Shown here piece after piece: positions 1 through 64,000 of a stretch of 64,000 nt of DNA. Each line of letters starts with the position of its first letter. Within the stretch, counting starts at the first letter, position 1. Made by a program: the position numbers and the translations under genes. This DNA comes from Dechloromonas hankyongensis (GTDB lineage: Bacteria > Pseudomonadota > Gammaproteobacteria > Burkholderiales > Rhodocyclaceae), in the NCBI RefSeq assembly GCF_022012295.1, contig NZ_JAKLTN010000002.1, positions 868,001-932,000 on the forward strand, read 5' to 3'. The notes beneath the pieces were generated by a model, which did not search any database, was not told the origin of the DNA, and saw nothing but the letters and a program-made list of their open reading frames with translations.

Positions 1-1
1 G

Positions 2-1483
2 GCCGAACTGCTGGCCAAGGCCGGCCGTTGCCCGGACTACGAGGCGCTGCCCGAAGCCCAGCGCATCCAGCTGCTGATCGAGGAAATCGCCACGCCGCGC
101 CCGCTCTACTCGCCGTACATCGACTACAGCGAGGAAACCTGCGGCGAACTGAACATCTTCTTCGCCGCCCACGACCTGCGCGGCAAGTACGGCGCCGCCG
201 CGCTACCCAACTGCATCATCTCGAAGACCGACGGCGTCTCCGACCTGCTCGAACTGGCGCTGCTGCTCAAGGAATCCGGCCTGCTGCTGCCCGGCGAGAA
301 GCCGCGCCTCGACGTCAACATCATCCCGCTGTTCGAGACCATCGAGGACTTGCAGAAGAGCGCCGTCACCATGAACGGCATCTTCCAGCTGCCGGCCTAC
401 CGCGAACTGATTGCCGGCCGCGGCAACGAGCACGAAGTCATGCTCGGCTACTCCGATTCCAACAAGGATGGCGGCTTCCTGACCTCGGGCTGGGAACTGT
501 ACAAGGCCGAGATCGAGCTGACCCGCGTCTTCCAGCAGCACGGCGTCCGCCTGCGGCTGTTCCACGGTCGCGGCGGCTCGGTCGGCCGCGGCGGCGGCCC
601 GTCCTATCACGCCATCCTGGCCCAGCCGGCCGGCGCCGTGTCCGGCCAGATCCGCCTGACCGAACAGGGCGAAGTGATCTCGACCAAGTACGGCAACCCG
701 GACACCGGCCGCCGCAACCTGGAAGTCCTGCTCGCCGCCACGCTGGAGGCCAGCCTGACCGACCACGAGAACCAGATCGAACCGGCCCAGCCTTTCCATG
801 CCGTGATGGACGAACTGTCGCAACGCGCCTTCAACGCCTATCGCGGCCTGGTCTACGAAACGCCGGGCTTCACCACCTATTTCCGGCAATCGACCGTCGT
901 TTCCGAAATCGCCTCGCTCAACATCGGCAGCCGCCCGGCGTCGCGCAAGGCCTCAGATCGCATCGAAGACCTGCGCGCCATTCCCTGGGTGTTCTCCTGG
1001 GCACAGTGCCGCCTGATGCTTCCCGGCTGGTACGGTTTCGGCTCGGCGGTCGACGGCTACCTGGCCAACAACCCGGATGGCCTGGCTACCCTGCGCCGCA
1101 TGCTCAAATCCTGGCCTTTCTTCCGCACGCTGCTCTCCAACATGGACATGGTGCTGGCCAAAACCGATCTCGCCATCGCCTCGCGCTATGCCGAACTGGT
1201 CAGCGACGCCGACCTGCGCGAGCGCATCTTCAGCCGCATCACGGCGGAATGGGAACTGACCCGCAAGCACCTGCTGGCCATCGAGGAACAGGACGAACTG
1301 CTTGCCGACAATGCCATGCTGCGCAATTCGCTCAAGCTGCGCGCCCCGTACATGGACCCGCTGAATCACCTGCAAGTCGAGCTGCTCAAGCGGCACCGGG
1401 CCGGTGACACCGACGAGCGCGTCGCCCGCGGAATCCACCTGGCCATCAACGGCATCGCTTCGGGTTTGAGGAACAGCGGTTAA
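2..1483 (+). CDS. ppc: Phosphoenolpyruvate carboxylase, 3' part only
   Basis: Carboxylates phosphoenolpyruvate to oxaloacetate, the anaplerotic supply of the TCA cycle in the cytoplasm. The reading frame is open from base 2, so the N-terminal part (roughly the first 400 residues) lies outside the window; 493 codons are visible. The glycine-rich catalytic loop [13 protein letters not shown], the following [10 protein letters not shown] segment and the C-terminal RNSG (family consensus RNTG) are all present, so the visible part looks intact. It ends 9 bases before ppsR, which fits joint control of the phosphoenolpyruvate node. The true start cannot be given. Confidence 0.97.
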
Positions 1484-2311
<828 letters not shown>

Positions 2312-2324
2312 TCCGCATTACCGG

Positions 2325-2366
2325 AAAAAACAAACGGCGCATGCAATATGCGCCGTTTGTTTTTGT
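2325..2366 (+). terminator. Rho-independent terminator after ppsR, probably bidirectional
   Basis: Arms 2328-2342 and 2348-2362 are perfect 15-bp complements around a 5-nt loop, with an A tract on the left and a T tract on the right. It lies between ppsR and the convergent gene ending at 2445 and can serve both directions. Confidence 0.9.
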
Positions 2367-2444
2367 GTTTCCGGAACGGACATCGCCCTTTACCCCTCTG
2401 CCGGCAAGGCGATTGACTGTTGCCCGCCCGCTCCCCGACCTTGC

Positions 2445-2783
2445 TCATGACTTGCTGCGCAATTCCTTTTCCGCCCACAGGGCCTGCGCAAAGGCTTTCC
2501 ACGCCGGACCGCCATGGCTTTCGATGCCCTGGTCGGCGCTCTTGGTCATGGTCTTCAGCATCAGGCCGGCCAGCCCGAACAGATCGACTTTCGCCATCAG
2601 CTTGTAATCGACAGGTGCCGTCGCGGCGATGCTCACATCCCGGGAAAGGTGATCCAGTGCTTCTTTCGCCAACATCCGGAGCGCCGCTTGATCGGACCAG
2701 TCGATACCGAGAACGACACCTTTGCGGATCATTTCGGCTTCGATTTCCGAGCTGTCCTGCGCGTAGTGGTCAAAACCGGCCAT
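2445..2783 (-). CDS. Hypothetical protein, 112 aa
   Basis: I do not recognise this family. The product is a soluble, acidic-to-neutral, helix-rich protein without a signal peptide or membrane segment; residues 20-35 contain VLGIDWSDQ and the C-terminus is lysine-rich. The start is supported by AGGAG placed 7 bases upstream. It lies 32 bases downstream of the lipoprotein gene at 2816-3193 on the same strand and is likely co-transcribed with it, but the lipoprotein context gives no firm hint of function. Confidence 0.75.
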   Translation of the reverse strand: MAGFDHYAQDSSEIEAEMIRKGVVLGIDWSDQAALRMLAKEALDHLSRDVSIAATAPVDYKLMAKVDLFGLAGLMLKTMTKSADQGIESHGGPAWKAFAQALWAEKELRSKS

Positions 2784-2815
2784 AAGCTCTCCTGAAGGTC
2801 AAAGCGGTGCTTCGC

Positions 2816-3193
2816 TCAGCGCCAGTCGCGCCGCTCACGCTCGTGGTCACGATGTTCGTGGCGCTCACGGTTTTCTTCCCAGCGGCCGCCCTGCAGTTGC
2901 CAGCGATCGCCACGCTGTTCCCAGCGATGGGGAGTCCAGTTATATCCCGGCCGCGGAGCGTCCCAATGGCCGGGAACCCATTCGTGGCGATTGCCGGTCC
3001 AGTTCCAGAATCCACCAATCCAGACCTGGCCAACTACGGGCGGTGCCCCATAGTATTCAACCCGCGGTGGCGGCGGAGCAACGATGACCGGTTCGGCATA
3101 GTAGGGACGATGGGCCACTGGCGCCGGCGCCACGACGCATCCCGACAGCCCCAGCACAACCAGCATCACACACAGGGAAACTTTGATTTTCAT
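2816..3193 (-). CDS. YXWGXW-repeat-type lipoprotein
   Basis: The 125-residue product starts with a lipoprotein signal peptide ending in the lipobox LSGC (Cys at about residue 19), so it is expected to be lipid-anchored. The mature part is proline- and tyrosine-rich, then has tryptophan repeats of the form VWIGGFWNW / WVPGHWDAP / RWEQRGDRW, as in YXWGXW-repeat proteins, and ends in a charged His/Glu/Arg tail (HEHRDHERERRDWR). An AGAGGA ribosome binding site precedes the ATG. Its cellular role is unknown; a metal-binding tail is only an inference from composition. Confidence 0.82.
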   Translation of the reverse strand: MKIKVSLCVMLVVLGLSGCVVAPAPVAHRPYYAEPVIVAPPPPRVEYYGAPPVVGQVWIGGFWNWTGNRHEWVPGHWDAPRPGYNWTPHRWEQRGDRWQLQGGRWEENRERHEHRDHERERRDWR

Positions 3194-3245
3194 GTTCGAT
3201 CCTCTTTCCTGACACTAATGCAATTCTTCTTTGAACTGGCGATAC

Positions 3246-3283
3246 AAAAAGAAAAACCCCACAAGGAACTAGTCATCGTGGGG
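3246..3283 (-). terminator. Terminator-like hairpin in the leader region of the lipoprotein gene
   Basis: Read on the minus strand, GCCCCAC and GTGGGG form a short stem with a 15-nt loop and are followed by TTTTTCTTTTT. No minus-strand gene ends just upstream, so this would terminate transcripts started in 3284-3421 before they reach the lipoprotein gene. It could be an attenuator or the end of a short RNA. Confidence 0.5.
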
Positions 3284-3407
3284 CAAAGAAAGTTCTAGAA
3301 GAGACAAACTCAATTGCAAGTTTGCGTTATCAGATTATCCGCAGCTACCTGTCATTTTCCTGACGAAGAGCACGCAAAATTGGACTTTCGTCGCCGGCAA
3401 AATGACT

Positions 3408-3416
3408 TGGTATGAT
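3408..3416 (+). promoter_or_regulatory. Extended -10 promoter candidate for the outer-membrane barrel gene
   Basis: TGGTATGAT matches the extended -10 pattern TGn-TATAAT and lies only 5 bases before the ATG at 3422. The predicted transcription start would be at or next to the start codon, and no Shine-Dalgarno is visible. Confidence 0.4.
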
Positions 3417-3421
3417 GCCCC

Positions 3422-4171
3422 ATGCTGTCGAAAAGTATTTTTCTGCTCCTGTCACTGCTGCCTGCCCTGGCATTGGCCGATGCCTCGCGCCCGGGCACTG
3501 CCGAAGGCGTTGATGCTGCCAGCGAGGCGTGGTCCTTCAAACTGACGCCCTCCTATTACGCGACAACCCATCAACCTGCCGCCAGCGACATCAACCTGCG
3601 CGCCAACAACGGCCCGCATGCGCTCTGGCTCGGCTATTACCGGCGCGATTCGGAATTCGAGCAGACGCGGACCGGCTACGAATTCACTTTCGAAACCGAC
3701 TACGCCAAGCTCGTCCCGTCGCTGCAACTGGCCACCCACGGCTTCGCCGGAGCCGCGGTCAATCTGGAAATCGGCACCACGGTCTACGCCTTGCTCGGCT
3801 ATGGCCGGACCAACGCCCGGGATTACTACAACCTGAATTTCGACCCCAACGATTCCGTCGTTTATGGTGTCGGTGCCCGGCTGATTCCGGGCACCAATCT
3901 ATCGCTCTATACGGTCAAGGACAATCGACTGCATACCGAGCAAGTGGTCAACCACCTGGTCGCCCGTACGCAATTGGCCGAAAAGCAGCGCCTCACGCTC
4001 GATTTGTCCGAGAAACACGGGCGGGAAAGTGCCGACGACCCCAAGGTTTCCGGCCACGGCCTGTCGGTCACCTACGACTATCGGGACGCGTTTCTTCGCC
4101 TGGCACGAGACCACAAGGTGAATTTCTCGACCGAGAACCAGTCCCGCTTGTCGCTCGGGCTGCGCTTCTAG
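3422..4171 (+). CDS. Predicted outer-membrane beta-barrel protein, 249 aa
   Basis: The product has a Sec signal peptide (residues 1-19, hydrophobic core IFLLLSLLPALALA) followed by alternating polar/hydrophobic strands rich in Tyr, Thr and Gly, and it ends in a C-terminal phenylalanine (LGLRF), the usual outer-membrane assembly signal. Strand-like stretches such as YEFTFETDY, VVYGVGARLI and GLSVTYDYR alternate with short turns, consistent with about 8-12 strands. I do not recognise a specific family. There is no ribosome binding site in front of the ATG. It converges on the methyltransferase gene ending at 4200. Confidence 0.72.
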   Translation: MLSKSIFLLLSLLPALALADASRPGTAEGVDAASEAWSFKLTPSYYATTHQPAASDINLRANNGPHALWLGYYRRDSEFEQTRTGYEFTFETDYAKLVPSLQLATHGFAGAAVNLEIGTTVYALLGYGRTNARDYYNLNFDPNDSVVYGVGARLIPGTNLSLYTVKDNRLHTEQVVNHLVARTQLAEKQRLTLDLSEKHGRESADDPKVSGHGLSVTYDYRDAFLRLARDHKVNFSTENQSRLSLGLRF

Positions 4172-4199
4172 AGAAACGGACGAACGCGGCAACGCCGGA

Positions 4200-4970
4200 T
4201 TAGGCCAGCCGCCGGCGCACTGCCTCGAACAGGCAAACCGCCGCCGCGGCGGCGACATTCAGCGACTCGACGCTACCCGGCATCGGAATCCGAATGCGCA
4301 GCGTGGCTGCCTCGATCAATTCGCGGCGCACCCCCAGCCCTTCGGCGCCAAACACCCAGGCCACCGGACCCGACCACCGGGCATCAAAGAGGGAAGTGGC
4401 GCCATCGAGGCAGGTAACTGCCGTCGTACCCTTGTATTCTGCCATCACGGCCGGCAGATCGACATCTTCGTGGATGCTCAGCGCAAAATGCGCGCCCTGC
4501 CCGGCACGCAGCACTTTCGGCGACCAGGCTGCGGCACAGGCGGGCGACAGCAGGGCCTGGCGAATGCCTGCTGCCGCAGCCGTGCGCAGCAAGGTGCCGA
4601 GATTGCCCGGGTCCTGGACTCCATCGAGCAGAATGGCATCCTGATCGAGGTGCAGGCTCTGGCTGGCGTCCGGCATCGGGGCGACGGCCAGCAGGCCGCT
4701 CGGCGTATCGACTAGGCCGAGATCGCGCATCAGGGCATCGGCAAGGATCACCGTTTCCCGCCCGGCCACGTAATCGGCCACTTCGCCACCGGCCAAGGCC
4801 GATTCGGCCACGACCAGCGTTTCCAGGCGGCCGAAAGCCGCTTCGAAAGACTGGACGAGATGCACCCCGTCAAGCAGTGTCTGCCCCGCCTTGCGCCGCT
4901 CGCGGCCTGATTCCGCAAGCTTCTTGAGCTGCTTGAAGAAGGCGTTGTCGCGCGACTGGATCAGTTTCAT
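4200..4970 (-). CDS. rlmB: TrmH/SpoU-family RNA 2'-O-ribose methyltransferase
   Basis: SpoU-type SPOUT methyltransferases transfer a methyl group from SAM to a ribose 2'-OH in rRNA or tRNA. The 256-residue protein has the N-terminal substrate-binding part ([12 protein letters not shown]) and the C-terminal trefoil-knot motifs: [16 protein letters not shown] (motif 1), FGAEGLGV (motif 2) and [17 protein letters not shown] (motif 3). The ATG at 4970 overlaps the rnhB stop by an ATGA, so it is the last cistron of the long leftward operon. The exact target nucleotide is not evident; rlmB is a family-level label, and TsnR-like or RlmB-like activity is equally possible. Confidence 0.88.
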
Positions 4971-5557
4971 AGCAGGGACAGCTGCCGGGCGACCGGGGCG
5001 AAGCTGGTGCGATGCACGGGCGAGGCGCCATGCTCGTCGAGGGCGGCGAAATGGGCGGCGGTAGGATAGCCCATGTGGCGGTCGAAGCCATATTGCGGAT
5101 ATTGCTCGTGCAGGACCAGCATGCCGGCATCGCGCACCGTCTTGGCCAGGATGGATGCCGCTGCGATCGAAGCGATCTTGCCGTCGCCCTGGACTACGGC
5201 CTCGGCCGGAATGTCGAGGCGTGGGCAACGGTTGCCATCGACCAGCGCACTCTCCGGACGAACCGACAGGCCGGCCACCGCGCGCTGCATAGCCAGCATC
5301 GTGGCGTGCAAGATGTTGAGGCGGTCGATTTCCTCGACCGTCGCCTCGGCCACGCACCAGGCCAGCGCGTTTTCGCGGATCGCCACGGCCAGTGCGTCGC
5401 GCTTCTTTTCGCTCAGCTTCTTGGAATCGTTCAAGCCGGCGATGGGGCGCGCCGGATCGAGAATGACTGCCGCTGCCACCACCGGCCCGGCCAGCGGGCC
5501 GCGCCCGGCCTCGTCGATACCGCAGACGAGGCCTACCGGGACGATCAGTTCAGGCAT
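4967..5557 (-). CDS. rnhB: Ribonuclease HII
   Basis: Cleaves the RNA strand of RNA-DNA hybrids and starts removal of single ribonucleotides from DNA. The 196-residue protein has the type 2 RNase H start [14 protein letters not shown] (catalytic Asp-Glu at about residues 15-16), a later DGN, the substrate-binding segment [13 protein letters not shown] with the catalytic Asp of VRDAGM, and HMGYPT. The length is normal for the family. Its start overlaps lpxB by 13 bases and its stop overlaps the next gene by four, as in the conserved lpxA-lpxB-rnhB order. Confidence 0.96.
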
Positions 5558-6693
5558 TCGATAACGGCCCGCGCCGCCTTGTCGGCCGTGTTCTGGCGCA
5601 ACTGCAGGTGGATATCGGTAAATGCCTCCTCGACCGCCTCGGCGTTTTCCTTGTCTGCATAGAGCTTGACCAGCGCTTCGGCCAGATTCTCCGGCGTCGC
5701 CTCTTCCTGCAGGATCTCCGGTACGACGAAGCGGCCGGCCAGAACATTGGGCAGGCCGACGTAGGGCAGATAGGCCATGCGCTTCATCAGCCAGTACGAG
5801 AACTTGGCGATCTTGTAGGTGATGACCATCGGTCGCTTGATCAGCGCCGCTTCCAGGGTCGCCGTACCGCTGGCAACCAGCGATACATCGGCCGCGCCGA
5901 GGGCATCCTGGGCGTGGCCGAAGAGCAGGCGGAACGGCACGTCGCCGGCCTGCTGGCGATAGATGGCGGCTTCGAACTGCAGCCGGGTTTCGCGCGTCGC
6001 CAAGGGCACGACAAAGATGGCTTGCGGCAGATGATGCTCGCGAATGAGCTTGGCCGCCTGAACGAAGGTATCGGCCATCATTTCCAGTTCGCCGCGGCGG
6101 CTGCCCGGCAACATGGCAAAGATCGGATAGTCCTTGGGCAGCGACAGCTTTTCGCGGACGGCAGTCTTGCTGGTTTCCAGCGGAATGATATCGGCCAGCG
6201 GATGACCGACGTAGGTCACCGGAATCCGCTCCTTTTCGTAGAGCGGCGGCTCCATCGGGAACAGGGCCAGCACGCGATTCACGGCGCGGGCGATTTTCTT
6301 GATGCGCCCGCCACGCCAGGCCCAGATCGACGGACTGACGTAATGGATGGTACGGATGCCGGCTGCCTTGAGGTCGGTTTCCAGCCCCAGATTGAAATCC
6401 GGCGCATCGACGCCGATGAAGATGTCCGGCCGCAGTTCGAGCAGGCGCTTCTTCAACTGGCGGCGAATGCCGGCGATTTCCCGGTAATGCTTCAGGGCAT
6501 CCCAATACCCCATGACCGACAGCTTTTCCATCGGCCACCAGGTATCGAAGCCCTGCGCCTGCATTTTCGGCCCGCCGATGCCATAGAAAACGGCATCGGG
6601 CAGATGCGCCTTCAGGGCGGCGATCAGGTGGCTGGCCAGGAGATCCCCGGAGGCCTCTCCCGCCACCACGGCGATACGGACGGCGTTACCCAT
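5545..6693 (-). CDS. lpxB: Lipid-A-disaccharide synthase
   Basis: Condenses UDP-2,3-diacylglucosamine with lipid X to form the lipid A disaccharide on the inner face of the cytoplasmic membrane. The 382-residue protein starts [16 protein letters not shown], the family N-terminus, and has the GT19 hallmarks [19 protein letters not shown] and LLPGSRRGE. The ATG at 6693 was chosen over an upstream in-frame ATG because it matches the family start and sits one base after the lpxA stop. It belongs to the tightly packed lpxD-fabZ-lpxA-lpxB block. Confidence 0.97.
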
Positions 6694-6694
6694 G

Positions 6695-7465
6695 TCAGCG
6701 AATGATGCCGCGCTTCGAGACCTCGAGGAAATCGACGAAACGCTGGACATCCGGCTGCGTCTTGGCGTCTTCGACCAGCTTGGCCTTCGCCTCTTCGAGC
6801 AGCAGCCCGGATTTGTACAGGGTGCGGTAGGCGCGCTTCAGCGAGGTGATCGCCTCGGCGTTGAAACCGCGTCGCTTAAGGCCTTCGACGTTGATGCCAT
6901 AAGGTTGTGCGGTGTTGCCGGCAGCCATCAGATAAGGTGGCACATCCTGCAGGATGACGGTACTGACCGCCGTCATGACGTGCGCTCCGATGCGGCAGAA
7001 CTGGTGCACCCCGGTAAAACCACCGAGAATCGCCCAGTCGTCGACCACGACGTGGCCGGCCAGCGAGGCATTGTTGGCGAAGGTCACCTTGTTGCCGACG
7101 TCGCAGTCATGGGCGATATGGACGTAGGCCATGATCCAGTTGTCGTCGCCAATCGAGGTGACGCCCCGGTCCTGAACGGTACCCAGATTGAAGGTACAGA
7201 ATTCGCGGATGGTGTTGCGGTCGCCGATTTCCAGGCGTGTCGGCTCGCCGGCGTATTTCTTGTCCTGCGGCACTTCGCCGAGCGAGCAGAACTGGAAGAT
7301 GCGGTTGTCGCGACCGATCCGGGTATGGCCGCGAATCACGGTATGCGGACCGATGACCGTGTTGTCGCCGATCTCGACATGCGGGCCGATGATCGAATAC
7401 GGTCCGATCTCGACGTTGGCACCGATCCGGGCGCCCGGATCGACAATGGCAGTCGGATGGATCAT
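6695..7465 (-). CDS. lpxA: UDP-N-acetylglucosamine acyltransferase
   Basis: First step of lipid A synthesis: transfers an R-3-hydroxyacyl chain from ACP to the 3-OH of UDP-GlcNAc. The 256-residue protein consists of hexapeptide repeats ([LIV]-G-x4) forming a left-handed beta helix for about 190 residues, followed by a helical C-terminus. The catalytic His is in HIAHDC (about residue 119). The length is normal for the family (E. coli 262). It starts one base after fabZ ends and stops one base before lpxB begins, so translation is probably coupled. Confidence 0.97.
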
Positions 7466-7466
7466 G

Positions 7467-7901
7467 TTACAGATCCCGCTTGGCGCACATCAGACGCGCT
7501 TCGGCCGCAAGTTGGCCATCGACACGGGCTTCGCCCTTGAATTTCCAGACGCCGCGCATCTGGCGCTCGATTTCGACATGCAGATGCAGCTGGTCGCCCG
7601 GCATTACCGGACGCTTGAAGCGGGCATCGTCGATGCCGGCAAAATAGAACACATCGCTCTGCGTCGGCTTCTTGTCTTCAGTCTTGAACGACAGGATGCC
7701 CGCCGCCTGGGCCAGCGCTTCCATGATCAGGACGCCAGGCATGACCGGATGATGCGGAAAATGGCCGACGAAAAAGGGTTCGTTAATGGTGACGTTCTTG
7801 TAGGCATGAATGGACTTGCCCGGCACGACTTCCACCACGCGATCGATCAGCAGGAAGGGGTAACGATGCGGCAAGTACTCAAGAATTTCATGGATATCCA
7901 T
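7467..7901 (-). CDS. fabZ: 3-hydroxyacyl-[acyl-carrier-protein] dehydratase FabZ
   Basis: Dehydrates 3-hydroxyacyl-ACP in fatty acid elongation, competing with LpxA and LpxD for the same substrate. The 144-residue hot-dog-fold protein shows the catalytic His in [11 protein letters not shown] (about residue 47) and the Glu in IMEALAQ (about residue 61), with the N-terminal [13 protein letters not shown]. It lies between lpxD and lpxA with gaps of three and one bases, the standard proteobacterial order that links fatty acid and lipid A flux. Confidence 0.97.
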
Positions 7902-7904
7902 TTA

Positions 7905-8948
7905 TCAACCCTCTATCTCTTTTTGTTTAAGTGCTTTTTCCAACTCGGCAACGCGGTCCGCCAGCTTCGACAAGCGGCGAATATGCGATGCGTTGCGCAT
8001 CCAGTGCTCGTAGGTATCGAGCGGAAAGACGCTGGCGTATACGCCGTTCGGTTCGACGATACTGCGCATAACCGTGCTGGCCCCGGAAATGGTCGTATTC
8101 GGCGCCAGCGACAGATGGCCGCTGATCATGGTCGCCCCGCCCAGGATGCAATGCTCGCCAAGGGTCGTACTACCCGCCACCCCGGCGCATCCGGCAATTA
8201 CCGAATAGGGACCGATATTACAGTTGTGGCCAATCATGACAAGATTATCTATTTTGCAGCCGTCGCCGATGACCGTATCGTCCATCGCCCCACGGTCGAT
8301 CGTCGTATTGGCACCGATTTCAACGTCATCGCCAACCACCACTGCGCCAACCTGGGGAATCTTGACCCATTCCTTGCCATCAGGAGCAAAACCGAAACCG
8401 TCAGCCCCCAGGACTACCCCGGAATGGACAATCGCCCGCTTGCCGACCCGGCAACCGTGGTAGATAGTCACATTCGGATAAAGGAGGCTATCGTCCCCGA
8501 CCACCACCCCATCACCCAGCACGCAACCCGCCTGGATGGTGACGTTCTCGCCCAGCACAACATTCTTGCCGATGCAGGCATGGGGCCCGATGGATGCCGA
8601 GGCAGGGACCGGAGACTCGCACACCGCTGAAGGATGCACCCCGGGATTGGCCTTCATCGCCTGATTGAGCAGCGCCGCGAGGCGAGCGTAATAGGCATAG
8701 GGGTTCGCGGTAACGATCCGCGCTCCGGCAAACCCTTCCGCAAACTCCGGCGAAACGATGACCGCCGACGCCCGGGTGGTCTGCAATTGATTGCGGTATT
8801 TGCGATTGGCGAGAAAAGCGATCTGCCCTTCGCCGGCCGATGCCAGCGTCGCCACCTGCCCGATGCGAATTTGCCCATCTCCAAGCACATCGCCGCCCAA
8901 CTGGGCGGCGATCTCGGCAAGCGTGAACGAGATTCCGTTCAAGCCCAT
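7905..8948 (-). CDS. lpxD: UDP-3-O-(3-hydroxyacyl)glucosamine N-acyltransferase
   Basis: Third lipid A step: adds an R-3-hydroxyacyl chain to the 2-amino group of UDP-3-O-acylglucosamine. The 347-residue protein has the N-terminal uridine-binding domain (about residues 1-100), then hexapeptide repeats forming a left-handed beta helix, and a C-terminal helix ending in charged heptads. The catalytic His is in MIGHNCNIG (about residue 241). The ATG shares its A with the TAA stop of the Skp gene, so the two are translationally linked. Confidence 0.97.
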   Translation of the reverse strand: MGLNGISFTLAEIAAQLGGDVLGDGQIRIGQVATLASAGEGQIAFLANRKYRNQLQTTRASAVIVSPEFAEGFAGARIVTANPYAYYARLAALLNQAMKANPGVHPSAVCESPVPASASIGPHACIGKNVVLGENVTIQAGCVLGDGVVVGDDSLLYPNVTIYHGCRVGKRAIVHSGVVLGADGFGFAPDGKEWVKIPQVGAVVVGDDVEIGANTTIDRGAMDDTVIGDGCKIDNLVMIGHNCNIGPYSVIAGCAGVAGSTTLGEHCILGGATMISGHLSLAPNTTISGASTVMRSIVEPNGVYASVFPLDTYEHWMRNASHIRRLSKLADRVAELEKALKQKEIEG

Positions 8949-9451
8949 TACTTGGCTTCCGACAGGGCCTTGATGACGCGCTCCGTGATGTCCAGACGCG
9001 GGCTGACCCAGACCACGTCCTGCAGGATCAGGTCGAACTTGTCGGCCTCGGCGATCTGCTTGATGGCCTTGTTGGCCTTCTCGATCACCGCAGCATTTTC
9101 TTCGTTCTGGCGCAGGTTCAGATCTTCGCGGAACTCGCGCTGGCGGCGCTGGAATTCACGCGACAGTTCGCCGAATTCCTTTTCCTTCGAACGGCGTTCG
9201 CTTTCGGCCATGGTCACCGAATTCTTTTCCAGGTTTTCCTGCAAGCCCTGCAGTTGCTTGGCCATGCGCTGCAGGTCCTGATCGCGCTTGGCAAATTCGC
9301 CTTCCAGCTTCTTGGCAGCCTTCTGTGCAGCCGGTGCATCGCGGAAGATACGCTGCGTGTTCACATAACCCACTTTAAGTTCGGCGGCGTAGGCGCCCGT
9401 CACGACCAATACAGACATCAGGGATGCCAGGACAACGGATTTAACTTTCAA
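8948..9451 (-). CDS. skp: Periplasmic chaperone Skp/OmpH
   Basis: Holds unfolded outer-membrane proteins in the periplasm and delivers them to the BAM complex. The 167-residue precursor has a Sec signal peptide (residues 1-22, ending GAYA-AELKVG), the conserved start VGYVNTQRIF and a long, highly charged helical central part typical of the tentacle arms, then a conserved end KFDLILQDVVWVSP. It is encoded between bamA and lpxD, its usual place, separated from bamA by 15 bases. Confidence 0.95.
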   Translation of the reverse strand: MKVKSVVLASLMSVLVVTGAYAAELKVGYVNTQRIFRDAPAAQKAAKKLEGEFAKRDQDLQRMAKQLQGLQENLEKNSVTMAESERRSKEKEFGELSREFQRRQREFREDLNLRQNEENAAVIEKANKAIKQIAEADKFDLILQDVVWVSPRLDITERVIKALSEAK

Positions 9452-9466
9452 CTTGATACTCCTGAA

Positions 9467-11752
9467 TTAGAACGTAGTGCCCATCTGGAACTGGAAGGCT
9501 TCAACCTTGTCGGTATCCTTCTTGTTCAGCGGTTTGCCAATACTGAATTTCAACGGCCCGACCGGCGAAATCCAGGCAGCGGAAAGCCCGGTCGAATAAC
9601 GCAGATCTGCCAAATCCACCTTTTCATCGCTGCCGTACACCTGCCCTGCGTCAAAGAACCAGCCCATGCGGAAGGACTTGTCCATACCCGGCAGAGTCCA
9701 CAGCAACTCGGCATTACCGACTACACGGCGATTGCCGCCCAGGCGATACTGGATATTCGTCGCCGGATCCGTATAAATCGGGCCCAATGACGAAGCCTTG
9801 TAGCCACGAACCGATGTTACACCACCCGCATAGTAATTCTTGAAGAAGGGCAAACCGGACTTGCCATAGCCGTTCGCCATGCCGTATTCGCCATTCAGCA
9901 TCAGCGTGAACTTGGAATTCAACGGCACAAAGTGCTGCAGCTGATAGCTGGCCCGGTAGTAAGTCAAGTCTCCGCCCGGCACCGCCACTTCCAGGGATGC
10001 GCGCTGATAGGTACCCTTGGTCGGGAAGAAATAGCTGTCCTTGCCGTCGCTGGCCCAGCTCAAGGTGACCGGCACCGAGATGTTGGTATCGCCAAAGCGG
10101 CTTACGTAATCCTTGTAGTACTGCGGCGTCTGGTCGTAGGTAGTGATGCTGGTCGAATCCAGACCGATCCCCATCCCGATCGATTCTTTCTCGCCGATCG
10201 GGAAGCCGAAACGAATCGCCCCACCTGTCGAAGACGAAGAATAATAGGCCAGGGTCGTCGAGGTGGTATTGAAGGTCCGATGATAGACGTCAAAGCCCTG
10301 GCTTATCCCGTCCTGTGTGAAGTAGGGATTGGTATAGGAGAAGACATACGTGCGGTAGGTCTTGGCGGAATTGACCTGGATCGAGACGTTGTTGCCGCTG
10401 CCCATGAAGTTGTTCTGGGAGATGGCGCCCGACAGGATGATCTTGTCGGTGCTCGACGTACCGACACCGAGCATCAGGCTGCCGGTCGGCTTTTCGGTGA
10501 CATTGACGTTGACGTCCAACTGATCGGAGGTTCCCGGAACAGCGGGCGTTTCCACCGCCACCTCACCGAAGAAGCCAAGTTTGTCGACGCGCTGCTTCGA
10601 CGCCGTGACCTTGTCGGCGTCGTACCAGCCGCCTTCCATCTGGCGCATTTCCCGACGGATGACTTCATCACGCGTCTTGGTGTTGCCCGTGATATTGATG
10701 CGACGGACATAAACTCGCTTGCCCGGATCGACGAAAATCGTGAAAGCGACCTGGCGCTTGTCCTTGTCGATTTCCGGAGCGGCGTTGACGTTGGCGAAGG
10801 CATAGCCTTCCTTGCCCAGACGATCACTGATCGCCTTGGTCGTATCATTCAGCTTTTCACGGGAAAAGACGTCGCCCGGCTTGACCAGGACGAGCTTCTT
10901 CAGTTCATCTTCCGGCAGCGAAAAATCTCCGGCGACCTTGACCGATGAAACCTGATAGCGGTCACCCTCGGTGATGTTCGCCGTAATGTAGACGTCCTGC
11001 TTGTCCGGCGAGATGGAAACCTGAGTCGACTCGACGGCGAACTCCAGGTAACCCTGATTCATATAGAAGGACTTCAGCTTCTCAAGGTCGGCCGACAGTT
11101 TCTGGCGCGAATACTGGTCGTTCTTGGTATACCAGGTCAGCAATCCCGGCGTGGTCAGCTCGAACAGGCCGAGCAATTCCTTCTCGCGGAAAGCCTTGGC
11201 GCCGATGATGTTGATCTGCTTGATCTTGGCCGCAGCACCCTCTTCGATATTGAAGTTGATGCCGACCCGGTTGCGCTCCAGCGGCGTGACGGTCGTCGTG
11301 ATGTTCGCTGCGTACTTGCCGCGCGTCAGGTACTGCCGTTTCAACTCCTGTTCGGCTTTTTCCAGCAGCGCCCGGTCGAAGATCCGCCCTTCAGCAATAC
11401 CGGTTTCCTTGAGCGCCTTGATAATGACGTCCTTGTCGAACTCTTTCAGCCCGACAAAGTTGATGGTCGCCACGGCCGGTCGTTCCTGGACGACGACGAC
11501 CATGACATCCTTTTCGACCTCGACGCGGACGTCCTTGAAGAAGCCGGTAGCGAACAGCGCCTTGATGGATTGCGCCGCCTTTTCGTCATTCAGCGTTTCG
11601 CCGACCTTGACCGGCAGATAGCCGAAGACGGTACCCGCCTCAGTACGCTGGATCCCCTCTACCCGGATGTCCTTGACCGTAAAGGGTTCGAATGCCAGCA
11701 CCGGCGCAGCGAACACGCTGGCAATCATGACGGACAACAGGGTTTTCTTCAT
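9467..11752 (-). CDS. bamA: Outer membrane protein assembly factor BamA
   Basis: Central Omp85 component of the BAM complex, inserting beta-barrel proteins into the outer membrane. The 761-residue precursor has a signal peptide (cleavage after FAAPVLA, about residue 20), five POTRA domains (about residues 22-420) and a 16-stranded barrel. The VRGY motif of loop 6 is present in TSVRGYKASSLGP, and the protein ends in phenylalanine (MGTTF). Length is normal for a betaproteobacterial BamA. It is preceded by rseP and followed by skp, a functional outer-membrane biogenesis trio. Confidence 0.98.
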   Translation of the reverse strand: MKKTLLSVMIASVFAAPVLAFEPFTVKDIRVEGIQRTEAGTVFGYLPVKVGETLNDEKAAQSIKALFATGFFKDVRVEVEKDVMVVVVQERPAVATINFVGLKEFDKDVIIKALKETGIAEGRIFDRALLEKAEQELKRQYLTRGKYAANITTTVTPLERNRVGINFNIEEGAAAKIKQINIIGAKAFREKELLGLFELTTPGLLTWYTKNDQYSRQKLSADLEKLKSFYMNQGYLEFAVESTQVSISPDKQDVYITANITEGDRYQVSSVKVAGDFSLPEDELKKLVLVKPGDVFSREKLNDTTKAISDRLGKEGYAFANVNAAPEIDKDKRQVAFTIFVDPGKRVYVRRINITGNTKTRDEVIRREMRQMEGGWYDADKVTASKQRVDKLGFFGEVAVETPAVPGTSDQLDVNVNVTEKPTGSLMLGVGTSSTDKIILSGAISQNNFMGSGNNVSIQVNSAKTYRTYVFSYTNPYFTQDGISQGFDVYHRTFNTTSTTLAYYSSSSTGGAIRFGFPIGEKESIGMGIGLDSTSITTYDQTPQYYKDYVSRFGDTNISVPVTLSWASDGKDSYFFPTKGTYQRASLEVAVPGGDLTYYRASYQLQHFVPLNSKFTLMLNGEYGMANGYGKSGLPFFKNYYAGGVTSVRGYKASSLGPIYTDPATNIQYRLGGNRRVVGNAELLWTLPGMDKSFRMGWFFDAGQVYGSDEKVDLADLRYSTGLSAAWISPVGPLKFSIGKPLNKKDTDKVEAFQFQMGTTF

Positions 11753-11755
11753 TAT

Positions 11756-13120
11756 TCAGCTGGTGAGCAGGCGGGAAATATCGTTAAAAAAAGCGAAAGC
11801 CATCAAGGCGACAAGAATGGCCATGCCAATCTGCTGGCCGATTTCCATGGCACGCTCGGAAAGCGGCTTGCGCCTGACGACTTCGATAATATGATACAAC
11901 AAATGCCCACCGTCCAGAACCGGGATGGGAAGTAGATTCAGAACCCCAAGACTGATGCTGACCAGCGCCATGAAGCGCAGGTAGTAATCGAGCCCCAAGC
12001 GGGCCGACTTGCCGGCGTAATCGGCGATCGTCACCGGGCCGGAAAGGGTCTTCCAGGACACTTCGCCAACCACCATCTTGGCCATCATCACCACGCTGAA
12101 CACCGATTTATCCCAGGTTTCAGTCACGGCCAGGCGAGCCGATTCGAAAATGCCGTGCCGTACGAAAATTCGGAGTTCGCGCCGCGCCCCACCCGTATCC
12201 ACGCCTACACCGATCTTGCCGACGGTACGCCCGCGTTCGCTGGACGCTTCGGGAACGACGTCAATTATCAAGGTTTCATCCCAACGGCGTATTTCAAGGC
12301 GCAACGACTTTCCCGCCGATTCGCGAATTCGCGCGACGAAGTCGGTCCACAGTGCGATCGGCTTGCCATCGATACCAACAACCAGGTCGCCCACTTGCAG
12401 CCCGGCCCGGGCACCGGGACCACCGGCTATCACCTCGCCAAGGTAAGGCGGGGTCTCTGGCCGGAAGAAACGAATACCCAGGCGTTCCAGCGCATCACCT
12501 TCCCAACCCTGCTCACTTACCGCCCGCAGATCGAGCTGGCGAAACGAAATATTGCCCTGTTCATCGGCCACCTCAAGCACAACGCTGTCGCGCTCGGCGG
12601 CTTTTTGCAGGAGCATCCAGCGCAGATCGTTCCAGGTCGCCACCGGCTCCCCATCGACGAGACGAACCTGTTCGCCATTGTGGACGGCGGAAATCGCGGC
12701 CGGCGACCCTTCGGGCGGCGTGCCGAGCACCGGCAGCAGTTCATTGCTGCCGTGCATGAAGACGACCCAGTAAAGAAGGATCGCCAGGACGAAATTGGCC
12801 ACAGGCCCGGCGGCCACAATCAGGCTACGCTTGAGTACGCCCTGACGATTGAAGGCCCGATGCACTTCGGCTGCCGGCACCGCCCCTTCCCGTTCGTCGA
12901 GCATTTTGACGTAGCCGCCCAGTGGAAACACGCTGACCGCCCACTCGGTACAGTCCCGACCGAGTTGCTTCTGCCAGAGGACGCGGCCGAAGCCGACCGA
13001 AAAGCGCAGCACCTTGACCCCGCACCAGCGCGCGACCAGGTAATGCCCCAATTCATGGAAAATGATCAGAACACCGAGGACGACGGCGAAGGCCGCCAGA
13101 TAGAACGGCAGGTCGTTCAC
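11756..13120 (-). CDS. rseP: Site-2 protease RseP, regulator of the sigma-E response
   Basis: Zinc intramembrane protease that performs the second cleavage of the anti-sigma-E factor and removes leftover signal peptides. The 454-residue protein has the HELGH zinc site in the first membrane segment (residues 22-26), two central PDZ domains (about residues 115-195 and 200-290), and the second active-site motif [10 protein letters not shown] near the C-terminal membrane helices. Its ATG overlaps the dxr stop by four bases. Placement directly before bamA couples sensing and assembly of the outer membrane. Confidence 0.96.
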
Positions 13121-14307
13121 GCGAAACTGCGTTCCCGGATCAGTTGCGCCGCGAGGTGGCGCGCTTCGGTATCGGCCCCCAGCACATCGCTCAAACTACC
13201 TTCCGGACCGGCGCTCAGCGACTGCAGCACCTGCTCGTTCAGGCGCGCAATGCCGAGGAAAGGCAGCTGGCCTTCGAGGAATGCCGCCACCGCCACCTCG
13301 TTGGCCGCATTGAGGATGGCCGGAGCGGTCCCGCCCGCATGCAGCACGTCGTAAGCGAGCTGCAGGCAACGGAAGCGTTCGAAATCAGGCTCAAAGAAAT
13401 CGAGCCGGGCAATCTTGAACAGATCGAGCGGTTCCACCCCCGCGGCAATACGTTCCGGCCAGGCCATGGCAAAGGCGATCGGCGTGCGCATATCGGGCTT
13501 GCCGAGCTGCGCCAGCACGGAGCCATCGGCGTACTGAACGGCGGAATGGATGACACTTTGCGGATGCACGACGACCTGGATCATCTCCGGCGGCGCATCG
13601 AACAGCCAGCGCGCCTCGATCACCTCCAGACCCTTGTTCATCATGGTCGCCGAATCGACCGATATCTTGCGCCCCATGACCCAGTTGGGATGGGCACAGG
13701 CCTGTTCCGGCGTGACATGCTCGAGGTCGCCCAAGGCAACCGTGCGGAACGGACCGCCGGATGCAGTCAGCAGGATTTTCTGAACGCCGCAGGCCGGCAG
13801 GCCGCGTGCAAAATCGGCCGGCAGCGACTGGAATATCGCATTGTGCTCGCTATCGACCGGTAGCAGCGTAGCGCCATGCTCACGCACCGCATGCATGAAT
13901 AGTTCGCCGGCCATGACCAGGACTTCCTTGTTGGCGAGCATGACCCGCTTGCCGGCCCGCGCTGCAGCCAGTGTCGGCTCCAGCCCGGCGGCACCGACAA
14001 TCGCCGCCATCACGGCATCGGCTTCGGAACATGACGACAGTTCGACCAAGGCCTCGACGCCATGGCGAACCTCAGTCGACAAACCTGCTACGCGACAGCG
14101 CTCGGCCAGTTGCGCTGCCAAAGCTGCATCGCGCACCACGGCGAAGCGCGGCCTGAATTCGAGACACTGTTCAAAAAGCTTGTTGATCTGGCTATGCGCG
14201 CACAGGGCGAACGCCTGGTAGTGATCCGGATGCCGACGAATGACGTCGAGCGTGCTGACCCCGATCGAGCCGGTCGAGCCGAGAACGGTAATGTTCTGCC
14301 GGATCAT
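13117..14307 (-). CDS. dxr: 1-deoxy-D-xylulose 5-phosphate reductoisomerase
   Basis: Converts DXP to methylerythritol phosphate with NADPH, the committed step of the MEP isoprenoid pathway. The 396-residue protein shows the N-terminal NADPH site LGSTGSIG, the [11 protein letters not shown] segment and the metal-binding PVDSEHNAI. Its length matches the family. Four-base overlaps with cdsA upstream and rseP downstream indicate tight translational coupling. The product feeds UppS, which makes undecaprenyl diphosphate and is encoded two genes upstream. Confidence 0.97.
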
Positions 14308-15125
14308 GCCGAACGCTGGATCAAGAGCAGGAAGAAGGCGACCACCGGCAGCGTGGAGGTCAGGCTGTCGATACGGTCGAGGACGCCGCCATGCCCGGGC
14401 AGGATATTGCTGCTGTCCTTGATACCGGCCTTGCGCTTGAGCAGCGACTCAAAAAGATCGCCGATGATGCTGACGCCGGTGACGACGAAAAGCGCCATCA
14501 CCCATAGGGGCATGGGCAGCAAGCCGATGTCGAACAGGTGGCGCACCACCAGGCCATAGATCGCCACGCCGACCCCGGCGCCGATCGCGCCTTCCCAGGT
14601 CTTCCCCGGGCTGATGGTCGGCGCCAGCTTGTGCTTACCGAAGGCCCGACCGGAAAAATAGGCAGCAATATCGGCCATCCAGACGACGGCGAAAATCCCC
14701 AGCAGGGCCCCGGCGCCCAAGGCACGCAGCTGGACCATGGCCAGCCAAGTCGGGATCAGGACGACCGCACCGACCGCCAGGCCGCCCACACCGCCAATGG
14801 CCCACTTGCCCCGCAACCAGAAGGGCATGACGATCAGCCAGAAAGCGGCGGAAAGCCCATAGGCGGCCACCACCCACGGCTGGCCCAGGCGGAATTCGAG
14901 GGCGGACGGATCAATGATCGAAAGGGCGGCACACAGCAGGCCGCCAACCAGCCCCAGAGCAAGTCTAGGCGTGGCCGACCAACCCAGCAGGGCGCCCCAT
15001 TCCCAGGCGGCAATGCCGATGAAGGCGGCAACCAGAAACGCCCAAGCCGATTGCGGCAACCAGAACAGGCACGGCAGCAACAGGGAAACCAGCACCAGCG
15101 CCGTGATGACTCGCGTCTTAAGCAT
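14304..15125 (-). CDS. cdsA: Phosphatidate cytidylyltransferase
   Basis: Makes CDP-diacylglycerol from phosphatidate and CTP at the cytoplasmic membrane, the precursor of all phospholipids. The 273-residue protein has about eight hydrophobic segments and the family signature near the C-terminus ([11 protein letters not shown] followed by [12 protein letters not shown]), plus [11 protein letters not shown]. Its start overlaps uppS by eight bases and its stop overlaps dxr by four. Confidence 0.96.
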
Positions 15126-15876
15126 TCGGCTTCACCAGTTGTTCACTGGTCCGGCCGAAACGGCGTTCTCGCTGCTGAAAGGAGGCAATGGCCTTGCCGA
15201 ACTCGACGGCATCGAAGTCCGGCCACAGGGTCGGCGTGAAGTACAGTTCGGTATAGGCCAGCTGCCAGAGCAGGAAATTGCTGATGCGCTCTTCGCCGCC
15301 GGTCCGGATGAACAAATCCGGCTCGGGCGCAAAGTGCATCGACAAATAGGGATCGAGATCGGCCTCCTGCCAGCCGTTGCGCTTGTCAGGCTGGGCCGCC
15401 AGCATCTGATTGACCGCCTGCATGATGTCCCAACGGCCACCGTAATTGGCAGCGATGGTCAAATCCAGTCGGGTGTTGCCCGCGGTCTGTTCCTGGGCCT
15501 TGGCGATCAGTTCCTGCAGGCGCGGCTCGAAGCGGCCGAGATCACCGATTACGCGCAAACGGACGCCGTTACGGTCGAGCTTTTCAACCTCTTGCTCGAG
15601 CGCCTTGACGAAAAGCTGCATCAACAGCGTCACTTCTTCCTGCGGACGCCGCCAGTTCTCGGAGGAAAAGGCGAACAGGGTCAGGTACTGGATGCCCTGT
15701 TCTAGACACGAACGGACCATCTCGCGGACCAGTTCGACGCCTTTGACATGCCCCGCGACGCGCGGCAGAAAGCGCTTTTTCGCCCAGCGTCCATTGCCGT
15801 CCATGATGACGGCGACGTGCTGAGGCACAGCAGCCGCCGCCGGAACATCGCGCGTCGAACTCTTAAAGAAGGCCAT
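15118..15876 (-). CDS. uppS: Undecaprenyl diphosphate synthase (cis-prenyltransferase)
   Basis: Extends farnesyl diphosphate by eight isoprene units to give the C55 lipid carrier of cell-wall and LPS synthesis. The 252-residue protein has the cis-prenyltransferase start [13 protein letters not shown] with the catalytic Asp and the C-terminal signature [15 protein letters not shown]. An extra 15-20 residues precede the conserved core. It lies 27 bases after frr and overlaps cdsA. Confidence 0.97.
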
Positions 15877-15903
15877 GCCGCCGGCTATCTAGTCGGAGAC
15901 CGC

Positions 15904-16461
15904 TTAAACCTGCATCAGCTCAGCCTCTTTCGTGGCGAGCATCTTGTCGACTTCAACGATGAACTTGTCGGTCAGCTTCTGGATATCGTCCTGGGCCTTG
16001 CGCTCGTCGTCTTCTGGGATTTCCCCCTTTTTCAGCGCATCCTTGAGATGGGTATTGGCATCGCGACGCAGGTTGCGAATGGCGACCTTGGCCCCCTCGC
16101 CTTCATGCTTGACGACCTTGATCATTTCCTTGCGGCGCTCTTCGGTCAAGGCCGGCATCGGCACGCGGATCAGCTCGCCCTGCGAGGCCGGATTGAGACC
16201 GAGGTCGGAATCGCGAATCGCCTTCTCGACCTTCTGCGCCATGTTCTTTTCCCACGGCTGAACACCGATGGTACGGGCATCGACCAGGGTAATGTTGGCG
16301 ACCTGATTCACCGGCACCATAGAACCGTAGTAGTCGACCTGTACATGATCGAGCAGGCCGGTGTGAGCACGGCCGGTACGGACCTTGAGGAGGTCGTTCT
16401 TCAACGCCTCCAGCGTTTTCTGCATCTTGCCTTCTGCGTTTTTCTTGAGTTCTGCAATCAT
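15904..16461 (-). CDS. frr: Ribosome recycling factor
   Basis: Splits post-termination ribosomes together with EF-G. The 185-residue product, starting [13 protein letters not shown], has exactly the E. coli length and the conserved [13 protein letters not shown] and [14 protein letters not shown] segments. The ATG at 16461 was preferred over an upstream extension because a GAGGAGAG ribosome binding site directly precedes it. It sits ten bases after pyrH in the usual order. Confidence 0.97.
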
Positions 16462-16471
16462 CTCTCTCTCC

Positions 16472-17188
16472 TCAGCAATAGACCAGCGTACCTTCGTCTT
16501 CACCGCAGACCACGCGCTTCAGCGCGCCGGTCTTGAAGATCGAGAACACGTTGATCGGCAGTTTCTGGTCGCGGCACAGGGCAAAGGCCGTCGCGTCCAT
16601 GACCGCGAGATTCCTGGAGATCGCCTCGTTGAAGCTGATCTTGTCGTAGCGCGTCGCCAAAGGATCCTTCTTGGGATCGGCCGTGTAGATGCCGTCGACC
16701 TTGGTCGCCTTGAGCACGATTTCGGCACCGATTTCCGAACCGCGCAGTGCTGCAGCAGTATCGGTGGTGAAGAAGGGGTTGCCGGTACCGGCACCGAAGA
16801 TCACGATCTTGCCTTCTTCCAGATAGCGGATGGCCTTGCCGCGAATGTACGGCTCGATCACCTGCTCGATATTAAGGGCCGACTGCACACGGGCATTCAG
16901 GCCGCATTGGCGCATCGCGTCGGACAGCGCCATGGCATTCATCACCGTGGCCAGCATGCCCATGTAATCCGCAGTAGCTCTATCCATCCCGGTAGACGTA
17001 CCCGCCATGCCACGGAAGATATTGCCACCACCGATCACGACGCCGATTTCCACACCCATGTCGGCGACCGCCTTGATCTCTCCGCAAATACCCGCGATGG
17101 TCTGCGGATTGATGCCGTAGGCGTCGTTGCCCATCAGGGCCTCGCCGGAAAGTTTCAGGAGGATGCGCTTGTATTTGGGTGTAGTCAT
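16472..17188 (-). CDS. pyrH: Uridylate kinase
   Basis: Phosphorylates UMP to UDP with ATP; hexameric amino-acid-kinase family enzyme. The 238-residue protein begins [18 protein letters not shown], has the GGGNIFRG phosphate loop and the MDATAFALC segment. An in-frame TTG five codons upstream was rejected because AAAGGAAAG fits as ribosome binding site for the ATG at 17188. It lies 15 bases after tsf in the rpsB-tsf-pyrH-frr order. Confidence 0.97.
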
Positions 17189-17203
17189 CGGCTTTCCTTT
17201 CAA

Positions 17204-18103
17204 TTACTTCTTGGCAGCGGCAGCAGCGGCCTGGGCAGCAACTTCGGCAGCGAAGTCGTCAACCTTCTTCTCGATGCCTTCACCGACCATGTACAGCGTG
17301 AAGCCGGCAACGGATGCGCCCTTGGCCTTCAGCAGCTGTTCGATGGTTTGCTTGCCGTCTTCAGCCTTGACGAAGACCTGGCCGAGCAGGGTCACGTCCT
17401 TCAGATACTTCTGGACGGTACCTTCGGCGATTTTTTCCAGCATGGCTTCCGGCTTGCCGGCTTCGCGGGCCTTTTCGATGGCGACGCGACGCTCGGTGTC
17501 GAGCAGTTCGGCAGAAACGCCGGAGGCATCCAGGGACTTCGGCTTGGAAGCGGCGATGTGCATGGCCAGATCCTTACCCAGTTGCTCGTCGCCACCGACC
17601 ACGTCGACCACGACGCCGACCTTGGCGCCACCGTGGATATAGGGAACCAGCTTGCCCTTGGCTTCGAAGCGGGCGAAGCGACGGATGGACATGTTCTCGC
17701 CGATCTTGCCGACCAGAGCCGAACGGGTGGACTCGACAGTGCCGTCGCCCATCGGCAGGGCCGACAGAGCGGCCACGTCAGCCGGATTCTGGTTGGCGAC
17801 CAGGGCAGCGGAACCATTGGCCAGCGCGATGAATTCGTCGTTCTTGGCGACGAAGTCGGTTTCGCTGTTGACTTCGATGATCGCGCCGGTCTTGCCGTCG
17901 GCAGCGATGCTGACTGCGACGATACCTTCGGCAGCGATACGGGCAGCAGCCTTGGAGGCCTTGTTACCCAGCTTGACGCGAAGAATCTCTTCCGCCTTGG
18001 CCATGTCGCCGTCGGCTTCGGTCAGCGCCTTCTTGCATTCCATCATCGGTGCGTCGGTCTTGCCGCGCAGCTCTGCAACCATACCTGCGGTAATTGCCGC
18101 CAT
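17204..18103 (-). CDS. tsf: Translation elongation factor Ts
   Basis: Nucleotide exchange factor for EF-Tu. The 299-residue protein has the N-terminal UBA-like domain ([19 protein letters not shown]) and the core [10 protein letters not shown] motif that contacts EF-Tu; it ends in an Ala/Lys-rich tail. It is separated from rpsB by 60 bases that contain a hairpin able to reduce read-through, so its level can be set apart from S2. Confidence 0.98.
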
Positions 18104-18126
18104 ATTTTTTCTCCTGAGCTTATAAA

Positions 18127-18150
18127 ACTGGCGGAGCTTGAAGCTCCGCC
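18127..18150 (-). terminator. Hairpin between rpsB and tsf, probable partial terminator/attenuator
   Basis: Arms 18130-18138 and 18142-18150 (GGCGGAGCT and complement) form a perfect 9-bp stem with a 3-nt loop; on the minus strand it is followed by AGTTTTATAA. The short T run suggests incomplete termination. A comparable intercistronic terminator is known between rpsB and tsf in E. coli. Confidence 0.7.
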
Positions 18151-18163
18151 GTTACATCTTTAT

Positions 18164-18910
18164 TTATTCAGCAGCTTCTTCGACTTCGACGAACTCGTCG
18201 TCACCGCCGGCCGCCACTATGTCGGCAACCACCTGGCTGCGACCTTCGAGGATGGAATCGGCGACACCGCGAGCGTAGAGCTGAATGGCGCGTGAAGAGT
18301 CGTCGTTACCCGGGATGACGTAAGAAACGCCTTCCGGAGAGTGGTTGGTATCGACCACGCCGATGACCGGGATACCCAGCTTTTCGGCTTCGGTGATGGC
18401 GATCTTGTGATAGCCGACGTCGACGACGAAGATGGCGTCCGGCAGGCCGCCCATATCCTTGATGCCGCCGATGGACTTCTGCAGCTTTTCCAGTTCGCGA
18501 CGGAAGGTCAGCGCTTCCTTCTTCGGCATGCGCTCGAGTTCGCCTGCTTCAACAGCCAGCTCCATGTCCTTCAGACGCTTGATGGAGGTCTTGACGGTCT
18601 TGAAGTTGGTCAGCATGCCGCCCAGCCAGCGCTGGTCGACATACGGAGCACCGGCGCGCAGCGCTTCTTCACCGATGATTTCGCGAGCTTGGCGCTTGGT
18701 ACCGACGAACAGGATGGTGCCGCGATTGGAGGCCAGCTTCTTCACGAAAGCCATGGCTTCGTTGTACTTGACCAGGGTCTTTTCGAGGTTGACGATGTGA
18801 ATCTTGTTGCGGGCACCGAAGATGTACGGGGCCATCTTGGGGGACCAGAAACGGGTCTGGTGGCCGAAGTGGACACCGGCTTCCAGCATTTCGCGCATGG
18901 TAACGGACAT
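18164..18910 (-). CDS. rpsB: 30S ribosomal protein S2
   Basis: Late-assembling 30S protein needed for S1 binding. The 248-residue protein begins [20 protein letters not shown] and includes [14 protein letters not shown] and the [12 protein letters not shown] segment, all diagnostic of S2. A strong promoter and a leader of about 150 nt with hairpins lie upstream. It is the first gene of the long leftward operon. Confidence 0.98.
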
Positions 18911-19007
18911 AGCAATTTCCTTTTAAGGGTTGAACCTCCACCCGCCGGAAACGCCCGTCATTCTTGAGTTTTGACGGACACCCTTAATCGGCGGATGTGT
19001 GGATTTT

Positions 19008-19063
19008 GGTTGCCTGCACCATGCAGACAACCGTTTCTCTCAGTCGAAACGACCGAGAAAAAC
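19008..19063 (-). promoter_or_regulatory. Structured 5' leader of rpsB (candidate S2 autoregulatory region)
   Basis: Two hairpins follow the predicted transcription start: 19033-19063 (GTTTTTCTC.. pairing with ..GAGAAAC) and 19008-19032 (GGTTG.CTGCA pairing with TGCAG.CAACC). A third short stem GGGT/ACCC lies near the start codon. S2 is known to repress its own mRNA in other bacteria; whether these stems are the site is inference. Confidence 0.45.
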
Positions 19064-19069
19064 CTGCGG

Positions 19070-19098
19070 ATTATAGCAGCAGAACGGCGAAGCAAAAA
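19070..19098 (-). promoter_or_regulatory. Sigma-70 promoter of the rpsB operon
   Basis: On the minus strand a perfect TATAAT (19070-19075) stands 17 bases from a weak -35 TTTTTG (19093-19098). The start would be near 19063, giving a leader of about 153 nt. The -35 abuts the end of rfbD. Confidence 0.75.
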
Positions 19099-19101
19099 GC
19101 C

Positions 19102-20013
19102 TCAATAACCATTTTGCTTCAAGGCCAGCAACTGCAGCATGCGCTCCAGATAGGGCTGCCAGTCAGGCATTTGCAGCCCGAAATCCTTTTCCAGCCGTCG
19201 GCAGTCGAGCCGGGAATTCATCGGACGCCGCGCCGGAGTCGGATAGTCGGCAGTGGCGATGGCCGCGATGGCTTCCGGCTTCAAACGCAGATCGAAGCCC
19301 GGCGCCTGACCGGCCAGCGCAACGATGGTGCGGGCAAATTCACACCAGCTCACCGGCCGGGCCGCCGCCAGGTGATACAGGCGGCTCTCCCCCTCTTCCA
19401 GGGCGGCACCGTGGTGCAGCATGGCCAGCCCGACGCCGGTGACCGTCGCCAGCATGGCGGCCGGGGTCGGCGAACCGATCTGGTCGTCGACCACGCCCAG
19501 GCTCTCTTTCTCGCGCGCCAGACGGAGGATGGTTTTGACGAAATTATTGCCGCGCGCACCGAATACCCAGCTGGTGCGGAAAATCACCGATTTTCCACCT
19601 GCGGCACGTATCGCCTCCTCACCTTCCAGCTTGGTGCGCCCATAAACACTGAGCGGCGCGGTCGGATCGCCCTCGACATAGGGCTCAGCCTTGGCGCCGT
19701 CAAAAACATAGTCGGTCGAATAATGCAGCAGCAAAGCGCCCAGACGCGCCGCCTCCTCGGCCAGCACACCCGGTGCCACGGCATTGATCCGACGCGCCAG
19801 ATCCGGCTCGGACTCGGCCTTGTCTACCGCGGTGTACGCCGCTGCATTGACGATGATGGCGGGGCGCAACTCGCGAACGACGGAACGAATACGCTCCAAG
19901 TCGGCCAAATCACACTGCGCACGCCCGCAGGCGATGACCTCACCATGCGGCGCCAGGGAACGTTGCAACTGCCAGCCGAGCTGGCCGTCCTTACCGAGCA
20001 GGAGAATCCTCAT
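19102..20013 (-). CDS. rfbD: dTDP-4-dehydrorhamnose reductase
   Basis: Last step of dTDP-L-rhamnose synthesis for O-antigen or exopolysaccharide. The 303-residue SDR protein starts MRILLLGKDGQLGWQLQ (GxxGxxG NAD(P) site), has the catalytic YGRTKLEGE (Tyr-x3-Lys) and the STDYVFDG segment. The ATG at 20013 was chosen over one 13 codons upstream by family comparison, although its ribosome binding site is weak. The partner genes rfbA, rfbB and rfbC are not in the window; this copy stands alone between the rpsB promoter and map. Confidence 0.92.
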   Translation of the reverse strand: MRILLLGKDGQLGWQLQRSLAPHGEVIACGRAQCDLADLERIRSVVRELRPAIIVNAAAYTAVDKAESEPDLARRINAVAPGVLAEEAARLGALLLHYSTDYVFDGAKAEPYVEGDPTAPLSVYGRTKLEGEEAIRAAGGKSVIFRTSWVFGARGNNFVKTILRLAREKESLGVVDDQIGSPTPAAMLATVTGVGLAMLHHGAALEEGESRLYHLAAARPVSWCEFARTIVALAGQAPGFDLRLKPEAIAAIATADYPTPARRPMNSRLDCRRLEKDFGLQMPDWQPYLERMLQLLALKQNGY

Positions 20014-20127
20014 CGCGATCCCGACAGGCTGAAAAGCTGCACAGTATGCCATTTCCGCGGGCTTGGGCTTTGCGAAACCAGCCCCATCATTTATCCTTCT
20101 TTTTCTCTAACGTACTGAAAAAAAGCC

Positions 20128-20928
20128 ATGAGCATCACCATCAAGACCCCGGACGAAATCGAAAAAATGCGCGTAGCCGGGCGTCTGGCCGGAGAGGTTC
20201 TCGATTACATCGAACCCTACGTCAAGGCCGGCATCACCACTGACGAACTCGACAAGCTGTGCCACGACTACATGGTCGATGTGCAGGGCTGCATCCCCGC
20301 CCCGCTCAACTATGCCCCGTCTGGCTATGATCCTTACCCGAAGTCCATCTGCACCTCGGTCAACCAACAGGTCTGCCACGGCGTGCCCGGCGAGCGCATC
20401 CTGAAAAACGGCGACATCATCAATCTCGATATCACGACCATCAAGGACGGCTACCACGGCGACACCAGCCGCATGTTCGTGGTCGGCGAAGGCTCGATCC
20501 AAGCCAAGCGGCTATGCGAGATCACCTTCGAATGCATGTGGCTGGGCATTTCGGTGGTCCGCCCCGGCGCCTACCTCGGCGATATTGGCGCCATCATCCA
20601 GAAGCATGCGGAGAAGAACGGCTACTCGGTCGTTCGTGAATTCTGCGGCCACGGCATCGGCAAGAAATTCCACGAAGACCCGCAGGTGCTGCACTACGGC
20701 AAGGCCGGCACCGGCCCCAAACTGGAACCGGGCATGATCTTCACCATCGAGCCGATGATCAATGCCGGCAAGGCGGCGATCCGCGAAATGGCCGACGGCT
20801 GGACCATCGTCACCAAGGACCGCAGTCTGTCAGCCCAGTGGGAACACACCATCCTGATCACCGAGACCGGCCACGAAGTGCTGACGATGTCGGCCGGTTG
20901 CCGCGCCAAGCCTGACTGGATCGTCTGA
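20128..20928 (+). CDS. map: Methionine aminopeptidase, type I
   Basis: Removes the initiator methionine from nascent proteins; two divalent metals at the active site. The 266-residue protein shows the ligands in order: His in VCHGVPG, Asp in [16 protein letters not shown], His in [11 protein letters not shown], Glu in TIEPMINAG and Glu in WEHTILIT. It is divergent from rfbD and its TGA overlaps the glnD ATG by one base. In E. coli map also stands between rpsB and glnD, so this arrangement is ancestral. Confidence 0.97.
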
Positions 20929-23489
20929 TGGCCTGCGACGTCGCCGCCCTGCGGGCCGAGGTCAAAGCCAACCAGCTGCAACTTCAGCAGAACTACGAAC
21001 TCAACCACGACGCCGGCGCCCTGCTTCGCGAACGCTGTGCGCACGTCGACGTGGTTCTCGAAAAACTGTGGCAATCGTTCGACTTTCCGGCCTCGCTGAC
21101 GCTGGCCGCCGTCGGCGGCTACGGGCGCGGCGCGCTGTTCCCGGCTTCGGACATCGACTTGCTGATCCTCTTGCCACAGGAAGCGAGCAAGGCAACGCAG
21201 GAAAAACTGGAGCGCCTGGTCGGCCATTTCTGGGACATCGGCCTCGAAATCGGCCACAGCGTGCGCACCGTCCAGGAATGCCTGGATGAAGCGGCGCGCG
21301 ACATCACGGTCCAGACGGCCCTCCTCGAAGCCCGCCTGCTGACCGGCAATGCCAAGCTGTTCGCCACGTTCCAGAAGCGCCTGCACGGCAATCTGGATCC
21401 GCTGGTCTTCTTCGAAGCCAAGCGGCTCGAGCAACAGGAACGTTACCTGCGCTACAACGAAACGCCCTACAGCCTGGAACCGAACTGCAAGGAATCGCCG
21501 GGCGGCCTGCGCGACCTGCAGGTGATTTTCTGGATGACCAAGGCGGCCGGACTGGGTTCCAGCTGGCAGGAACTGCACGAGAACGGCATCATCACCCAGG
21601 AAGGGGCGCGGCTGACCGAAACCTGCGAAGAGTACCTGACCCACCTGCGCATCCGGCTGCACTTCATGCTGGGGCGGCGCGAAGATCGCCTGCTCTTCGA
21701 TTACCAGAACAATCTGGCCGAACGCTTTGGCTTCGCCAATAACGAAGCGAAGCGCGCTTCCGAGCAACTGATGCAGGTCTATTACCGCCATGCCAAAACG
21801 GTGACAGTCCTCAACACGCTGATCGTGCAGAACATCGGCGCGGCGCTGACGCCGGAAACCGACCTGATCCCGCAACCGCTCGACGACAATTTCCAGATCA
21901 TCGGCAACCTGCTCGATATCCGCGACGAGAAACTGTTCGAGCGCAATCCGGCGGCCATCCTCGACAGTTTCCTGGCCATGCAGGAATGCCACGAGCTGTC
22001 CGGCATGACGACCCGCACGCTGCGCGCCCTGTGGCGGTCGCGCGACCTGATCACACCGGAATTCCGCGCCAATCCTGAAAACCGGGCGGCCTTCCTGAAA
22101 TTGCTGCAAAGCGAGAGGGGCATCGTGCACGAGTTCCGGCGCATGAACCAGCTCGACATCCTGGGCAATTACCTGCCCAATTTCGGGCGCATCGTCGGCC
22201 AGATGCAGCATGACCTGTTCCACGTCTACACCGTGGATCAGCACATCCTGCAGGTGCTGCGCAATATCCGCCGGTTCACGATGAGCGAATTCGCCCACGA
22301 ATATCCGATGTGCTCGCGCATCATCAGCGAACTCGAGCGCCCCTGGCTGCTCTATGTCGCCGCCCTCTTCCACGATATCGCCAAGGGCCGCGGCGGCGAC
22401 CATTCCGAACTGGGCACGGCCGATGCCCGCGATTTCTGCGTCGATCACGGACTGAGCGAGGAAGACACCGAACTGGTCGTCTGGCTGGTCAAGAACCATC
22501 TGGTCATGTCGCAAGTGGCGCAGAAGGAAGACCTCACCGATCCCGACGTGATCGCCCGTTTCGTCCGCCTGGTCGGCGACATGCGCCATCTGCAGGCGCT
22601 GTACCTACTCACCCATGCCGATATCCGCGGCACCAGCCCGAAGGTGTGGAACCACTGGAAAGGCAAGCTGCTCGCCGATCTGTATTACCAGGCCCAGCAC
22701 CACATCACGCAAGGCAAAGCGCCGGAAGCGCATGGCGTCATCGCCGACCGGCAAGCCGAAGCGATGCGCCTGCTGCGCTTCTTCGCCCTGTCCGACACGG
22801 TGCACGAGCGGCTGTGGAAACAGCTCGACACCGTCTATTTCCTGCGCCACTCGGCCGAGGAAATCGCCTGGCACACGCGTTCGCTGCATTACCGGATCTT
22901 CAACAACCAGCCGGTCGTCCGCGCCCGCCCCTACCAGGAAGGCCTGGGTTTGCAGGTGATGGTCTATACACAGGACCAGCCCGACCTGTTCGCCCGCATC
23001 GTCGGCTTTTTCGCCCGTGCCGGCTACAGCATCGTCGACGCCAAGATTCACACCACGGCGCACGGTTACGCGCTGGACAGCTTCGTCGTGCTTGACGTCG
23101 AGAATCGCGAAAACGAGCGCGAGATGATTCCCTATGTCGAACACGAACTGGAGCAGCGCCTGCTGCACCAGTCGCCGCCGGACATTCCGTCGTCAGGCCG
23201 GCTGTCCCGTCAGGTCAAGCATTTCCCGATCAAGCCGGACGTCAGCATCCACGCCGACGAAAAGGGAACGCATTTCATCCTGTCGCTGGTGGCGGCCGAC
23301 CGACCGGGCCTGCTATACACGGTCGCCAACACGCTGGCCGAGCATGGCGCCAACCTGCAAACCGCCAAGATCACCACCCTCGGCGAGCGCGCCGAGGACG
23401 TTTTCCTGATCAGCGGCGGCGACCTGCGCGACAGCCACAACCGCATCCGGCTCGAAACCGAACTGATGGATCGGCTGAAAATTGCCTAG
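20928..23489 (+). CDS. glnD: [Protein-PII] uridylyltransferase / uridylyl-removing enzyme
   Basis: Nitrogen sensor that uridylylates PII proteins when glutamine is low and removes UMP when it is high. The 853-residue protein has the nucleotidyltransferase motif [17 protein letters not shown] (about residues 63-79), an HD phosphohydrolase domain with [14 protein letters not shown] (about residue 482) and two C-terminal ACT domains (about 680-760 and 785-853) that bind glutamine. Domain order and length are standard. Its TAG stop is the first triplet of a short inverted repeat. Confidence 0.97.
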
Positions 23490-23530
23490 TCATTAGCCGC
23501 TAGCAACTAATGACTAACGACTAAGCGCTA
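23487..23530. repeat. TAG-rich inverted repeat forming the stop codons of two convergent genes
   Basis: The 44 bases between the glnD stop and the phosphorylase stop are built of TAG/CTA units. TAGTCATTAG (23487-23496) is perfectly complementary to CTAATGACTA (23507-23516), loop 10 nt. Bases 23507-23523, read on the minus strand, differ at only two positions from 39867-39883 at the dapE stop. Confidence 0.75.
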
Positions 23531-24298
23531 AACCGACATGCCGATCGGCGGGCAGTTGTCCTGGTAGCCGACCAGCCGTTCGATAATGGTCCGGACGCGG
23601 CCCATGGCCTCGTGCAGGACATGCTCGAGGCTTTCGAAGTGGATGCCATTCACGCTGTCGCCCCGGCCGGCGGCATGGTTGGCGACGACGTTGATCGCCG
23701 CGTAAGGCAAGCCGAGTTCCCGGGCCAGCACGGCTTCCGGCATCCCGGTCATACCCACGACGTCCGCCCCGTCCCGCTCCAGGCGATTAACTTCGGCCGC
23801 CGTTTCGAGACGCGGGCCCTGGGTAGCGGCATAGACAGCATCGACCTTGATGTCGACGCTCAGTTGCTGGCCGGCTTCGAGAATCCGGCGACGCAATTCG
23901 GCGTCGTAGGGCTCGGTGAAGTCAACGTGATGCACCGGCGTGCCGTTGCCGTCGAAGAAGGTCGAATTGCGCCCCCAGGTGTAGTCGAGGATCTGGTGCG
24001 GCAACACGATATCGCCCGGCTGCAGGTCGCCGCGGATGCCGCCGACCGAGGCCACCGAAATCACGCCGGTCACTTTGTGGTGATGCAAGGCCCATAGATT
24101 GGCCCGGTAATTGACCTTGTGCGGCGGAATTGTATGACCGTAACCATGGCGCGGCAGGAAAACCGCCGGCTGGCCGCAGATCTGGCCGAAGACCAGGGCG
24201 CCCGAAGCTTCGCCGTACGGGGTGCGCACAACTTCGCGATGCGAAACGTCGAGATTGGATAGGGTAGTCAGACCGCTACCCCCGATGATTGCCAACAT
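23528..24298 (-). CDS. mtnP: S-methyl-5'-thioinosine phosphorylase (MTAP/PNP family)
   Basis: Phosphorolytic cleavage of a purine nucleoside, most likely methylthioinosine to hypoxanthine and methylthioribose 1-phosphate. The 256-residue protein starts LAIIGGSGL, has the phosphate site PRHGYGHTIPPHKVNYRAN, the GMTGMPEA methylthio-pocket segment and VVANHAAGRGDS. An Asn-His (not Asp-x-Asp) at the base-recognition site favours 6-oxopurines over methylthioadenosine. It lies downstream of hpt, which would reuse the hypoxanthine; this context supports the assignment. Plain MTA phosphorylase is the alternative. Confidence 0.85.
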   Translation of the reverse strand: MLAIIGGSGLTTLSNLDVSHREVVRTPYGEASGALVFGQICGQPAVFLPRHGYGHTIPPHKVNYRANLWALHHHKVTGVISVASVGGIRGDLQPGDIVLPHQILDYTWGRNSTFFDGNGTPVHHVDFTEPYDAELRRRILEAGQQLSVDIKVDAVYAATQGPRLETAAEVNRLERDGADVVGMTGMPEAVLARELGLPYAAINVVANHAAGRGDSVNGIHFESLEHVLHEAMGRVRTIIERLVGYQDNCPPIGMSV

Positions 24299-24299
24299 T

Positions 24300-25004
24300 T
24301 TATTTCTTCCTTTCCGCCAGCAGCGAAGCCAGCGTCGGCACCACGCCTTTCAGCGATGGATGCGATTTGCGGAGATGCCCCATGGTAGCGGCAGCGTCCT
24401 CAATCTTGCGGTACAGCGCGTGGCGCCGCTCGCCTGCAAAGGGCAGGCCCAGCAAGGTTTTGTCGTTGTGGTAGCGGACCAGCGTATCGCGCCCGATATC
24501 CTTGGCCTGCCACGGGATGACGGTCCGGTCCACCAGATGCAGACATTGCACCGTCGGCAATTCGGCCGCCAGTTCGGCGACCAGCCGGTGCATCTTTTCG
24601 CGGTAGGCGGCCACCGCCTGCTGGCCGGCCTCGCTGGGCTTCGCTCCTGTCACTTCGGCTGGCGCTCCCATCAGCCAGCAAACGACCGTATCGGGCTGGA
24701 AGCTGGCGATGGCTGCCCTCTGCTCATCGCTCAAGGCCGACAAGTCGGCCTGCATCAACGCGAGGTCGCCGGCCGGGCAGCGTTCCCGCGTCACGGCCAG
24801 ACATTCCGGCAGGGAATCGACAGCCAGCACGGCCAGCCCCTTGCCGATCAAAGCCGCCGACGAGAACCCGAGCCCGCTGCCGATTTCCAGCACCCGCTGG
24901 CCGGGCACCAGCGAGGCCATCCAGTCGTAATCGCCGCGTCGCACATAAGCCTTGCCCTCGGCTTCCCAATAGGCCATGAATTCGGCGACGCTCTGACCGC
25001 TCAC
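24300..25004 (-). CDS. Class I SAM-dependent methyltransferase, unknown substrate
   Basis: The 234-residue protein has motif I VLEIGSGLGFSSAAL (about residues 38-52), an acidic residue in VLAVDSLPE ending strand 2, and a Rossmann-like pattern through residue 150. The C-terminal third (DIGRDTLVRYHNDKTLLGLPF) is not one I recognise. Its ATG overlaps the hpt stop by four bases and its own stop is one base from the phosphorylase start, so it is an integral member of a salvage operon; a role in methylthio or purine metabolism is only suggested by that context. Confidence 0.8.
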   Translation of the reverse strand: MSGQSVAEFMAYWEAEGKAYVRRGDYDWMASLVPGQRVLEIGSGLGFSSAALIGKGLAVLAVDSLPECLAVTRERCPAGDLALMQADLSALSDEQRAAIASFQPDTVVCWLMGAPAEVTGAKPSEAGQQAVAAYREKMHRLVAELAAELPTVQCLHLVDRTVIPWQAKDIGRDTLVRYHNDKTLLGLPFAGERRHALYRKIEDAAATMGHLRKSHPSLKGVVPTLASLLAERKK

Positions 25005-25549
25005 GCCTCGTCCTTCATGGCGTAGACGGCCGGCAGATTACGCCAAACACCGCCGGCATCCATGCCGAAACCGAAAACGAAGCGATCGGGGACGGTCAGC
25101 CCGACAAAGTCGGCGGCGATCGGTTTGTGCTTGCCGTTAATCTTGTCGGCGAACACCGCCGTCAGGACTTCCGCTGCCCCCATGCGTGTCAGGCTCTCCT
25201 TGACGGCGGCGAGCGTGACGCCCTCGTCAAGGATGTCATCGACCACCAGCACGGAACGCCCCCTGACCGAGGTCCACGGTGCCGTGCGCCAGGAAATCTT
25301 GCCACCCTGCGTTTCCGGGCCGTAGCGCGTGGCATGCAGGTAATCGAAATCGAGCGGGAAGCCGAGCTTGGTCATCAGCTGGCCGCAGAAAACGATGCCG
25401 CCGGTCATCACGCACAACACCAGCGGGTACTTGTCGGCCAGCCGTGCGCAGATCGCTGCGGCGACCTCGTCCACCGCCCGCTGGACCGTCGATTCGTCAT
25501 GGATGACTTCAGCGTTATCCAGCATCGCCCGGGCTTTAAGCAGATCCAT
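25001..25549 (-). CDS. hpt: Hypoxanthine-guanine phosphoribosyltransferase
   Basis: Salvages hypoxanthine and guanine to IMP and GMP with PRPP. The 182-residue type I phosphoribosyltransferase has the PRPP motif VLVVDDILDEGVTLAAV, the flexible loop around RYGPETQGGKISW and a C-terminal base-binding segment DRFVFGFGMDAGG. It starts directly next to the galU stop (25550) and overlaps the methyltransferase by four bases. Confidence 0.93.
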   Translation of the reverse strand: MDLLKARAMLDNAEVIHDESTVQRAVDEVAAAICARLADKYPLVLCVMTGGIVFCGQLMTKLGFPLDFDYLHATRYGPETQGGKISWRTAPWTSVRGRSVLVVDDILDEGVTLAAVKESLTRMGAAEVLTAVFADKINGKHKPIAADFVGLTVPDRFVFGFGMDAGGVWRNLPAVYAMKDEA

Positions 25550-26419
25550 TCAGCGCTCCATGTTCTTCAGATAGGCATCGAAAGCCGGGCCGACTTCGGG
25601 ATGGCGCTGGCCGAAGACCACCGTCGCCTGCAGATAGCCGAGCTTGGAACCGCAATCGTAACGCGTGCCGTCGTAGCGATAGGCCAGCACCTGCTCCTCG
25701 TTGAGCAGCGCGGCGATGCCGTCGGTCAACTGGATTTCGCCCCCGGCGCCGGGCTGGATGTTTTCCAGGTAATGGAAGATGCGCGGGGTCAGGATGTAGC
25801 GGCCGACCACGGCCAGCGTGGACGGTGCCTCCTCGGGCTTCGGCTTTTCGACAATGGCGTTGATCTGCTCGACGCGTTCGGCCACCGGGCGGGCATCGAC
25901 GATGCCGTAGCTCTTGGTGTCGGCGCGCGGCACGTCCTGCACCCCAAGCACCGAACAACGGTAGTAATCGTAGGTGTCGGTCATCTGCTTCATGACCGCC
26001 GGCTTGCCGTCGAGCAGGTCGTCGGCCAGGATCACCGCGAACGGCTCGTCGCCGATCACCGGCTTGGCGCACAGCACGGCGTGACCGAGGCCCAGCGCCT
26101 CGGCCTGGCGGATGTAGATGCAGTTGATGTTCTTCGGGATCATGTTGCGCACGAAATCGAGCATCTCGTTCTTGCCGCGCGCTTCCAGTTCGCTTTCCAG
26201 CTCGTAGGCCTTGTCGAAATGATCCTCGATCGCCCGCTTGGAACGGCCGGTGACGAACACCATGTCGGTGATGCCGGCGGCAACCGCCTCTTCGACGGCA
26301 TACTGAATCAAGGGCTTATCGACGATGGGCAGCATTTCCTTCGGACTGGCCTTGGTCGCCGGCAGGAAACGGGTTCCCATGCCAGCGACCGGAAAAACCG
26401 CTTTTCTAACTTTTTTCAC
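25550..26419 (-). CDS. galU: UTP-glucose-1-phosphate uridylyltransferase
   Basis: Makes UDP-glucose for LPS, exopolysaccharide and galactose metabolism. The 289-residue protein has the nucleotidyltransferase N-terminus [21 protein letters not shown], then DDLLDG and [11 protein letters not shown] place the start at a GTG (26419) because AAAGGAAAG stands at the right distance in front; the in-frame TTG at 26434 lies on the ribosome binding site itself. A perfect 12-bp inverted repeat surrounds this start and a small ORF precedes it, so translation may be regulated. Confidence 0.93.
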
Positions 26420-26430
26420 GTTCTTTCCTT

Positions 26431-26444
<14 letters not shown>
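26394..26444 (-). promoter_or_regulatory. Perfect 12-bp inverted repeat around the galU start
   Basis: AAAACCGCTTTT (26394-26405) and AAAAGCGGTTTT (26433-26444) are exact complements. The 27-nt loop contains the galU Shine-Dalgarno and GTG. The 5' arm of the mRNA hairpin is the end of the small ORF 26431-26532, so ribosomes ending that ORF would open the stem. Confidence 0.6.
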
Positions 26445-29842
<3,398 letters not shown>

Positions 29843-29866
29843 CTCAATCTCTTCCCGGGAGCGCCC

Positions 29867-30030
29867 TAGTGGTCTGCTTCGTAATTGGCGGAACAAATGA
29901 AAGTGCTGGATTTGTGTTCCTGGCTAGGCGCGAACCGCAGCGATAGCCGACGCTATCGCGAGGATGCGCAACAACGCCAGGGACGCAAAGACAAGCTTTC
30001 ATGTTTCGTTAATTGCGAAGCTGACCACTA
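29867..30030. mobile_element. 164-nt palindromic MITE-like element between smc and zipA
   Basis: The left end TAGTGGTCtGCTTCG and the right end, read in reverse, TAGTGGTCaGCTTCG begin two imperfectly complementary arms of about 80 nt. The pairing continues through AATT, GAAAG and TCCTGGC/GCCAGGGA to a perfect tip hairpin (29940-29947 with 29952-29959). The ends are flanked by TA. It contains no ORF. The smc stop codon TAG is its right end. This is the pattern of a miniature inverted-repeat element; no transposase is present here. Confidence 0.6.
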
Positions 30031-33000
30031 AGCAGCATCCCTCATCTTCAAGGCTTCTTCGATATCCACTTCCACCACGCGCGACACGCCGGATTCCTGC
30101 ATGGTGACGCCGACCAGCTGCTCGGCCATTTCCATCGCGATTTTATTATGGGAAATGAACAGGAATTGCGTTGCACCTGACATTTTCTTGACCATGCCGC
30201 AGAAGCGCTCGGTATTGGTGTCATCAAGCGGCGCATCGACCTCGTCGAGCAGGCAGAATGGCGCCGGGTTGAGCTGGAACATGGAGAAGACCAGTGCAAT
30301 CGCAGTCAGCGCCTTTTCGCCGCCGGATAGCAGGTGGATGGTCGAATTCTTCTTGCCCGGCGGCTGGGCGATGACCTGCACGCCGGCATCGAGGATTTCC
30401 TCGCCGGTCATCACCAGTTCTGCCCGGCCGCCGCCGAACAATTCCGGGAAAAGCTGGCCGAAATGGCCATTGACCGTATCGAAAGTGCTTTGCAGCAGGT
30501 CGCGGGTTTCGCGGTCAATGCGGCGGATGGCGTTTTCCAGCGTTTCCATCGCTTCATTGAGGTCGGCCGCCTGCATGTCGAGGTAGCCCTTGCGCTCGGT
30601 GGCTGTTTCCAGCTCCTGCAAGGCGGCCATGTTGACTGCGCCCAGTTCGGCGATGGCGTTGGAGAGGCGGGTGATTTCGCCTTGCAGCGCCGGCGCCCGT
30701 ACTGCATTAGCCCCCGCCGCGAGTTCCGACTGCAGCGCTGCTTCGTCGGCCCCGGCTTCGAGCAGCTGCAGCGCGAACTGCTCGGTGTTGAGCGCCGCTG
30801 CCTGCTCCTTCAGTTTCAGGTCGCCGATCCGCGCGCGCAGCGGTTCCAGGCCCTGTTCGATCTTCAGGCGCTGTTCTTCCAGGGCGCGCAGGGCGCTGGT
30901 CGCGTTTTCCAGCGCGTCGCGCTTTTCGGCAAGCAGCTTTTCGGCGGCCTGCCTGGCCTCGAGGGCTATCTGCAACTGGCCTTCCATGACATCCGGCGGC
31001 GCTGCCTCGACCTGTTCGGCACACTGAGCCCTATCCTTCTCGATGCGGGTCAATTCACGCTGGGCCATGGCCTGCTGCGCGAAAACGTCCTGCAACTTGC
31101 CGTCGGCCTCGCGCAGCGAGAACTGGGCTTCGCGCAGGGCGCGGTCGAGGTCGGCGTTGCGCTCGCGTTCGGCGCGCACGGCGCGTTCGCACTCGTCGAG
31201 CCGCGACTGGGCGCCGGACACCAGCACGCGGATGCGGCTCAAACCGTCGCGGATTTCCTCGATGCGCTCGTCGGCCGCCATTTCGCGCTCACGTTCGCCC
31301 TCTTCTTCTTCGGCCAGCTCCGCCAACTGCTCGGCGATGCGCTCCTTCTGTTCCCGGTAGCGCTCGATGGCCTGCGTCATCTTCAGCACGTCCATCTGCA
31401 CGGCATGCACGCGCTGCTGGCGATCCGTCACGTATTGCCGGATCTCGCCCATTTCTTCCTGCTTGTCTTCGAACTGCTCGTCGAACATCGCCAGTTGCTC
31501 GCGCAGGCTGGAGGCCTGCTCCTCGGCCTGAGCGATGCCTTCGGCCAGCGTCTCGATTTCGCGCTGGCGTTCGAGCAAGCCGTGTTCGCCCTGGTCGGGG
31601 GCAAAGAAGGTGACGCTGCCACGCGTCAGCAGATCGCCGCTGCGGGTCACGATCTGGTCGCCGGCCGGCAAGTCGGACTGCAAGGCCAGGGCGTCAGCCA
31701 GCGAATCTGCCGTTTGCACGCCGGACAACCAGTCGGACAACGCGGCGCGAATAGCCGGGTTATCGCTGCGAATACGCGCCGCCAGGCTGGATTCGGGCGG
31801 ATTGTCAGCTGCACTGGCGCTCGCGGACGACAACATTACCGACAGGCGGGATTCCGGCCGGTCGTGCAGCCAGGCATCGAGCTTGGCCGGATCGTCGCAG
31901 GCAATGGCGCTGAGCCGTTCGCGCAACACCGCTTCGACCGCATCTTCCCAACCGGCCTCGACGTGGATGTGCTGCCATAGCGGCGGCGCGCTCTCCAGAC
32001 CGTGACGGCGCAGCCATTCCGGCAGCTTGCCGCTCTGCTGCGTGCGTGCCTGCATCTGCTCGAGCGCCGCCCGGCGCGCCTGACCGGCCGCCAACTCGCG
32101 CTCAATGCGCTGCACCTCGGCCTGCGCCTCGCGCCGACGGGCCTCCAGTTGCGGCATTTCCTGCTGCAACTGTTGCAGATGATCCTGGTCGCCGGCCAGC
32201 TCCTCGCGCAGCAGCGCCAGTTCCTCTTCCTTCTCGGCCAACTCCAGCTCGTCCGGCGCCTCGCCGAAAGTTTCCTCGCGCAGACGTTCGCGGCGCTGGA
32301 CCACGGCCTGCAGAGAACGTTGGGCATGCGACTTGTTGGTCAGTTCGACTTCCAGCTTCTGTTCGCCGTTGGTGCTCCGCGTTTTCAGGCGCTGCAATTC
32401 TTCCAGCGCCTGGGCATGATCCTCTTCGACCTGCGGCGCGATGTTCATCTGCTGATGTAGACGCTCTTCAGCCTCATCGACGCGCAAGCGGGTAATTTCC
32501 TGCGCCTCTTCCCAGCGCTGGCGATCCTCGGCCAGCTTTTCGGCGGTCTGCCCCCAGTGCTTCAGCTCGTCCTCGAGTTGTGTCAGGCGCGCTTCGAGCT
32601 GGCTGCGCGATTCGCGGCGATGGCGGATTTCCGCCTCCAGGCGCGCCACTTCGGCGTTGGCCGTGTACATCTCGCTCTGCGCGTTGTGCAGGGCATCGCC
32701 AGCGGTGAAATGGGCTTCCCGGGTTTCCTCGGCGCGCGCTTCGGTTTCGCGCAGCGCGGCACTCTGCGCCTCAAGATCGGTGGTCGCCCGCTCGACTTCC
32801 AGCGCCAGGCGCTGGCGCTCGGCTTCGGCTTCGCGCTTCCTGAGCAACCAGAGCAGTTGCTGGCGCTGGACGAGCTGCTGGTTGAGCGTCTGGTAGCGCC
32901 GCGCCACTTCGGCCTGCGCTTCGAGGCGACCGATCTGGTGGCCCAGTTCCTCGCGGATATCCTCGACGCGCAGCAGGTTTTCCCGGGTATCTTCCAGGCG

Positions 33001-33546
33001 GCCTTGCGTTTCCTTGCGCCGCTCCTTGTAGCGGGTGACACCGGCCGCTTCTTCGAGGAAGACGCGCAGGTCGTCCGGCTTGGCCTCGATGATGCGCGAG
33101 ATCATGCCCTGGCCGATGATGGCGTAGGCGCGCGGCCCGAGGCCGGTACCGAGGAAGAGATCGGTGATGTCCTTGCGGCGGACCTTCAGGTTGTTGATGA
33201 AGTAATCCGACTGCCCGGTCCGCGTCAGCACGCGCTTGACCGACAGCTCGGCATACTGCGACCACTGCCCCAGCGCCCGGCCCAGCGAGTTGTCGAAAAT
33301 CAGCTCGACCGAGGCCCGCGACACCGGCTTGCGGTTGGTCGAGCCGTTGAAGATGACGTCCTGCATCGACTCGCCGCGCAGTTCCGAGGCCTTGGACTCG
33401 CCCAGCACCCAGCGCACGGCATCCATAATGTTGGATTTGCCGCAGCCATTGGGACCGACGACCCCCACCAGTTGCCCGGGCAGGGCAACCGCTGTCGGAT
33501 CGACGAAGGATTTGAAACCGGCGAGTTTGAGTTTGGTCAGGCGCAT
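30028..33546 (-). CDS. smc: Chromosome segregation protein SMC
   Basis: ATPase that compacts and segregates the chromosome together with ScpA and ScpB. The 1172-residue protein has Walker A GPNGCGKSN (about residues 32-40), two long coiled-coil arms separated by the hinge domain (about 510-650), and the C-terminal signature LLSGGEKAL with Walker B FCLLDEVDAPLDD. Start and length are normal. It is divergent from the guanine deaminase gene, and its stop codon lies in the palindromic element that separates it from zipA. Confidence 0.98.
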   Translation of the reverse strand: MRLTKLKLAGFKSFVDPTAVALPGQLVGVVGPNGCGKSNIMDAVRWVLGESKASELRGESMQDVIFNGSTNRKPVSRASVELIFDNSLGRALGQWSQYAELSVKRVLTRTGQSDYFINNLKVRRKDITDLFLGTGLGPRAYAIIGQGMISRIIEAKPDDLRVFLEEAAGVTRYKERRKETQGRLEDTRENLLRVEDIREELGHQIGRLEAQAEVARRYQTLNQQLVQRQQLLWLLRKREAEAERQRLALEVERATTDLEAQSAALRETEARAEETREAHFTAGDALHNAQSEMYTANAEVARLEAEIRHRRESRSQLEARLTQLEDELKHWGQTAEKLAEDRQRWEEAQEITRLRVDEAEERLHQQMNIAPQVEEDHAQALEELQRLKTRSTNGEQKLEVELTNKSHAQRSLQAVVQRRERLREETFGEAPDELELAEKEEELALLREELAGDQDHLQQLQQEMPQLEARRREAQAEVQRIERELAAGQARRAALEQMQARTQQSGKLPEWLRRHGLESAPPLWQHIHVEAGWEDAVEAVLRERLSAIACDDPAKLDAWLHDRPESRLSVMLSSASASAADNPPESSLAARIRSDNPAIRAALSDWLSGVQTADSLADALALQSDLPAGDQIVTRSGDLLTRGSVTFFAPDQGEHGLLERQREIETLAEGIAQAEEQASSLREQLAMFDEQFEDKQEEMGEIRQYVTDRQQRVHAVQMDVLKMTQAIERYREQKERIAEQLAELAEEEEGEREREMAADERIEEIRDGLSRIRVLVSGAQSRLDECERAVRAERERNADLDRALREAQFSLREADGKLQDVFAQQAMAQRELTRIEKDRAQCAEQVEAAPPDVMEGQLQIALEARQAAEKLLAEKRDALENATSALRALEEQRLKIEQGLEPLRARIGDLKLKEQAAALNTEQFALQLLEAGADEAALQSELAAGANAVRAPALQGEITRLSNAIAELGAVNMAALQELETATERKGYLDMQAADLNEAMETLENAIRRIDRETRDLLQSTFDTVNGHFGQLFPELFGGGRAELVMTGEEILDAGVQVIAQPPGKKNSTIHLLSGGEKALTAIALVFSMFQLNPAPFCLLDEVDAPLDDTNTERFCGMVKKMSGATQFLFISHNKIAMEMAEQLVGVTMQESGVSRVVEVDIEEALKMRDAA

Positions 33547-33656
33547 AGTCTATTCCGCTCGGTACACCATGCCGCACCGTAGCGGGGCCGTATGATAGCA
33601 TCCATGGCATCAGGGCCTTTCAACGCGTGCAAGGCCACCCTACCGAGGGCAGGAAC

Positions 33657-34130
33657 ATGAACTCCGATGATCTTTTCCTGAAGCGTGCCGTCGAACTGGC
33701 GCGCATCGGCAGCGAAGCGGGCGAAGGCGGCCCGTTTGGCGCCGTCATCGTTCGCGACGGCAAGATCATCGCCGAAGGCTGGAACCGCGTACTAGCCAGC
33801 CACGACCCCACCGCCCACGCCGAAATGGGCGCCATCCGCACTGCCTGCACCCAGTTCGGTCACTTCCACTTACCCGGCTGCACGCTCTATGCCTCCAGCG
33901 AACCGTGCCCGATGTGCCTGTCGGCGGCCTATTGGGCGCGCATCGAGCGCATCGTCTTTGCCAACCGCCGGACCGAAGCAGCGGCCATCGGTTTCTGCGA
34001 CGACGAGTTGTATTGCGAACTGAACCGGCATTTCACCGAGCGCAGCATCGTCATGGAGCACCGCCCGCTGCCTGGCGCCGAGGCCCCTTTGCGGGAATGG
34101 GCGAGCAGCCCGTCGCACGTCGCATACTGA
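33657..34130 (+). CDS. Guanine deaminase-like nucleoside deaminase (CDA fold)
   Basis: Zinc-dependent deaminase; closest in pattern to the short bacterial guanine deaminase (GuaD of Bacillus), converting guanine to xanthine. The 157-residue protein has the zinc/catalytic motif PTAHAEMGAIR (about residues 51-61) and EPCPMCLSA (about residues 83-90), and GGPFGAVIVRDGKIIAEG near the N-terminus. The ATG at 33657 was preferred to a GTG ten codons upstream. A tRNA-adenosine deaminase is less likely because the C-terminal part matches the GuaD pattern (GFCDDELYCEL). Confidence 0.85.
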   Translation: MNSDDLFLKRAVELARIGSEAGEGGPFGAVIVRDGKIIAEGWNRVLASHDPTAHAEMGAIRTACTQFGHFHLPGCTLYASSEPCPMCLSAAYWARIERIVFANRRTEAAAIGFCDDELYCELNRHFTERSIVMEHRPLPGAEAPLREWASSPSHVAY

Positions 34131-34139
34131 CATCCTCCC

Positions 34140-34454
34140 ATGCTTCCCGGAACCATTCCCCATCGCGCCGAAACACTCCAGGTCCTGCGCCTGATCGGCA
34201 GCGAACCGATCCTGATGCTGACCGGCGACGACGAAGGCTACGGCTCAAGGTGGACGCTCAGCGGTCAACAGGTGCAACCGGCCATTGCCCGTTACCTGAT
34301 GGAATCCGGATTCGTTGCCGAAATCGGACAGACCGAGTTCGGCGCCCGCAAGCTGGCCCTGACCGCGAGCGGCAACCAGTTTCGGGAAAAGGGGCTGTCG
34401 TGGTGGTCAGGCCTGAGCCTGATCCAGAAAATACGGGTCACCCTGTTCGGCTAG
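34140..34454 (+). CDS. Hypothetical protein, 104 aa
   Basis: I do not recognise this family. The product has no signal peptide or membrane segment. Its middle part (VQPAIARYLMESGFVAEIGQTEFGARKLALTASGNQFREKG) looks like a winged-helix wing-and-helix pattern (a helix, then a beta hairpin ending in LTASG), as in small DNA-binding proteins, but no family can be named. It follows the deaminase by nine bases and is probably co-transcribed. Confidence 0.6.
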   Translation: MLPGTIPHRAETLQVLRLIGSEPILMLTGDDEGYGSRWTLSGQQVQPAIARYLMESGFVAEIGQTEFGARKLALTASGNQFREKGLSWWSGLSLIQKIRVTLFG

Positions 34455-34487
34455 GCCTGCCGGCCGCGCCACCACTAGCCAACGCAA

Positions 34488-34958
34488 TCAGAAGGCGCTT
34501 CGTTGCTCTGGAAACTGCCGCTCCGGAAACATTTCGCTAAAGCGCTGCCCCTGATTGGCACAGGGGACTTGCCGCAAATACAGCCCGAGGTTTTTGTCCT
34601 CTTCGCGGATATGACGCTCGAACCAGCAGCCGATGTAGCGAATCACGCCAAAAACATTGATTCCCGGACGCTCCATGTCATTCAGCACATTGCGGATGCT
34701 GTGCAGCATCGTGGCGTGTTTTTCGCCATGGCGGTGAAAGTCCAACCCTGCCTCGCGCGCCAGCCGCTCTTCCGTCCGGCAATGATCAAGCAGCGCATTA
34801 AACAGGGCTTCGGCTTCGTCAGCCGGAACAGCGTTGTGTTCGAGACACGACGCCTTGAAAATTTCGAGCTGTTCGAAAAGGCGAGCATGCTGCTCATCGA
34901 TTTCCGGAATATCGACCACCAGCGTACTCGGCAGGTAAGAAAAAGATGAATTCCGCAT
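34488..34958 (-). CDS. Bacteriohemerythrin
   Basis: Diiron oxygen-binding four-helix protein. The 156-residue product has the ligand set in order: His24 in DIPEIDEQHARLF, His59 and Glu63 in HCRTEE, His in FHRHGEKH (about 77 and 81) and His116 with Asp121 in HIREEDKN. An upstream extension was rejected since GGGAGGGG stands directly before the ATG at 34958. A promoter with TTGTTA and TAGATT precedes it, so it is expressed alone. A role in oxygen sensing or storage is usual for the family in microaerophilic bacteria. Confidence 0.88.
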   Translation of the reverse strand: MRNSSFSYLPSTLVVDIPEIDEQHARLFEQLEIFKASCLEHNAVPADEAEALFNALLDHCRTEERLAREAGLDFHRHGEKHATMLHSIRNVLNDMERPGINVFGVIRYIGCWFERHIREEDKNLGLYLRQVPCANQGQRFSEMFPERQFPEQRSAF

Positions 34959-35016
34959 ACCCCTCCCAAACTCTCGAAAGCCTTGGTGCACAGTAAAAGC
35001 GACCAATTCTCCTTTT

Positions 35017-35045
35017 AATCTAGACCAATGCAACGGTTTTAACAA
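35017..35045 (-). promoter_or_regulatory. Sigma-70 promoter of the hemerythrin gene
   Basis: On the minus strand TTGTTA (35040-35045) and TAGATT (35017-35022) are 17 bases apart, about 55 bases before the hemerythrin ATG. It overlaps an AT-rich patch in an otherwise GC-rich region. Confidence 0.55.
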
Positions 35046-35066
35046 TACGCAATTCGGCCAATGGAC

Positions 35067-35450
35067 TCAGAGCTTGCGCTCGACACGAAAGAGCAAGCGA
35101 TTGCCCCGCTCGTCCTCGGCACTACCCAGGAAAGACCGGCACGAAATCGCCGTCCACCGCGCGGCCATCACCCGCCCATCGCTACAGCGCACAATGCCCT
35201 TGCCGGATTCGCCTTCACAGCTCACCGGCACGGGCGACGAGTCCGGCGCAGCCATCTCGCCGTCACAGCGCAAGCGCCCTTCCTGGTCGGCCAGCACGAA
35301 GCGGCCACCGCCGGCCGTATTGCCGGGAAAAGCCTTGCCGCGCAGTTCGCCCGGCACGTCGCTGAGGGTGCCGCGAGCGTAATAGCCGAAGGCGCAGGCG
35401 ACCGACAGGAGCGGCAGAACAAGCAGGGAGAGGGCAAGGCGTCGGTCCAT
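35067..35450 (-). CDS. Secreted hypothetical protein, 127 aa
   Basis: The N-terminus LALSLLVLPLLSVACAFGYYA is a signal peptide or membrane anchor (residues 4-24). The C-terminal part contains three cysteines (LRCDGEM, VSCEGE, VRCSDG) and a fourth in ISCRSF, which could form disulfides in the periplasm. No family is recognised and no clear ribosome binding site precedes the ATG. It is divergent from dapC. Confidence 0.6.
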   Translation of the reverse strand: MDRRLALSLLVLPLLSVACAFGYYARGTLSDVPGELRGKAFPGNTAGGGRFVLADQEGRLRCDGEMAAPDSSPVPVSCEGESGKGIVRCSDGRVMAARWTAISCRSFLGSAEDERGNRLLFRVERKL

Positions 35451-35508
35451 GAGGCAGGCAAGTGTTTTTCGGCGATAATCGTCGTTTTACACCCATTCGA
35501 CGTCCGAC

Positions 35509-36699
35509 GTGAATCCGCACCTCGCCCAACTCCAGCCCTACCCCTTCGAAAAGCTGCGCGCCCTGTTCGCCGGCGTCACCCCGAATTCGCAATACAAGGA
35601 AATCAAGCTCTCCATCGGCGAACCGCAACATCCGACGCCGGCCTTCATCATCGACGCGCTGGCCAACGGCCTAAAGGGACTGGCTAATTATCCGACGACG
35701 CAGGGCATCCCGGCCCTGCGCCAGGCGATCGCGGCGTGGTGCCAGCGGCGCTACGGGCTCGAGCTGAATCCGGAAACCGAAATCCTGCCGGTCAATGGCT
35801 CGCGCGAAGCTCTTTTTTCCTTCGCCCAAACGGTGATCGACCCGAGCAAAGGGAAGGCCCCCATCGTCGTCAGCCCCAACCCGTTCTACCAGATCTACGA
35901 GGGCGCCGCTTACCTGTCCGGAGCCGTACCGCGCTTCCTGAACAACCTGCCGGAAAACGGCTTCGCTTTCGACTACTCAGCCCTGTCCGACGAAGAATGG
36001 TCGCGTGTCCAGCTGTTCTACGTCTGCTCGCCGGGCAATCCGACCGGCAAGGTGTTGTCGCTGGACGACTGGAAAACCCTGTTCGCCCTGTCGGACAAGT
36101 ACGGTTTCGTCATTGCCTCCGACGAATGCTATTCGGAAATCTATTTCGACGAAGCCAATCCGCCGATCGGCGGCCTGCAGGCGGCCAAGCTGCTCGGCCG
36201 CTCGAACGAGCGCCTGGTCATGTTCTCCAGCCTGTCCAAGCGCTCCAACGTACCGGGCATGCGCTCCGGTTTCGTCGCCGGCGATGCGGCCATCCTGAAG
36301 AAATACCTGCTGTTCCGCACCTACCAGGGCTGCGCCATGTCGCCGCCGGTGCAAACCGCTTCCATCGCCGCCTGGAACGACGAGGCGCATGTCCTCGACA
36401 ACCGCCACCAATACCGCGAGAAATTCGCCGCCTGCACGCCGCTGATGGCCGAGGTGCTGGGCACCGGCATGCCGGACGCCAGCTTCTACCTGTGGGCGAA
36501 GACTTCCATCCCGGATACCGAGTTCGCCCGCGGTCTGCTCGAACACTATAATGTGGTGGTTCTGCCCGGCAGTTTCCTCGCCCGCGAAGCTCAGGGTGTC
36601 AATCCGGGCGCCAATTTCATCCGCATCGCGCTGGTCGCCTCGCTCGCCGAGTGCCTCGAAGCCACCAAGCGCATCCGTCATTTCGCACAACAACTGTAA
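35509..36699 (+). CDS. dapC: Succinyldiaminopimelate aminotransferase
   Basis: PLP enzyme of the succinylase branch of lysine/diaminopimelate synthesis: N-succinyl-2-amino-6-ketopimelate to N-succinyl-LL-DAP. The 396-residue class I/II aminotransferase starts at a GTG and shows IGEPQHPTP, the [11 protein letters not shown] motif, ASDECYSE and the PLP-binding Lys in [15 protein letters not shown]. It is 16 bases before dapD. A -10-like GATAAT lies about 30 bases upstream; no clear ribosome binding site is seen before the GTG. Confidence 0.93.
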
Positions 36700-36715
36700 C
36701 CAAGAGAGAACACAC

Positions 36716-37531
36716 ATGAGCCATCCTTTGCAAGCCACCATCGACGAACTCTGGGAAAAGCGCACCGAGTTGACCACCCAGTCCACCGACGCCATCAAGG
36801 TGATCGAGTCGGTCATCGGCGATCTGGACAGCGGCAAGCTGCGTATCGCCGAAAAGATCAACGGCGAGTGGTCGGTCAACCAGTGGGCCAAGAAGGCCGT
36901 CCTGCTCTCCTTCCGCACCCGCGACAACCGCGTCCAGGAAGCCGGCGACGTCCGTTTCTTCGACAAGGTCGACACCAAGTTCCAGGGATGGACCGAAGAG
37001 CAGTTCAAGGCCGGCGGTTTCCGCGTCGTGCCGGGCGCCTTCGCCCGCAAGGGTGCTTTCATCGCCAAGAACGCGGTGCTCATGCCATCCTTCGTCAACA
37101 TCGGCGCCTACGTCGATGAAGGCACCATGGTCGACGCCTGGGCCACCGTCGGCTCCTGCGCCCAGATCGGCAAGAACGTGCACCTGTCCGGCGGCGTCGG
37201 CATTGGCGGCGTGCTGGAACCGATCCAGGCCGGCCCGGTCATCATCGAAGACAACTGCTTCATCGGCGCTCGCTCGGAAGTGGTCGAAGGCGTCGTTGTC
37301 GGCGAAAACTCGGTGATCTCGATGGGCGTCTATATCGGCCAGAGCACCCCGATCTACGACCGCGAAACCGGCGAAATCACCTACGGCAAGATCCCCCCGG
37401 GCTCCGTCGTGATCTCCGGCAACCTGCCCAAGGATGGCGGCAAGTACAGCCTCTATGCTGCTATCATCGTCAAGAAGGTGGACGCGCAAACCCGCTCGAA
37501 GACCAGCATCAACGAGCTGCTGCGCGCCTAA
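36716..37531 (+). CDS. dapD: Tetrahydrodipicolinate N-succinyltransferase
   Basis: Succinylates tetrahydrodipicolinate using succinyl-CoA. The 271-residue protein has an N-terminal helical domain (residues 1-100, [16 protein letters not shown]) and a left-handed beta helix of hexapeptide repeats with [18 protein letters not shown] and [12 protein letters not shown]. The ATG at 36716 with AGAGAG upstream is the start; longer extensions upstream overlap dapC and are shadows. It forms one operon with dapC, pilU and dapE. Confidence 0.96.
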
Positions 37532-37556
37532 GTCACGTCACCACGAAGGTCTTGCG

Positions 37557-39883
<2,327 letters not shown>

Positions 39884-39914
39884 CCCGCTGACAACCATAA
39901 CCAGCACACCATCC

Positions 39915-40811
39915 ATGACTACCGCCGCCAAGAGCGAACTTTTTACCGTTCGCGACTACATTCGCTATGCCGTCAGCCGCTTCAACGGCGCCGGTCTGTT
40001 TTTCGGCCATGGCAACGACAATGCCTGGGACGAAGCCGTCTATCTGACGCTGCACACGCTGCATCTGCCGCTCGACCGCCTCGAACCTTTCCTCGATGCC
40101 CGCCTGCTGCCGCATGAGCGTGAGCAGCTGCTCGACATCTACACCCGCCGCTGCCAAGACCGCCTGCCCGCCGCCTACCTGACGCACGAAGCCTGGCTCG
40201 GCGAGCACCGCTTCTACGTCGATGATCGCGTCATCGTACCGCGCTCCTTTATCGCCGAACTGCTCGACGAGCAGCTGACCCCGTGGATCGACGATCCGTG
40301 GGCCGTCGAATCCGCCCTCGACCTGTGCACCGGTTCCGGCTGCCTGGCCATCCTGACCGCCCTCGCCTTCCCCAATGCCGACGTCGCCGCCGTCGACCTG
40401 TCGCCCGATGCCATCGCCGTCGCCGAGCGCAATGTCGCCGACTATGGGCTCTGCGACCGCGTCGAACTGATCCAGTCCGACGCCTTCAAGAACCTGGACG
40501 GCCGCAAGTTCGACCTGATCATCTCCAACCCGCCCTACGTCAATGCCGAGTCCGTTGCCGCCCTGCCGCCGGAATACCTGCACGAGCCCGAACTGGCCCT
40601 CGGCTCGGGCGAGGACGGCCTCGACTTCACCCGCATCATCCTGCGCGAAGCGAAAAAGCACCTGACCGACAACGGCATCCTCATCGTCGAAATCGGCCAC
40701 AACCGCGACGCGCTGGAAGCGGCCTACCCCGCCCTACCCTTCACCTGGCTCGACACTGCCGCCGGCGACGAATACGTCTTCCTGCTCCACGCCGCCGACC
40801 TGCCTGAGTAA
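39915..40811 (+). CDS. prmB: 50S ribosomal protein L3 N5-glutamine methyltransferase
   Basis: Methylates a glutamine of ribosomal protein L3. The 298-residue protein has an N-terminal helical domain (residues 1-110), motif I ALDLCTGSGCLAI (about residues 134-146) and the substrate motif SNPPY (about residue 198). PrmC is the closest alternative, but the N-terminal DYIRYAVSRFNGAGLFFGHG is the PrmB pattern. It follows dapE by 31 bases; the spermidine-synthase-like gene follows within nine. Confidence 0.93.
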   Translation: MTTAAKSELFTVRDYIRYAVSRFNGAGLFFGHGNDNAWDEAVYLTLHTLHLPLDRLEPFLDARLLPHEREQLLDIYTRRCQDRLPAAYLTHEAWLGEHRFYVDDRVIVPRSFIAELLDEQLTPWIDDPWAVESALDLCTGSGCLAILTALAFPNADVAAVDLSPDAIAVAERNVADYGLCDRVELIQSDAFKNLDGRKFDLIISNPPYVNAESVAALPPEYLHEPELALGSGEDGLDFTRIILREAKKHLTDNGILIVEIGHNRDALEAAYPALPFTWLDTAAGDEYVFLLHAADLPE

Positions 40812-40820
40812 ATTCGCAGC

Positions 40821-41690
40821 TTGAGCAAGCTGTACGAACTGCCCAGCCCGTTCGAAGTCGAGACGGGCATGGTGCTGCTGCACGAACCGCCCTGGGCGCG
40901 CGCCGGCGAACTGCGCGCCCAACTGCTCGACGAAAGCTATCCCAAGCCTTTCGTCATCGACGATGGCAAGTCCCGGTTCCTGTATTTCAACGTCCGCCTG
41001 ATGCAGAGCGAAATGTCACTCAAGGCGCCGAACGACCTGGCCATCCGCTACACGCAGAAAATGATGGCCTTCCTGCTCTTCCAACCGCGCCCGAAACGCA
41101 TTGCGCTGATCGGCCTGGGTGGCGGCTCGCTGGTCAAGTTCTGCTATCACCGGATGCCCGGCACGCACATGACCGCCGTCGAACTCGACCCCGAGGTGAT
41201 CGCCTTTCGCGACACCTTCCTGGTGCCGCCGGACAACGAGCGTTTGCAAATCATCAACGGCGACGGCGCCGAATTTCTCGAAACCACCGACAAGGGCCTC
41301 GACGTCCTGCTCGTCGATGCCTTCGACAAGACCGGTTTCGCACCCAGTCTGGCCAATCGCGAATTTTTCGATAACGCCTACGCCAAACTGGCCGGCAACG
41401 GCGTGCTGGTCATCAATCTGGCCGGCGAGAAGGAAAGCTACGCCGGACTGATTGGCGAAGTCATGCACGTTTTCGACGACCAAGTCATCGTCATCTCGGT
41501 GCCGGACGACGGCAACCACGTGCTTTACGCCTTCAAGGAAAGCTACTTCGAGCCGCGCTGGCGCTGGTTGCACAACTACGCCAAGGAACTGCGCGCCAAG
41601 TTCAGCCTGGACTTCCCGGCCTTTGTGCAAAAAATGGAACGCTCGAGCAAACTCGGCCTCGCCCGCCGCGAAGCCATCCGCCGGCGCTGA
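40821..41690 (+). CDS. Spermidine synthase-like protein (polyamine aminopropyltransferase fold)
   Basis: The 289-residue protein has a SAM/decarboxylated-SAM fold with LIGLGGGSLVKF (about residues 94-105), an acidic MTAVELDPEV and DVLLVDAFD, the pattern of the spermidine synthase superfamily. The N-terminal tetramerisation part of true SpeE is missing and the family is often annotated without known activity. The start is a TTG nine bases after prmB without a clear ribosome binding site; the next in-frame ATG is at 40869. Aminopropyl transfer is not certain. Confidence 0.75.
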   Translation: MSKLYELPSPFEVETGMVLLHEPPWARAGELRAQLLDESYPKPFVIDDGKSRFLYFNVRLMQSEMSLKAPNDLAIRYTQKMMAFLLFQPRPKRIALIGLGGGSLVKFCYHRMPGTHMTAVELDPEVIAFRDTFLVPPDNERLQIINGDGAEFLETTDKGLDVLLVDAFDKTGFAPSLANREFFDNAYAKLAGNGVLVINLAGEKESYAGLIGEVMHVFDDQVIVISVPDDGNHVLYAFKESYFEPRWRWLHNYAKELRAKFSLDFPAFVQKMERSSKLGLARREAIRRR

Positions 41691-41694
41691 TCGC

Positions 41695-41898
41695 CTATTT
41701 CGCCTCGTCGCCCTGCGCACTGCGCTGGGCCGCCTGTTTGCTCACCGCTTCAAGGTCACGCTGCATCTTGTCCACGGTGGCGCGCCCCTGCTCCAGCTCC
41801 TGCTTTTTCAGGGCGGCCGACGTCGCGGCCGTACTGGCCGTCTCCACTCCACAAGCGGCGAGCATGCCCAGCACCAACAGCATTGCCACACTTTTCAT
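41695..41898 (-). CDS. Small lipoprotein, 67 aa
   Basis: A short lipoprotein with signal peptide and lipobox LAAC (Cys about residue 16), followed by a short charged helical part (LKKQELEQGRATVDKMQRDLEAVSKQ). A GGGAG ribosome binding site stands before the ATG at 41898. It ends four bases from the convergent spermidine-synthase-like gene and lies just downstream of pepD. No function can be named. Confidence 0.75.
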   Translation of the reverse strand: MKSVAMLLVLGMLAACGVETASTAATSAALKKQELEQGRATVDKMQRDLEAVSKQAAQRSAQGDEAK

Positions 41899-41909
41899 GA
41901 CCACTCCCT

Positions 41910-43379
41910 TCAGCGCAATTCGGCCAGAATAGCCGTCAGCAGTTGCCAGCAGCGGGCCACCGAAGCAATGTCGACCCGCTCCCCCGGCGCATGGGCGCCG
42001 CGTATGGTCGGACCGAAGGAAACGATGTCCAGGCCGGGATACTTGGCGCCGATGATGCCGCATTCCAGTCCGGCATGAATCACCTGCACGGCCGAATCGG
42101 CACCGAATTCACTTTTATAGACCGCCTGGCAGGTTTTCAGCAAGGCTGACGCCGGATTGGGCGCCCAGCCGGGATAGTAGCCCTCGGTGCTTGCCGCTGT
42201 GCCGCTCAGCGCCCACAAACTGACGATTTCGTCGGCCAATGCCGTGCTGCCGCTATCAAGCAGCGAGCGCACCATGAAGTTGCACGAACCGCTGGCCGGT
42301 AGCAGATCGACCATGCCGAGATTGTTCGAGGTCTCGACCACGCCCGGCACGTGCCGGCTCATGCGCCGGACGCCGTGCGGCGCCGCCTGCAGGGTGGCTA
42401 GCCAGACCGCCTGCTCTTCGCGCGCCAATACTGCGCTCACCGCATCGGGCGAAACCGCCAGCGCCACCCCATCATCGACGCCCTGCAACTCGCTGCGCAA
42501 CAGAGCCTGCAGCTCCGCCACCTCGGCCGCCAGCCGCTCACCCATGCCTGCCGGCAGCACAAAAGACGCCACAGCCTCGCGCGGCAGGGCATTGCGGGCC
42601 GTTCCGCCCTTCAGCGCCGCCAGACGCAACGGGAAATCCTGTTCCAGTTGGTGCAGCACGCGCACCAGCAATTTAATGGCATTGCCGCGCTCCTCATGGA
42701 TCTCAACACCCGAATGGCCGCCGCGCAAGCCGTGCAGCGCGATCTGCCAGCCTTGATGGCCGTCGGGCACGGTCCCCAGTCGACCCGGGCGCTCGACATT
42801 GACGTCCAGCCCGCCCGCACAGCCGAGATAAAACTCACCCCAGTCCTCGGTATCCAGATTCAACATCAGCCGGCCGTGCAGCACTCCCGGCGCCAGGCCG
42901 CGCGCGCCGCCCATGCCGGCTTCCTCATCGACCGTCAGCAAGGCTTCGAGCGGGCCGTGCGCGATGTCCTCGCTATCGAGAACGGCCAGGATCAACGCAA
43001 CGCCGATCCCGTTATCGGCGCCCAGCGTGGTTTTGTCGGCGACCAGCCAGCCGCCGTCCCGCGTCGGAACAATCGGATCGCGCAGGAAATCGTGTTTGCT
43101 GTCGCCATTCTTCTGGCACACCATGTCGAGATGCGCCTGCAGCACGACGCCGGGCGATTGCTCCCGTCCCGCCGTGGTCGGCTTGCGGATGAGCAGGTTG
43201 CCCGCCGCATCGACTTCCGCCGCCAATCCGCGCCCACCGGCCCAGGCCAGCAATTCGTCGCGCAGCGCCGCTTCATGCTTGGAAGCCCGGGGAATGCGGC
43301 ACAGCGTGGCGAAATGTGCCCAGACGGCCGCTGGTTGAAGGCCGGAGAACACCGGGTGTGCAGTAGAGGACTGAGGCAT
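41910..43379 (-). CDS. pepD: Aminoacyl-histidine dipeptidase (cytosol non-specific dipeptidase)
   Basis: Hydrolyses dipeptides such as Xaa-His; dizinc enzyme of the M20 family. The 489-residue protein shows LQAHLDMVCQ (metal His), GADNGIG (Asp), TVDEEAGMGGA (Glu-Glu) and a C-terminal VIHAGLECGII. The ATG at 43379 has TTGGAG at good spacing; a longer frame runs into the tRNA-His gene and was rejected. It follows the tRNA-His terminator closely, with no obvious promoter of its own. Confidence 0.93.
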   Translation of the reverse strand: MPQSSTAHPVFSGLQPAAVWAHFATLCRIPRASKHEAALRDELLAWAGGRGLAAEVDAAGNLLIRKPTTAGREQSPGVVLQAHLDMVCQKNGDSKHDFLRDPIVPTRDGGWLVADKTTLGADNGIGVALILAVLDSEDIAHGPLEALLTVDEEAGMGGARGLAPGVLHGRLMLNLDTEDWGEFYLGCAGGLDVNVERPGRLGTVPDGHQGWQIALHGLRGGHSGVEIHEERGNAIKLLVRVLHQLEQDFPLRLAALKGGTARNALPREAVASFVLPAGMGERLAAEVAELQALLRSELQGVDDGVALAVSPDAVSAVLAREEQAVWLATLQAAPHGVRRMSRHVPGVVETSNNLGMVDLLPASGSCNFMVRSLLDSGSTALADEIVSLWALSGTAASTEGYYPGWAPNPASALLKTCQAVYKSEFGADSAVQVIHAGLECGIIGAKYPGLDIVSFGPTIRGAHAPGERVDIASVARCWQLLTAILAELR

Positions 43380-43393
43380 CGCCAAACTCCAAA

Positions 43394-43431
43394 GAGAAAA
43401 CCCCCGAGAGTCTTTCGACTTTCGGGGGTTT
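43394..43431 (-). terminator. Rho-independent terminator of tRNA-His
   Basis: Arms 43398-43407 and 43422-43431 (AAACCCCCGA/TCGGGGGTTT) continue through AGTC/GACT to a TTTC loop, a stem of about 15 bp with one wobble pair. On the minus strand the stem is followed by TTTTCTCTTT. Confidence 0.92.
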
Positions 43432-43436
43432 AAATC

Positions 43437-43513
43437 TGGGGCGACATACCGGGATCGAACCGGTGACACCTGGAATCACAATCCAGTGCTCTACCGACTG
43501 AGCTAATGCCGCC
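43437..43513 (-). tRNA. tRNA-His (GUG anticodon)
   Basis: The minus strand folds into a complete cloverleaf: acceptor GCGGCAT/ATGTCGC, D-loop TAGCTCAGTCGGTAGAGC, anticodon arm CTGGA-TTGTGAT-TCCAG with anticodon GTG, T-arm ACCGG-TTCGATC-CCGGT and encoded CCA (43437-43439). The extra 5' G (G-1, opposite C73) characteristic of tRNA-His is present at 43513. Confidence 0.97.
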
Positions 43514-43529
43514 GTCGAAGAAGGCGCGC

Positions 43530-43558
43530 ATTGTACGACGCCCCTTTGCTTCTGTCTA
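43530..43558 (-). promoter_or_regulatory. Sigma-70 promoter of tRNA-His
   Basis: TAGACA (43553-43558) and TACAAT (43530-43535) on the minus strand are 17 bases apart; the predicted start is about ten bases before the mature tRNA end. Confidence 0.75.
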
Positions 43559-43624
43559 CAGGCTTTTGTAGAAATTGCACGATTGTCCCGGATTGGTTCA
43601 GTCATCCCGGCAGCGAACCTTGCG

Positions 43625-43633
43625 TGATATTAT
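43625..43633 (+). promoter_or_regulatory. Extended -10 promoter candidate for tig
   Basis: TGATATTAT matches an extended -10 about 44 bases before the tig ATG. No good -35 is seen, so the call is tentative. Confidence 0.35.
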
Positions 43634-43676
43634 TACCGGCTTAATTTTTTCTCGGCTCCGGTCACAAGGAATACTC

Positions 43677-44981
43677 ATGGAAGCAACCACTGCACAAGCT
43701 AACGAACTCGAACGCCGCGTCGATCTCTCCATCGCCATCGCCGATGTCGAGAAGGAAATGGAACAACGCCTGAAGCGCATGGGCAAGAACATGAAGATGC
43801 CTGGCTTCCGCCCGGGCAAGGTGCCGTTCAACATCGTCAAGCAGCAGTATGGCGACCAGGCCCGCCACGAAGTGCTGTCCGAGGAACTGGACCGCGTCTT
43901 CGGTGAAACCGTTACCGCCCAGAAGACTCGCGTTGCCGGCTATCCGCGTATCGAGCCCAAGACCAGCGAAAGCACCACCCACCTCGAATTCACCGCCATT
44001 TTCGAGACCTACCCGGAATTCGCCCCGGGCGACCTGTCGGCCTCCGAAATCGAGCGCCCGACCCTCGAAGTCGGCGCCGGTGAAGTCGACAAGACCCTCG
44101 ACATCCTGCTCAAGCAACGCGTTTCCTACGTCGACGCCGACCGCGCCGCCGCCAAGGAAGACCGCGTCGTCATCGATTTCCTCGGCAAGAAGGACGGCGT
44201 GCCGTTCCAGGGCGGCCAGGCCAACGACTACCCGTTCGTCCTCGGCCAGGGCATGATGCTGCCCGACTTCGAAAATGCCGTCGAAGGCTCCAAGGTCGGT
44301 GAAACCAAGACTTTCGACCTGACCTTCCCGGCCGACTACCACGCCAAGGATCTGGCTGGCCAGACGGTCCAGTTCGACATCACCGTCAAGCAGGTGCAGG
44401 CTCCGAAGCTGCCGGAAGTCGACGCCGAATTCGCCAAGGGCATGGGCATCGCCGACGGCGACGTCGCCAAGATGCGTACCGAGATCGAATCCAACCTGAA
44501 GCGCGAAGTGAAACGTCGCATCGAAGGCAAGGTCAAAGACCAGGTTATGGAAGCCCTGCTCGCCGCCAACCCGATCACCGTGCCGGTCGCCCTCGTCGAC
44601 ATGGAAATCCAGCGCCTGATGCAGGCTGCCCGCCAGGACATGGAACAGCGCGGCATGAAGGTCAAGGATATGCCGATCCAGCCGGAATGGTTCGCCGACC
44701 AGGCCAAGCGCCGCGTCACCCTTGGCCTGATCCTTGCTGAGGTGGTGAAGACGGAAAAGCTTCAAGCAACCCCGGAACAGGTTCGTGCGATGGTCGAGGA
44801 AACCGCTGCCTCCTACGAACAGCCGGAAGAAGTCATCCGCTGGTATTACGCGCAACCGCAGCGCCTGCAGGAGGTCGAAGGTGTGGCCATCGAAAACAAC
44901 GTGGTCGCCTGGGTACTGAGCAAAGCCAAGGTTACCGACAAGGCTGCCGTTTTTGATGAACTGATGGGCCAAAAGCAGTAA
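43677..44981 (+). CDS. tig: Trigger factor
   Basis: Ribosome-bound chaperone and prolyl isomerase that receives nascent chains. The 434-residue protein (E. coli 432) has the N-terminal ribosome-binding signature GFRPGKVP (about residues 43-50), a central FKBP-like domain ([20 protein letters not shown], about residue 155) and a helical C-terminal chaperone domain. AAGGA precedes the ATG at 43677. It leads the tig-clpP-clpX-lon block. Confidence 0.97.
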
Positions 44982-44989
44982 TCTAGACC

Positions 44990-45007
44990 TTGTCGCAAAA
45001 GCGACAA
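44990..45007 (+). other. Hairpin between tig and clpP
   Basis: TTGTCGC and GCGACAA form a perfect 7-bp stem with an AAAA loop, without a following T run. It may be an RNA processing or stability element rather than a terminator. Confidence 0.4.
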
Positions 45008-45048
45008 ACGTCTTGAATGTAACTAACAGGCAACACACAAGGGCTGAC

Positions 45049-45678
45049 ATGAATATCGACAACGCAAGCAACTGGGATCCGCAGGCTCTGGGCCTCGTCC
45101 CGATGGTGGTGGAACAGAGCGGACGCGGCGAACGCGCGTACGACATCTATTCGCGCCTGTTGAAAGAGCGGGTGATCTTTCTTGTCGGCCCGGTGAACGA
45201 CGCCAGCGCCAACCTGGTTGTCGCCCAGCTTCTGTTCCTCGAAGCGGAAAATCCGGACAAGGACATCTACTTCTACATCAACTCGCCGGGCGGCTCGGTG
45301 ACGGCGGGCATGTCGATCTACGACACCATGCAGTTCATCAAGCCGGACGTGTCGACGCTGTGCATCGGCCAGGCCGCCTCGATGGGCGCCTTCCTGCTCT
45401 GCGCCGGCGCCAAGGGCAAGCGTTTCGCCCTGCCCAACTCGCGCGTGATGATTCACCAGCCGCTGGGTGGTTTCCAGGGCCAGGCCTCGGATATCGCCAT
45501 TCACGCCAAGGAAATCCTGTCCATCAAGGACAAGCTGAACCGCATCATGGCCGAGCACACCGGCCAGCCGCTGGAACGCATCGAAAAGGATACCGACCGC
45601 GACAACTTCCTTTCTGCGGTCGAAGCTGCAGAATACGGTTTGATCGACAAGGTGCTCACCCGCCGCGATGCGGCTTGA
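45049..45678 (+). CDS. clpP: ATP-dependent Clp protease proteolytic subunit
   Basis: Barrel-shaped serine protease that degrades substrates unfolded by ClpX. The 209-residue protein has the catalytic triad Ser111 in [11 protein letters not shown], His136 in MIHQPLGG and Asp185 in EKDTDRDNF. The ATG at 45049 with AAGGG upstream was chosen over an in-frame TTG twelve codons earlier. It is 14 bases before clpX. Confidence 0.97.
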
Positions 45679-45692
45679 CCGGAGAAATACAG

Positions 45693-46955
45693 ATGTCTAA
45701 AGGCGGCCAGGAAAAACTGCTCTATTGCTCCTTCTGCGGCAAGAGCCAGCACGAAGTCAAAAAGCTCATCGCCGGCCCGTCGGTGTTCATCTGTGACGAG
45801 TGCATCGCGCTGTGCAATGACATCATCCGCGATGAACTGCCGGAAGAAGCGGCCAAGGCCGGTCGCTCCGACCTGCCGACGCCGCGCGAGATCAGCTCCA
45901 TCCTCGACCAGTACGTCATCGGCCAGGAAGTCGCCAAGCGCATCCTGTCCGTTGCCGTCTACAACCACTACAAGCGCCTGCGCCATACGGCGCGCAATGC
46001 CGACGACGTCGAGCTGTCGAAGAGCAACATCCTGCTCATCGGCCCGACCGGCTCCGGCAAGACCCTGCTCGCCCAGACGCTGGCCCGCCTGCTTAACGTA
46101 CCCTTCGTGATGGCCGATGCCACCACGCTGACTGAAGCCGGCTACGTCGGCGAAGACGTCGAGAACATCATCCAGAAGCTGCTGCAGAAGTGCGACTACG
46201 ATGTCGAAAAGGCGCAGCAGGGCATCGTCTATATCGACGAAATCGACAAGATTTCGCGCAAGTCCGACAACCCGTCGATTACCCGCGACGTTTCCGGTGA
46301 AGGCGTACAGCAGGCCCTGCTCAAGCTGATCGAAGGCACCACCGCCTCGATCCCGCCACAGGGCGGCCGCAAGCACCCGAACCAGGACTTCGTCCAGGTC
46401 GACACCACCAACATCCTGTTCATCTGCGGCGGCGCCTTCGCCGGCCTGGAGAAGGTCATCCAGAACCGCTCTGAAAAGGGTGGCATCGGCTTCGGCGCCG
46501 AGGTGAAGAGCAAGGACGACGGCAAGGCCGTCGGCAAGATCCTGCTCGACGCCGAACCGGAAGACCTCATCAAGTTCGGCCTGATCCCCGAACTGATCGG
46601 CCGCCTGCCGGTCGTCGCCACCCTGCAGGAGCTGGAAGAGTCCGCACTCGTCCAGATCCTCACCGAACCGAAGAACGCGCTGGTCAAGCAGTACCAGAAA
46701 CTGTTCGCGATGGAAGATGTCGAACTCGAAGTTCGTCCGACCGCACTGTCGGCCATTGCCAAGAAAGCACTGGAACGCAAGACGGGCGCCCGCGGTCTGC
46801 GCTCGATCATCGAACACGCCCTGCTCGACACCATGTACGAACTCCCGGGGATGGAGAATGTCGAAAAGGTCGTTATCGACGAAAACATGATCAACGGCGA
46901 GACATCGCCCCTGCTCATTTACGCTGACCAGCCTAAGGTTTCCGGCTCGAACTGA
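45693..46955 (+). CDS. clpX: ATP-dependent Clp protease ATP-binding subunit ClpX
   Basis: AAA+ unfoldase that feeds ClpP. The 420-residue protein starts with the four-cysteine zinc finger (YCSFCGKSQ...[10 protein letters not shown], residues 12-38), then Walker A GPTGSGKT, Walker [11 protein letters not shown], the ClpP-binding IGF loop region (GGIGFGAEV) and sensor segments (ELIGRLP). GGAG precedes the ATG at 45693. Confidence 0.98.
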
Positions 46956-46965
46956 GCCGGAGGCT

Positions 46966-46992
46966 CTTGAAAACCGGTTTCCCCATCCCCAT
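46966..46992 (+). promoter_or_regulatory. Candidate sigma-32 (heat-shock) promoter of lon
   Basis: CTTGAA (46966-46971) and CCCCAT (46987-46992, followed by CTT) are 15 bases apart, close to the sigma-32 consensus CTTGAA-N13-17-CCCCATnT. Predicted start about 25 bases before the lon ATG. A duplicated CCCCAT stands six bases earlier. Confidence 0.6.
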
Positions 46993-47024
46993 CTTGGGGA
47001 GACATACCTATTTAAAGGCATCTA

Positions 47025-49439
47025 ATGTCGAACCCCAACACCCTCCCGGAAACCGTCGAACTGCCGCTGCTGCCGTTGCGCGATGTCGTCGTCTTCCCGC
47101 ATATGGTCATCCCGCTGTTCGTTGGGCGCCCGAAATCCATCAAGGCGCTCGAGATGGCCATGGAAGCCGGCAAGAACATCCTGCTGCTGGCCCAGAAATC
47201 GGCCGCCAAGGATGAGCCGGAGCCCGACGACCTGTATCGCATCGGCTGTATGGCCAGCATCCTGCAGATGCTCAAGCTGCCCGACGGCACCGTCAAGGTG
47301 CTGGTCGAAGGGACGCAGCGCGCCCACGTCGAAGCCATCGACGTGCAGGCTTCTGTCTTCATGGCCACCGCCACCCCGCTGGCCCAGCCAGGCGTCGAGG
47401 ATCACGAGATCGAGGCCATGCGCCGCGCCGTGGTTGCCCAGTTCGACCAGTTCGTCAAGCTGAACAAGAAGATTCCGCCGGAGGTCCTGTCCTCCATCGC
47501 CGGTATCGAGGACGCCGGCCGCCTGGCCGACACCATCGCCGCCCACCTGCCGCTCAAGCTCGAGCAGAAGCAGGAAGTGCTGGAGATGGAAAGCATCCGT
47601 GACCGTATCGATCGCCTGCTCTCCCAGCTCGAAGCCGAAATCGACATCCTGCAGGTCGAAAAGCGCATCCGTGGTCGCGTCAAGCGCCAGATGGAAAAGA
47701 GCCAGCGCGAGTATTACCTGAACGAACAGGTCAAGGCCATCCAGAAGGAACTCGGCGAAGGCGAGGAAGGTGCCGACCTCGAGGAACTGGACAAGAAGAT
47801 CACCGCTGCCGGCATGAGCAAGGAAGGCCTGGCCAAGGCGCAGAGCGAGCTGAAGAAGCTGCGCCTGATGTCGCCGATGTCGGCCGAAGCCACCGTCGTG
47901 CGCAATTTCATCGAAACGCTGATCGGCCTGCCGTGGCGCAAGAAGACGCGCATCAGCAAGGATCTGCGTGCCGCCGAAAAGATTCTCGACCAGGATCACT
48001 ACGGCCTGGACAAGGTCAAGGAACGCATCGTCGAATACCTCGCCGTGCAACAGCGCGTCGAGAAGGTCAAGGCGCCGATCCTGTGCCTGGTCGGCCCCCC
48101 GGGTGTCGGCAAGACCTCGCTCGGCCAATCCATCGCCAAGGCGACGAACCGTAAGTTCGTCCGCATGGCTCTGGGCGGCGTCCGTGACGAAGCCGAAATC
48201 CGCGGCCACCGCCGCACCTACATCGGTTCGATGCCGGGCAAGATCCTGCAGAGTCTGACCAAGATCGGCGTGCGCAATCCACTGTTCCTGCTCGACGAAG
48301 TGGACAAGCTCGGCCAGGATTTCCGCGGCGACCCGTCGTCGGCACTGCTCGAAGTGCTCGATCCGGAACAGAACAACACCTTCCAGGATCACTACGCCGA
48401 AGTCGATTTCGACCTGTCCGACGTCATGTTCGTGGCCACGGCCAATACGCTGAACATCCCGGCCCCGCTGCTCGACCGCATGGAAGTGATCCGCCTGTCC
48501 GGCTATACCGAGGACGAGAAGGTCAATATCGCCATGCGCTATCTGCTGCCCAAGCAGTTGAAGAACAATGGCGTCAAGAAAACCGAGGCTGCGGTGGCCG
48601 AAAGCGCCATCCGCGACATCGTCCGCTACTACACCCGGGAAGCCGGCGTGCGGGCGCTGGAACGCGAAATTTCCAAGATCTGCCGCAAGATCGTCAAGAC
48701 CCTGGTCCTGAAGAAACGCGACTCGAAGATTGCCGTCAATGCCAAGAATCTGGACAAGTTCCTGGGCGTTCGTCGCTACACCTTCGGCATGGCCGAAAAG
48801 GAAAACCAGGTCGGCCAGGTCACCGGTCTGGCGTGGACCGAGGTCGGCGGCGAACTGCTGACCATCGAATGTGCCAACATGCCGGGCAAGGGCAACATCA
48901 TCCGCACCGGCTCGCTGGGCGACGTGATGAAGGAATCGGTCGAAGCCGCGCGCTCCGTCGTACGTGCCCGTTCGCGCCGTTTGGGCATCAAGGACGAGAC
49001 TTTCGAGAAGACCGACATCCACATCCACGTGCCGGAAGGTGCCACGCCGAAGGACGGCCCGTCAGCCGGCATCGCGATGACCACGGCACTGGTGTCGTCC
49101 TACACCAACATCCCGGTTCGCTGCGATGTCTGCATGACGGGCGAGATCACCCTGCGCGGCGAGGTGCTGGCTATCGGCGGCCTCAAGGAAAAGCTGCTGG
49201 CGGCCGTTCGTGGCGGCGTGAAGATGGCCCTGATCCCGGAAGAGAACGTCAAGGACCTCACCGAGATTCCGGACAACATCAAGAACAAGATCGAGATTGT
49301 CCCCGTCAAGTGGATCGACCAAGTACTGGAACGGGCGCTGGAACGTAAGCCGGAAGCCCTTCCCACCGAGGGCGACGCCAATTCCGGCGTGCAGGCCGCG
49401 ACCGACGCCGCGGCGACCTCGACCGTCGTTACTCATTGA
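47025..49439 (+). CDS. lon: ATP-dependent protease La (Lon)
   Basis: Hexameric AAA+ serine protease degrading misfolded and regulatory proteins. The 804-residue protein has the N-terminal LAN domain (ETVELPLLPLRDVVVFPHM), a coiled coil (about residues 190-270), Walker A GPPGVGKTS (about 359-367), Walker B LFLLDEVDK, and the protease domain with catalytic Ser in PKDGPSAGIAM and Lys in GGLKEKLLAA. AAAGG precedes the start. A terminator-like hairpin follows. Confidence 0.98.
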   Translation: MSNPNTLPETVELPLLPLRDVVVFPHMVIPLFVGRPKSIKALEMAMEAGKNILLLAQKSAAKDEPEPDDLYRIGCMASILQMLKLPDGTVKVLVEGTQRAHVEAIDVQASVFMATATPLAQPGVEDHEIEAMRRAVVAQFDQFVKLNKKIPPEVLSSIAGIEDAGRLADTIAAHLPLKLEQKQEVLEMESIRDRIDRLLSQLEAEIDILQVEKRIRGRVKRQMEKSQREYYLNEQVKAIQKELGEGEEGADLEELDKKITAAGMSKEGLAKAQSELKKLRLMSPMSAEATVVRNFIETLIGLPWRKKTRISKDLRAAEKILDQDHYGLDKVKERIVEYLAVQQRVEKVKAPILCLVGPPGVGKTSLGQSIAKATNRKFVRMALGGVRDEAEIRGHRRTYIGSMPGKILQSLTKIGVRNPLFLLDEVDKLGQDFRGDPSSALLEVLDPEQNNTFQDHYAEVDFDLSDVMFVATANTLNIPAPLLDRMEVIRLSGYTEDEKVNIAMRYLLPKQLKNNGVKKTEAAVAESAIRDIVRYYTREAGVRALEREISKICRKIVKTLVLKKRDSKIAVNAKNLDKFLGVRRYTFGMAEKENQVGQVTGLAWTEVGGELLTIECANMPGKGNIIRTGSLGDVMKESVEAARSVVRARSRRLGIKDETFEKTDIHIHVPEGATPKDGPSAGIAMTTALVSSYTNIPVRCDVCMTGEITLRGEVLAIGGLKEKLLAAVRGGVKMALIPEENVKDLTEIPDNIKNKIEIVPVKWIDQVLERALERKPEALPTEGDANSGVQAATDAAATSTVVTH

Positions 49440-49452
49440 TTTTGAAGGAAAG

Positions 49453-49482
49453 GATGCCGGTGGCCTATGCACCGGCATCTTT
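49453..49482 (+). terminator. Terminator hairpin after lon
   Basis: GATGCCGGTG (49453-49462) and CACCGGCATC (49470-49479) pair perfectly around a 7-nt loop and are followed by TTTC. The short T run makes strength uncertain. Confidence 0.65.
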
Positions 49483-49521
49483 CGCCCCCCTTCAAACCCC
49501 GGGCAGCGGCTGAGAATCCGC

Positions 49522-49551
49522 TTGACACAAGGATTTCGCGAGAGATATAAA
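49522..49551 (+). promoter_or_regulatory. Sigma-70 promoter of hupB
   Basis: A perfect TTGACA (49522-49527) is followed after 18 bases by TATAAA (49546-49551), or after 16 by GATATA. A leader of about 50 nt results. Confidence 0.75.
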
Positions 49552-49606
49552 TCCGTCCTCGCAAAGTTTTCACCACTCCAAATCCTACCTTATAGGGGAC
49601 TTTCAA

Positions 49607-49879
49607 ATGAACAAATCTGAACTGATCGACGCCATCGCCGCCCAAGCTGACATCTCCAAGGCTGCCGCTGGCCGCGCTCTGGACGCCGCTGTTGAATCCA
49701 TCACCGGCGCCCTGAAGAAGGGTGACTCGGTCAGCCTGATCGGCTTTGGCACCTTCTACGTCGGCGAGCGCGCTGCCCGCACCGGCCGCAACCCGCGCAC
49801 CGGCAAGACCCTGGAAATCAAGGCTGCCAAGTCGCCGAAGTTCCGTGCTGGCAAGGGCCTGAAGGACGCCTGCAACTAA
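49607..49879 (+). CDS. hupB: DNA-binding protein HU-beta
   Basis: Small histone-like protein that bends and compacts DNA. The 90-residue product starts [11 protein letters not shown], has the HU/IHF signature [18 protein letters not shown] (about residues 46-63) and ends [17 protein letters not shown] lies upstream of the ATG. Position after lon is the conserved proteobacterial order. The tRNA-Val gene follows within 34 bases without a clear terminator. Confidence 0.97.
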
Positions 49880-49887
49880 TATCGGTC

Positions 49888-49905
49888 GGCGCAAGCTTTT
49901 GCGCC
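49888..49905 (+). other. Hairpin between hupB and tRNA-Val
   Basis: GGCGCAA and TTGCGCC form a perfect 7-bp stem with a GCTT loop, with no T run after it. It may mark an RNase cut between the mRNA and the tRNA. Confidence 0.4.
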
Positions 49906-49913
49906 ACTGAACA

Positions 49914-49989
49914 GGGTGCTTAGCTCAGTTGGTAGAGCGTCGCCCTTACAAGGCGAATGTCGGCGGTTCGACCCCGTCAGCACCCACCA
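49914..49989 (+). tRNA. tRNA-Val (UAC anticodon)
   Basis: Complete cloverleaf: acceptor GGGTGCT/AGCACCC, D-arm GCTC..GAGC, anticodon arm TCGCC-CTTACAA-GGCGA with anticodon TAC, T-arm GGCGG-TTCGACC-CCGTC and encoded CCA at 49987-49989. A strong terminator follows. Confidence 0.97.
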
Positions 49990-50000
49990 GACATAGCCTG

Positions 50001-50031
50001 AAAACCCTGCCCCCTCGGCAGGGTTTTTTAT
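50001..50031 (+). terminator. Rho-independent terminator of the hupB/tRNA-Val unit
   Basis: AAAACCCTGCC (50001-50011) pairs with GGCAGGGTTTT (50017-50027) around a 5-nt loop, followed by TTA. The flanking A and T runs suggest it works in both directions. Confidence 0.92.
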
Positions 50032-50142
50032 TTCCAGCACGGCTCCCCATGCGCCTTCTCAGGGGAAAAATGCCACCACCCTTGCCTGGGTAAAACCCTT
50101 GGGGCACTGCCCATAAATGCCGTTTTGTTGAATAATGTTGTC

Positions 50143-51024
50143 ATGAACGCAATGACAGAACACGGCAACGATCCGGACAAGAAAGGCGAGGCTCTCAAGG
50201 CCCAACGGTTTCAAATGCTGGAGGATATCGCCCGGGAACTCTCCGGCGAAGTCGTCTTTCCCACCTATTTCGATGCGGTTCTGCGCCTGCGCAAGGCCTT
50301 GCAGGACCCGGAACTGAGCATTGATCGGCTTTCCCGGGTCATTGCGACCGAACCACTGATTTCAGCCAAGTTGCTGCACTTGGCCAACTCGGTGGCCTTC
50401 AACCCGGGCGGCAACCAAATACTTGACCTCAAGTCGGCCATCATGCGGCTCGGCTTGAACGTAGTGCATACCACCGCCCTGTCGATCGTGATGACGCAAT
50501 TGATGCGGGCCAAGGGCATGGCGGAGTTCGCCGAGATCACCCATTCGCTATGGGAACACTCGATCCAGACCTCGGCCGCCGCTTATGTCCTGGCCAAGGA
50601 CACCGGCCGCCTTAACCGTGACGAGGCGATGCTGGCTGGGCTGGTCCACGACCTGGGCGCCTTCTACATGCTGTATCGGGCGACGCAGTACGACGAACTA
50701 CGCCACCGCCCCGACACCATCAAGCACCTTATCATTCAGTGGCACGAAAGCATCGGGGTTTCCCTGCTCGATGCCCTGGGTCTGCCGGTGGAAATCGTCG
50801 AAGCGACGATCGATCACGACCATCTGCGGAACAACCCAACCACCCTCCGCAGCCTGCCGGAAGTCGTCTACGCCGCCAATATGCTCAGCGGCGGCCATAT
50901 CGAGTGGCTGATGCAGGACCAGCCCTCCATCGCGGTCGAAATAGCCGCCCTCGAAACGCAGTACGGGCACTTGCGCGCTGATATCGAGGCACTAGCCGCC
51001 GAACTGCGAGGCAGCTTCGCGTAA
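50143..51024 (+). CDS. HDOD-domain protein
   Basis: HDOD proteins are non-catalytic or weak HD-fold relatives found in signalling. The 293-residue product has the pattern FPTYFDAVLRLRKALQDPE, then TEPLISAKLLHLANSVAF, LGLNVVHTTALSIVM and a partial HD motif AGLVHDLGAFYML. There is no receiver or GGDEF domain attached. The start is uncertain: ATG at 50143 or 50152, TTG at 50125; none has a clear ribosome binding site. It stands alone between the tRNA-Val terminator and trmJ. Confidence 0.85.
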   Translation: MNAMTEHGNDPDKKGEALKAQRFQMLEDIARELSGEVVFPTYFDAVLRLRKALQDPELSIDRLSRVIATEPLISAKLLHLANSVAFNPGGNQILDLKSAIMRLGLNVVHTTALSIVMTQLMRAKGMAEFAEITHSLWEHSIQTSAAAYVLAKDTGRLNRDEAMLAGLVHDLGAFYMLYRATQYDELRHRPDTIKHLIIQWHESIGVSLLDALGLPVEIVEATIDHDHLRNNPTTLRSLPEVVYAANMLSGGHIEWLMQDQPSIAVEIAALETQYGHLRADIEALAAELRGSFA

Positions 51025-51030
51025 AGCCGG

Positions 51031-51789
51031 TCAGTTCTTGCGGCCGTGCCCGGTTTTGGCCTGGGTCGACGCCAGGATTCCACGCAGGATATTGATCTCA
51101 TCCCGTTCCAGACGAACTCGCCCGAACAAGCGGCGTAATTTGGGCAGCAAGCGCCCCGGCTGTTCCGGATTGAAGAAACCGGTATCGGTCATCACCCGCT
51201 CGAGATGGGTGTAGAGCCCCTCCACCTCGTCGTTGGTGGCGGCCGGTGAGGCGAACGGCGTCGTAAGTTGCGCCGTCGGCGGCAGGCCGGCAAAGGCGGC
51301 CATGCGGCACTCGTAGCACAGGACCTGCACGGCCGAGCCCAGGTTCAGCGAACTGAAATCCGGGTTGGTCGGTATCGTCACCGCCGCCTGGCAATGCAGG
51401 ATTTCCTCGTTGCTCAGGCCGACCGTTTCGTTGCCGAACACCAGGGCCACCTCGCCTTCCGCGGCTTCGGCCAGCAGGCGCGCCACGGTTTCGCGGGGCG
51501 CCCCCAGCACCGGCCCGATGTCGCGCTGGCGGGCCGATAGCGCAACGGCAAACGAGGCCCCGGCCAGCGCTTCGCCCAAGCTGCGCACCACCGTGGCATT
51601 GGCCAGCACATCCACAGCCCCGGTCGCCCGCGTATCGGCCTCCGGATCGGGAAACTGCTTGGGCTCGACCAGATAGAGCCGGGACAAGCCCATGGTCTTC
51701 ATCGCCCGCGCCGCAGCGCCGATGTTGCCAGGGTGGCTCGGCCGGCAAAGCACGACTCTGATACGGGAAAGCAGGAGTTCCGGGTTCAT
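51031..51789 (-). CDS. trmJ: tRNA (cytidine/uridine-2'-O-)-methyltransferase TrmJ
   Basis: SPOUT enzyme that methylates the ribose of nucleotide 32 in tRNA. The 252-residue protein starts with RVVLCRPSHPGNIGAAARAMKTMG (motif 1), has FGNETVGLSNEEI (motif 2) and PDFSSLNLGSAVQVLCYE (motif 3), and a C-terminal helical extension typical of TrmJ. It is divergent from suhB; the trmJ/suhB pair is conserved in many proteobacteria. Confidence 0.95.
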   Translation of the reverse strand: MNPELLLSRIRVVLCRPSHPGNIGAAARAMKTMGLSRLYLVEPKQFPDPEADTRATGAVDVLANATVVRSLGEALAGASFAVALSARQRDIGPVLGAPRETVARLLAEAAEGEVALVFGNETVGLSNEEILHCQAAVTIPTNPDFSSLNLGSAVQVLCYECRMAAFAGLPPTAQLTTPFASPAATNDEVEGLYTHLERVMTDTGFFNPEQPGRLLPKLRRLFGRVRLERDEINILRGILASTQAKTGHGRKN

Positions 51790-51793
51790 GGTG

Positions 51794-51799
51794 TAAAAT
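51794..51799 (+). promoter_or_regulatory. Probable -10 element of suhB
   Basis: TGTAAAATTCG contains TAAAAT at a suitable place to start a suhB leader of about 50 nt. The matching -35 is weak. Confidence 0.45.
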
Positions 51800-51818
51800 T
51801 CGTTCTTTCAAAATATTT

Positions 51819-51838
51819 CGGGTGGCCTTGGCCGCCCG
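51819..51838 (+). other. Hairpin in the suhB leader
   Basis: CGGGTGGC (51819-51826) pairs with GCCGCCCG (51831-51838) with one wobble, loop CTTG, directly upstream of the boxA. Confidence 0.5.
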
Positions 51839-51841
51839 TTA

Positions 51842-51850
51842 GCTCTTTAA
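51842..51850 (+). promoter_or_regulatory. boxA (Nus factor site) in the suhB leader, in place of a ribosome binding site
   Basis: GCTCTTTAA is identical to the core of the bacterial rRNA boxA and lies 5-13 bases before the suhB ATG, where a Shine-Dalgarno would be; no other ribosome binding site is visible. Autoregulation of suhB through a boxA has been described in enteric bacteria. Confidence 0.7.
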
Positions 51851-51854
51851 GCCC

Positions 51855-52664
51855 ATGCATCCAGCTCTGAATATCGCCATCAAGGCGGCGCGCCGCGCCG
51901 GCCAGATCATCAACCGTGCCTCCAACGACATCGACCTGCTCAAGGTTGCGTCGAAGCAGCCGAACGATTTCGTTACCGAGGTCGACAAGGCCGCCGAGAA
52001 AGCCATCATCGAAACCCTGCAGGAGGCTTATCCGGGCTACGGCATTCTAGCAGAGGAGTCCGGCGTCACTGCCGGCAAGGGCGCGCAGGACGAGTACCAG
52101 TGGATCATCGATCCGCTCGATGGCACCACCAACTTCATCCACGGCATGCCGCAATACGCCGTCTCCATCGCCCTCGCCAAAGCGGGCATCGTCGAGCAGG
52201 CCGTCGTTTTCGACCCCAACCGCAATGAACTGTTCACCGCCAGCAAGGGCGCCGGCGCCTTCCTGAACGAGCGCCGCATCCGCGTTTCCCGCCGCACCCG
52301 GCTGGGCGAAGCGCTGCTCGGCACCGGCTTCCCCTACCGCGAATTCGACAAGATCGACCTCTACCTGGCGATCTTCAAGGAACTGGCCGAGAAGACCGCC
52401 GGCCAGCGCCGTCCGGGTGCTGCCTCGCTCGACCTGGCCTATGTCGCCTGCGGCCGTTACGACGGCTTCTGGGAATTCGGCCTGTCGCCGTGGGACATGG
52501 CGGCCGGTGCGCTGCTCATTTCCGAAGCCGGCGGCCTGGTCAGCGACCTGCGCGGCGATGCGAACTACCTGGAAACCGGCAACGTCATCGCCGGCACGCC
52601 GAAGGTCTTCGCACCGCTGCTCAAACTGGTCGAAGGGCATTTGCCGGAGTCGGTCCGCGGCTGA
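51855..52664 (+). CDS. suhB: Inositol-1-monophosphatase / Nus-complex protein SuhB
   Basis: Lithium-sensitive inositol monophosphatase fold; in E. coli SuhB is also part of the boxA antitermination complex on rRNA. The 269-residue protein has [10 protein letters not shown], the metal motif [16 protein letters not shown] (Asp-Pro-x-Asp-Gly-Thr) and a C-terminal [17 protein letters not shown]. The leader contains a hairpin and a perfect boxA instead of a normal ribosome binding site. A terminator follows the gene. Confidence 0.96.
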
Positions 52665-52684
52665 CCAAACGCCGCACAGAAAAC

Positions 52685-52710
52685 AAAAAAGCGCCTGCGG
52701 GCGCTTTTTT
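52685..52710 (+). terminator. Rho-independent terminator after suhB, bidirectional
   Basis: AAAAAAGCGCC (52685-52695) pairs with GGCGCTTTTTT (52700-52710), loop TGCG. It also lies downstream of the convergent small gene 52773-52976. Confidence 0.92.
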
Positions 52711-52772
52711 CATGCGGTCTCTCGGCGTGCCGTGACGCAGGCAGACGCCGGTCTCGCTTCGGCCATATCGAG

Positions 52773-52976
52773 TCAGCCGTCGTCGTCTTCCTCGTCCCCC
52801 GCCTGCAACCACCACAGCAAATCACTGCCCTGTAGAGGCGTGGGAACCATCTGATTCCGCTGCCACCGGAAAACCGGCCCGTAAGGTACGTAGCGGGCCA
52901 TGACTTCGCCTCTCGACGTAACTCCGAAGAAAGGCCAGCCGGATTTGATGCAGTCCCGGATTTGGTTATCGGTCAT
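52773..52976 (-). CDS. Hypothetical protein, 67 aa
   Basis: A short soluble protein with many aromatic residues (WPFFGVTSRGEVMARYVPYGPVFRW split over two strands) and an acidic tail DEEDDDG. GGGAGAAAGAG lies right before the ATG, which makes it likely to be a real gene. It converges on the suhB terminator. No family recognised. Confidence 0.65.
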   Translation of the reverse strand: MTDNQIRDCIKSGWPFFGVTSRGEVMARYVPYGPVFRWQRNQMVPTPLQGSDLLWWLQAGDEEDDDG

Positions 52977-53098
52977 CTCTTTCTCCCTGGCTAGCCACCA
53001 TATTACGCTCAGCGGAACAGCGGACTACGTATCGTGTCGAATTATCTTCATTTCTGCAGTCCAGTCTGGATGTCGCGAGTTTGCGCAAGGAGACAACC

Positions 53099-53623
53099 AT
53101 GGGTACTCAAACCGATCAAACCGACCAAGCGCCGATGACGGCCGCCCCGCAAGAGGAACACAGGTGGCTGCAGCAGCTTGTCGGCGACTGGACCAGCGAG
53201 GCGCAGATGGCGGTGGCGCCCGGACCTGCCGAGACGTGCAAGGGTACCGAAACGGTGCGCAGCCTGGGCGGCCTGTGGATCGTGGCGGAGGGACAGGGCG
53301 AGATGCCGGGCGGCGGCAGCGCGACCATGCTGATGACCCTAGGCTACGACCCGGCGAAAAAACGCTACGTCGGCACCTGGGTCGGCTCGATGATGACTCA
53401 TATGTGGCTGTACGACGGTGAACTGGATGCCGGCAAAACGGTCTTGACCCTCAATTCCGAGGGACCTGACATGTCGCCCGGTGCAGCCCCCGGCAAGCTG
53501 GCCCGCTACAAGGACGTCATCGAGATGAAAACTCACGACCACCGAGTCCTGACCTCCCATTGCCTGAGCGACAACGGCCAGTGGGAACTGTTCATGACGG
53601 CCAACTACCGGCGCACGCGCTAG
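53099..53623 (+). CDS. DUF1579 family protein
   Basis: The 174-residue protein has the DUF1579 pattern: HRWLQQLVGDWTSEAQM near the N-terminus, GGLWIVAEGQGEM, YDPAKKRYVGTWV and a final LSDNGQWELFMTANYRR. These small beta-barrel, lipocalin-like proteins have no established function. AGGAG precedes the ATG at 53099; an upstream in-frame start was rejected. It opens a run of four small genes on the plus strand. Confidence 0.85.
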   Translation: MGTQTDQTDQAPMTAAPQEEHRWLQQLVGDWTSEAQMAVAPGPAETCKGTETVRSLGGLWIVAEGQGEMPGGGSATMLMTLGYDPAKKRYVGTWVGSMMTHMWLYDGELDAGKTVLTLNSEGPDMSPGAAPGKLARYKDVIEMKTHDHRVLTSHCLSDNGQWELFMTANYRRTR

Positions 53624-53672
53624 GGAACGTCGGCGGCTGTCCCGCGGTCCATACGGTATCCGGGAGGCAATC

Positions 53673-54056
53673 ATGGCCGTGCAACTCAATCACCTCATCG
53701 TCCTGGCGCGCAACCAGGCGGAATCGGCGGCATTCTTCACCGAAATACTCGGGCTGGCCGCAGCCACCCGCTTCGGTCCCTTCCTCGTCGTGCAGACGGC
53801 AAACGGCGTCAGCCTCGACATTGATGAAGTCGAGGAGGAGATCAGGTCGCTGCATTACGCCTTCCTGGTCAGCGAGGCCGAGTTCGACCAAATTTTCGGC
53901 CGCATCCGGGAGCGGAACCTTGACTACTGGGCCGATCCGGGCCGACACCGACCCGGTGAGATCAACCATCACGATGGCGGCCGCGGCGTCTATTTTCCTG
54001 ACCCGAACGGCCATCTCCTCGAGATCATCACCCGGCCTTATGGCAGCGGCGGATAG
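53673..54056 (+). CDS. VOC-family (glyoxalase/bleomycin resistance) protein
   Basis: The 127-residue protein is a single vicinal-oxygen-chelate unit of two beta-alpha-beta-beta-beta modules. It starts VQLNHLIVLARN (His8 as first metal ligand) and ends YFPDPNGHLLEIIT (Glu of the fourth ligand position). The substrate cannot be told from sequence. GGGAGG stands before the ATG. Confidence 0.85.
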   Translation: MAVQLNHLIVLARNQAESAAFFTEILGLAAATRFGPFLVVQTANGVSLDIDEVEEEIRSLHYAFLVSEAEFDQIFGRIRERNLDYWADPGRHRPGEINHHDGGRGVYFPDPNGHLLEIITRPYGSGG

Positions 54057-54087
54057 GCCGGGACGCGTTGGTTCTATTGGCGGCTAG

Positions 54088-54519
54088 ATGATGGACTCCG
54101 TATTCCTTCGCCTAGCCGCCGATGCCGTGCTGATCCTCCATCTGAGCTTTGCCCTGTTCGTTGCTTGTGGCGGGCTGCTGGTATGGCGCTCCCCTCGCCT
54201 GGCCTGGCTGCATGTACCGGCCTTCCTGTGGGGAGCGGCGGTCGAATTGGGCGCCCTGAGCTGCCCGGTGACCCGACTGGAAAACCAGTTCCTGCAAGCC
54301 AGCGGCGGTACGGGTTATGACGGGGATTTCGTCGCGCATTACCTGCTGCCGGTCCTCTACCCCACCGGACTGACGCGGGATGACCAGATCGGACTGGGCG
54401 TAGCAATAGTGGCGGTCAATGGCTTGCTGTATGGCATCCGGCTGTATCACTCGCGACAGGCTCCTCGCCACGGTCAGATCAGGCGCAGTACGGAAACAGG
54501 AACTGCTCAAAATCTCTGA
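54088..54519 (+). CDS. DUF2784 membrane protein
   Basis: The 143-residue protein has three hydrophobic segments (LAADAVLILHLSFALFVA, LAWLHVPAFLWGAAVEL and IGLGVAIVAVNGLLYG) and the DUF2784 features AWLHVPAFLWG and LSCPVTRLEN, with a cytoplasmic or periplasmic loop containing YDGDFVAHYLLPVLYP. Function is unknown. It follows the VOC gene by 31 bases. Confidence 0.82.
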   Translation: MMDSVFLRLAADAVLILHLSFALFVACGGLLVWRSPRLAWLHVPAFLWGAAVELGALSCPVTRLENQFLQASGGTGYDGDFVAHYLLPVLYPTGLTRDDQIGLGVAIVAVNGLLYGIRLYHSRQAPRHGQIRRSTETGTAQNL

Positions 54520-54534
54520 AGGAGTATCCATGCT

Positions 54535-55068
54535 GTGCGCCCTACCACTCTTGTCGCCATTGTCTGCGCCTTTTCTCAAGGAGCGTTTGCCATGAATCTC
54601 GAACTTTCGTCCCCGGCTTTTTCCCAGCAGGGCGCCATTCCCAGCCGGCATACCTGCGAGGGAAGCGATACGTCGCCCGCCCTCGCCTGGAGCGGCGTGC
54701 CCGCTGCCGCGAAAAGTCTGGTGCTGATTGTGGATGATCCCGACGCCCCCGACCCGGCAGCCCCCAAGACCACCTGGGTACATTGGCTGCTCTACAACTT
54801 GCCGGCAACGGCGGGCGGGCTGCCCGCCGCCGTCGCGGCCACAGCGCTGCCACCGGGAACGCTGGAGGGCAGCAACGACTGGAAGCGGACGGGCTACGGC
54901 GGCCCTTGCCCGCCGATCGGCCGCCACCGCTACTTCCATAAGCTCTACGCGCTGGACACTGTGCTGCCGGACCTGCGCCACCCTAGCAAGGCGCAGTTGG
55001 AAACCGCCATGCGCGGCCACGTGCTGGCTACGGCCGAACTGGTCGGTACCTACCAGAAGATGCGCTGA
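54535..55068 (+). CDS. PEBP-family protein (YbhB/RKIP-like)
   Basis: Phosphatidylethanolamine-binding-protein fold; bacterial members (YbhB, YbcL) have no firm function. The 177-residue frame from a GTG at 54535 begins with a signal-peptide-like stretch (TTLVAIVCAFSQGAFA), then NLELSSPAFSQQGAIPSRHTCEG, a DDPDAPD ligand-site motif and HRYFHKLYALD. An ATG at 54592 with its own AAGGAG gives a 158-residue cytoplasmic form. A 21-codon ORF in another frame (54530-54595) ends in this ATG, so translation may be coupled. Confidence 0.88.
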   Translation: MRPTTLVAIVCAFSQGAFAMNLELSSPAFSQQGAIPSRHTCEGSDTSPALAWSGVPAAAKSLVLIVDDPDAPDPAAPKTTWVHWLLYNLPATAGGLPAAVAATALPPGTLEGSNDWKRTGYGGPCPPIGRHRYFHKLYALDTVLPDLRHPSKAQLETAMRGHVLATAELVGTYQKMR

Positions 55069-55120
55069 TCGGCTGCGCTTCATGTCAGGCGCCATCGATG
55101 GCGCCTGACGGCATCAATGC

Positions 55121-56056
55121 TCAATCAGCCCCGTTCTGCGATTTCAGGGCGGCCTTGATTGCGTCCTCGCCGAGGTCGGGGCATACCTTCTCGATGAAGG
55201 CGTGGGCGTAGCTGCGCAGATAGGTGCCGCGGCGGACGGCGATGCGTGTCGTGTTGGCCGGGAACAGGTCGGGCACCGGGATCAGCGCCAGGTTGCGGTC
55301 CTGCTCCTTGTCGTAGGCCACCGACGCGACGATGCCGACGCCCAGCCCCAGGCCGACATAAGTCTTGATCACATCGGCATCGATGGCCGACAGCACGATA
55401 TCCGGGACGATACCGGCATCGGCGAAGCCCTTGTCGACATGCGCCCGCCCGGTGAAGCCCTCGTGATAGGTGATGATCGGGTACTCTGAGAGGGCGTCGA
55501 GGGTGACTTTTTCGAGGGCCAGCAGAGGATGCCCTTCCGGCACGATCACGGCGTGATGCCAGGAATAGAACGGGAAGGAGGCCAGTTCGGGAACGCTGTC
55601 CAGCGACTCGGTGGCGATGCCGACGTCGGCCTGGCCGTTTTCCACCAATTCGGCGATTTCGCGCGGACTGCCCTGGAGCAGCGTCAGATGGACCTTCGGG
55701 TAATCCGATTTGAACCACTTGATGATCTTGGGCAGGGCATAGCGCGCCTGCGTATGCGTGGTCGCCACGACGAAATGCCCGGTCTCGCGGCTGGCGAACT
55801 GGTCGGCAATGCGGCGCAGATTGTGGGTGTCGAGCAGGATGCGCTCGACCACCTCGACCAACTCCTTGCCCGGCTCGGTCAGGCCGAGCAGGCGCTTGCC
55901 GCGGCGCACGAAAACCTCGATGCCCAGTTCGTCCTCGAGATCCTTGATGTGCTTGCTGACGCCGGGTTGCGAGGTATAGAGCGCATTGGCCACCTCGGTC
56001 AGATTGAAGTCCTGGCGGACGGTCTCGCGGATGATGCGCAGTTGCTGGAAATTCAT
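55121..56056 (-). CDS. cysB: LysR-family transcriptional regulator CysB
   Basis: Activates sulfate assimilation genes with N-acetylserine as inducer. The 311-residue protein has the LysR helix-turn-helix (NLTEVANALYTSQPGVSKHIKDLE, split residues 19-42) and the CysB pattern MNFQQLRIIRETVRQDFNLTE at the start, with THTQARYALP and the ligand-site segment TTHTQAR. It lies 22 bases after cysA, so both are read from the same promoter region. Confidence 0.94.
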   Translation of the reverse strand: MNFQQLRIIRETVRQDFNLTEVANALYTSQPGVSKHIKDLEDELGIEVFVRRGKRLLGLTEPGKELVEVVERILLDTHNLRRIADQFASRETGHFVVATTHTQARYALPKIIKWFKSDYPKVHLTLLQGSPREIAELVENGQADVGIATESLDSVPELASFPFYSWHHAVIVPEGHPLLALEKVTLDALSEYPIITYHEGFTGRAHVDKGFADAGIVPDIVLSAIDADVIKTYVGLGLGVGIVASVAYDKEQDRNLALIPVPDLFPANTTRIAVRRGTYLRSYAHAFIEKVCPDLGEDAIKAALKSQNGAD

Positions 56057-56078
56057 GCTCTTCTCCCTGGCGCGGCCG

Positions 56079-57149
56079 TCAGGCGGCCAGCTTTTCGTTG
56101 TTGTTGAAGACCCGGATATGGCGCGGCCGCACCGACACCTCGTCGCCTTCGCGCAGGCCGAGCACGGCCAGGCTGTCGCGGAGGATGGACACTTCGAGCA
56201 GTTCGCCGTTGTGGCGCGTCAGTTCGACCTGGGCCAGCGGGCCGATGGCGATGACGCGCTGGATTCTGGCCGGCAGGCCGCTGCCCGGCGCATTGGCCGG
56301 CAGCAGATCGAATTCGTGCGGGCGGACGAAGCCGATCGCCGCGTCCGTCGCATCGTGTTCGCCACCCACCTGCAGGGCATGTTCGCCGACATGCAGGTGG
56401 CCGTCCTCGACGCGGCCGTGGAACAGGTTCACCGAGCCCAGGAAGCTGGCCACGAACGGGGTGGCCGGATGGTCATAGACTTCGTGCGGCGCGCCGATCT
56501 GCTCGACCTGGCCCTTGTTCATCAGCACGACGCGGTCGGAAACCTCCAGCGCCTCTTCCTGGTCGTGGGTGACGAAAACGCTGGTGACGTGGATTTCGTC
56601 GTGCAGCTGGCGCAGCCAGCGGCGCAGTTCCTTGCGCACCTTGGCGTCGAGCGCACCGAACGGCTCGTCGAGCAGCAGCACCTTGGGTTCGACCGCCAAG
56701 GCCCGAGCCAGGGCGATGCGCTGCCGCTGGCCGCCGGACAATTGCGACGGAAAACGGTCGGCCAGCCAACCGAGCTGGACCAGTTCAAGCAGCCGCGTCA
56801 CGCGTTTGCGGATTTCCGCCTCGCTCGGCCGGAACTTGCGCGGCTTGACCCGCAGGCCGAAGGCGACGTTGTCGAACACCGTCATGTGGCGGAACAGTGC
56901 GTAGTGCTGAAAAACGAAGCCCACTTCGCGTTCGCGGACGTGGCGGTCGGAGGCATCGTCACCTTCGAGCAGGATCTGCCCCTGGTCGACCGATTCCAGG
57001 CCGGCGATGATGCGCAGCAGGGTGGTCTTGCCGCAGCCCGAGGGACCGAGCAGCGCCACGAGCTCGCCGGACGGGATGTCGATGGACACGTTGTCCAGGG
57101 CGTGGAAGGCACCGAAGTGCTTGCTGATGTTGCGGACGGCGATACTCAT
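56079..57149 (-). CDS. cysA: Sulfate/thiosulfate ABC transporter ATP-binding protein
   Basis: Energises sulfate and thiosulfate uptake. The 356-residue protein has Walker [10 protein letters not shown] (about residues 34-42), signature [15 protein letters not shown], Walker [13 protein letters not shown], and a C-terminal TOBE-like regulatory part. It is followed by cysB but no cysT or cysW permease genes lie upstream; instead a small unknown gene is found. An AT-rich control region with an inverted repeat stands before it. Confidence 0.95.
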
Positions 57150-57236
57150 GAAACGGTCTCCTGAAACGCTTCGCTGCAGCCGTGCAGCGTTGATGAGACC
57201 AGTTTATTCAAGCATCCTTATGTCCAGAAATAATAA

Positions 57237-57265
57237 ATTCTTAAATACAAATTCAAATTAAGAAT
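57237..57265 (-). promoter_or_regulatory. AT-rich inverted repeat upstream of cysA, candidate CysB operator
   Basis: ATTCTTAA (57237-57244) and TTAAGAAT (57258-57265) are a perfect 8-bp inverted repeat with a 13-base spacer in a very AT-rich patch (57215-57272) of a GC-rich genome. CysB sites are AT-rich and semi-palindromic. A -35/-10-like TTGAAT/TATTAT pair overlaps it. Confidence 0.45.
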
Positions 57266-57272
57266 ATAAAGC

Positions 57273-57686
57273 TCATCGGTTTCGCTCGTCACGACGCCTG
57301 TCGCCGGCCGGCTGGGCCACAACCTCGTAGCCGTGGGTGCGCAACAGACGCAGCGCCTGTTCGATGGTCTGCCGGGTCCGGCGCGGCAAGGGGCCGGCCG
57401 GCAGCGGTAGCGGTGGCGGTTTCAGCTCGAAGCCGTAATGGCTCAGCCAGGCCGTGATGGCAGCCAGCCCCTTGCTGCCGATGCCGTCGGCCTGCTGCAG
57501 GCGCTTGTAGCCGAGCAGCGCCACTTCCTCGGGAAGGAAATCGTGGCGGTCGAATATTTTCCGCAGGGCGTTGCGCTGCAGGGTCGGCAGAAGATTCATG
57601 GCCTCTGCGGCAAAGCGCGAGGCGCGCTGCCTTTCGCCAGTGCAACAAGGGGATTCCGGCAGATTGCCGTTCATGTCATCAGGCAT
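57273..57686 (-). CDS. Hypothetical protein with a helix-hairpin-helix-like segment, 137 aa
   Basis: The middle of the product (LGYKRLQQADGIGSKGLA) looks like a helix-hairpin-helix of the type in the RNA polymerase alpha C-terminal domain, and the C-terminus is strongly basic (DRRRDERNR), both fitting nucleic-acid binding. Two cysteines (PCC) stand near the N-terminus. It lies directly upstream of the cysA control region on the same strand. No family is recognised and the start could be residue 1 or 5. Confidence 0.65.
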   Translation of the reverse strand: MPDDMNGNLPESPCCTGERQRASRFAAEAMNLLPTLQRNALRKIFDRHDFLPEEVALLGYKRLQQADGIGSKGLAAITAWLSHYGFELKPPPLPLPAGPLPRRTRQTIEQALRLLRTHGYEVVAQPAGDRRRDERNR

Positions 57687-57771
57687 GGACTATCGGGTTC
57701 GAGAGCGCAGTGATCGGTTATCGACGGAACAAGCTTAGTCAGCCGCCCCGCCCCTGCAAACGACGAAATAG

Positions 57772-57842
57772 GCATATCGATATGCGCTATCCGGAATGAC
57801 CGCCGGCCAGCCAAGGCATTCAGCTTCTTAGCTTATGCATAA
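57772..57842. promoter_or_regulatory. Two perfect palindromes in a divergent intergenic region
   Basis: GCATATCGATATGC (57772-57785) is a perfect 14-bp palindrome and TTATGCATAA (57833-57842) a perfect 10-bp one, 48 bases apart, between the gene ending at 57273 and the membrane protein starting at 57954. They are operator candidates for an unknown regulator. Confidence 0.4.
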
Positions 57843-57953
57843 AAATTCCTTGGGCCGGATACCCTGCTCCGGCAGGCTCGGATCGTGCAGAATCCACCTG
57901 TGCCGTGGCGCCGGCCAATTCGACGCCGCGGCTTTTTCATGGAAGCCCGAGAG

Positions 57954-58532
57954 ATGTCCGGCAAAACCTTCGTCGACGCCAACTACCGTTTCATTGCCGC
58001 CTACCAGGAAGTCAATTCGCGCATCGTCCAGCGCCAGCAGGCCCTGGCCCTCTTCGTCACGCTAACGGCGACCCTGCTTGCCGGCCTGCTCGCCCTGCAC
58101 CCCGGCGCCAGCGGCAATCAACTGCCGGTCGAATGGCTGGTCTTCGGCTTTCCCGTCACCAGCCTGTGCCTGGCTTTCCTCAACTACAAGGCGGAGCGCG
58201 CCATCACCAATTTGCGTTCCTTCCTGTCGGCGCTGGAAAAACTCGATGCCGCGCACGAGCGTCTGCCCAGCTACAACACCGATCCGCGCTGGGCACACGG
58301 CGTGAACAAGGTGCGCCGCTTTCACGACATCGCCGCCGCCATCCTGGCCAGCGGCGCCAACGGCATCGGCATAGGCGTCGTGCTGCAGCTCTACCCCGAG
58401 CGTCTTGCCGACAAGCCCTTTGTGCTCTCCCTGCTGATCGGCGGCGCCGTCGTGTCGGTACTGGCGCTGCTCATCATCCCGCGCTGGAGCTACCGGCCGA
58501 ACGAAGTGCCCTCGGTTCAACCCGGCGTTTAG
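57954..58532 (+). CDS. Hypothetical membrane protein, 192 aa
   Basis: Four hydrophobic segments are visible: ALALFVTLTATLLAGLLAL (about 25-43), WLVFGFPVTSLCLAFL (about 56-71), AAAILASGANGIGIGVVLQL (about 125-145) and FVLSLLIGGAVVSVLALLII (about 160-179). Short cytoplasmic loops carry basic residues (KVRRFHDI). No family is recognised. The ATG at 57954 with GAGAG upstream is preferred; ATG 57939 is possible. Confidence 0.65.
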   Translation: MSGKTFVDANYRFIAAYQEVNSRIVQRQQALALFVTLTATLLAGLLALHPGASGNQLPVEWLVFGFPVTSLCLAFLNYKAERAITNLRSFLSALEKLDAAHERLPSYNTDPRWAHGVNKVRRFHDIAAAILASGANGIGIGVVLQLYPERLADKPFVLSLLIGGAVVSVLALLIIPRWSYRPNEVPSVQPGV

Positions 58533-58562
58533 CCGAAAACGCCGGCCGGCAAAGGCGAATCG

Positions 58563-59093
58563 TCAATCTTCCGAAACCAGGTCCGGAAAGAGGACACTGG
58601 TAAAGCCGAAGCGGGAAAAATCGCGAATACGTGACGGGAACAGCCGTCCGATCAGATGGTCGCATTCGTGCTGGACGACCCGGGCATGGAAACCTTCGAC
58701 CGTGCGGTCGATCGGCTGCCCTTCCGGATCGAAGCCCTGGTAGCGGATATGCTGGAAACGCGGCACTTCGCCGCGCAGGCCGGGCACCGACAGGCAGCCC
58801 TCCCAGCCGGCGACCTCCTCATCGCCCAACGGAGTGATGGTCGGGTTGATCAACACGGTCAGCGGCACCGCATCGGCATCGGGATAACGTTCGCTCTTCT
58901 CGAAACCAAAAATGACCACCTGCAGCCCGACGCCGATCTGCGGCGCCGCCAGGCCGACGCCGCCGGCCGCCCGCATCGAGTCGAGCATGTCGGTGATCAG
59001 GGCGCGCAATTCCGGCGTGGCGAACGCGGTGATCGGTTCGGCCACCTGGAAGAGCAGCGGTTCGCCCATGCGCAGGATCGGTCTGGCAGCCAT
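58563..59093 (-). CDS. def: Peptide deformylase
   Basis: Removes the formyl group from nascent proteins; iron-dependent. The 176-residue protein has the three motifs GVGLAAPQ (about 46-53), EGCLSVPG (Cys100) and [12 protein letters not shown] (His142, His146, Glu143). A much longer frame upstream is spurious; AGAGGA precedes the ATG at 59093. It is not next to fmt, unlike the usual housekeeping def, so it may be a second copy. Confidence 0.94.
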
Positions 59094-59167
59094 CTTTTTT
59101 CCTCTCAGTTTCAATCCGGGGCAATGACACCACAAGATCGGCGGCACGACAAACCATGCATTGCGGC

Positions 59168-59192
59168 ATAAGCACATAAGAACATCGTCGTT
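59168..59192 (+). promoter_or_regulatory. Sulfur-region motif, copy a, upstream of the hydrolase gene
   Basis: ATAAG, 13 bases, CGTCGTT. The same layout occurs at 59781-59805 and 60966-60990. Located about 60 bases before the ATG at 59250. Confidence 0.6.
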
Positions 59193-59249
59193 CCCGCGCC
59201 CTCGGCGAGTCCCGACAATGCAGCGATCGATTTCATGAGGATACCCGTC

Positions 59250-59795
59250 ATGGCCACCACCCTGATCGTCCCCGGGCTGCGCAACAGCGGCCCGACCCAC
59301 TGGCAAACCTGGTTCGAGACACAGCGTGCCGGCAGCCGCCGCGTCGAGCAGGACGACTGGGAAAAGCCCTGCCTGGCCGAGTGGGCCGGCCGCGTCCGTG
59401 AACAGATCGATACCGTGGATGGCGCCCTGTGGATCGTCGCCCATAGTTTCGGCTGCCTGGCTTCGGTCGCTGCCGGGCTGCTGCGCCCGGACCGCATCTG
59501 CGGCGCGCTACTGGTCGCCCCTGCCGACCCGGCGCGCTTCGGCGAGCCGACCGCTTCGCTCGAGGCGCAACTCCCCTTCCCCAGCCTGGTCGTCGCCAGC
59601 AGCAACGACCCGTGGGTCAAAACCAGCGTCGCCGAGGGCTGGGCCCTGCAATGGGGCAGCGAGTTCGTGAACATCGGCGCGGCCGGCCACATCAATGTCG
59701 ATTCGGGGCACGGCCCGTGGCCGCAAGGGCTGCTTCTATTTGAGCAATTGCAGGCCATCGCGGCTATAGATGAAAAGTTGATAAGCATCGAATAA
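59250..59795 (+). CDS. Alpha/beta hydrolase of the RBBP9/YdeN family
   Basis: Serine hydrolase of unknown substrate. The 181-residue protein has the nucleophile elbow VAHSFGCL (Ser66), the acid in ASSNDPWV (Asp120) and the His in [11 protein letters not shown] (His147), with the family start [20 protein letters not shown] before the ATG at 59250 decides against an upstream ATG at 59235. Its control region and the following sbp gene carry a shared motif, so it may belong to the sulfur response. Confidence 0.85.
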
Positions 59796-59850
59796 TTCCG
59801 TCGTTACCGTCCGCCACACCGCTCCCTAGACTGCGCATATCAACTTTTTC
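59772..59850. repeat. Long-range inverted repeat around the sbp promoter region
   Basis: GAAAAGTTGATA (59772-59783, end of the hydrolase gene) is complementary to TATCAACTTTTTC (59838-59850) except for one extra T; 54 bases, including motif copy b, lie between them. Confidence 0.45.
59781..59805 (+). promoter_or_regulatory. Sulfur-region motif, copy b, upstream of sbp
   Basis: ATAAG, 13 bases, CGTCGTT, about 60 bases before the sbp ATG and overlapping the end of the hydrolase gene. Confidence 0.6.
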
Positions 59851-59864
59851 GACAGGACACCACC

Positions 59865-60860
59865 ATGCGCAAGATCGGACTTTTCGCCGCCCTGACCCTC
59901 GCCTGCGGCCTGGGCAGCGCCGTCGCCCAGACCACGCTGCTCAACGTCTCCTACGACCCGACCCGCGAGCTGTACAAGGATTTCAACGCCGCCTTCGCCA
60001 AGAGCTGGCAAGGCAAGACCGGCCAGAGCGTGCAGGTGCGCCAGTCGCACGGCGGTTCCGGCAAGCAGGCGCGCTCGGTGGCCGACGGCCTGGAAGCCGA
60101 TGTCGTGACGCTGGCGCTGGGCTACGACATCGACGCCCTGGCCGAGAAGAAGCTGATCCCGGCCGACTGGCAGAAACGCTTCCCGAACAATTCCTCGCCC
60201 TATACCTCGACCATCGTCTTCCTGGTGCGCAAGGGCAACCCGAAGGGCATCAAGGATTGGGGCGACCTCGCCAAGCCGGGGATCACCGTCATCACGCCGA
60301 ACCCGAAGACCTCGGGCGGCGCCCGCTGGAACTACTTGGCGGCCTGGGCCTGGGCGCTGAAGCAGCCTGGCGGCAACGAGCAGAAGGCCAAGGAACTGGT
60401 CACCGCCATCTTCAAAAATGTGCCCGTCCTCGATTCGGGCGCCCGCGGCTCGACCACGACCTTCGTCGAACGCGGCCTGGGCGACGTGCTGATCGCTTGG
60501 GAAAACGAAGCCATCCTGGCGGTCAACGAACTGGGCAAGGACAAGTTCGAAATCGTCGCCCCCAGCCTGTCCATCCTGGCCGAACCGCCGGTGGCGGTGG
60601 TGGACAAGGTGGTCGAGAAGCGCGGCACGCGGCTGACCGCGCAGGCTTACCTGGACTACCTGTATTCCGAGGAAGGGCAGCAGATTGCCGCCAAGCACTA
60701 TTACCGGCCGACCAACGCCAAGGTCGCAGCCCAGCACGCCAAGCTGTTCCCGAAGCTGAAGCTGGTGACCATCGACGACACCTTCGGCGGCTGGCAGAAG
60801 GCGCAGAAGACCCACTTCGCCGACGGCGGGACGTTCGACCAGATCTACCTGAAGAAATGA
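59865..60860 (+). CDS. sbp: Sulfate ABC transporter substrate-binding protein
   Basis: Periplasmic receptor for sulfate (or thiosulfate). The 331-residue precursor has a signal peptide (cleavage after GLGSAVA, about residue 22), then [33 protein letters not shown] and the sulfate-loop pattern [16 protein letters not shown], all family hallmarks. AGGA precedes the ATG. The permease genes usually found after it are absent; the ATPase gene cysA is 2.7 kb away on the other strand. Confidence 0.96.
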
Positions 60861-60887
60861 TCGGCGCCTGACAGGACACGGATAGCA

Positions 60888-60911
60888 GACCGCCCGGCTA
60901 TCCAGGCGGTC
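60888..60911 (+). terminator. Hairpin after sbp, possible terminator
   Basis: GACCGCC (60888-60894) and GGCGGTC (60905-60911) pair perfectly; GATAGC/GCTATC offers a competing stem. No T run follows. Confidence 0.45.
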
Positions 60912-60965
60912 GCTTATCCTCCCCGACGCCGGCCAAGCGGGATGTAACAAGCGCATCGAGGCGCT

Positions 60966-60990
60966 ATAAGTACATAAGTATTACGTCGTT
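60966..60990 (+). promoter_or_regulatory. Sulfur-region motif, copy c, without a downstream gene
   Basis: ATAAG, 13 bases, CGTCGTT, followed by no credible ORF until the opposite-strand gene at 61274-61828. Confidence 0.55.
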
Positions 60991-61273
60991 CCGTGCCGCT
61001 TCCCGCCTGAGAATATCCGGCGCCAGGACAAGCTTAGCCGGGGATTTATGGGTTATACGGTTTTATCCCCGTAATCTGTGGATAAGCTTGTGGGTTGGGT
61101 ATTGGCAAACTGGGCAACGCATTGAGCGAGCAGGGATTTCCATGCACTGCACAAAGTTTGGGCAGACGGGCCGCCAGCGAGAACTGACCATCTGGCGGCC
61201 TCCATATTTGAATTGCGCCAGCCTGCAACGCGCCGTCGAATGGCGGGCAATCCGGCCGGCCTGCCGTTCGCCG
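60991..61273. other. Gene-free stretch after sbp
   Basis: Of the gap 60861-61273, this part holds only a DnaA-box pair at 61063-61085 and unexplained GC-rich sequence. Short ORFs on both strands have no ribosome binding site or recognisable product. Confidence 0.5.
61063..61085 (-). other. Composite DnaA-box motif, copy 1 (inverted)
   Basis: On the minus strand: perfect DnaA box TTATCCACA, six bases, GGGGATAA. The same arrangement occurs in direct orientation at 62341-62363. Confidence 0.6.
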
Positions 61274-61828
61274 CTAATTCACCGCCGTTGGCGACTCGAG
61301 AACCAGTTTTCCATCCTTGACAGGTATCGTCTTGCCCGGGTCATGGTCCATGCGAACCCGCCCTTCCTTGCCGTCAAGGCGATAGCTCACATCGTAGCCG
61401 GCCAGTTTGTCGGAGGTTTCATAGACGGTTCGGCAGCGATGTTCGACCGTCGCGACCGTATCCCGATCCTGCATACCCTTCTGCACGGTATTGCCGGCAT
61501 ACCCGCCAGCCGCCGCACCGGCTACCGTCGCCAGCGTATTGCCTTTACCCCGGCCGATCTGGTTGCCTACCACGCCGCCGAGAACGCCACCGATCACCGT
61601 GCCGGCAATCCGGTGCTCGTCCTGTACCGGTGCCTTCCTCTGGACTTGGACATCCCGGCAATCCTCACGGGGCACCCTGACCTTCTCCTTGATTTCCTCG
61701 ACTGCCAGGACTTCGGCAGATTTAGGCTTAGACAGCATCTTGTAGCCGGTAACGCCACTGGCGCTGATCGCCACCATCGCCACCGCTCCGATGGCGACCC
61801 CCTTGACCATTGATTTATCCATTTTCAT
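61274..61828 (-). CDS. Glycine-zipper 2TM domain protein (17 kDa surface antigen type)
   Basis: The 184-residue protein has an N-terminal membrane segment (GVAIGAVAMVAISASGVTGY, about residues 9-28), a charged region, and a glycine-zipper pair GTVIGGVLGGVVGNQIG and LATVAGAAAGGYAGN (about residues 80-120), as in Rickettsia 17-kDa-antigen-like proteins; two cysteines (EDCRDV, HRCRTV) flank it. The ATG at 61828 follows a weak GAAAG. Its exact role in the envelope is unknown. Confidence 0.82.
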   Translation of the reverse strand: MKMDKSMVKGVAIGAVAMVAISASGVTGYKMLSKPKSAEVLAVEEIKEKVRVPREDCRDVQVQRKAPVQDEHRIAGTVIGGVLGGVVGNQIGRGKGNTLATVAGAAAGGYAGNTVQKGMQDRDTVATVEHRCRTVYETSDKLAGYDVSYRLDGKEGRVRMDHDPGKTIPVKDGKLVLESPTAVN

Positions 61829-61843
61829 TTCTTTCAGGCACTT

Positions 61844-61869
61844 GATTAGCATTTTTGATTAGCATTTTT
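61844..61869 (-). repeat. Tandem 13-bp repeat upstream of the glycine-zipper gene
   Basis: GATTAGCATTTTT occurs twice in direct succession (61844-61856 and 61857-61869), just upstream of the start codon on the minus strand. Slippage product or a doubled protein-binding site. Confidence 0.55.
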
Positions 61870-62340
61870 TGCTGCGATAACGACGAAAAACCGTTACCAC
61901 GCCAAAATCAACGCAAAACAGATGCCACGAAAGCGAGTTATCGACAAATCAGATACTTGCAAATCAAATCGAAGTTACTAAGCCAGTATTCCGTCGTCAA
62001 ATGACGACAGATAATCCGTCTTATCCGAAAGAGGATTGTTTCAACACGGAATTTCGTGTCGCCAAATCACGAACATCCGCTCAGTGAAAAAATCGAGCAC
62101 CGTATGGTTGGGAAAGGGTGTCGAAGCGATAGGTCATGGCGGAGTGGAAAGCGCTATCCATGAGACTGTGATGCCGCCCAGCCCGTCGGGGAGCGGCAAA
62201 TCAGCTTTTCTTCCTGGCAGACATCAAGATAGTGCGAAATATCTAATACGACCAATACCAAAGCCCAATTCTTGAGCAGTGTATAAAATTCTCTTATGAG
62301 ACAAGGCCGTAGGAAACCTGCCAAGCCGCTACCCCCAGGC
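61870..62340. other. Gene-poor, relatively AT-rich stretch
   Basis: No convincing gene. Visible are a small perfect hairpin GTCGTC-AAAT-GACGAC (61993-62008) and a TATAAA box (62282-62287). ORFs at 62036-62275 (+) and 62154-62435 (-) lack ribosome binding sites and look random. Confidence 0.5.
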
Positions 62341-62363
62341 TTATCCACAGCATTTGGGGATAA
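62341..62363 (+). other. Composite DnaA-box motif, copy 2
   Basis: Perfect DnaA box TTATCCACA, six bases, GGGGATAA; mirror of copy 1 at 61063-61085. ColE1-type plasmid origins carry the same combination with the same spacing. Confidence 0.6.
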
Positions 62364-62390
62364 ACGCTCCCTACCGTTTTGCAGGCGTAA

Positions 62391-62416
62391 AAAAGCCGAC
62401 GTCGCCGTCGGCTTTT
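62391..62416. terminator. Rho-independent terminator without an assigned gene
   Basis: AAAAGCCGACG (62391-62401) and CGTCGGCTTTT (62406-62416) form a perfect 11-bp stem with a TCGC loop. No ORF ends just before it on either strand, so it may end a short RNA. Confidence 0.75.
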
Positions 62417-62715
62417 GATCGGGGCTTCCGATCAAGCTGCGATGCGCCCCTTCAGAACCGGCGACCGAGCGTCGAATGCGCCGCCGTCATCCGCGGCGAT
62501 GGCGGCCGCCGCTGTTTTCCGGGCTCTACGAAAGGGCATATCGAAATAGCCAGAAATGCTTTCCCAAGGGCTATCGTTTTCCGCACAATCGATGCACCCG
62601 CCGGATTTAACCGATAACTTGCCAGGGCGGGCGACAAGTACTGGCTAAAGCGTCGCTCGCTCCAACCTCCCCGGGAGCCGGCCACGCCGGACCTACAGGG
62701 GAGAAGGAGCAAGCC
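62417..62715. other. Gene-free stretch before the 60-aa ORF
   Basis: GC-rich, with a CCGGC-CAC-GCCGG hairpin (about 62681-62693) just upstream of the next ribosome binding site. Nothing else is recognised. Confidence 0.45.
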
Positions 62716-62898
62716 ATGGTTCTCACCCTCGAATTGCCGGTCCGCCCGGCCATCCCCGCCATCTTCGCCACTTACGAGCAGCGCTTCGGCGCCCTGCCCT
62801 ACTGGCTGGACGAACTTCATAGCCTTGACGCGCAGGCCCTGCTGCGCCTGGCGCTGCGCCGCGGCGCTCCGCTGGCCCCGGCTGATTTGCCTTACTGA
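62716..62898 (+). CDS. Hypothetical small protein, 60 aa
   Basis: A strong ribosome binding site GGAGAAGGAG lies before the ATG, which argues for a true gene. The product (LELPVRPAIPAIFATYEQRF... ending LAPADLPY) is a small soluble protein with no known domain. It converges on the DUF2325 gene with a hairpin between them. Confidence 0.55.
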   Translation: MVLTLELPVRPAIPAIFATYEQRFGALPYWLDELHSLDAQALLRLALRRGAPLAPADLPY

Positions 62899-62905
62899 TG
62901 GGAAA

Positions 62906-62928
62906 GCACTCCGCACGGAGCGGAGTGC
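62906..62928. terminator. Hairpin between two convergent small genes
   Basis: GCACTCCGC (62906-62914) and GCGGAGTGC (62920-62928) form a perfect 9-bp stem with a 5-nt loop between gene ends at 62898 and 62935. T runs are short on both sides. Confidence 0.6.
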
Positions 62929-62934
62929 CCAGCG

Positions 62935-63216
62935 CTAAACAGCAAGACAGGCCAGCCCGGCGCTCAACTGCCCCAGGCTGCGCTTGCTGAAGACGACCGG
63001 CACCGCCATGTCGTCAGCCGCCCGCCGTATCTTGCGCGCCAGGCCATGATTGATCTGATCGACGACAACGACCACCACCTTGGTATCCACCGGAATGGCC
63101 CGATGGCATTCGCCCGGTTTGCGCCCGCTCCAGTGGTGCACCGGCGCATAGCCCTGCCTAGCCAGGGAGTCGCGAAAGGAATCGACCCGATCTCCACCTA
63201 CGATCAAAGCAGCCAC
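62935..63216 (-). CDS. DUF2325 domain protein, 93 aa
   Basis: A compact Rossmann-like domain: AALIVGGDRVDSFRDSLARQG, HHWSGRKPGE, VVVVVVDQINHGLARKIRRAA and VPVVFSKRSL are the DUF2325 landmarks. The GTG at 63216, with GGAGG six bases upstream, fits the family start better than the upstream ATG at 63303. Function is unknown. Confidence 0.82.
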   Translation of the reverse strand: MAALIVGGDRVDSFRDSLARQGYAPVHHWSGRKPGECHRAIPVDTKVVVVVVDQINHGLARKIRRAADDMAVPVVFSKRSLGQLSAGLACLAV

Positions 63217-63370
63217 GATGCACCTCCATACGGTTCGCTGACCATGCCAATCTAGCCAAGCGTCGGCGCCGACTGAACGAAGGAACTGTTCGGAGCTCAT
63301 CAAGCCGCGGGATATATGCTTCTAGCCTTTCCCGGAAGCCGCCCAACCGTGGACCTGCAAGACCAAGCAG

Positions 63371-63682
63371 TTGAACCGGGCGGAAATCGATTCCCTGCTC
63401 GCCAAGCCGGAACAAGTCGTGGTTCTCGATGTCCGACGTCCCGATGAACTGATTTCCAAAGGCAGCTTCCCGGCTTTCCTGAGCATCCAGACCACCGACG
63501 TCGAAAAATACCTTGCCTACCTTCCGAAGGATCGCATCATCGTCACCGTGTCCAACCGGGCTCACCGCGCCGGTACCGGCGGCGACCTGCTGTCGGGCAA
63601 GGGCTACCAGGTGGCCCGGGCGGCCGGCTCGCTCGACTACGAAGACCAAGGCGGCAAGATCGCCCGCATCCAGCCGCTGTAA
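63371..63682 (+). CDS. Rhodanese-like domain protein, probably N-terminally truncated
   Basis: The visible 103 residues form a rhodanese-like domain (VVVLDVRRPDELISKG, then IIVTVSNRAHRAG). The active-site cysteine position is serine (VSNRAH), so sulfur transfer is unlikely. Only a TTG start without a ribosome binding site is available; the in-frame codons before it, back to a TAG at 63323, read PFPEAAQPWTCKTKQ, which looks like mature secreted protein whose signal peptide has been lost. Could be a pseudogene. Confidence 0.6.
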   Translation: MNRAEIDSLLAKPEQVVVLDVRRPDELISKGSFPAFLSIQTTDVEKYLAYLPKDRIIVTVSNRAHRAGTGGDLLSGKGYQVARAAGSLDYEDQGGKIARIQPL

Positions 63683-63851
63683 CCGAAGACCGCTGCCAAC
63701 TGATAGTGGCAAGCGCCAAGACCGGCTTGGCTGCGCGCTTGTGCAGCCAGGCCGGCTGTACTGAGCGGGCCAAATTTGTCACAGTGCACACCCGACTGAT
63801 GGCCCACCGCACCCTGGCACACGACGGATGGACCGCCCCTGGAGAATCGTC

Positions 63852-64000
63852 TTGTTGAAAAAACTCTGCTGCATCGTCCTTTGCATCGCCCTCAGTGCGC
63901 AGGCTGCCGACCTTGCCCCGCAACCGCAGCACCAGCGCGCCATCCGCGTCAGCACCGCGCTGCTCGGGCATTACCACTACAAGCCGACGCCTGTTGACGA
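63852..64000 (+). CDS. prc: Carboxy-terminal processing protease (Prc/Tsp), 5' part only
   Basis: The frame runs off the window end. It begins at a TTG with GGAG seven bases upstream and encodes a signal peptide (KKLCCIVLCIALSAQA) followed by RAIRVSTALLGHYHYKPTPVD, which matches the N-terminal region of tail-specific proteases before the PDZ and Ser-Lys protease domains. Another S41 protease is the alternative; the catalytic part is outside the window. Confidence 0.6.
   Translation, partial: MLKKLCCIVLCIALSAQAADLAPQPQHQRAIRVSTALLGHYHYKPTPVD

Follow-up and report, generated by a model that had tools for sequence, protein, structure and literature searches.

suhB is the gene for a ribosomal-RNA transcription factor. 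In the window, by which we mean the whole 64,000-nt stretch of Dechloromonas hankyongensis DNA analysed here, the nonamer GCTCTTTAA lies directly upstream of suhB, raising the question of whether it is a boxA that places suhB under the control of the Nus factors or a boxA-like sequence with another role. In Escherichia coli, Nus factors at a boxA in the suhB leader repress translation, Rho then terminates the message, and polymerase downstream is increased in boxA, nusB and nusE mutants (PMC5725501); the repression that the original prediction had cited thus has an experimental precedent. In the same study, a scan with the pattern GYTCTTTAANA, which covered gammaproteobacteria only, placed a boxA ahead of suhB in 34 of 55 genera (Baniulyte et al. 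2017, PMC5725501). Our search of open-licence papers found no account of a suhB boxA in betaproteobacteria and, judged by titles, no study of a suhB leader in Burkholderia or other betaproteobacteria. The analysis presented here makes it fairly probable that GCTCTTTAA is a boxA in the suhB mRNA leader, through which the Nus complex would exert negative feedback like that in E. coli, and that it does so from the ribosome-binding position.

The suhB gene and its leader

The best solved relatives of the protein encoded downstream of the element bear the chain name Nus factor SuhB (9j90, E 3.6e-97), which agrees with the earlier statement that SuhB is a member of the Nus complex. The protein is identical to E. 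coli SuhB at 134 of 267 aligned residues, and its score against NF008027, a gammaproteobacterial NCBIfam equivalog model, is 291 bits, under the cut-off of 332. Because the window protein and E. coli SuhB align from residue 1 of both, the suhB start codon at 51855 is very probably right. Moreover, the genome contains a frame of 491 residues that carries two NusA C-terminal repeats, the second of which is the SuhB contact in E. coli (PMC6614801). Two SuhB residues were mutated together in E. coli to break the NusA contact; in the window protein, L254 is kept and K251 is replaced by alanine. We counted the Nus-type SuhB, the NusA-repeat frame, the hairpin covariation described below and the E. 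coli precedent in favour of feedback, and the retention of only L254 of the two contact residues against it.

The divergent arrangement of trmJ and suhB is common to the window and E. coli (L316). As the 65 bases between the two starts (51790-51854) are non-coding, conservation in this leader is not a by-product of either protein. The TAAAAT hexamer was seen by eye in most suhB leaders of close relatives, and was not reported in the window by a strict promoter scan. The stem-loop 3' of suhB is weak, with one found and 1.4 expected from shuffles.

Table 1. Coordinates of the features at the suhB locus, in window positions
Feature	Position	Strand	Basis
boxA-like nonamer GCTCTTTAA	51842..51850	+	Shine-Dalgarno position of the suhB leader; letters, conservation, enrichment over permuted motifs
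GC hairpin of 8 bp (51819-51826 with 51831-51838, loop 51827-51830)	51819..51838	+	predicted fold; covariation
suhB, 269 aa, inositol monophosphatase family, Nus factor SuhB	51855..52664	+	homology, structure matches, alignment
trmJ, divergent neighbour of suhB	51031..51789	-	TIGR00050 above cut-off; TrmJ equivalog model below its cut-off
TAAAAT, -10-like hexamer of the probable (inferred) suhB promoter	51794..51799	+	by eye
Terminator-like stem-loop 3' of suhB	52685..52710	.	scan reports - strand, nearly symmetrical

Rechecking confirmed that the nonamer lies 5-13 bases ahead of the suhB ATG, with four nucleotides (GCCC) in between, and that it has no second exact copy in the window, where shuffles predict 0.17. 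The window 11-mer is GCTCTTTAAGC, and with its C at position 11 it misses the published pattern by one base. The description of the element as a perfect boxA is therefore accurate over nine nucleotides, which are those of the rRNA boxA, and fails at position 11 of the published 11-nt pattern.

The noted lack of a Shine-Dalgarno (SD) sequence before suhB was confirmed: pairing the final 20 nt with the anti-SD gives a duplex energy of +0.2 kcal/mol, compared with -5.5 kcal/mol for the E. coli suhB leader. Of the leaders that carry a proximal boxA, 1 of 18 contains an SD four-mer; the figure is 5 of 18 where the boxA is farther away and 18 of 88 where there is none. Because SD-free suhB starts are this common (70 of the 88 leaders without a boxA), the absence of an SD is by itself no sign that a boxA has replaced it, and the claim of a replacement was not supported.

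Two features of an autoregulated leader of the E. coli type were found, namely a suhB orthologue downstream of the boxA-like site and a GYTCTTTAA core less than 50 nt from the suhB start; a third, a boxA upstream of the SD, was not, because the boxA is in the SD position. As the 11-nt pattern is missed, we classified the leader as a variant that would work like the E. coli type.

Comparison with the rRNA boxA of the same genome

In the genome itself, the 16S-23S spacer contains GCTCTTTAACAAA ahead of the 23S gene, and the boxA there is GCTCTTTAACAA. GCTCTTTAA is identical to its first nine bases, which we counted in favour of a boxA. The next two bases are GC at suhB and CA at the rRNA, where there is no translation. 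The 23S start was sought in 30 genomes and matched in 24, and among the 24 spacers read, GYTCTTTAA was present in 20, each time followed by CAA or AAA, with no match in the other four, one of which is without a 23S anchor. By contrast, among the 46 suhB leaders with an exact motif (best 80 of 220 loci, window included), position 10 is G in 40 and position 11 is C in 40. We counted GC instead of CA or AA at these positions against the boxA reading.

Two further observations were counted on the same side. In the Azonexus hydrophilus group the suhB site reads GCTCTTTCATAA, yet the rRNA boxA in one such genome is a normal GTTCTTTAACAA; and covariation between the suhB site and the rRNA boxA at position 2, looked for in a few genomes, was not found, with T in the rRNA boxA and C in the suhB site in two of them (G112, G147).

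The 4.1-Mb genome contains six copies of GCTCTTTAA: one in the rRNA spacer, one before suhB, three within long open frames (L002, L004, L007) and one within a frame as judged by eye (L003). This distribution was counted for the boxA reading. Separately, avoidance of the word was considered, since its reversed form occurs 84 times, and was rejected because the window shuffles scale to about 11 copies per 4.1 Mb.

Conservation in close relatives

The original prediction had made conservation of the nine bases in close relatives its first refutation test, and the element passed it. We used the best 80 of 220 loci by protein similarity, the named ones being mostly Dechloromonas and Azonexus, and split them into the 62 closest and 18 more distant loci. 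These names place the window in that group (Rhodocyclales), in line with the original prediction. Within 75 nt of the suhB ATG, exact GYTCTTTAA was present in 45 of the 62 closest loci and in none of the 18 more distant ones. A second count took the window together with 60 loci out of the 62 closest (best 80 of 220); L050 (contig edge) and L054 (leader missing) were left out here and scored as misses among the 62, and the distant loci (L100-L117), included in the 80-locus count, were left out once seen to lack the motif. In these 61 leaders, the exact motif occurs in 46, ending 4, 3, 2 and 1 nt before the ATG in 27, 16, 2 and 1 leaders, respectively, and GYTCTTT lies 3-9 nt ahead of the ATG in 58. 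Both the exact matches and the wider retention of GYTCTTT were counted for the boxA reading.

The remaining leaders vary. Six Azonexus hydrophilus-like leaders (L052, L059, L061, L074, L078, L079) have GCTCTTTCATAAGCC-ATG in place of GCTCTTTAAGCC, and two others scored as misses (L096, L097) have little that is recognisable. In L054, trmJ-like sequence runs straight into CTC-ATG, possibly owing to an assembly join in a metagenome-assembled genome. Thauera has ATTCTTTAAC upstream of suhB; in L175, a genome of that kind, the distance to the ATG is 15 nt. In the window's family, the suhB leaders of Zoogloea, Sulfuritalea and Methyloversatilis contain no GYTCTTTA, which was counted against feedback.

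The product of rho is the factor opposed by the Nus complex. In the same genome, an exact GTTCTTTAA lies 18 nt before the rho ATG (L256:1501-1509; G000:C8:1305885-1305893), after a short GC hairpin, GGGCACTCGCCC. We fetched 56 rho loci, dropped two and searched a 60-nt range in the 54 usable leaders; a boxA-like site was present in 1 of 54, that of the genome itself, and the second genome read from the genus (L259) lacks it. A second conserved target at rho was therefore rejected. The rho site does show that single matches can be accidental, and it lends something to the idea that the suhB element is likewise a chance match kept through relatedness alone. We consider this extremely unlikely: 45 of the 62 closest loci (best 80 of 220) keep the exact motif while the hairpin loop and spacer vary, and there is independent enrichment in other families, described below; together these two results largely refute it.

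boxA-like sites before suhB across the order

Sampling 150 genomes across the order gave a SuhB in 147. From 137 leaders, 13 were dropped as the protein match did not begin at the start codon, leaving 124, of which 71 are from the window's family and 53 from others; the own-family sample leans to close relatives (the 30 best loci and roughly one leader per additional genus on the list). With at most one mismatch to GYTCTTTAA within 60 nt of the start, the motif was present in 21 of 71 own-family leaders and 15 of 53 others, representing 15 of 43 other families. Over 300 letter-permuted motifs, the mean was 0.79 matches in the own family and 0.83 in the others; the sole permutation to reach the real counts was the motif itself, and its reverse, complement and reverse complement each had 0 or 1 match per leader set. 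We counted the matches in other families, the near-zero permuted motifs and the single match in rho leaders for the boxA reading.

The distance to the ATG is 10-44 nt in the other families and at most 8 nt in 18 of the 21 own-family matches. Frequent forms in other families are GTTCCTTAA, GCTCATTAA and GTTCTTTAT. Several leaders (L196, L201, L207, L194, L217, L140 and others) carry altered boxA forms (GYTCCTTAA, GCTCATTAA), compared with the GYTCTTTAA of the order's rRNA spacers.

On a SuhB tree built by a quick method from 77 hand-picked rows (30 with a proximal boxA, 4 with a distal one, 43 without a one-mismatch boxA), the proximal label needs nine changes, and none of 500 shuffles gave so low a number. 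The proximal-boxA label is thus clustered on the tree, but with 33 of the 70 inner branches open this is not enough to show a single origin; the implausibly long E. coli branch was disregarded. In total, we conclude from these leaders that a boxA-like site ahead of suhB is a widespread feature of the order and that it was found next to the ATG in part of the window's family only. The term "ancient" in the original prediction may apply to a boxA before suhB and does not extend to the ribosome-site geometry.

These data also bear on a different reading, in which the element is a U-rich, SD-free ribosome entry site contacted by S1 that promotes translation, binds no Nus factor and resembles boxA by chance. 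The lack of an SD before suhB, the location exactly at the initiation site, bases 10-11 unlike those of the rRNA boxA and the frequency of SD-free suhB starts in the sample are all compatible with such a site. A generic pyrimidine tract, however, should not preserve the order GYTCTTTAA, and permuted motifs are near zero; in the other families a distance of 10-44 nt takes the motif out of the SD position, and the SD-free suhB starts of Zoogloea and Methyloversatilis do without such a tract. We therefore regard a ribosome entry site as rather unlikely.

A covarying hairpin before the element

The GC hairpin said to lie directly before the boxA is found in the predicted fold, ending 3 nt upstream of the nonamer, and is supported by compensatory changes. 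Covariation was scored in 33 of 54 distinct leaders, 21 having been omitted beforehand to keep one spacing. In these 33 leaders, 95.5% of cells are paired, four of the eight pairs are changed on both sides, and 0 of 500 shuffles reach the covariation score; when the partner is slid, 28-52% are paired. Eight of the 12 unpaired cells fall at one pair. The overall stability of the 81-nt stretch with the hairpin is not unusual (z -0.65). In other genera, longer or shifted hairpins were seen before suhB by eye. An intrinsic terminator was rejected for this hairpin, as no T run follows it and the terminator scan was silent there. An Accumulibacter locus (L110) and one of another genus (L161) have a GC hairpin before suhB and no boxA, suggesting that the hairpin may have a separate role.

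In rRNA leaders, the order of the elements is hairpin, then boxA. The same order before suhB would suit a boxA that loads an antitermination complex and helps transcription through suhB, a positive effect as at rRNA, with no repression. Such a role is very unlikely, since a bound boxA 4 nt from the ATG must hinder initiation and the E. coli suhB boxA represses and favours Rho-dependent termination (PMC5725501).

Discussion

We conclude, from comparison of sequences, that the element is real and conserved, and is most likely a boxA feeding back on suhB. In the model that we favour, NusB/NusE, with SuhB, NusA and NusG, would bind the suhB leader boxA when present beyond what rRNA boxA takes up; the bound boxA would prevent the start of suhB translation, and SuhB would drop. 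The window boxA lies in what we take to be the region covered by a 30S subunit, and binding there should also exclude the subunit directly. The hairpin probably holds the boxA single-stranded and in place. For the window suhB, binding, repression, competition with the ribosome, the role of the hairpin and the promoter are inferred.

The nearest known system is the suhB leader of E. coli and Salmonella, which has in common with the window the gene, a boxA core in the leader and the divergent trmJ (PMC5725501). It differs in the distance from the end of the boxA to the ATG, which is 19 nt there and 4 nt in the window, and in having a real SD downstream of its boxA, where the window has no SD but a hairpin preceding the boxA; the bases at positions 10-11 are different too. 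The "same logic" of the original prediction stands as far as a conserved boxA-like element at suhB is concerned, but the E. coli boxA is not over the initiation region. In E. coli, repression survives up to 100 nt inserted between boxA and SD and a T7 transcript escapes it, so that occlusion was judged insufficient there, and a polymerase-held loop was proposed (PMC5725501). We counted the insufficiency of occlusion in E. coli against our model. Control of N at lambda nutL likewise involves a Nus-factor leader site that represses translation of a member of the complex, but, unlike the window site, it lies about 200 bp from the gene and involves the phage N protein (PMC5725501).

A second comparison is with ribosomal proteins, whose part in the complex is NusE, that is, ribosomal protein S10. 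Autogenous ribosomal-protein leaders block ribosome binding. There, as proposed here, a part of the ribosome-assembly machinery would act on the start site of its own mRNA; those leaders differ in using a mimic of folded rRNA at a ribosomal-protein gene, whereas the window has a short linear site at a gene for a non-ribosomal protein. It is conceivable, and we propose this only tentatively, that in this Rhodocyclales lineage the boxA has become the ribosome-loading site itself, with its nine bases contested by the 30S subunit and the NusB/S10 (NusE) dimer. Free NusB-S10 would then set suhB translation directly, possibly without the transcribing polymerase needed in E. coli.

Most likely, then, this is a known kind of control, and what is new is the bacterial group and the geometry. 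The element points to Nus-factor control of suhB in betaproteobacteria, where the describing paper scanned gammaproteobacteria only (PMC5725501). It also offers a natural contrast: the boxA of E. coli can be separated from the SD without loss of repression, whereas here boxA and ribosome site coincide. Comparing the E. coli and window leaders would part direct occlusion from a mechanism that depends on the whole transcription complex.
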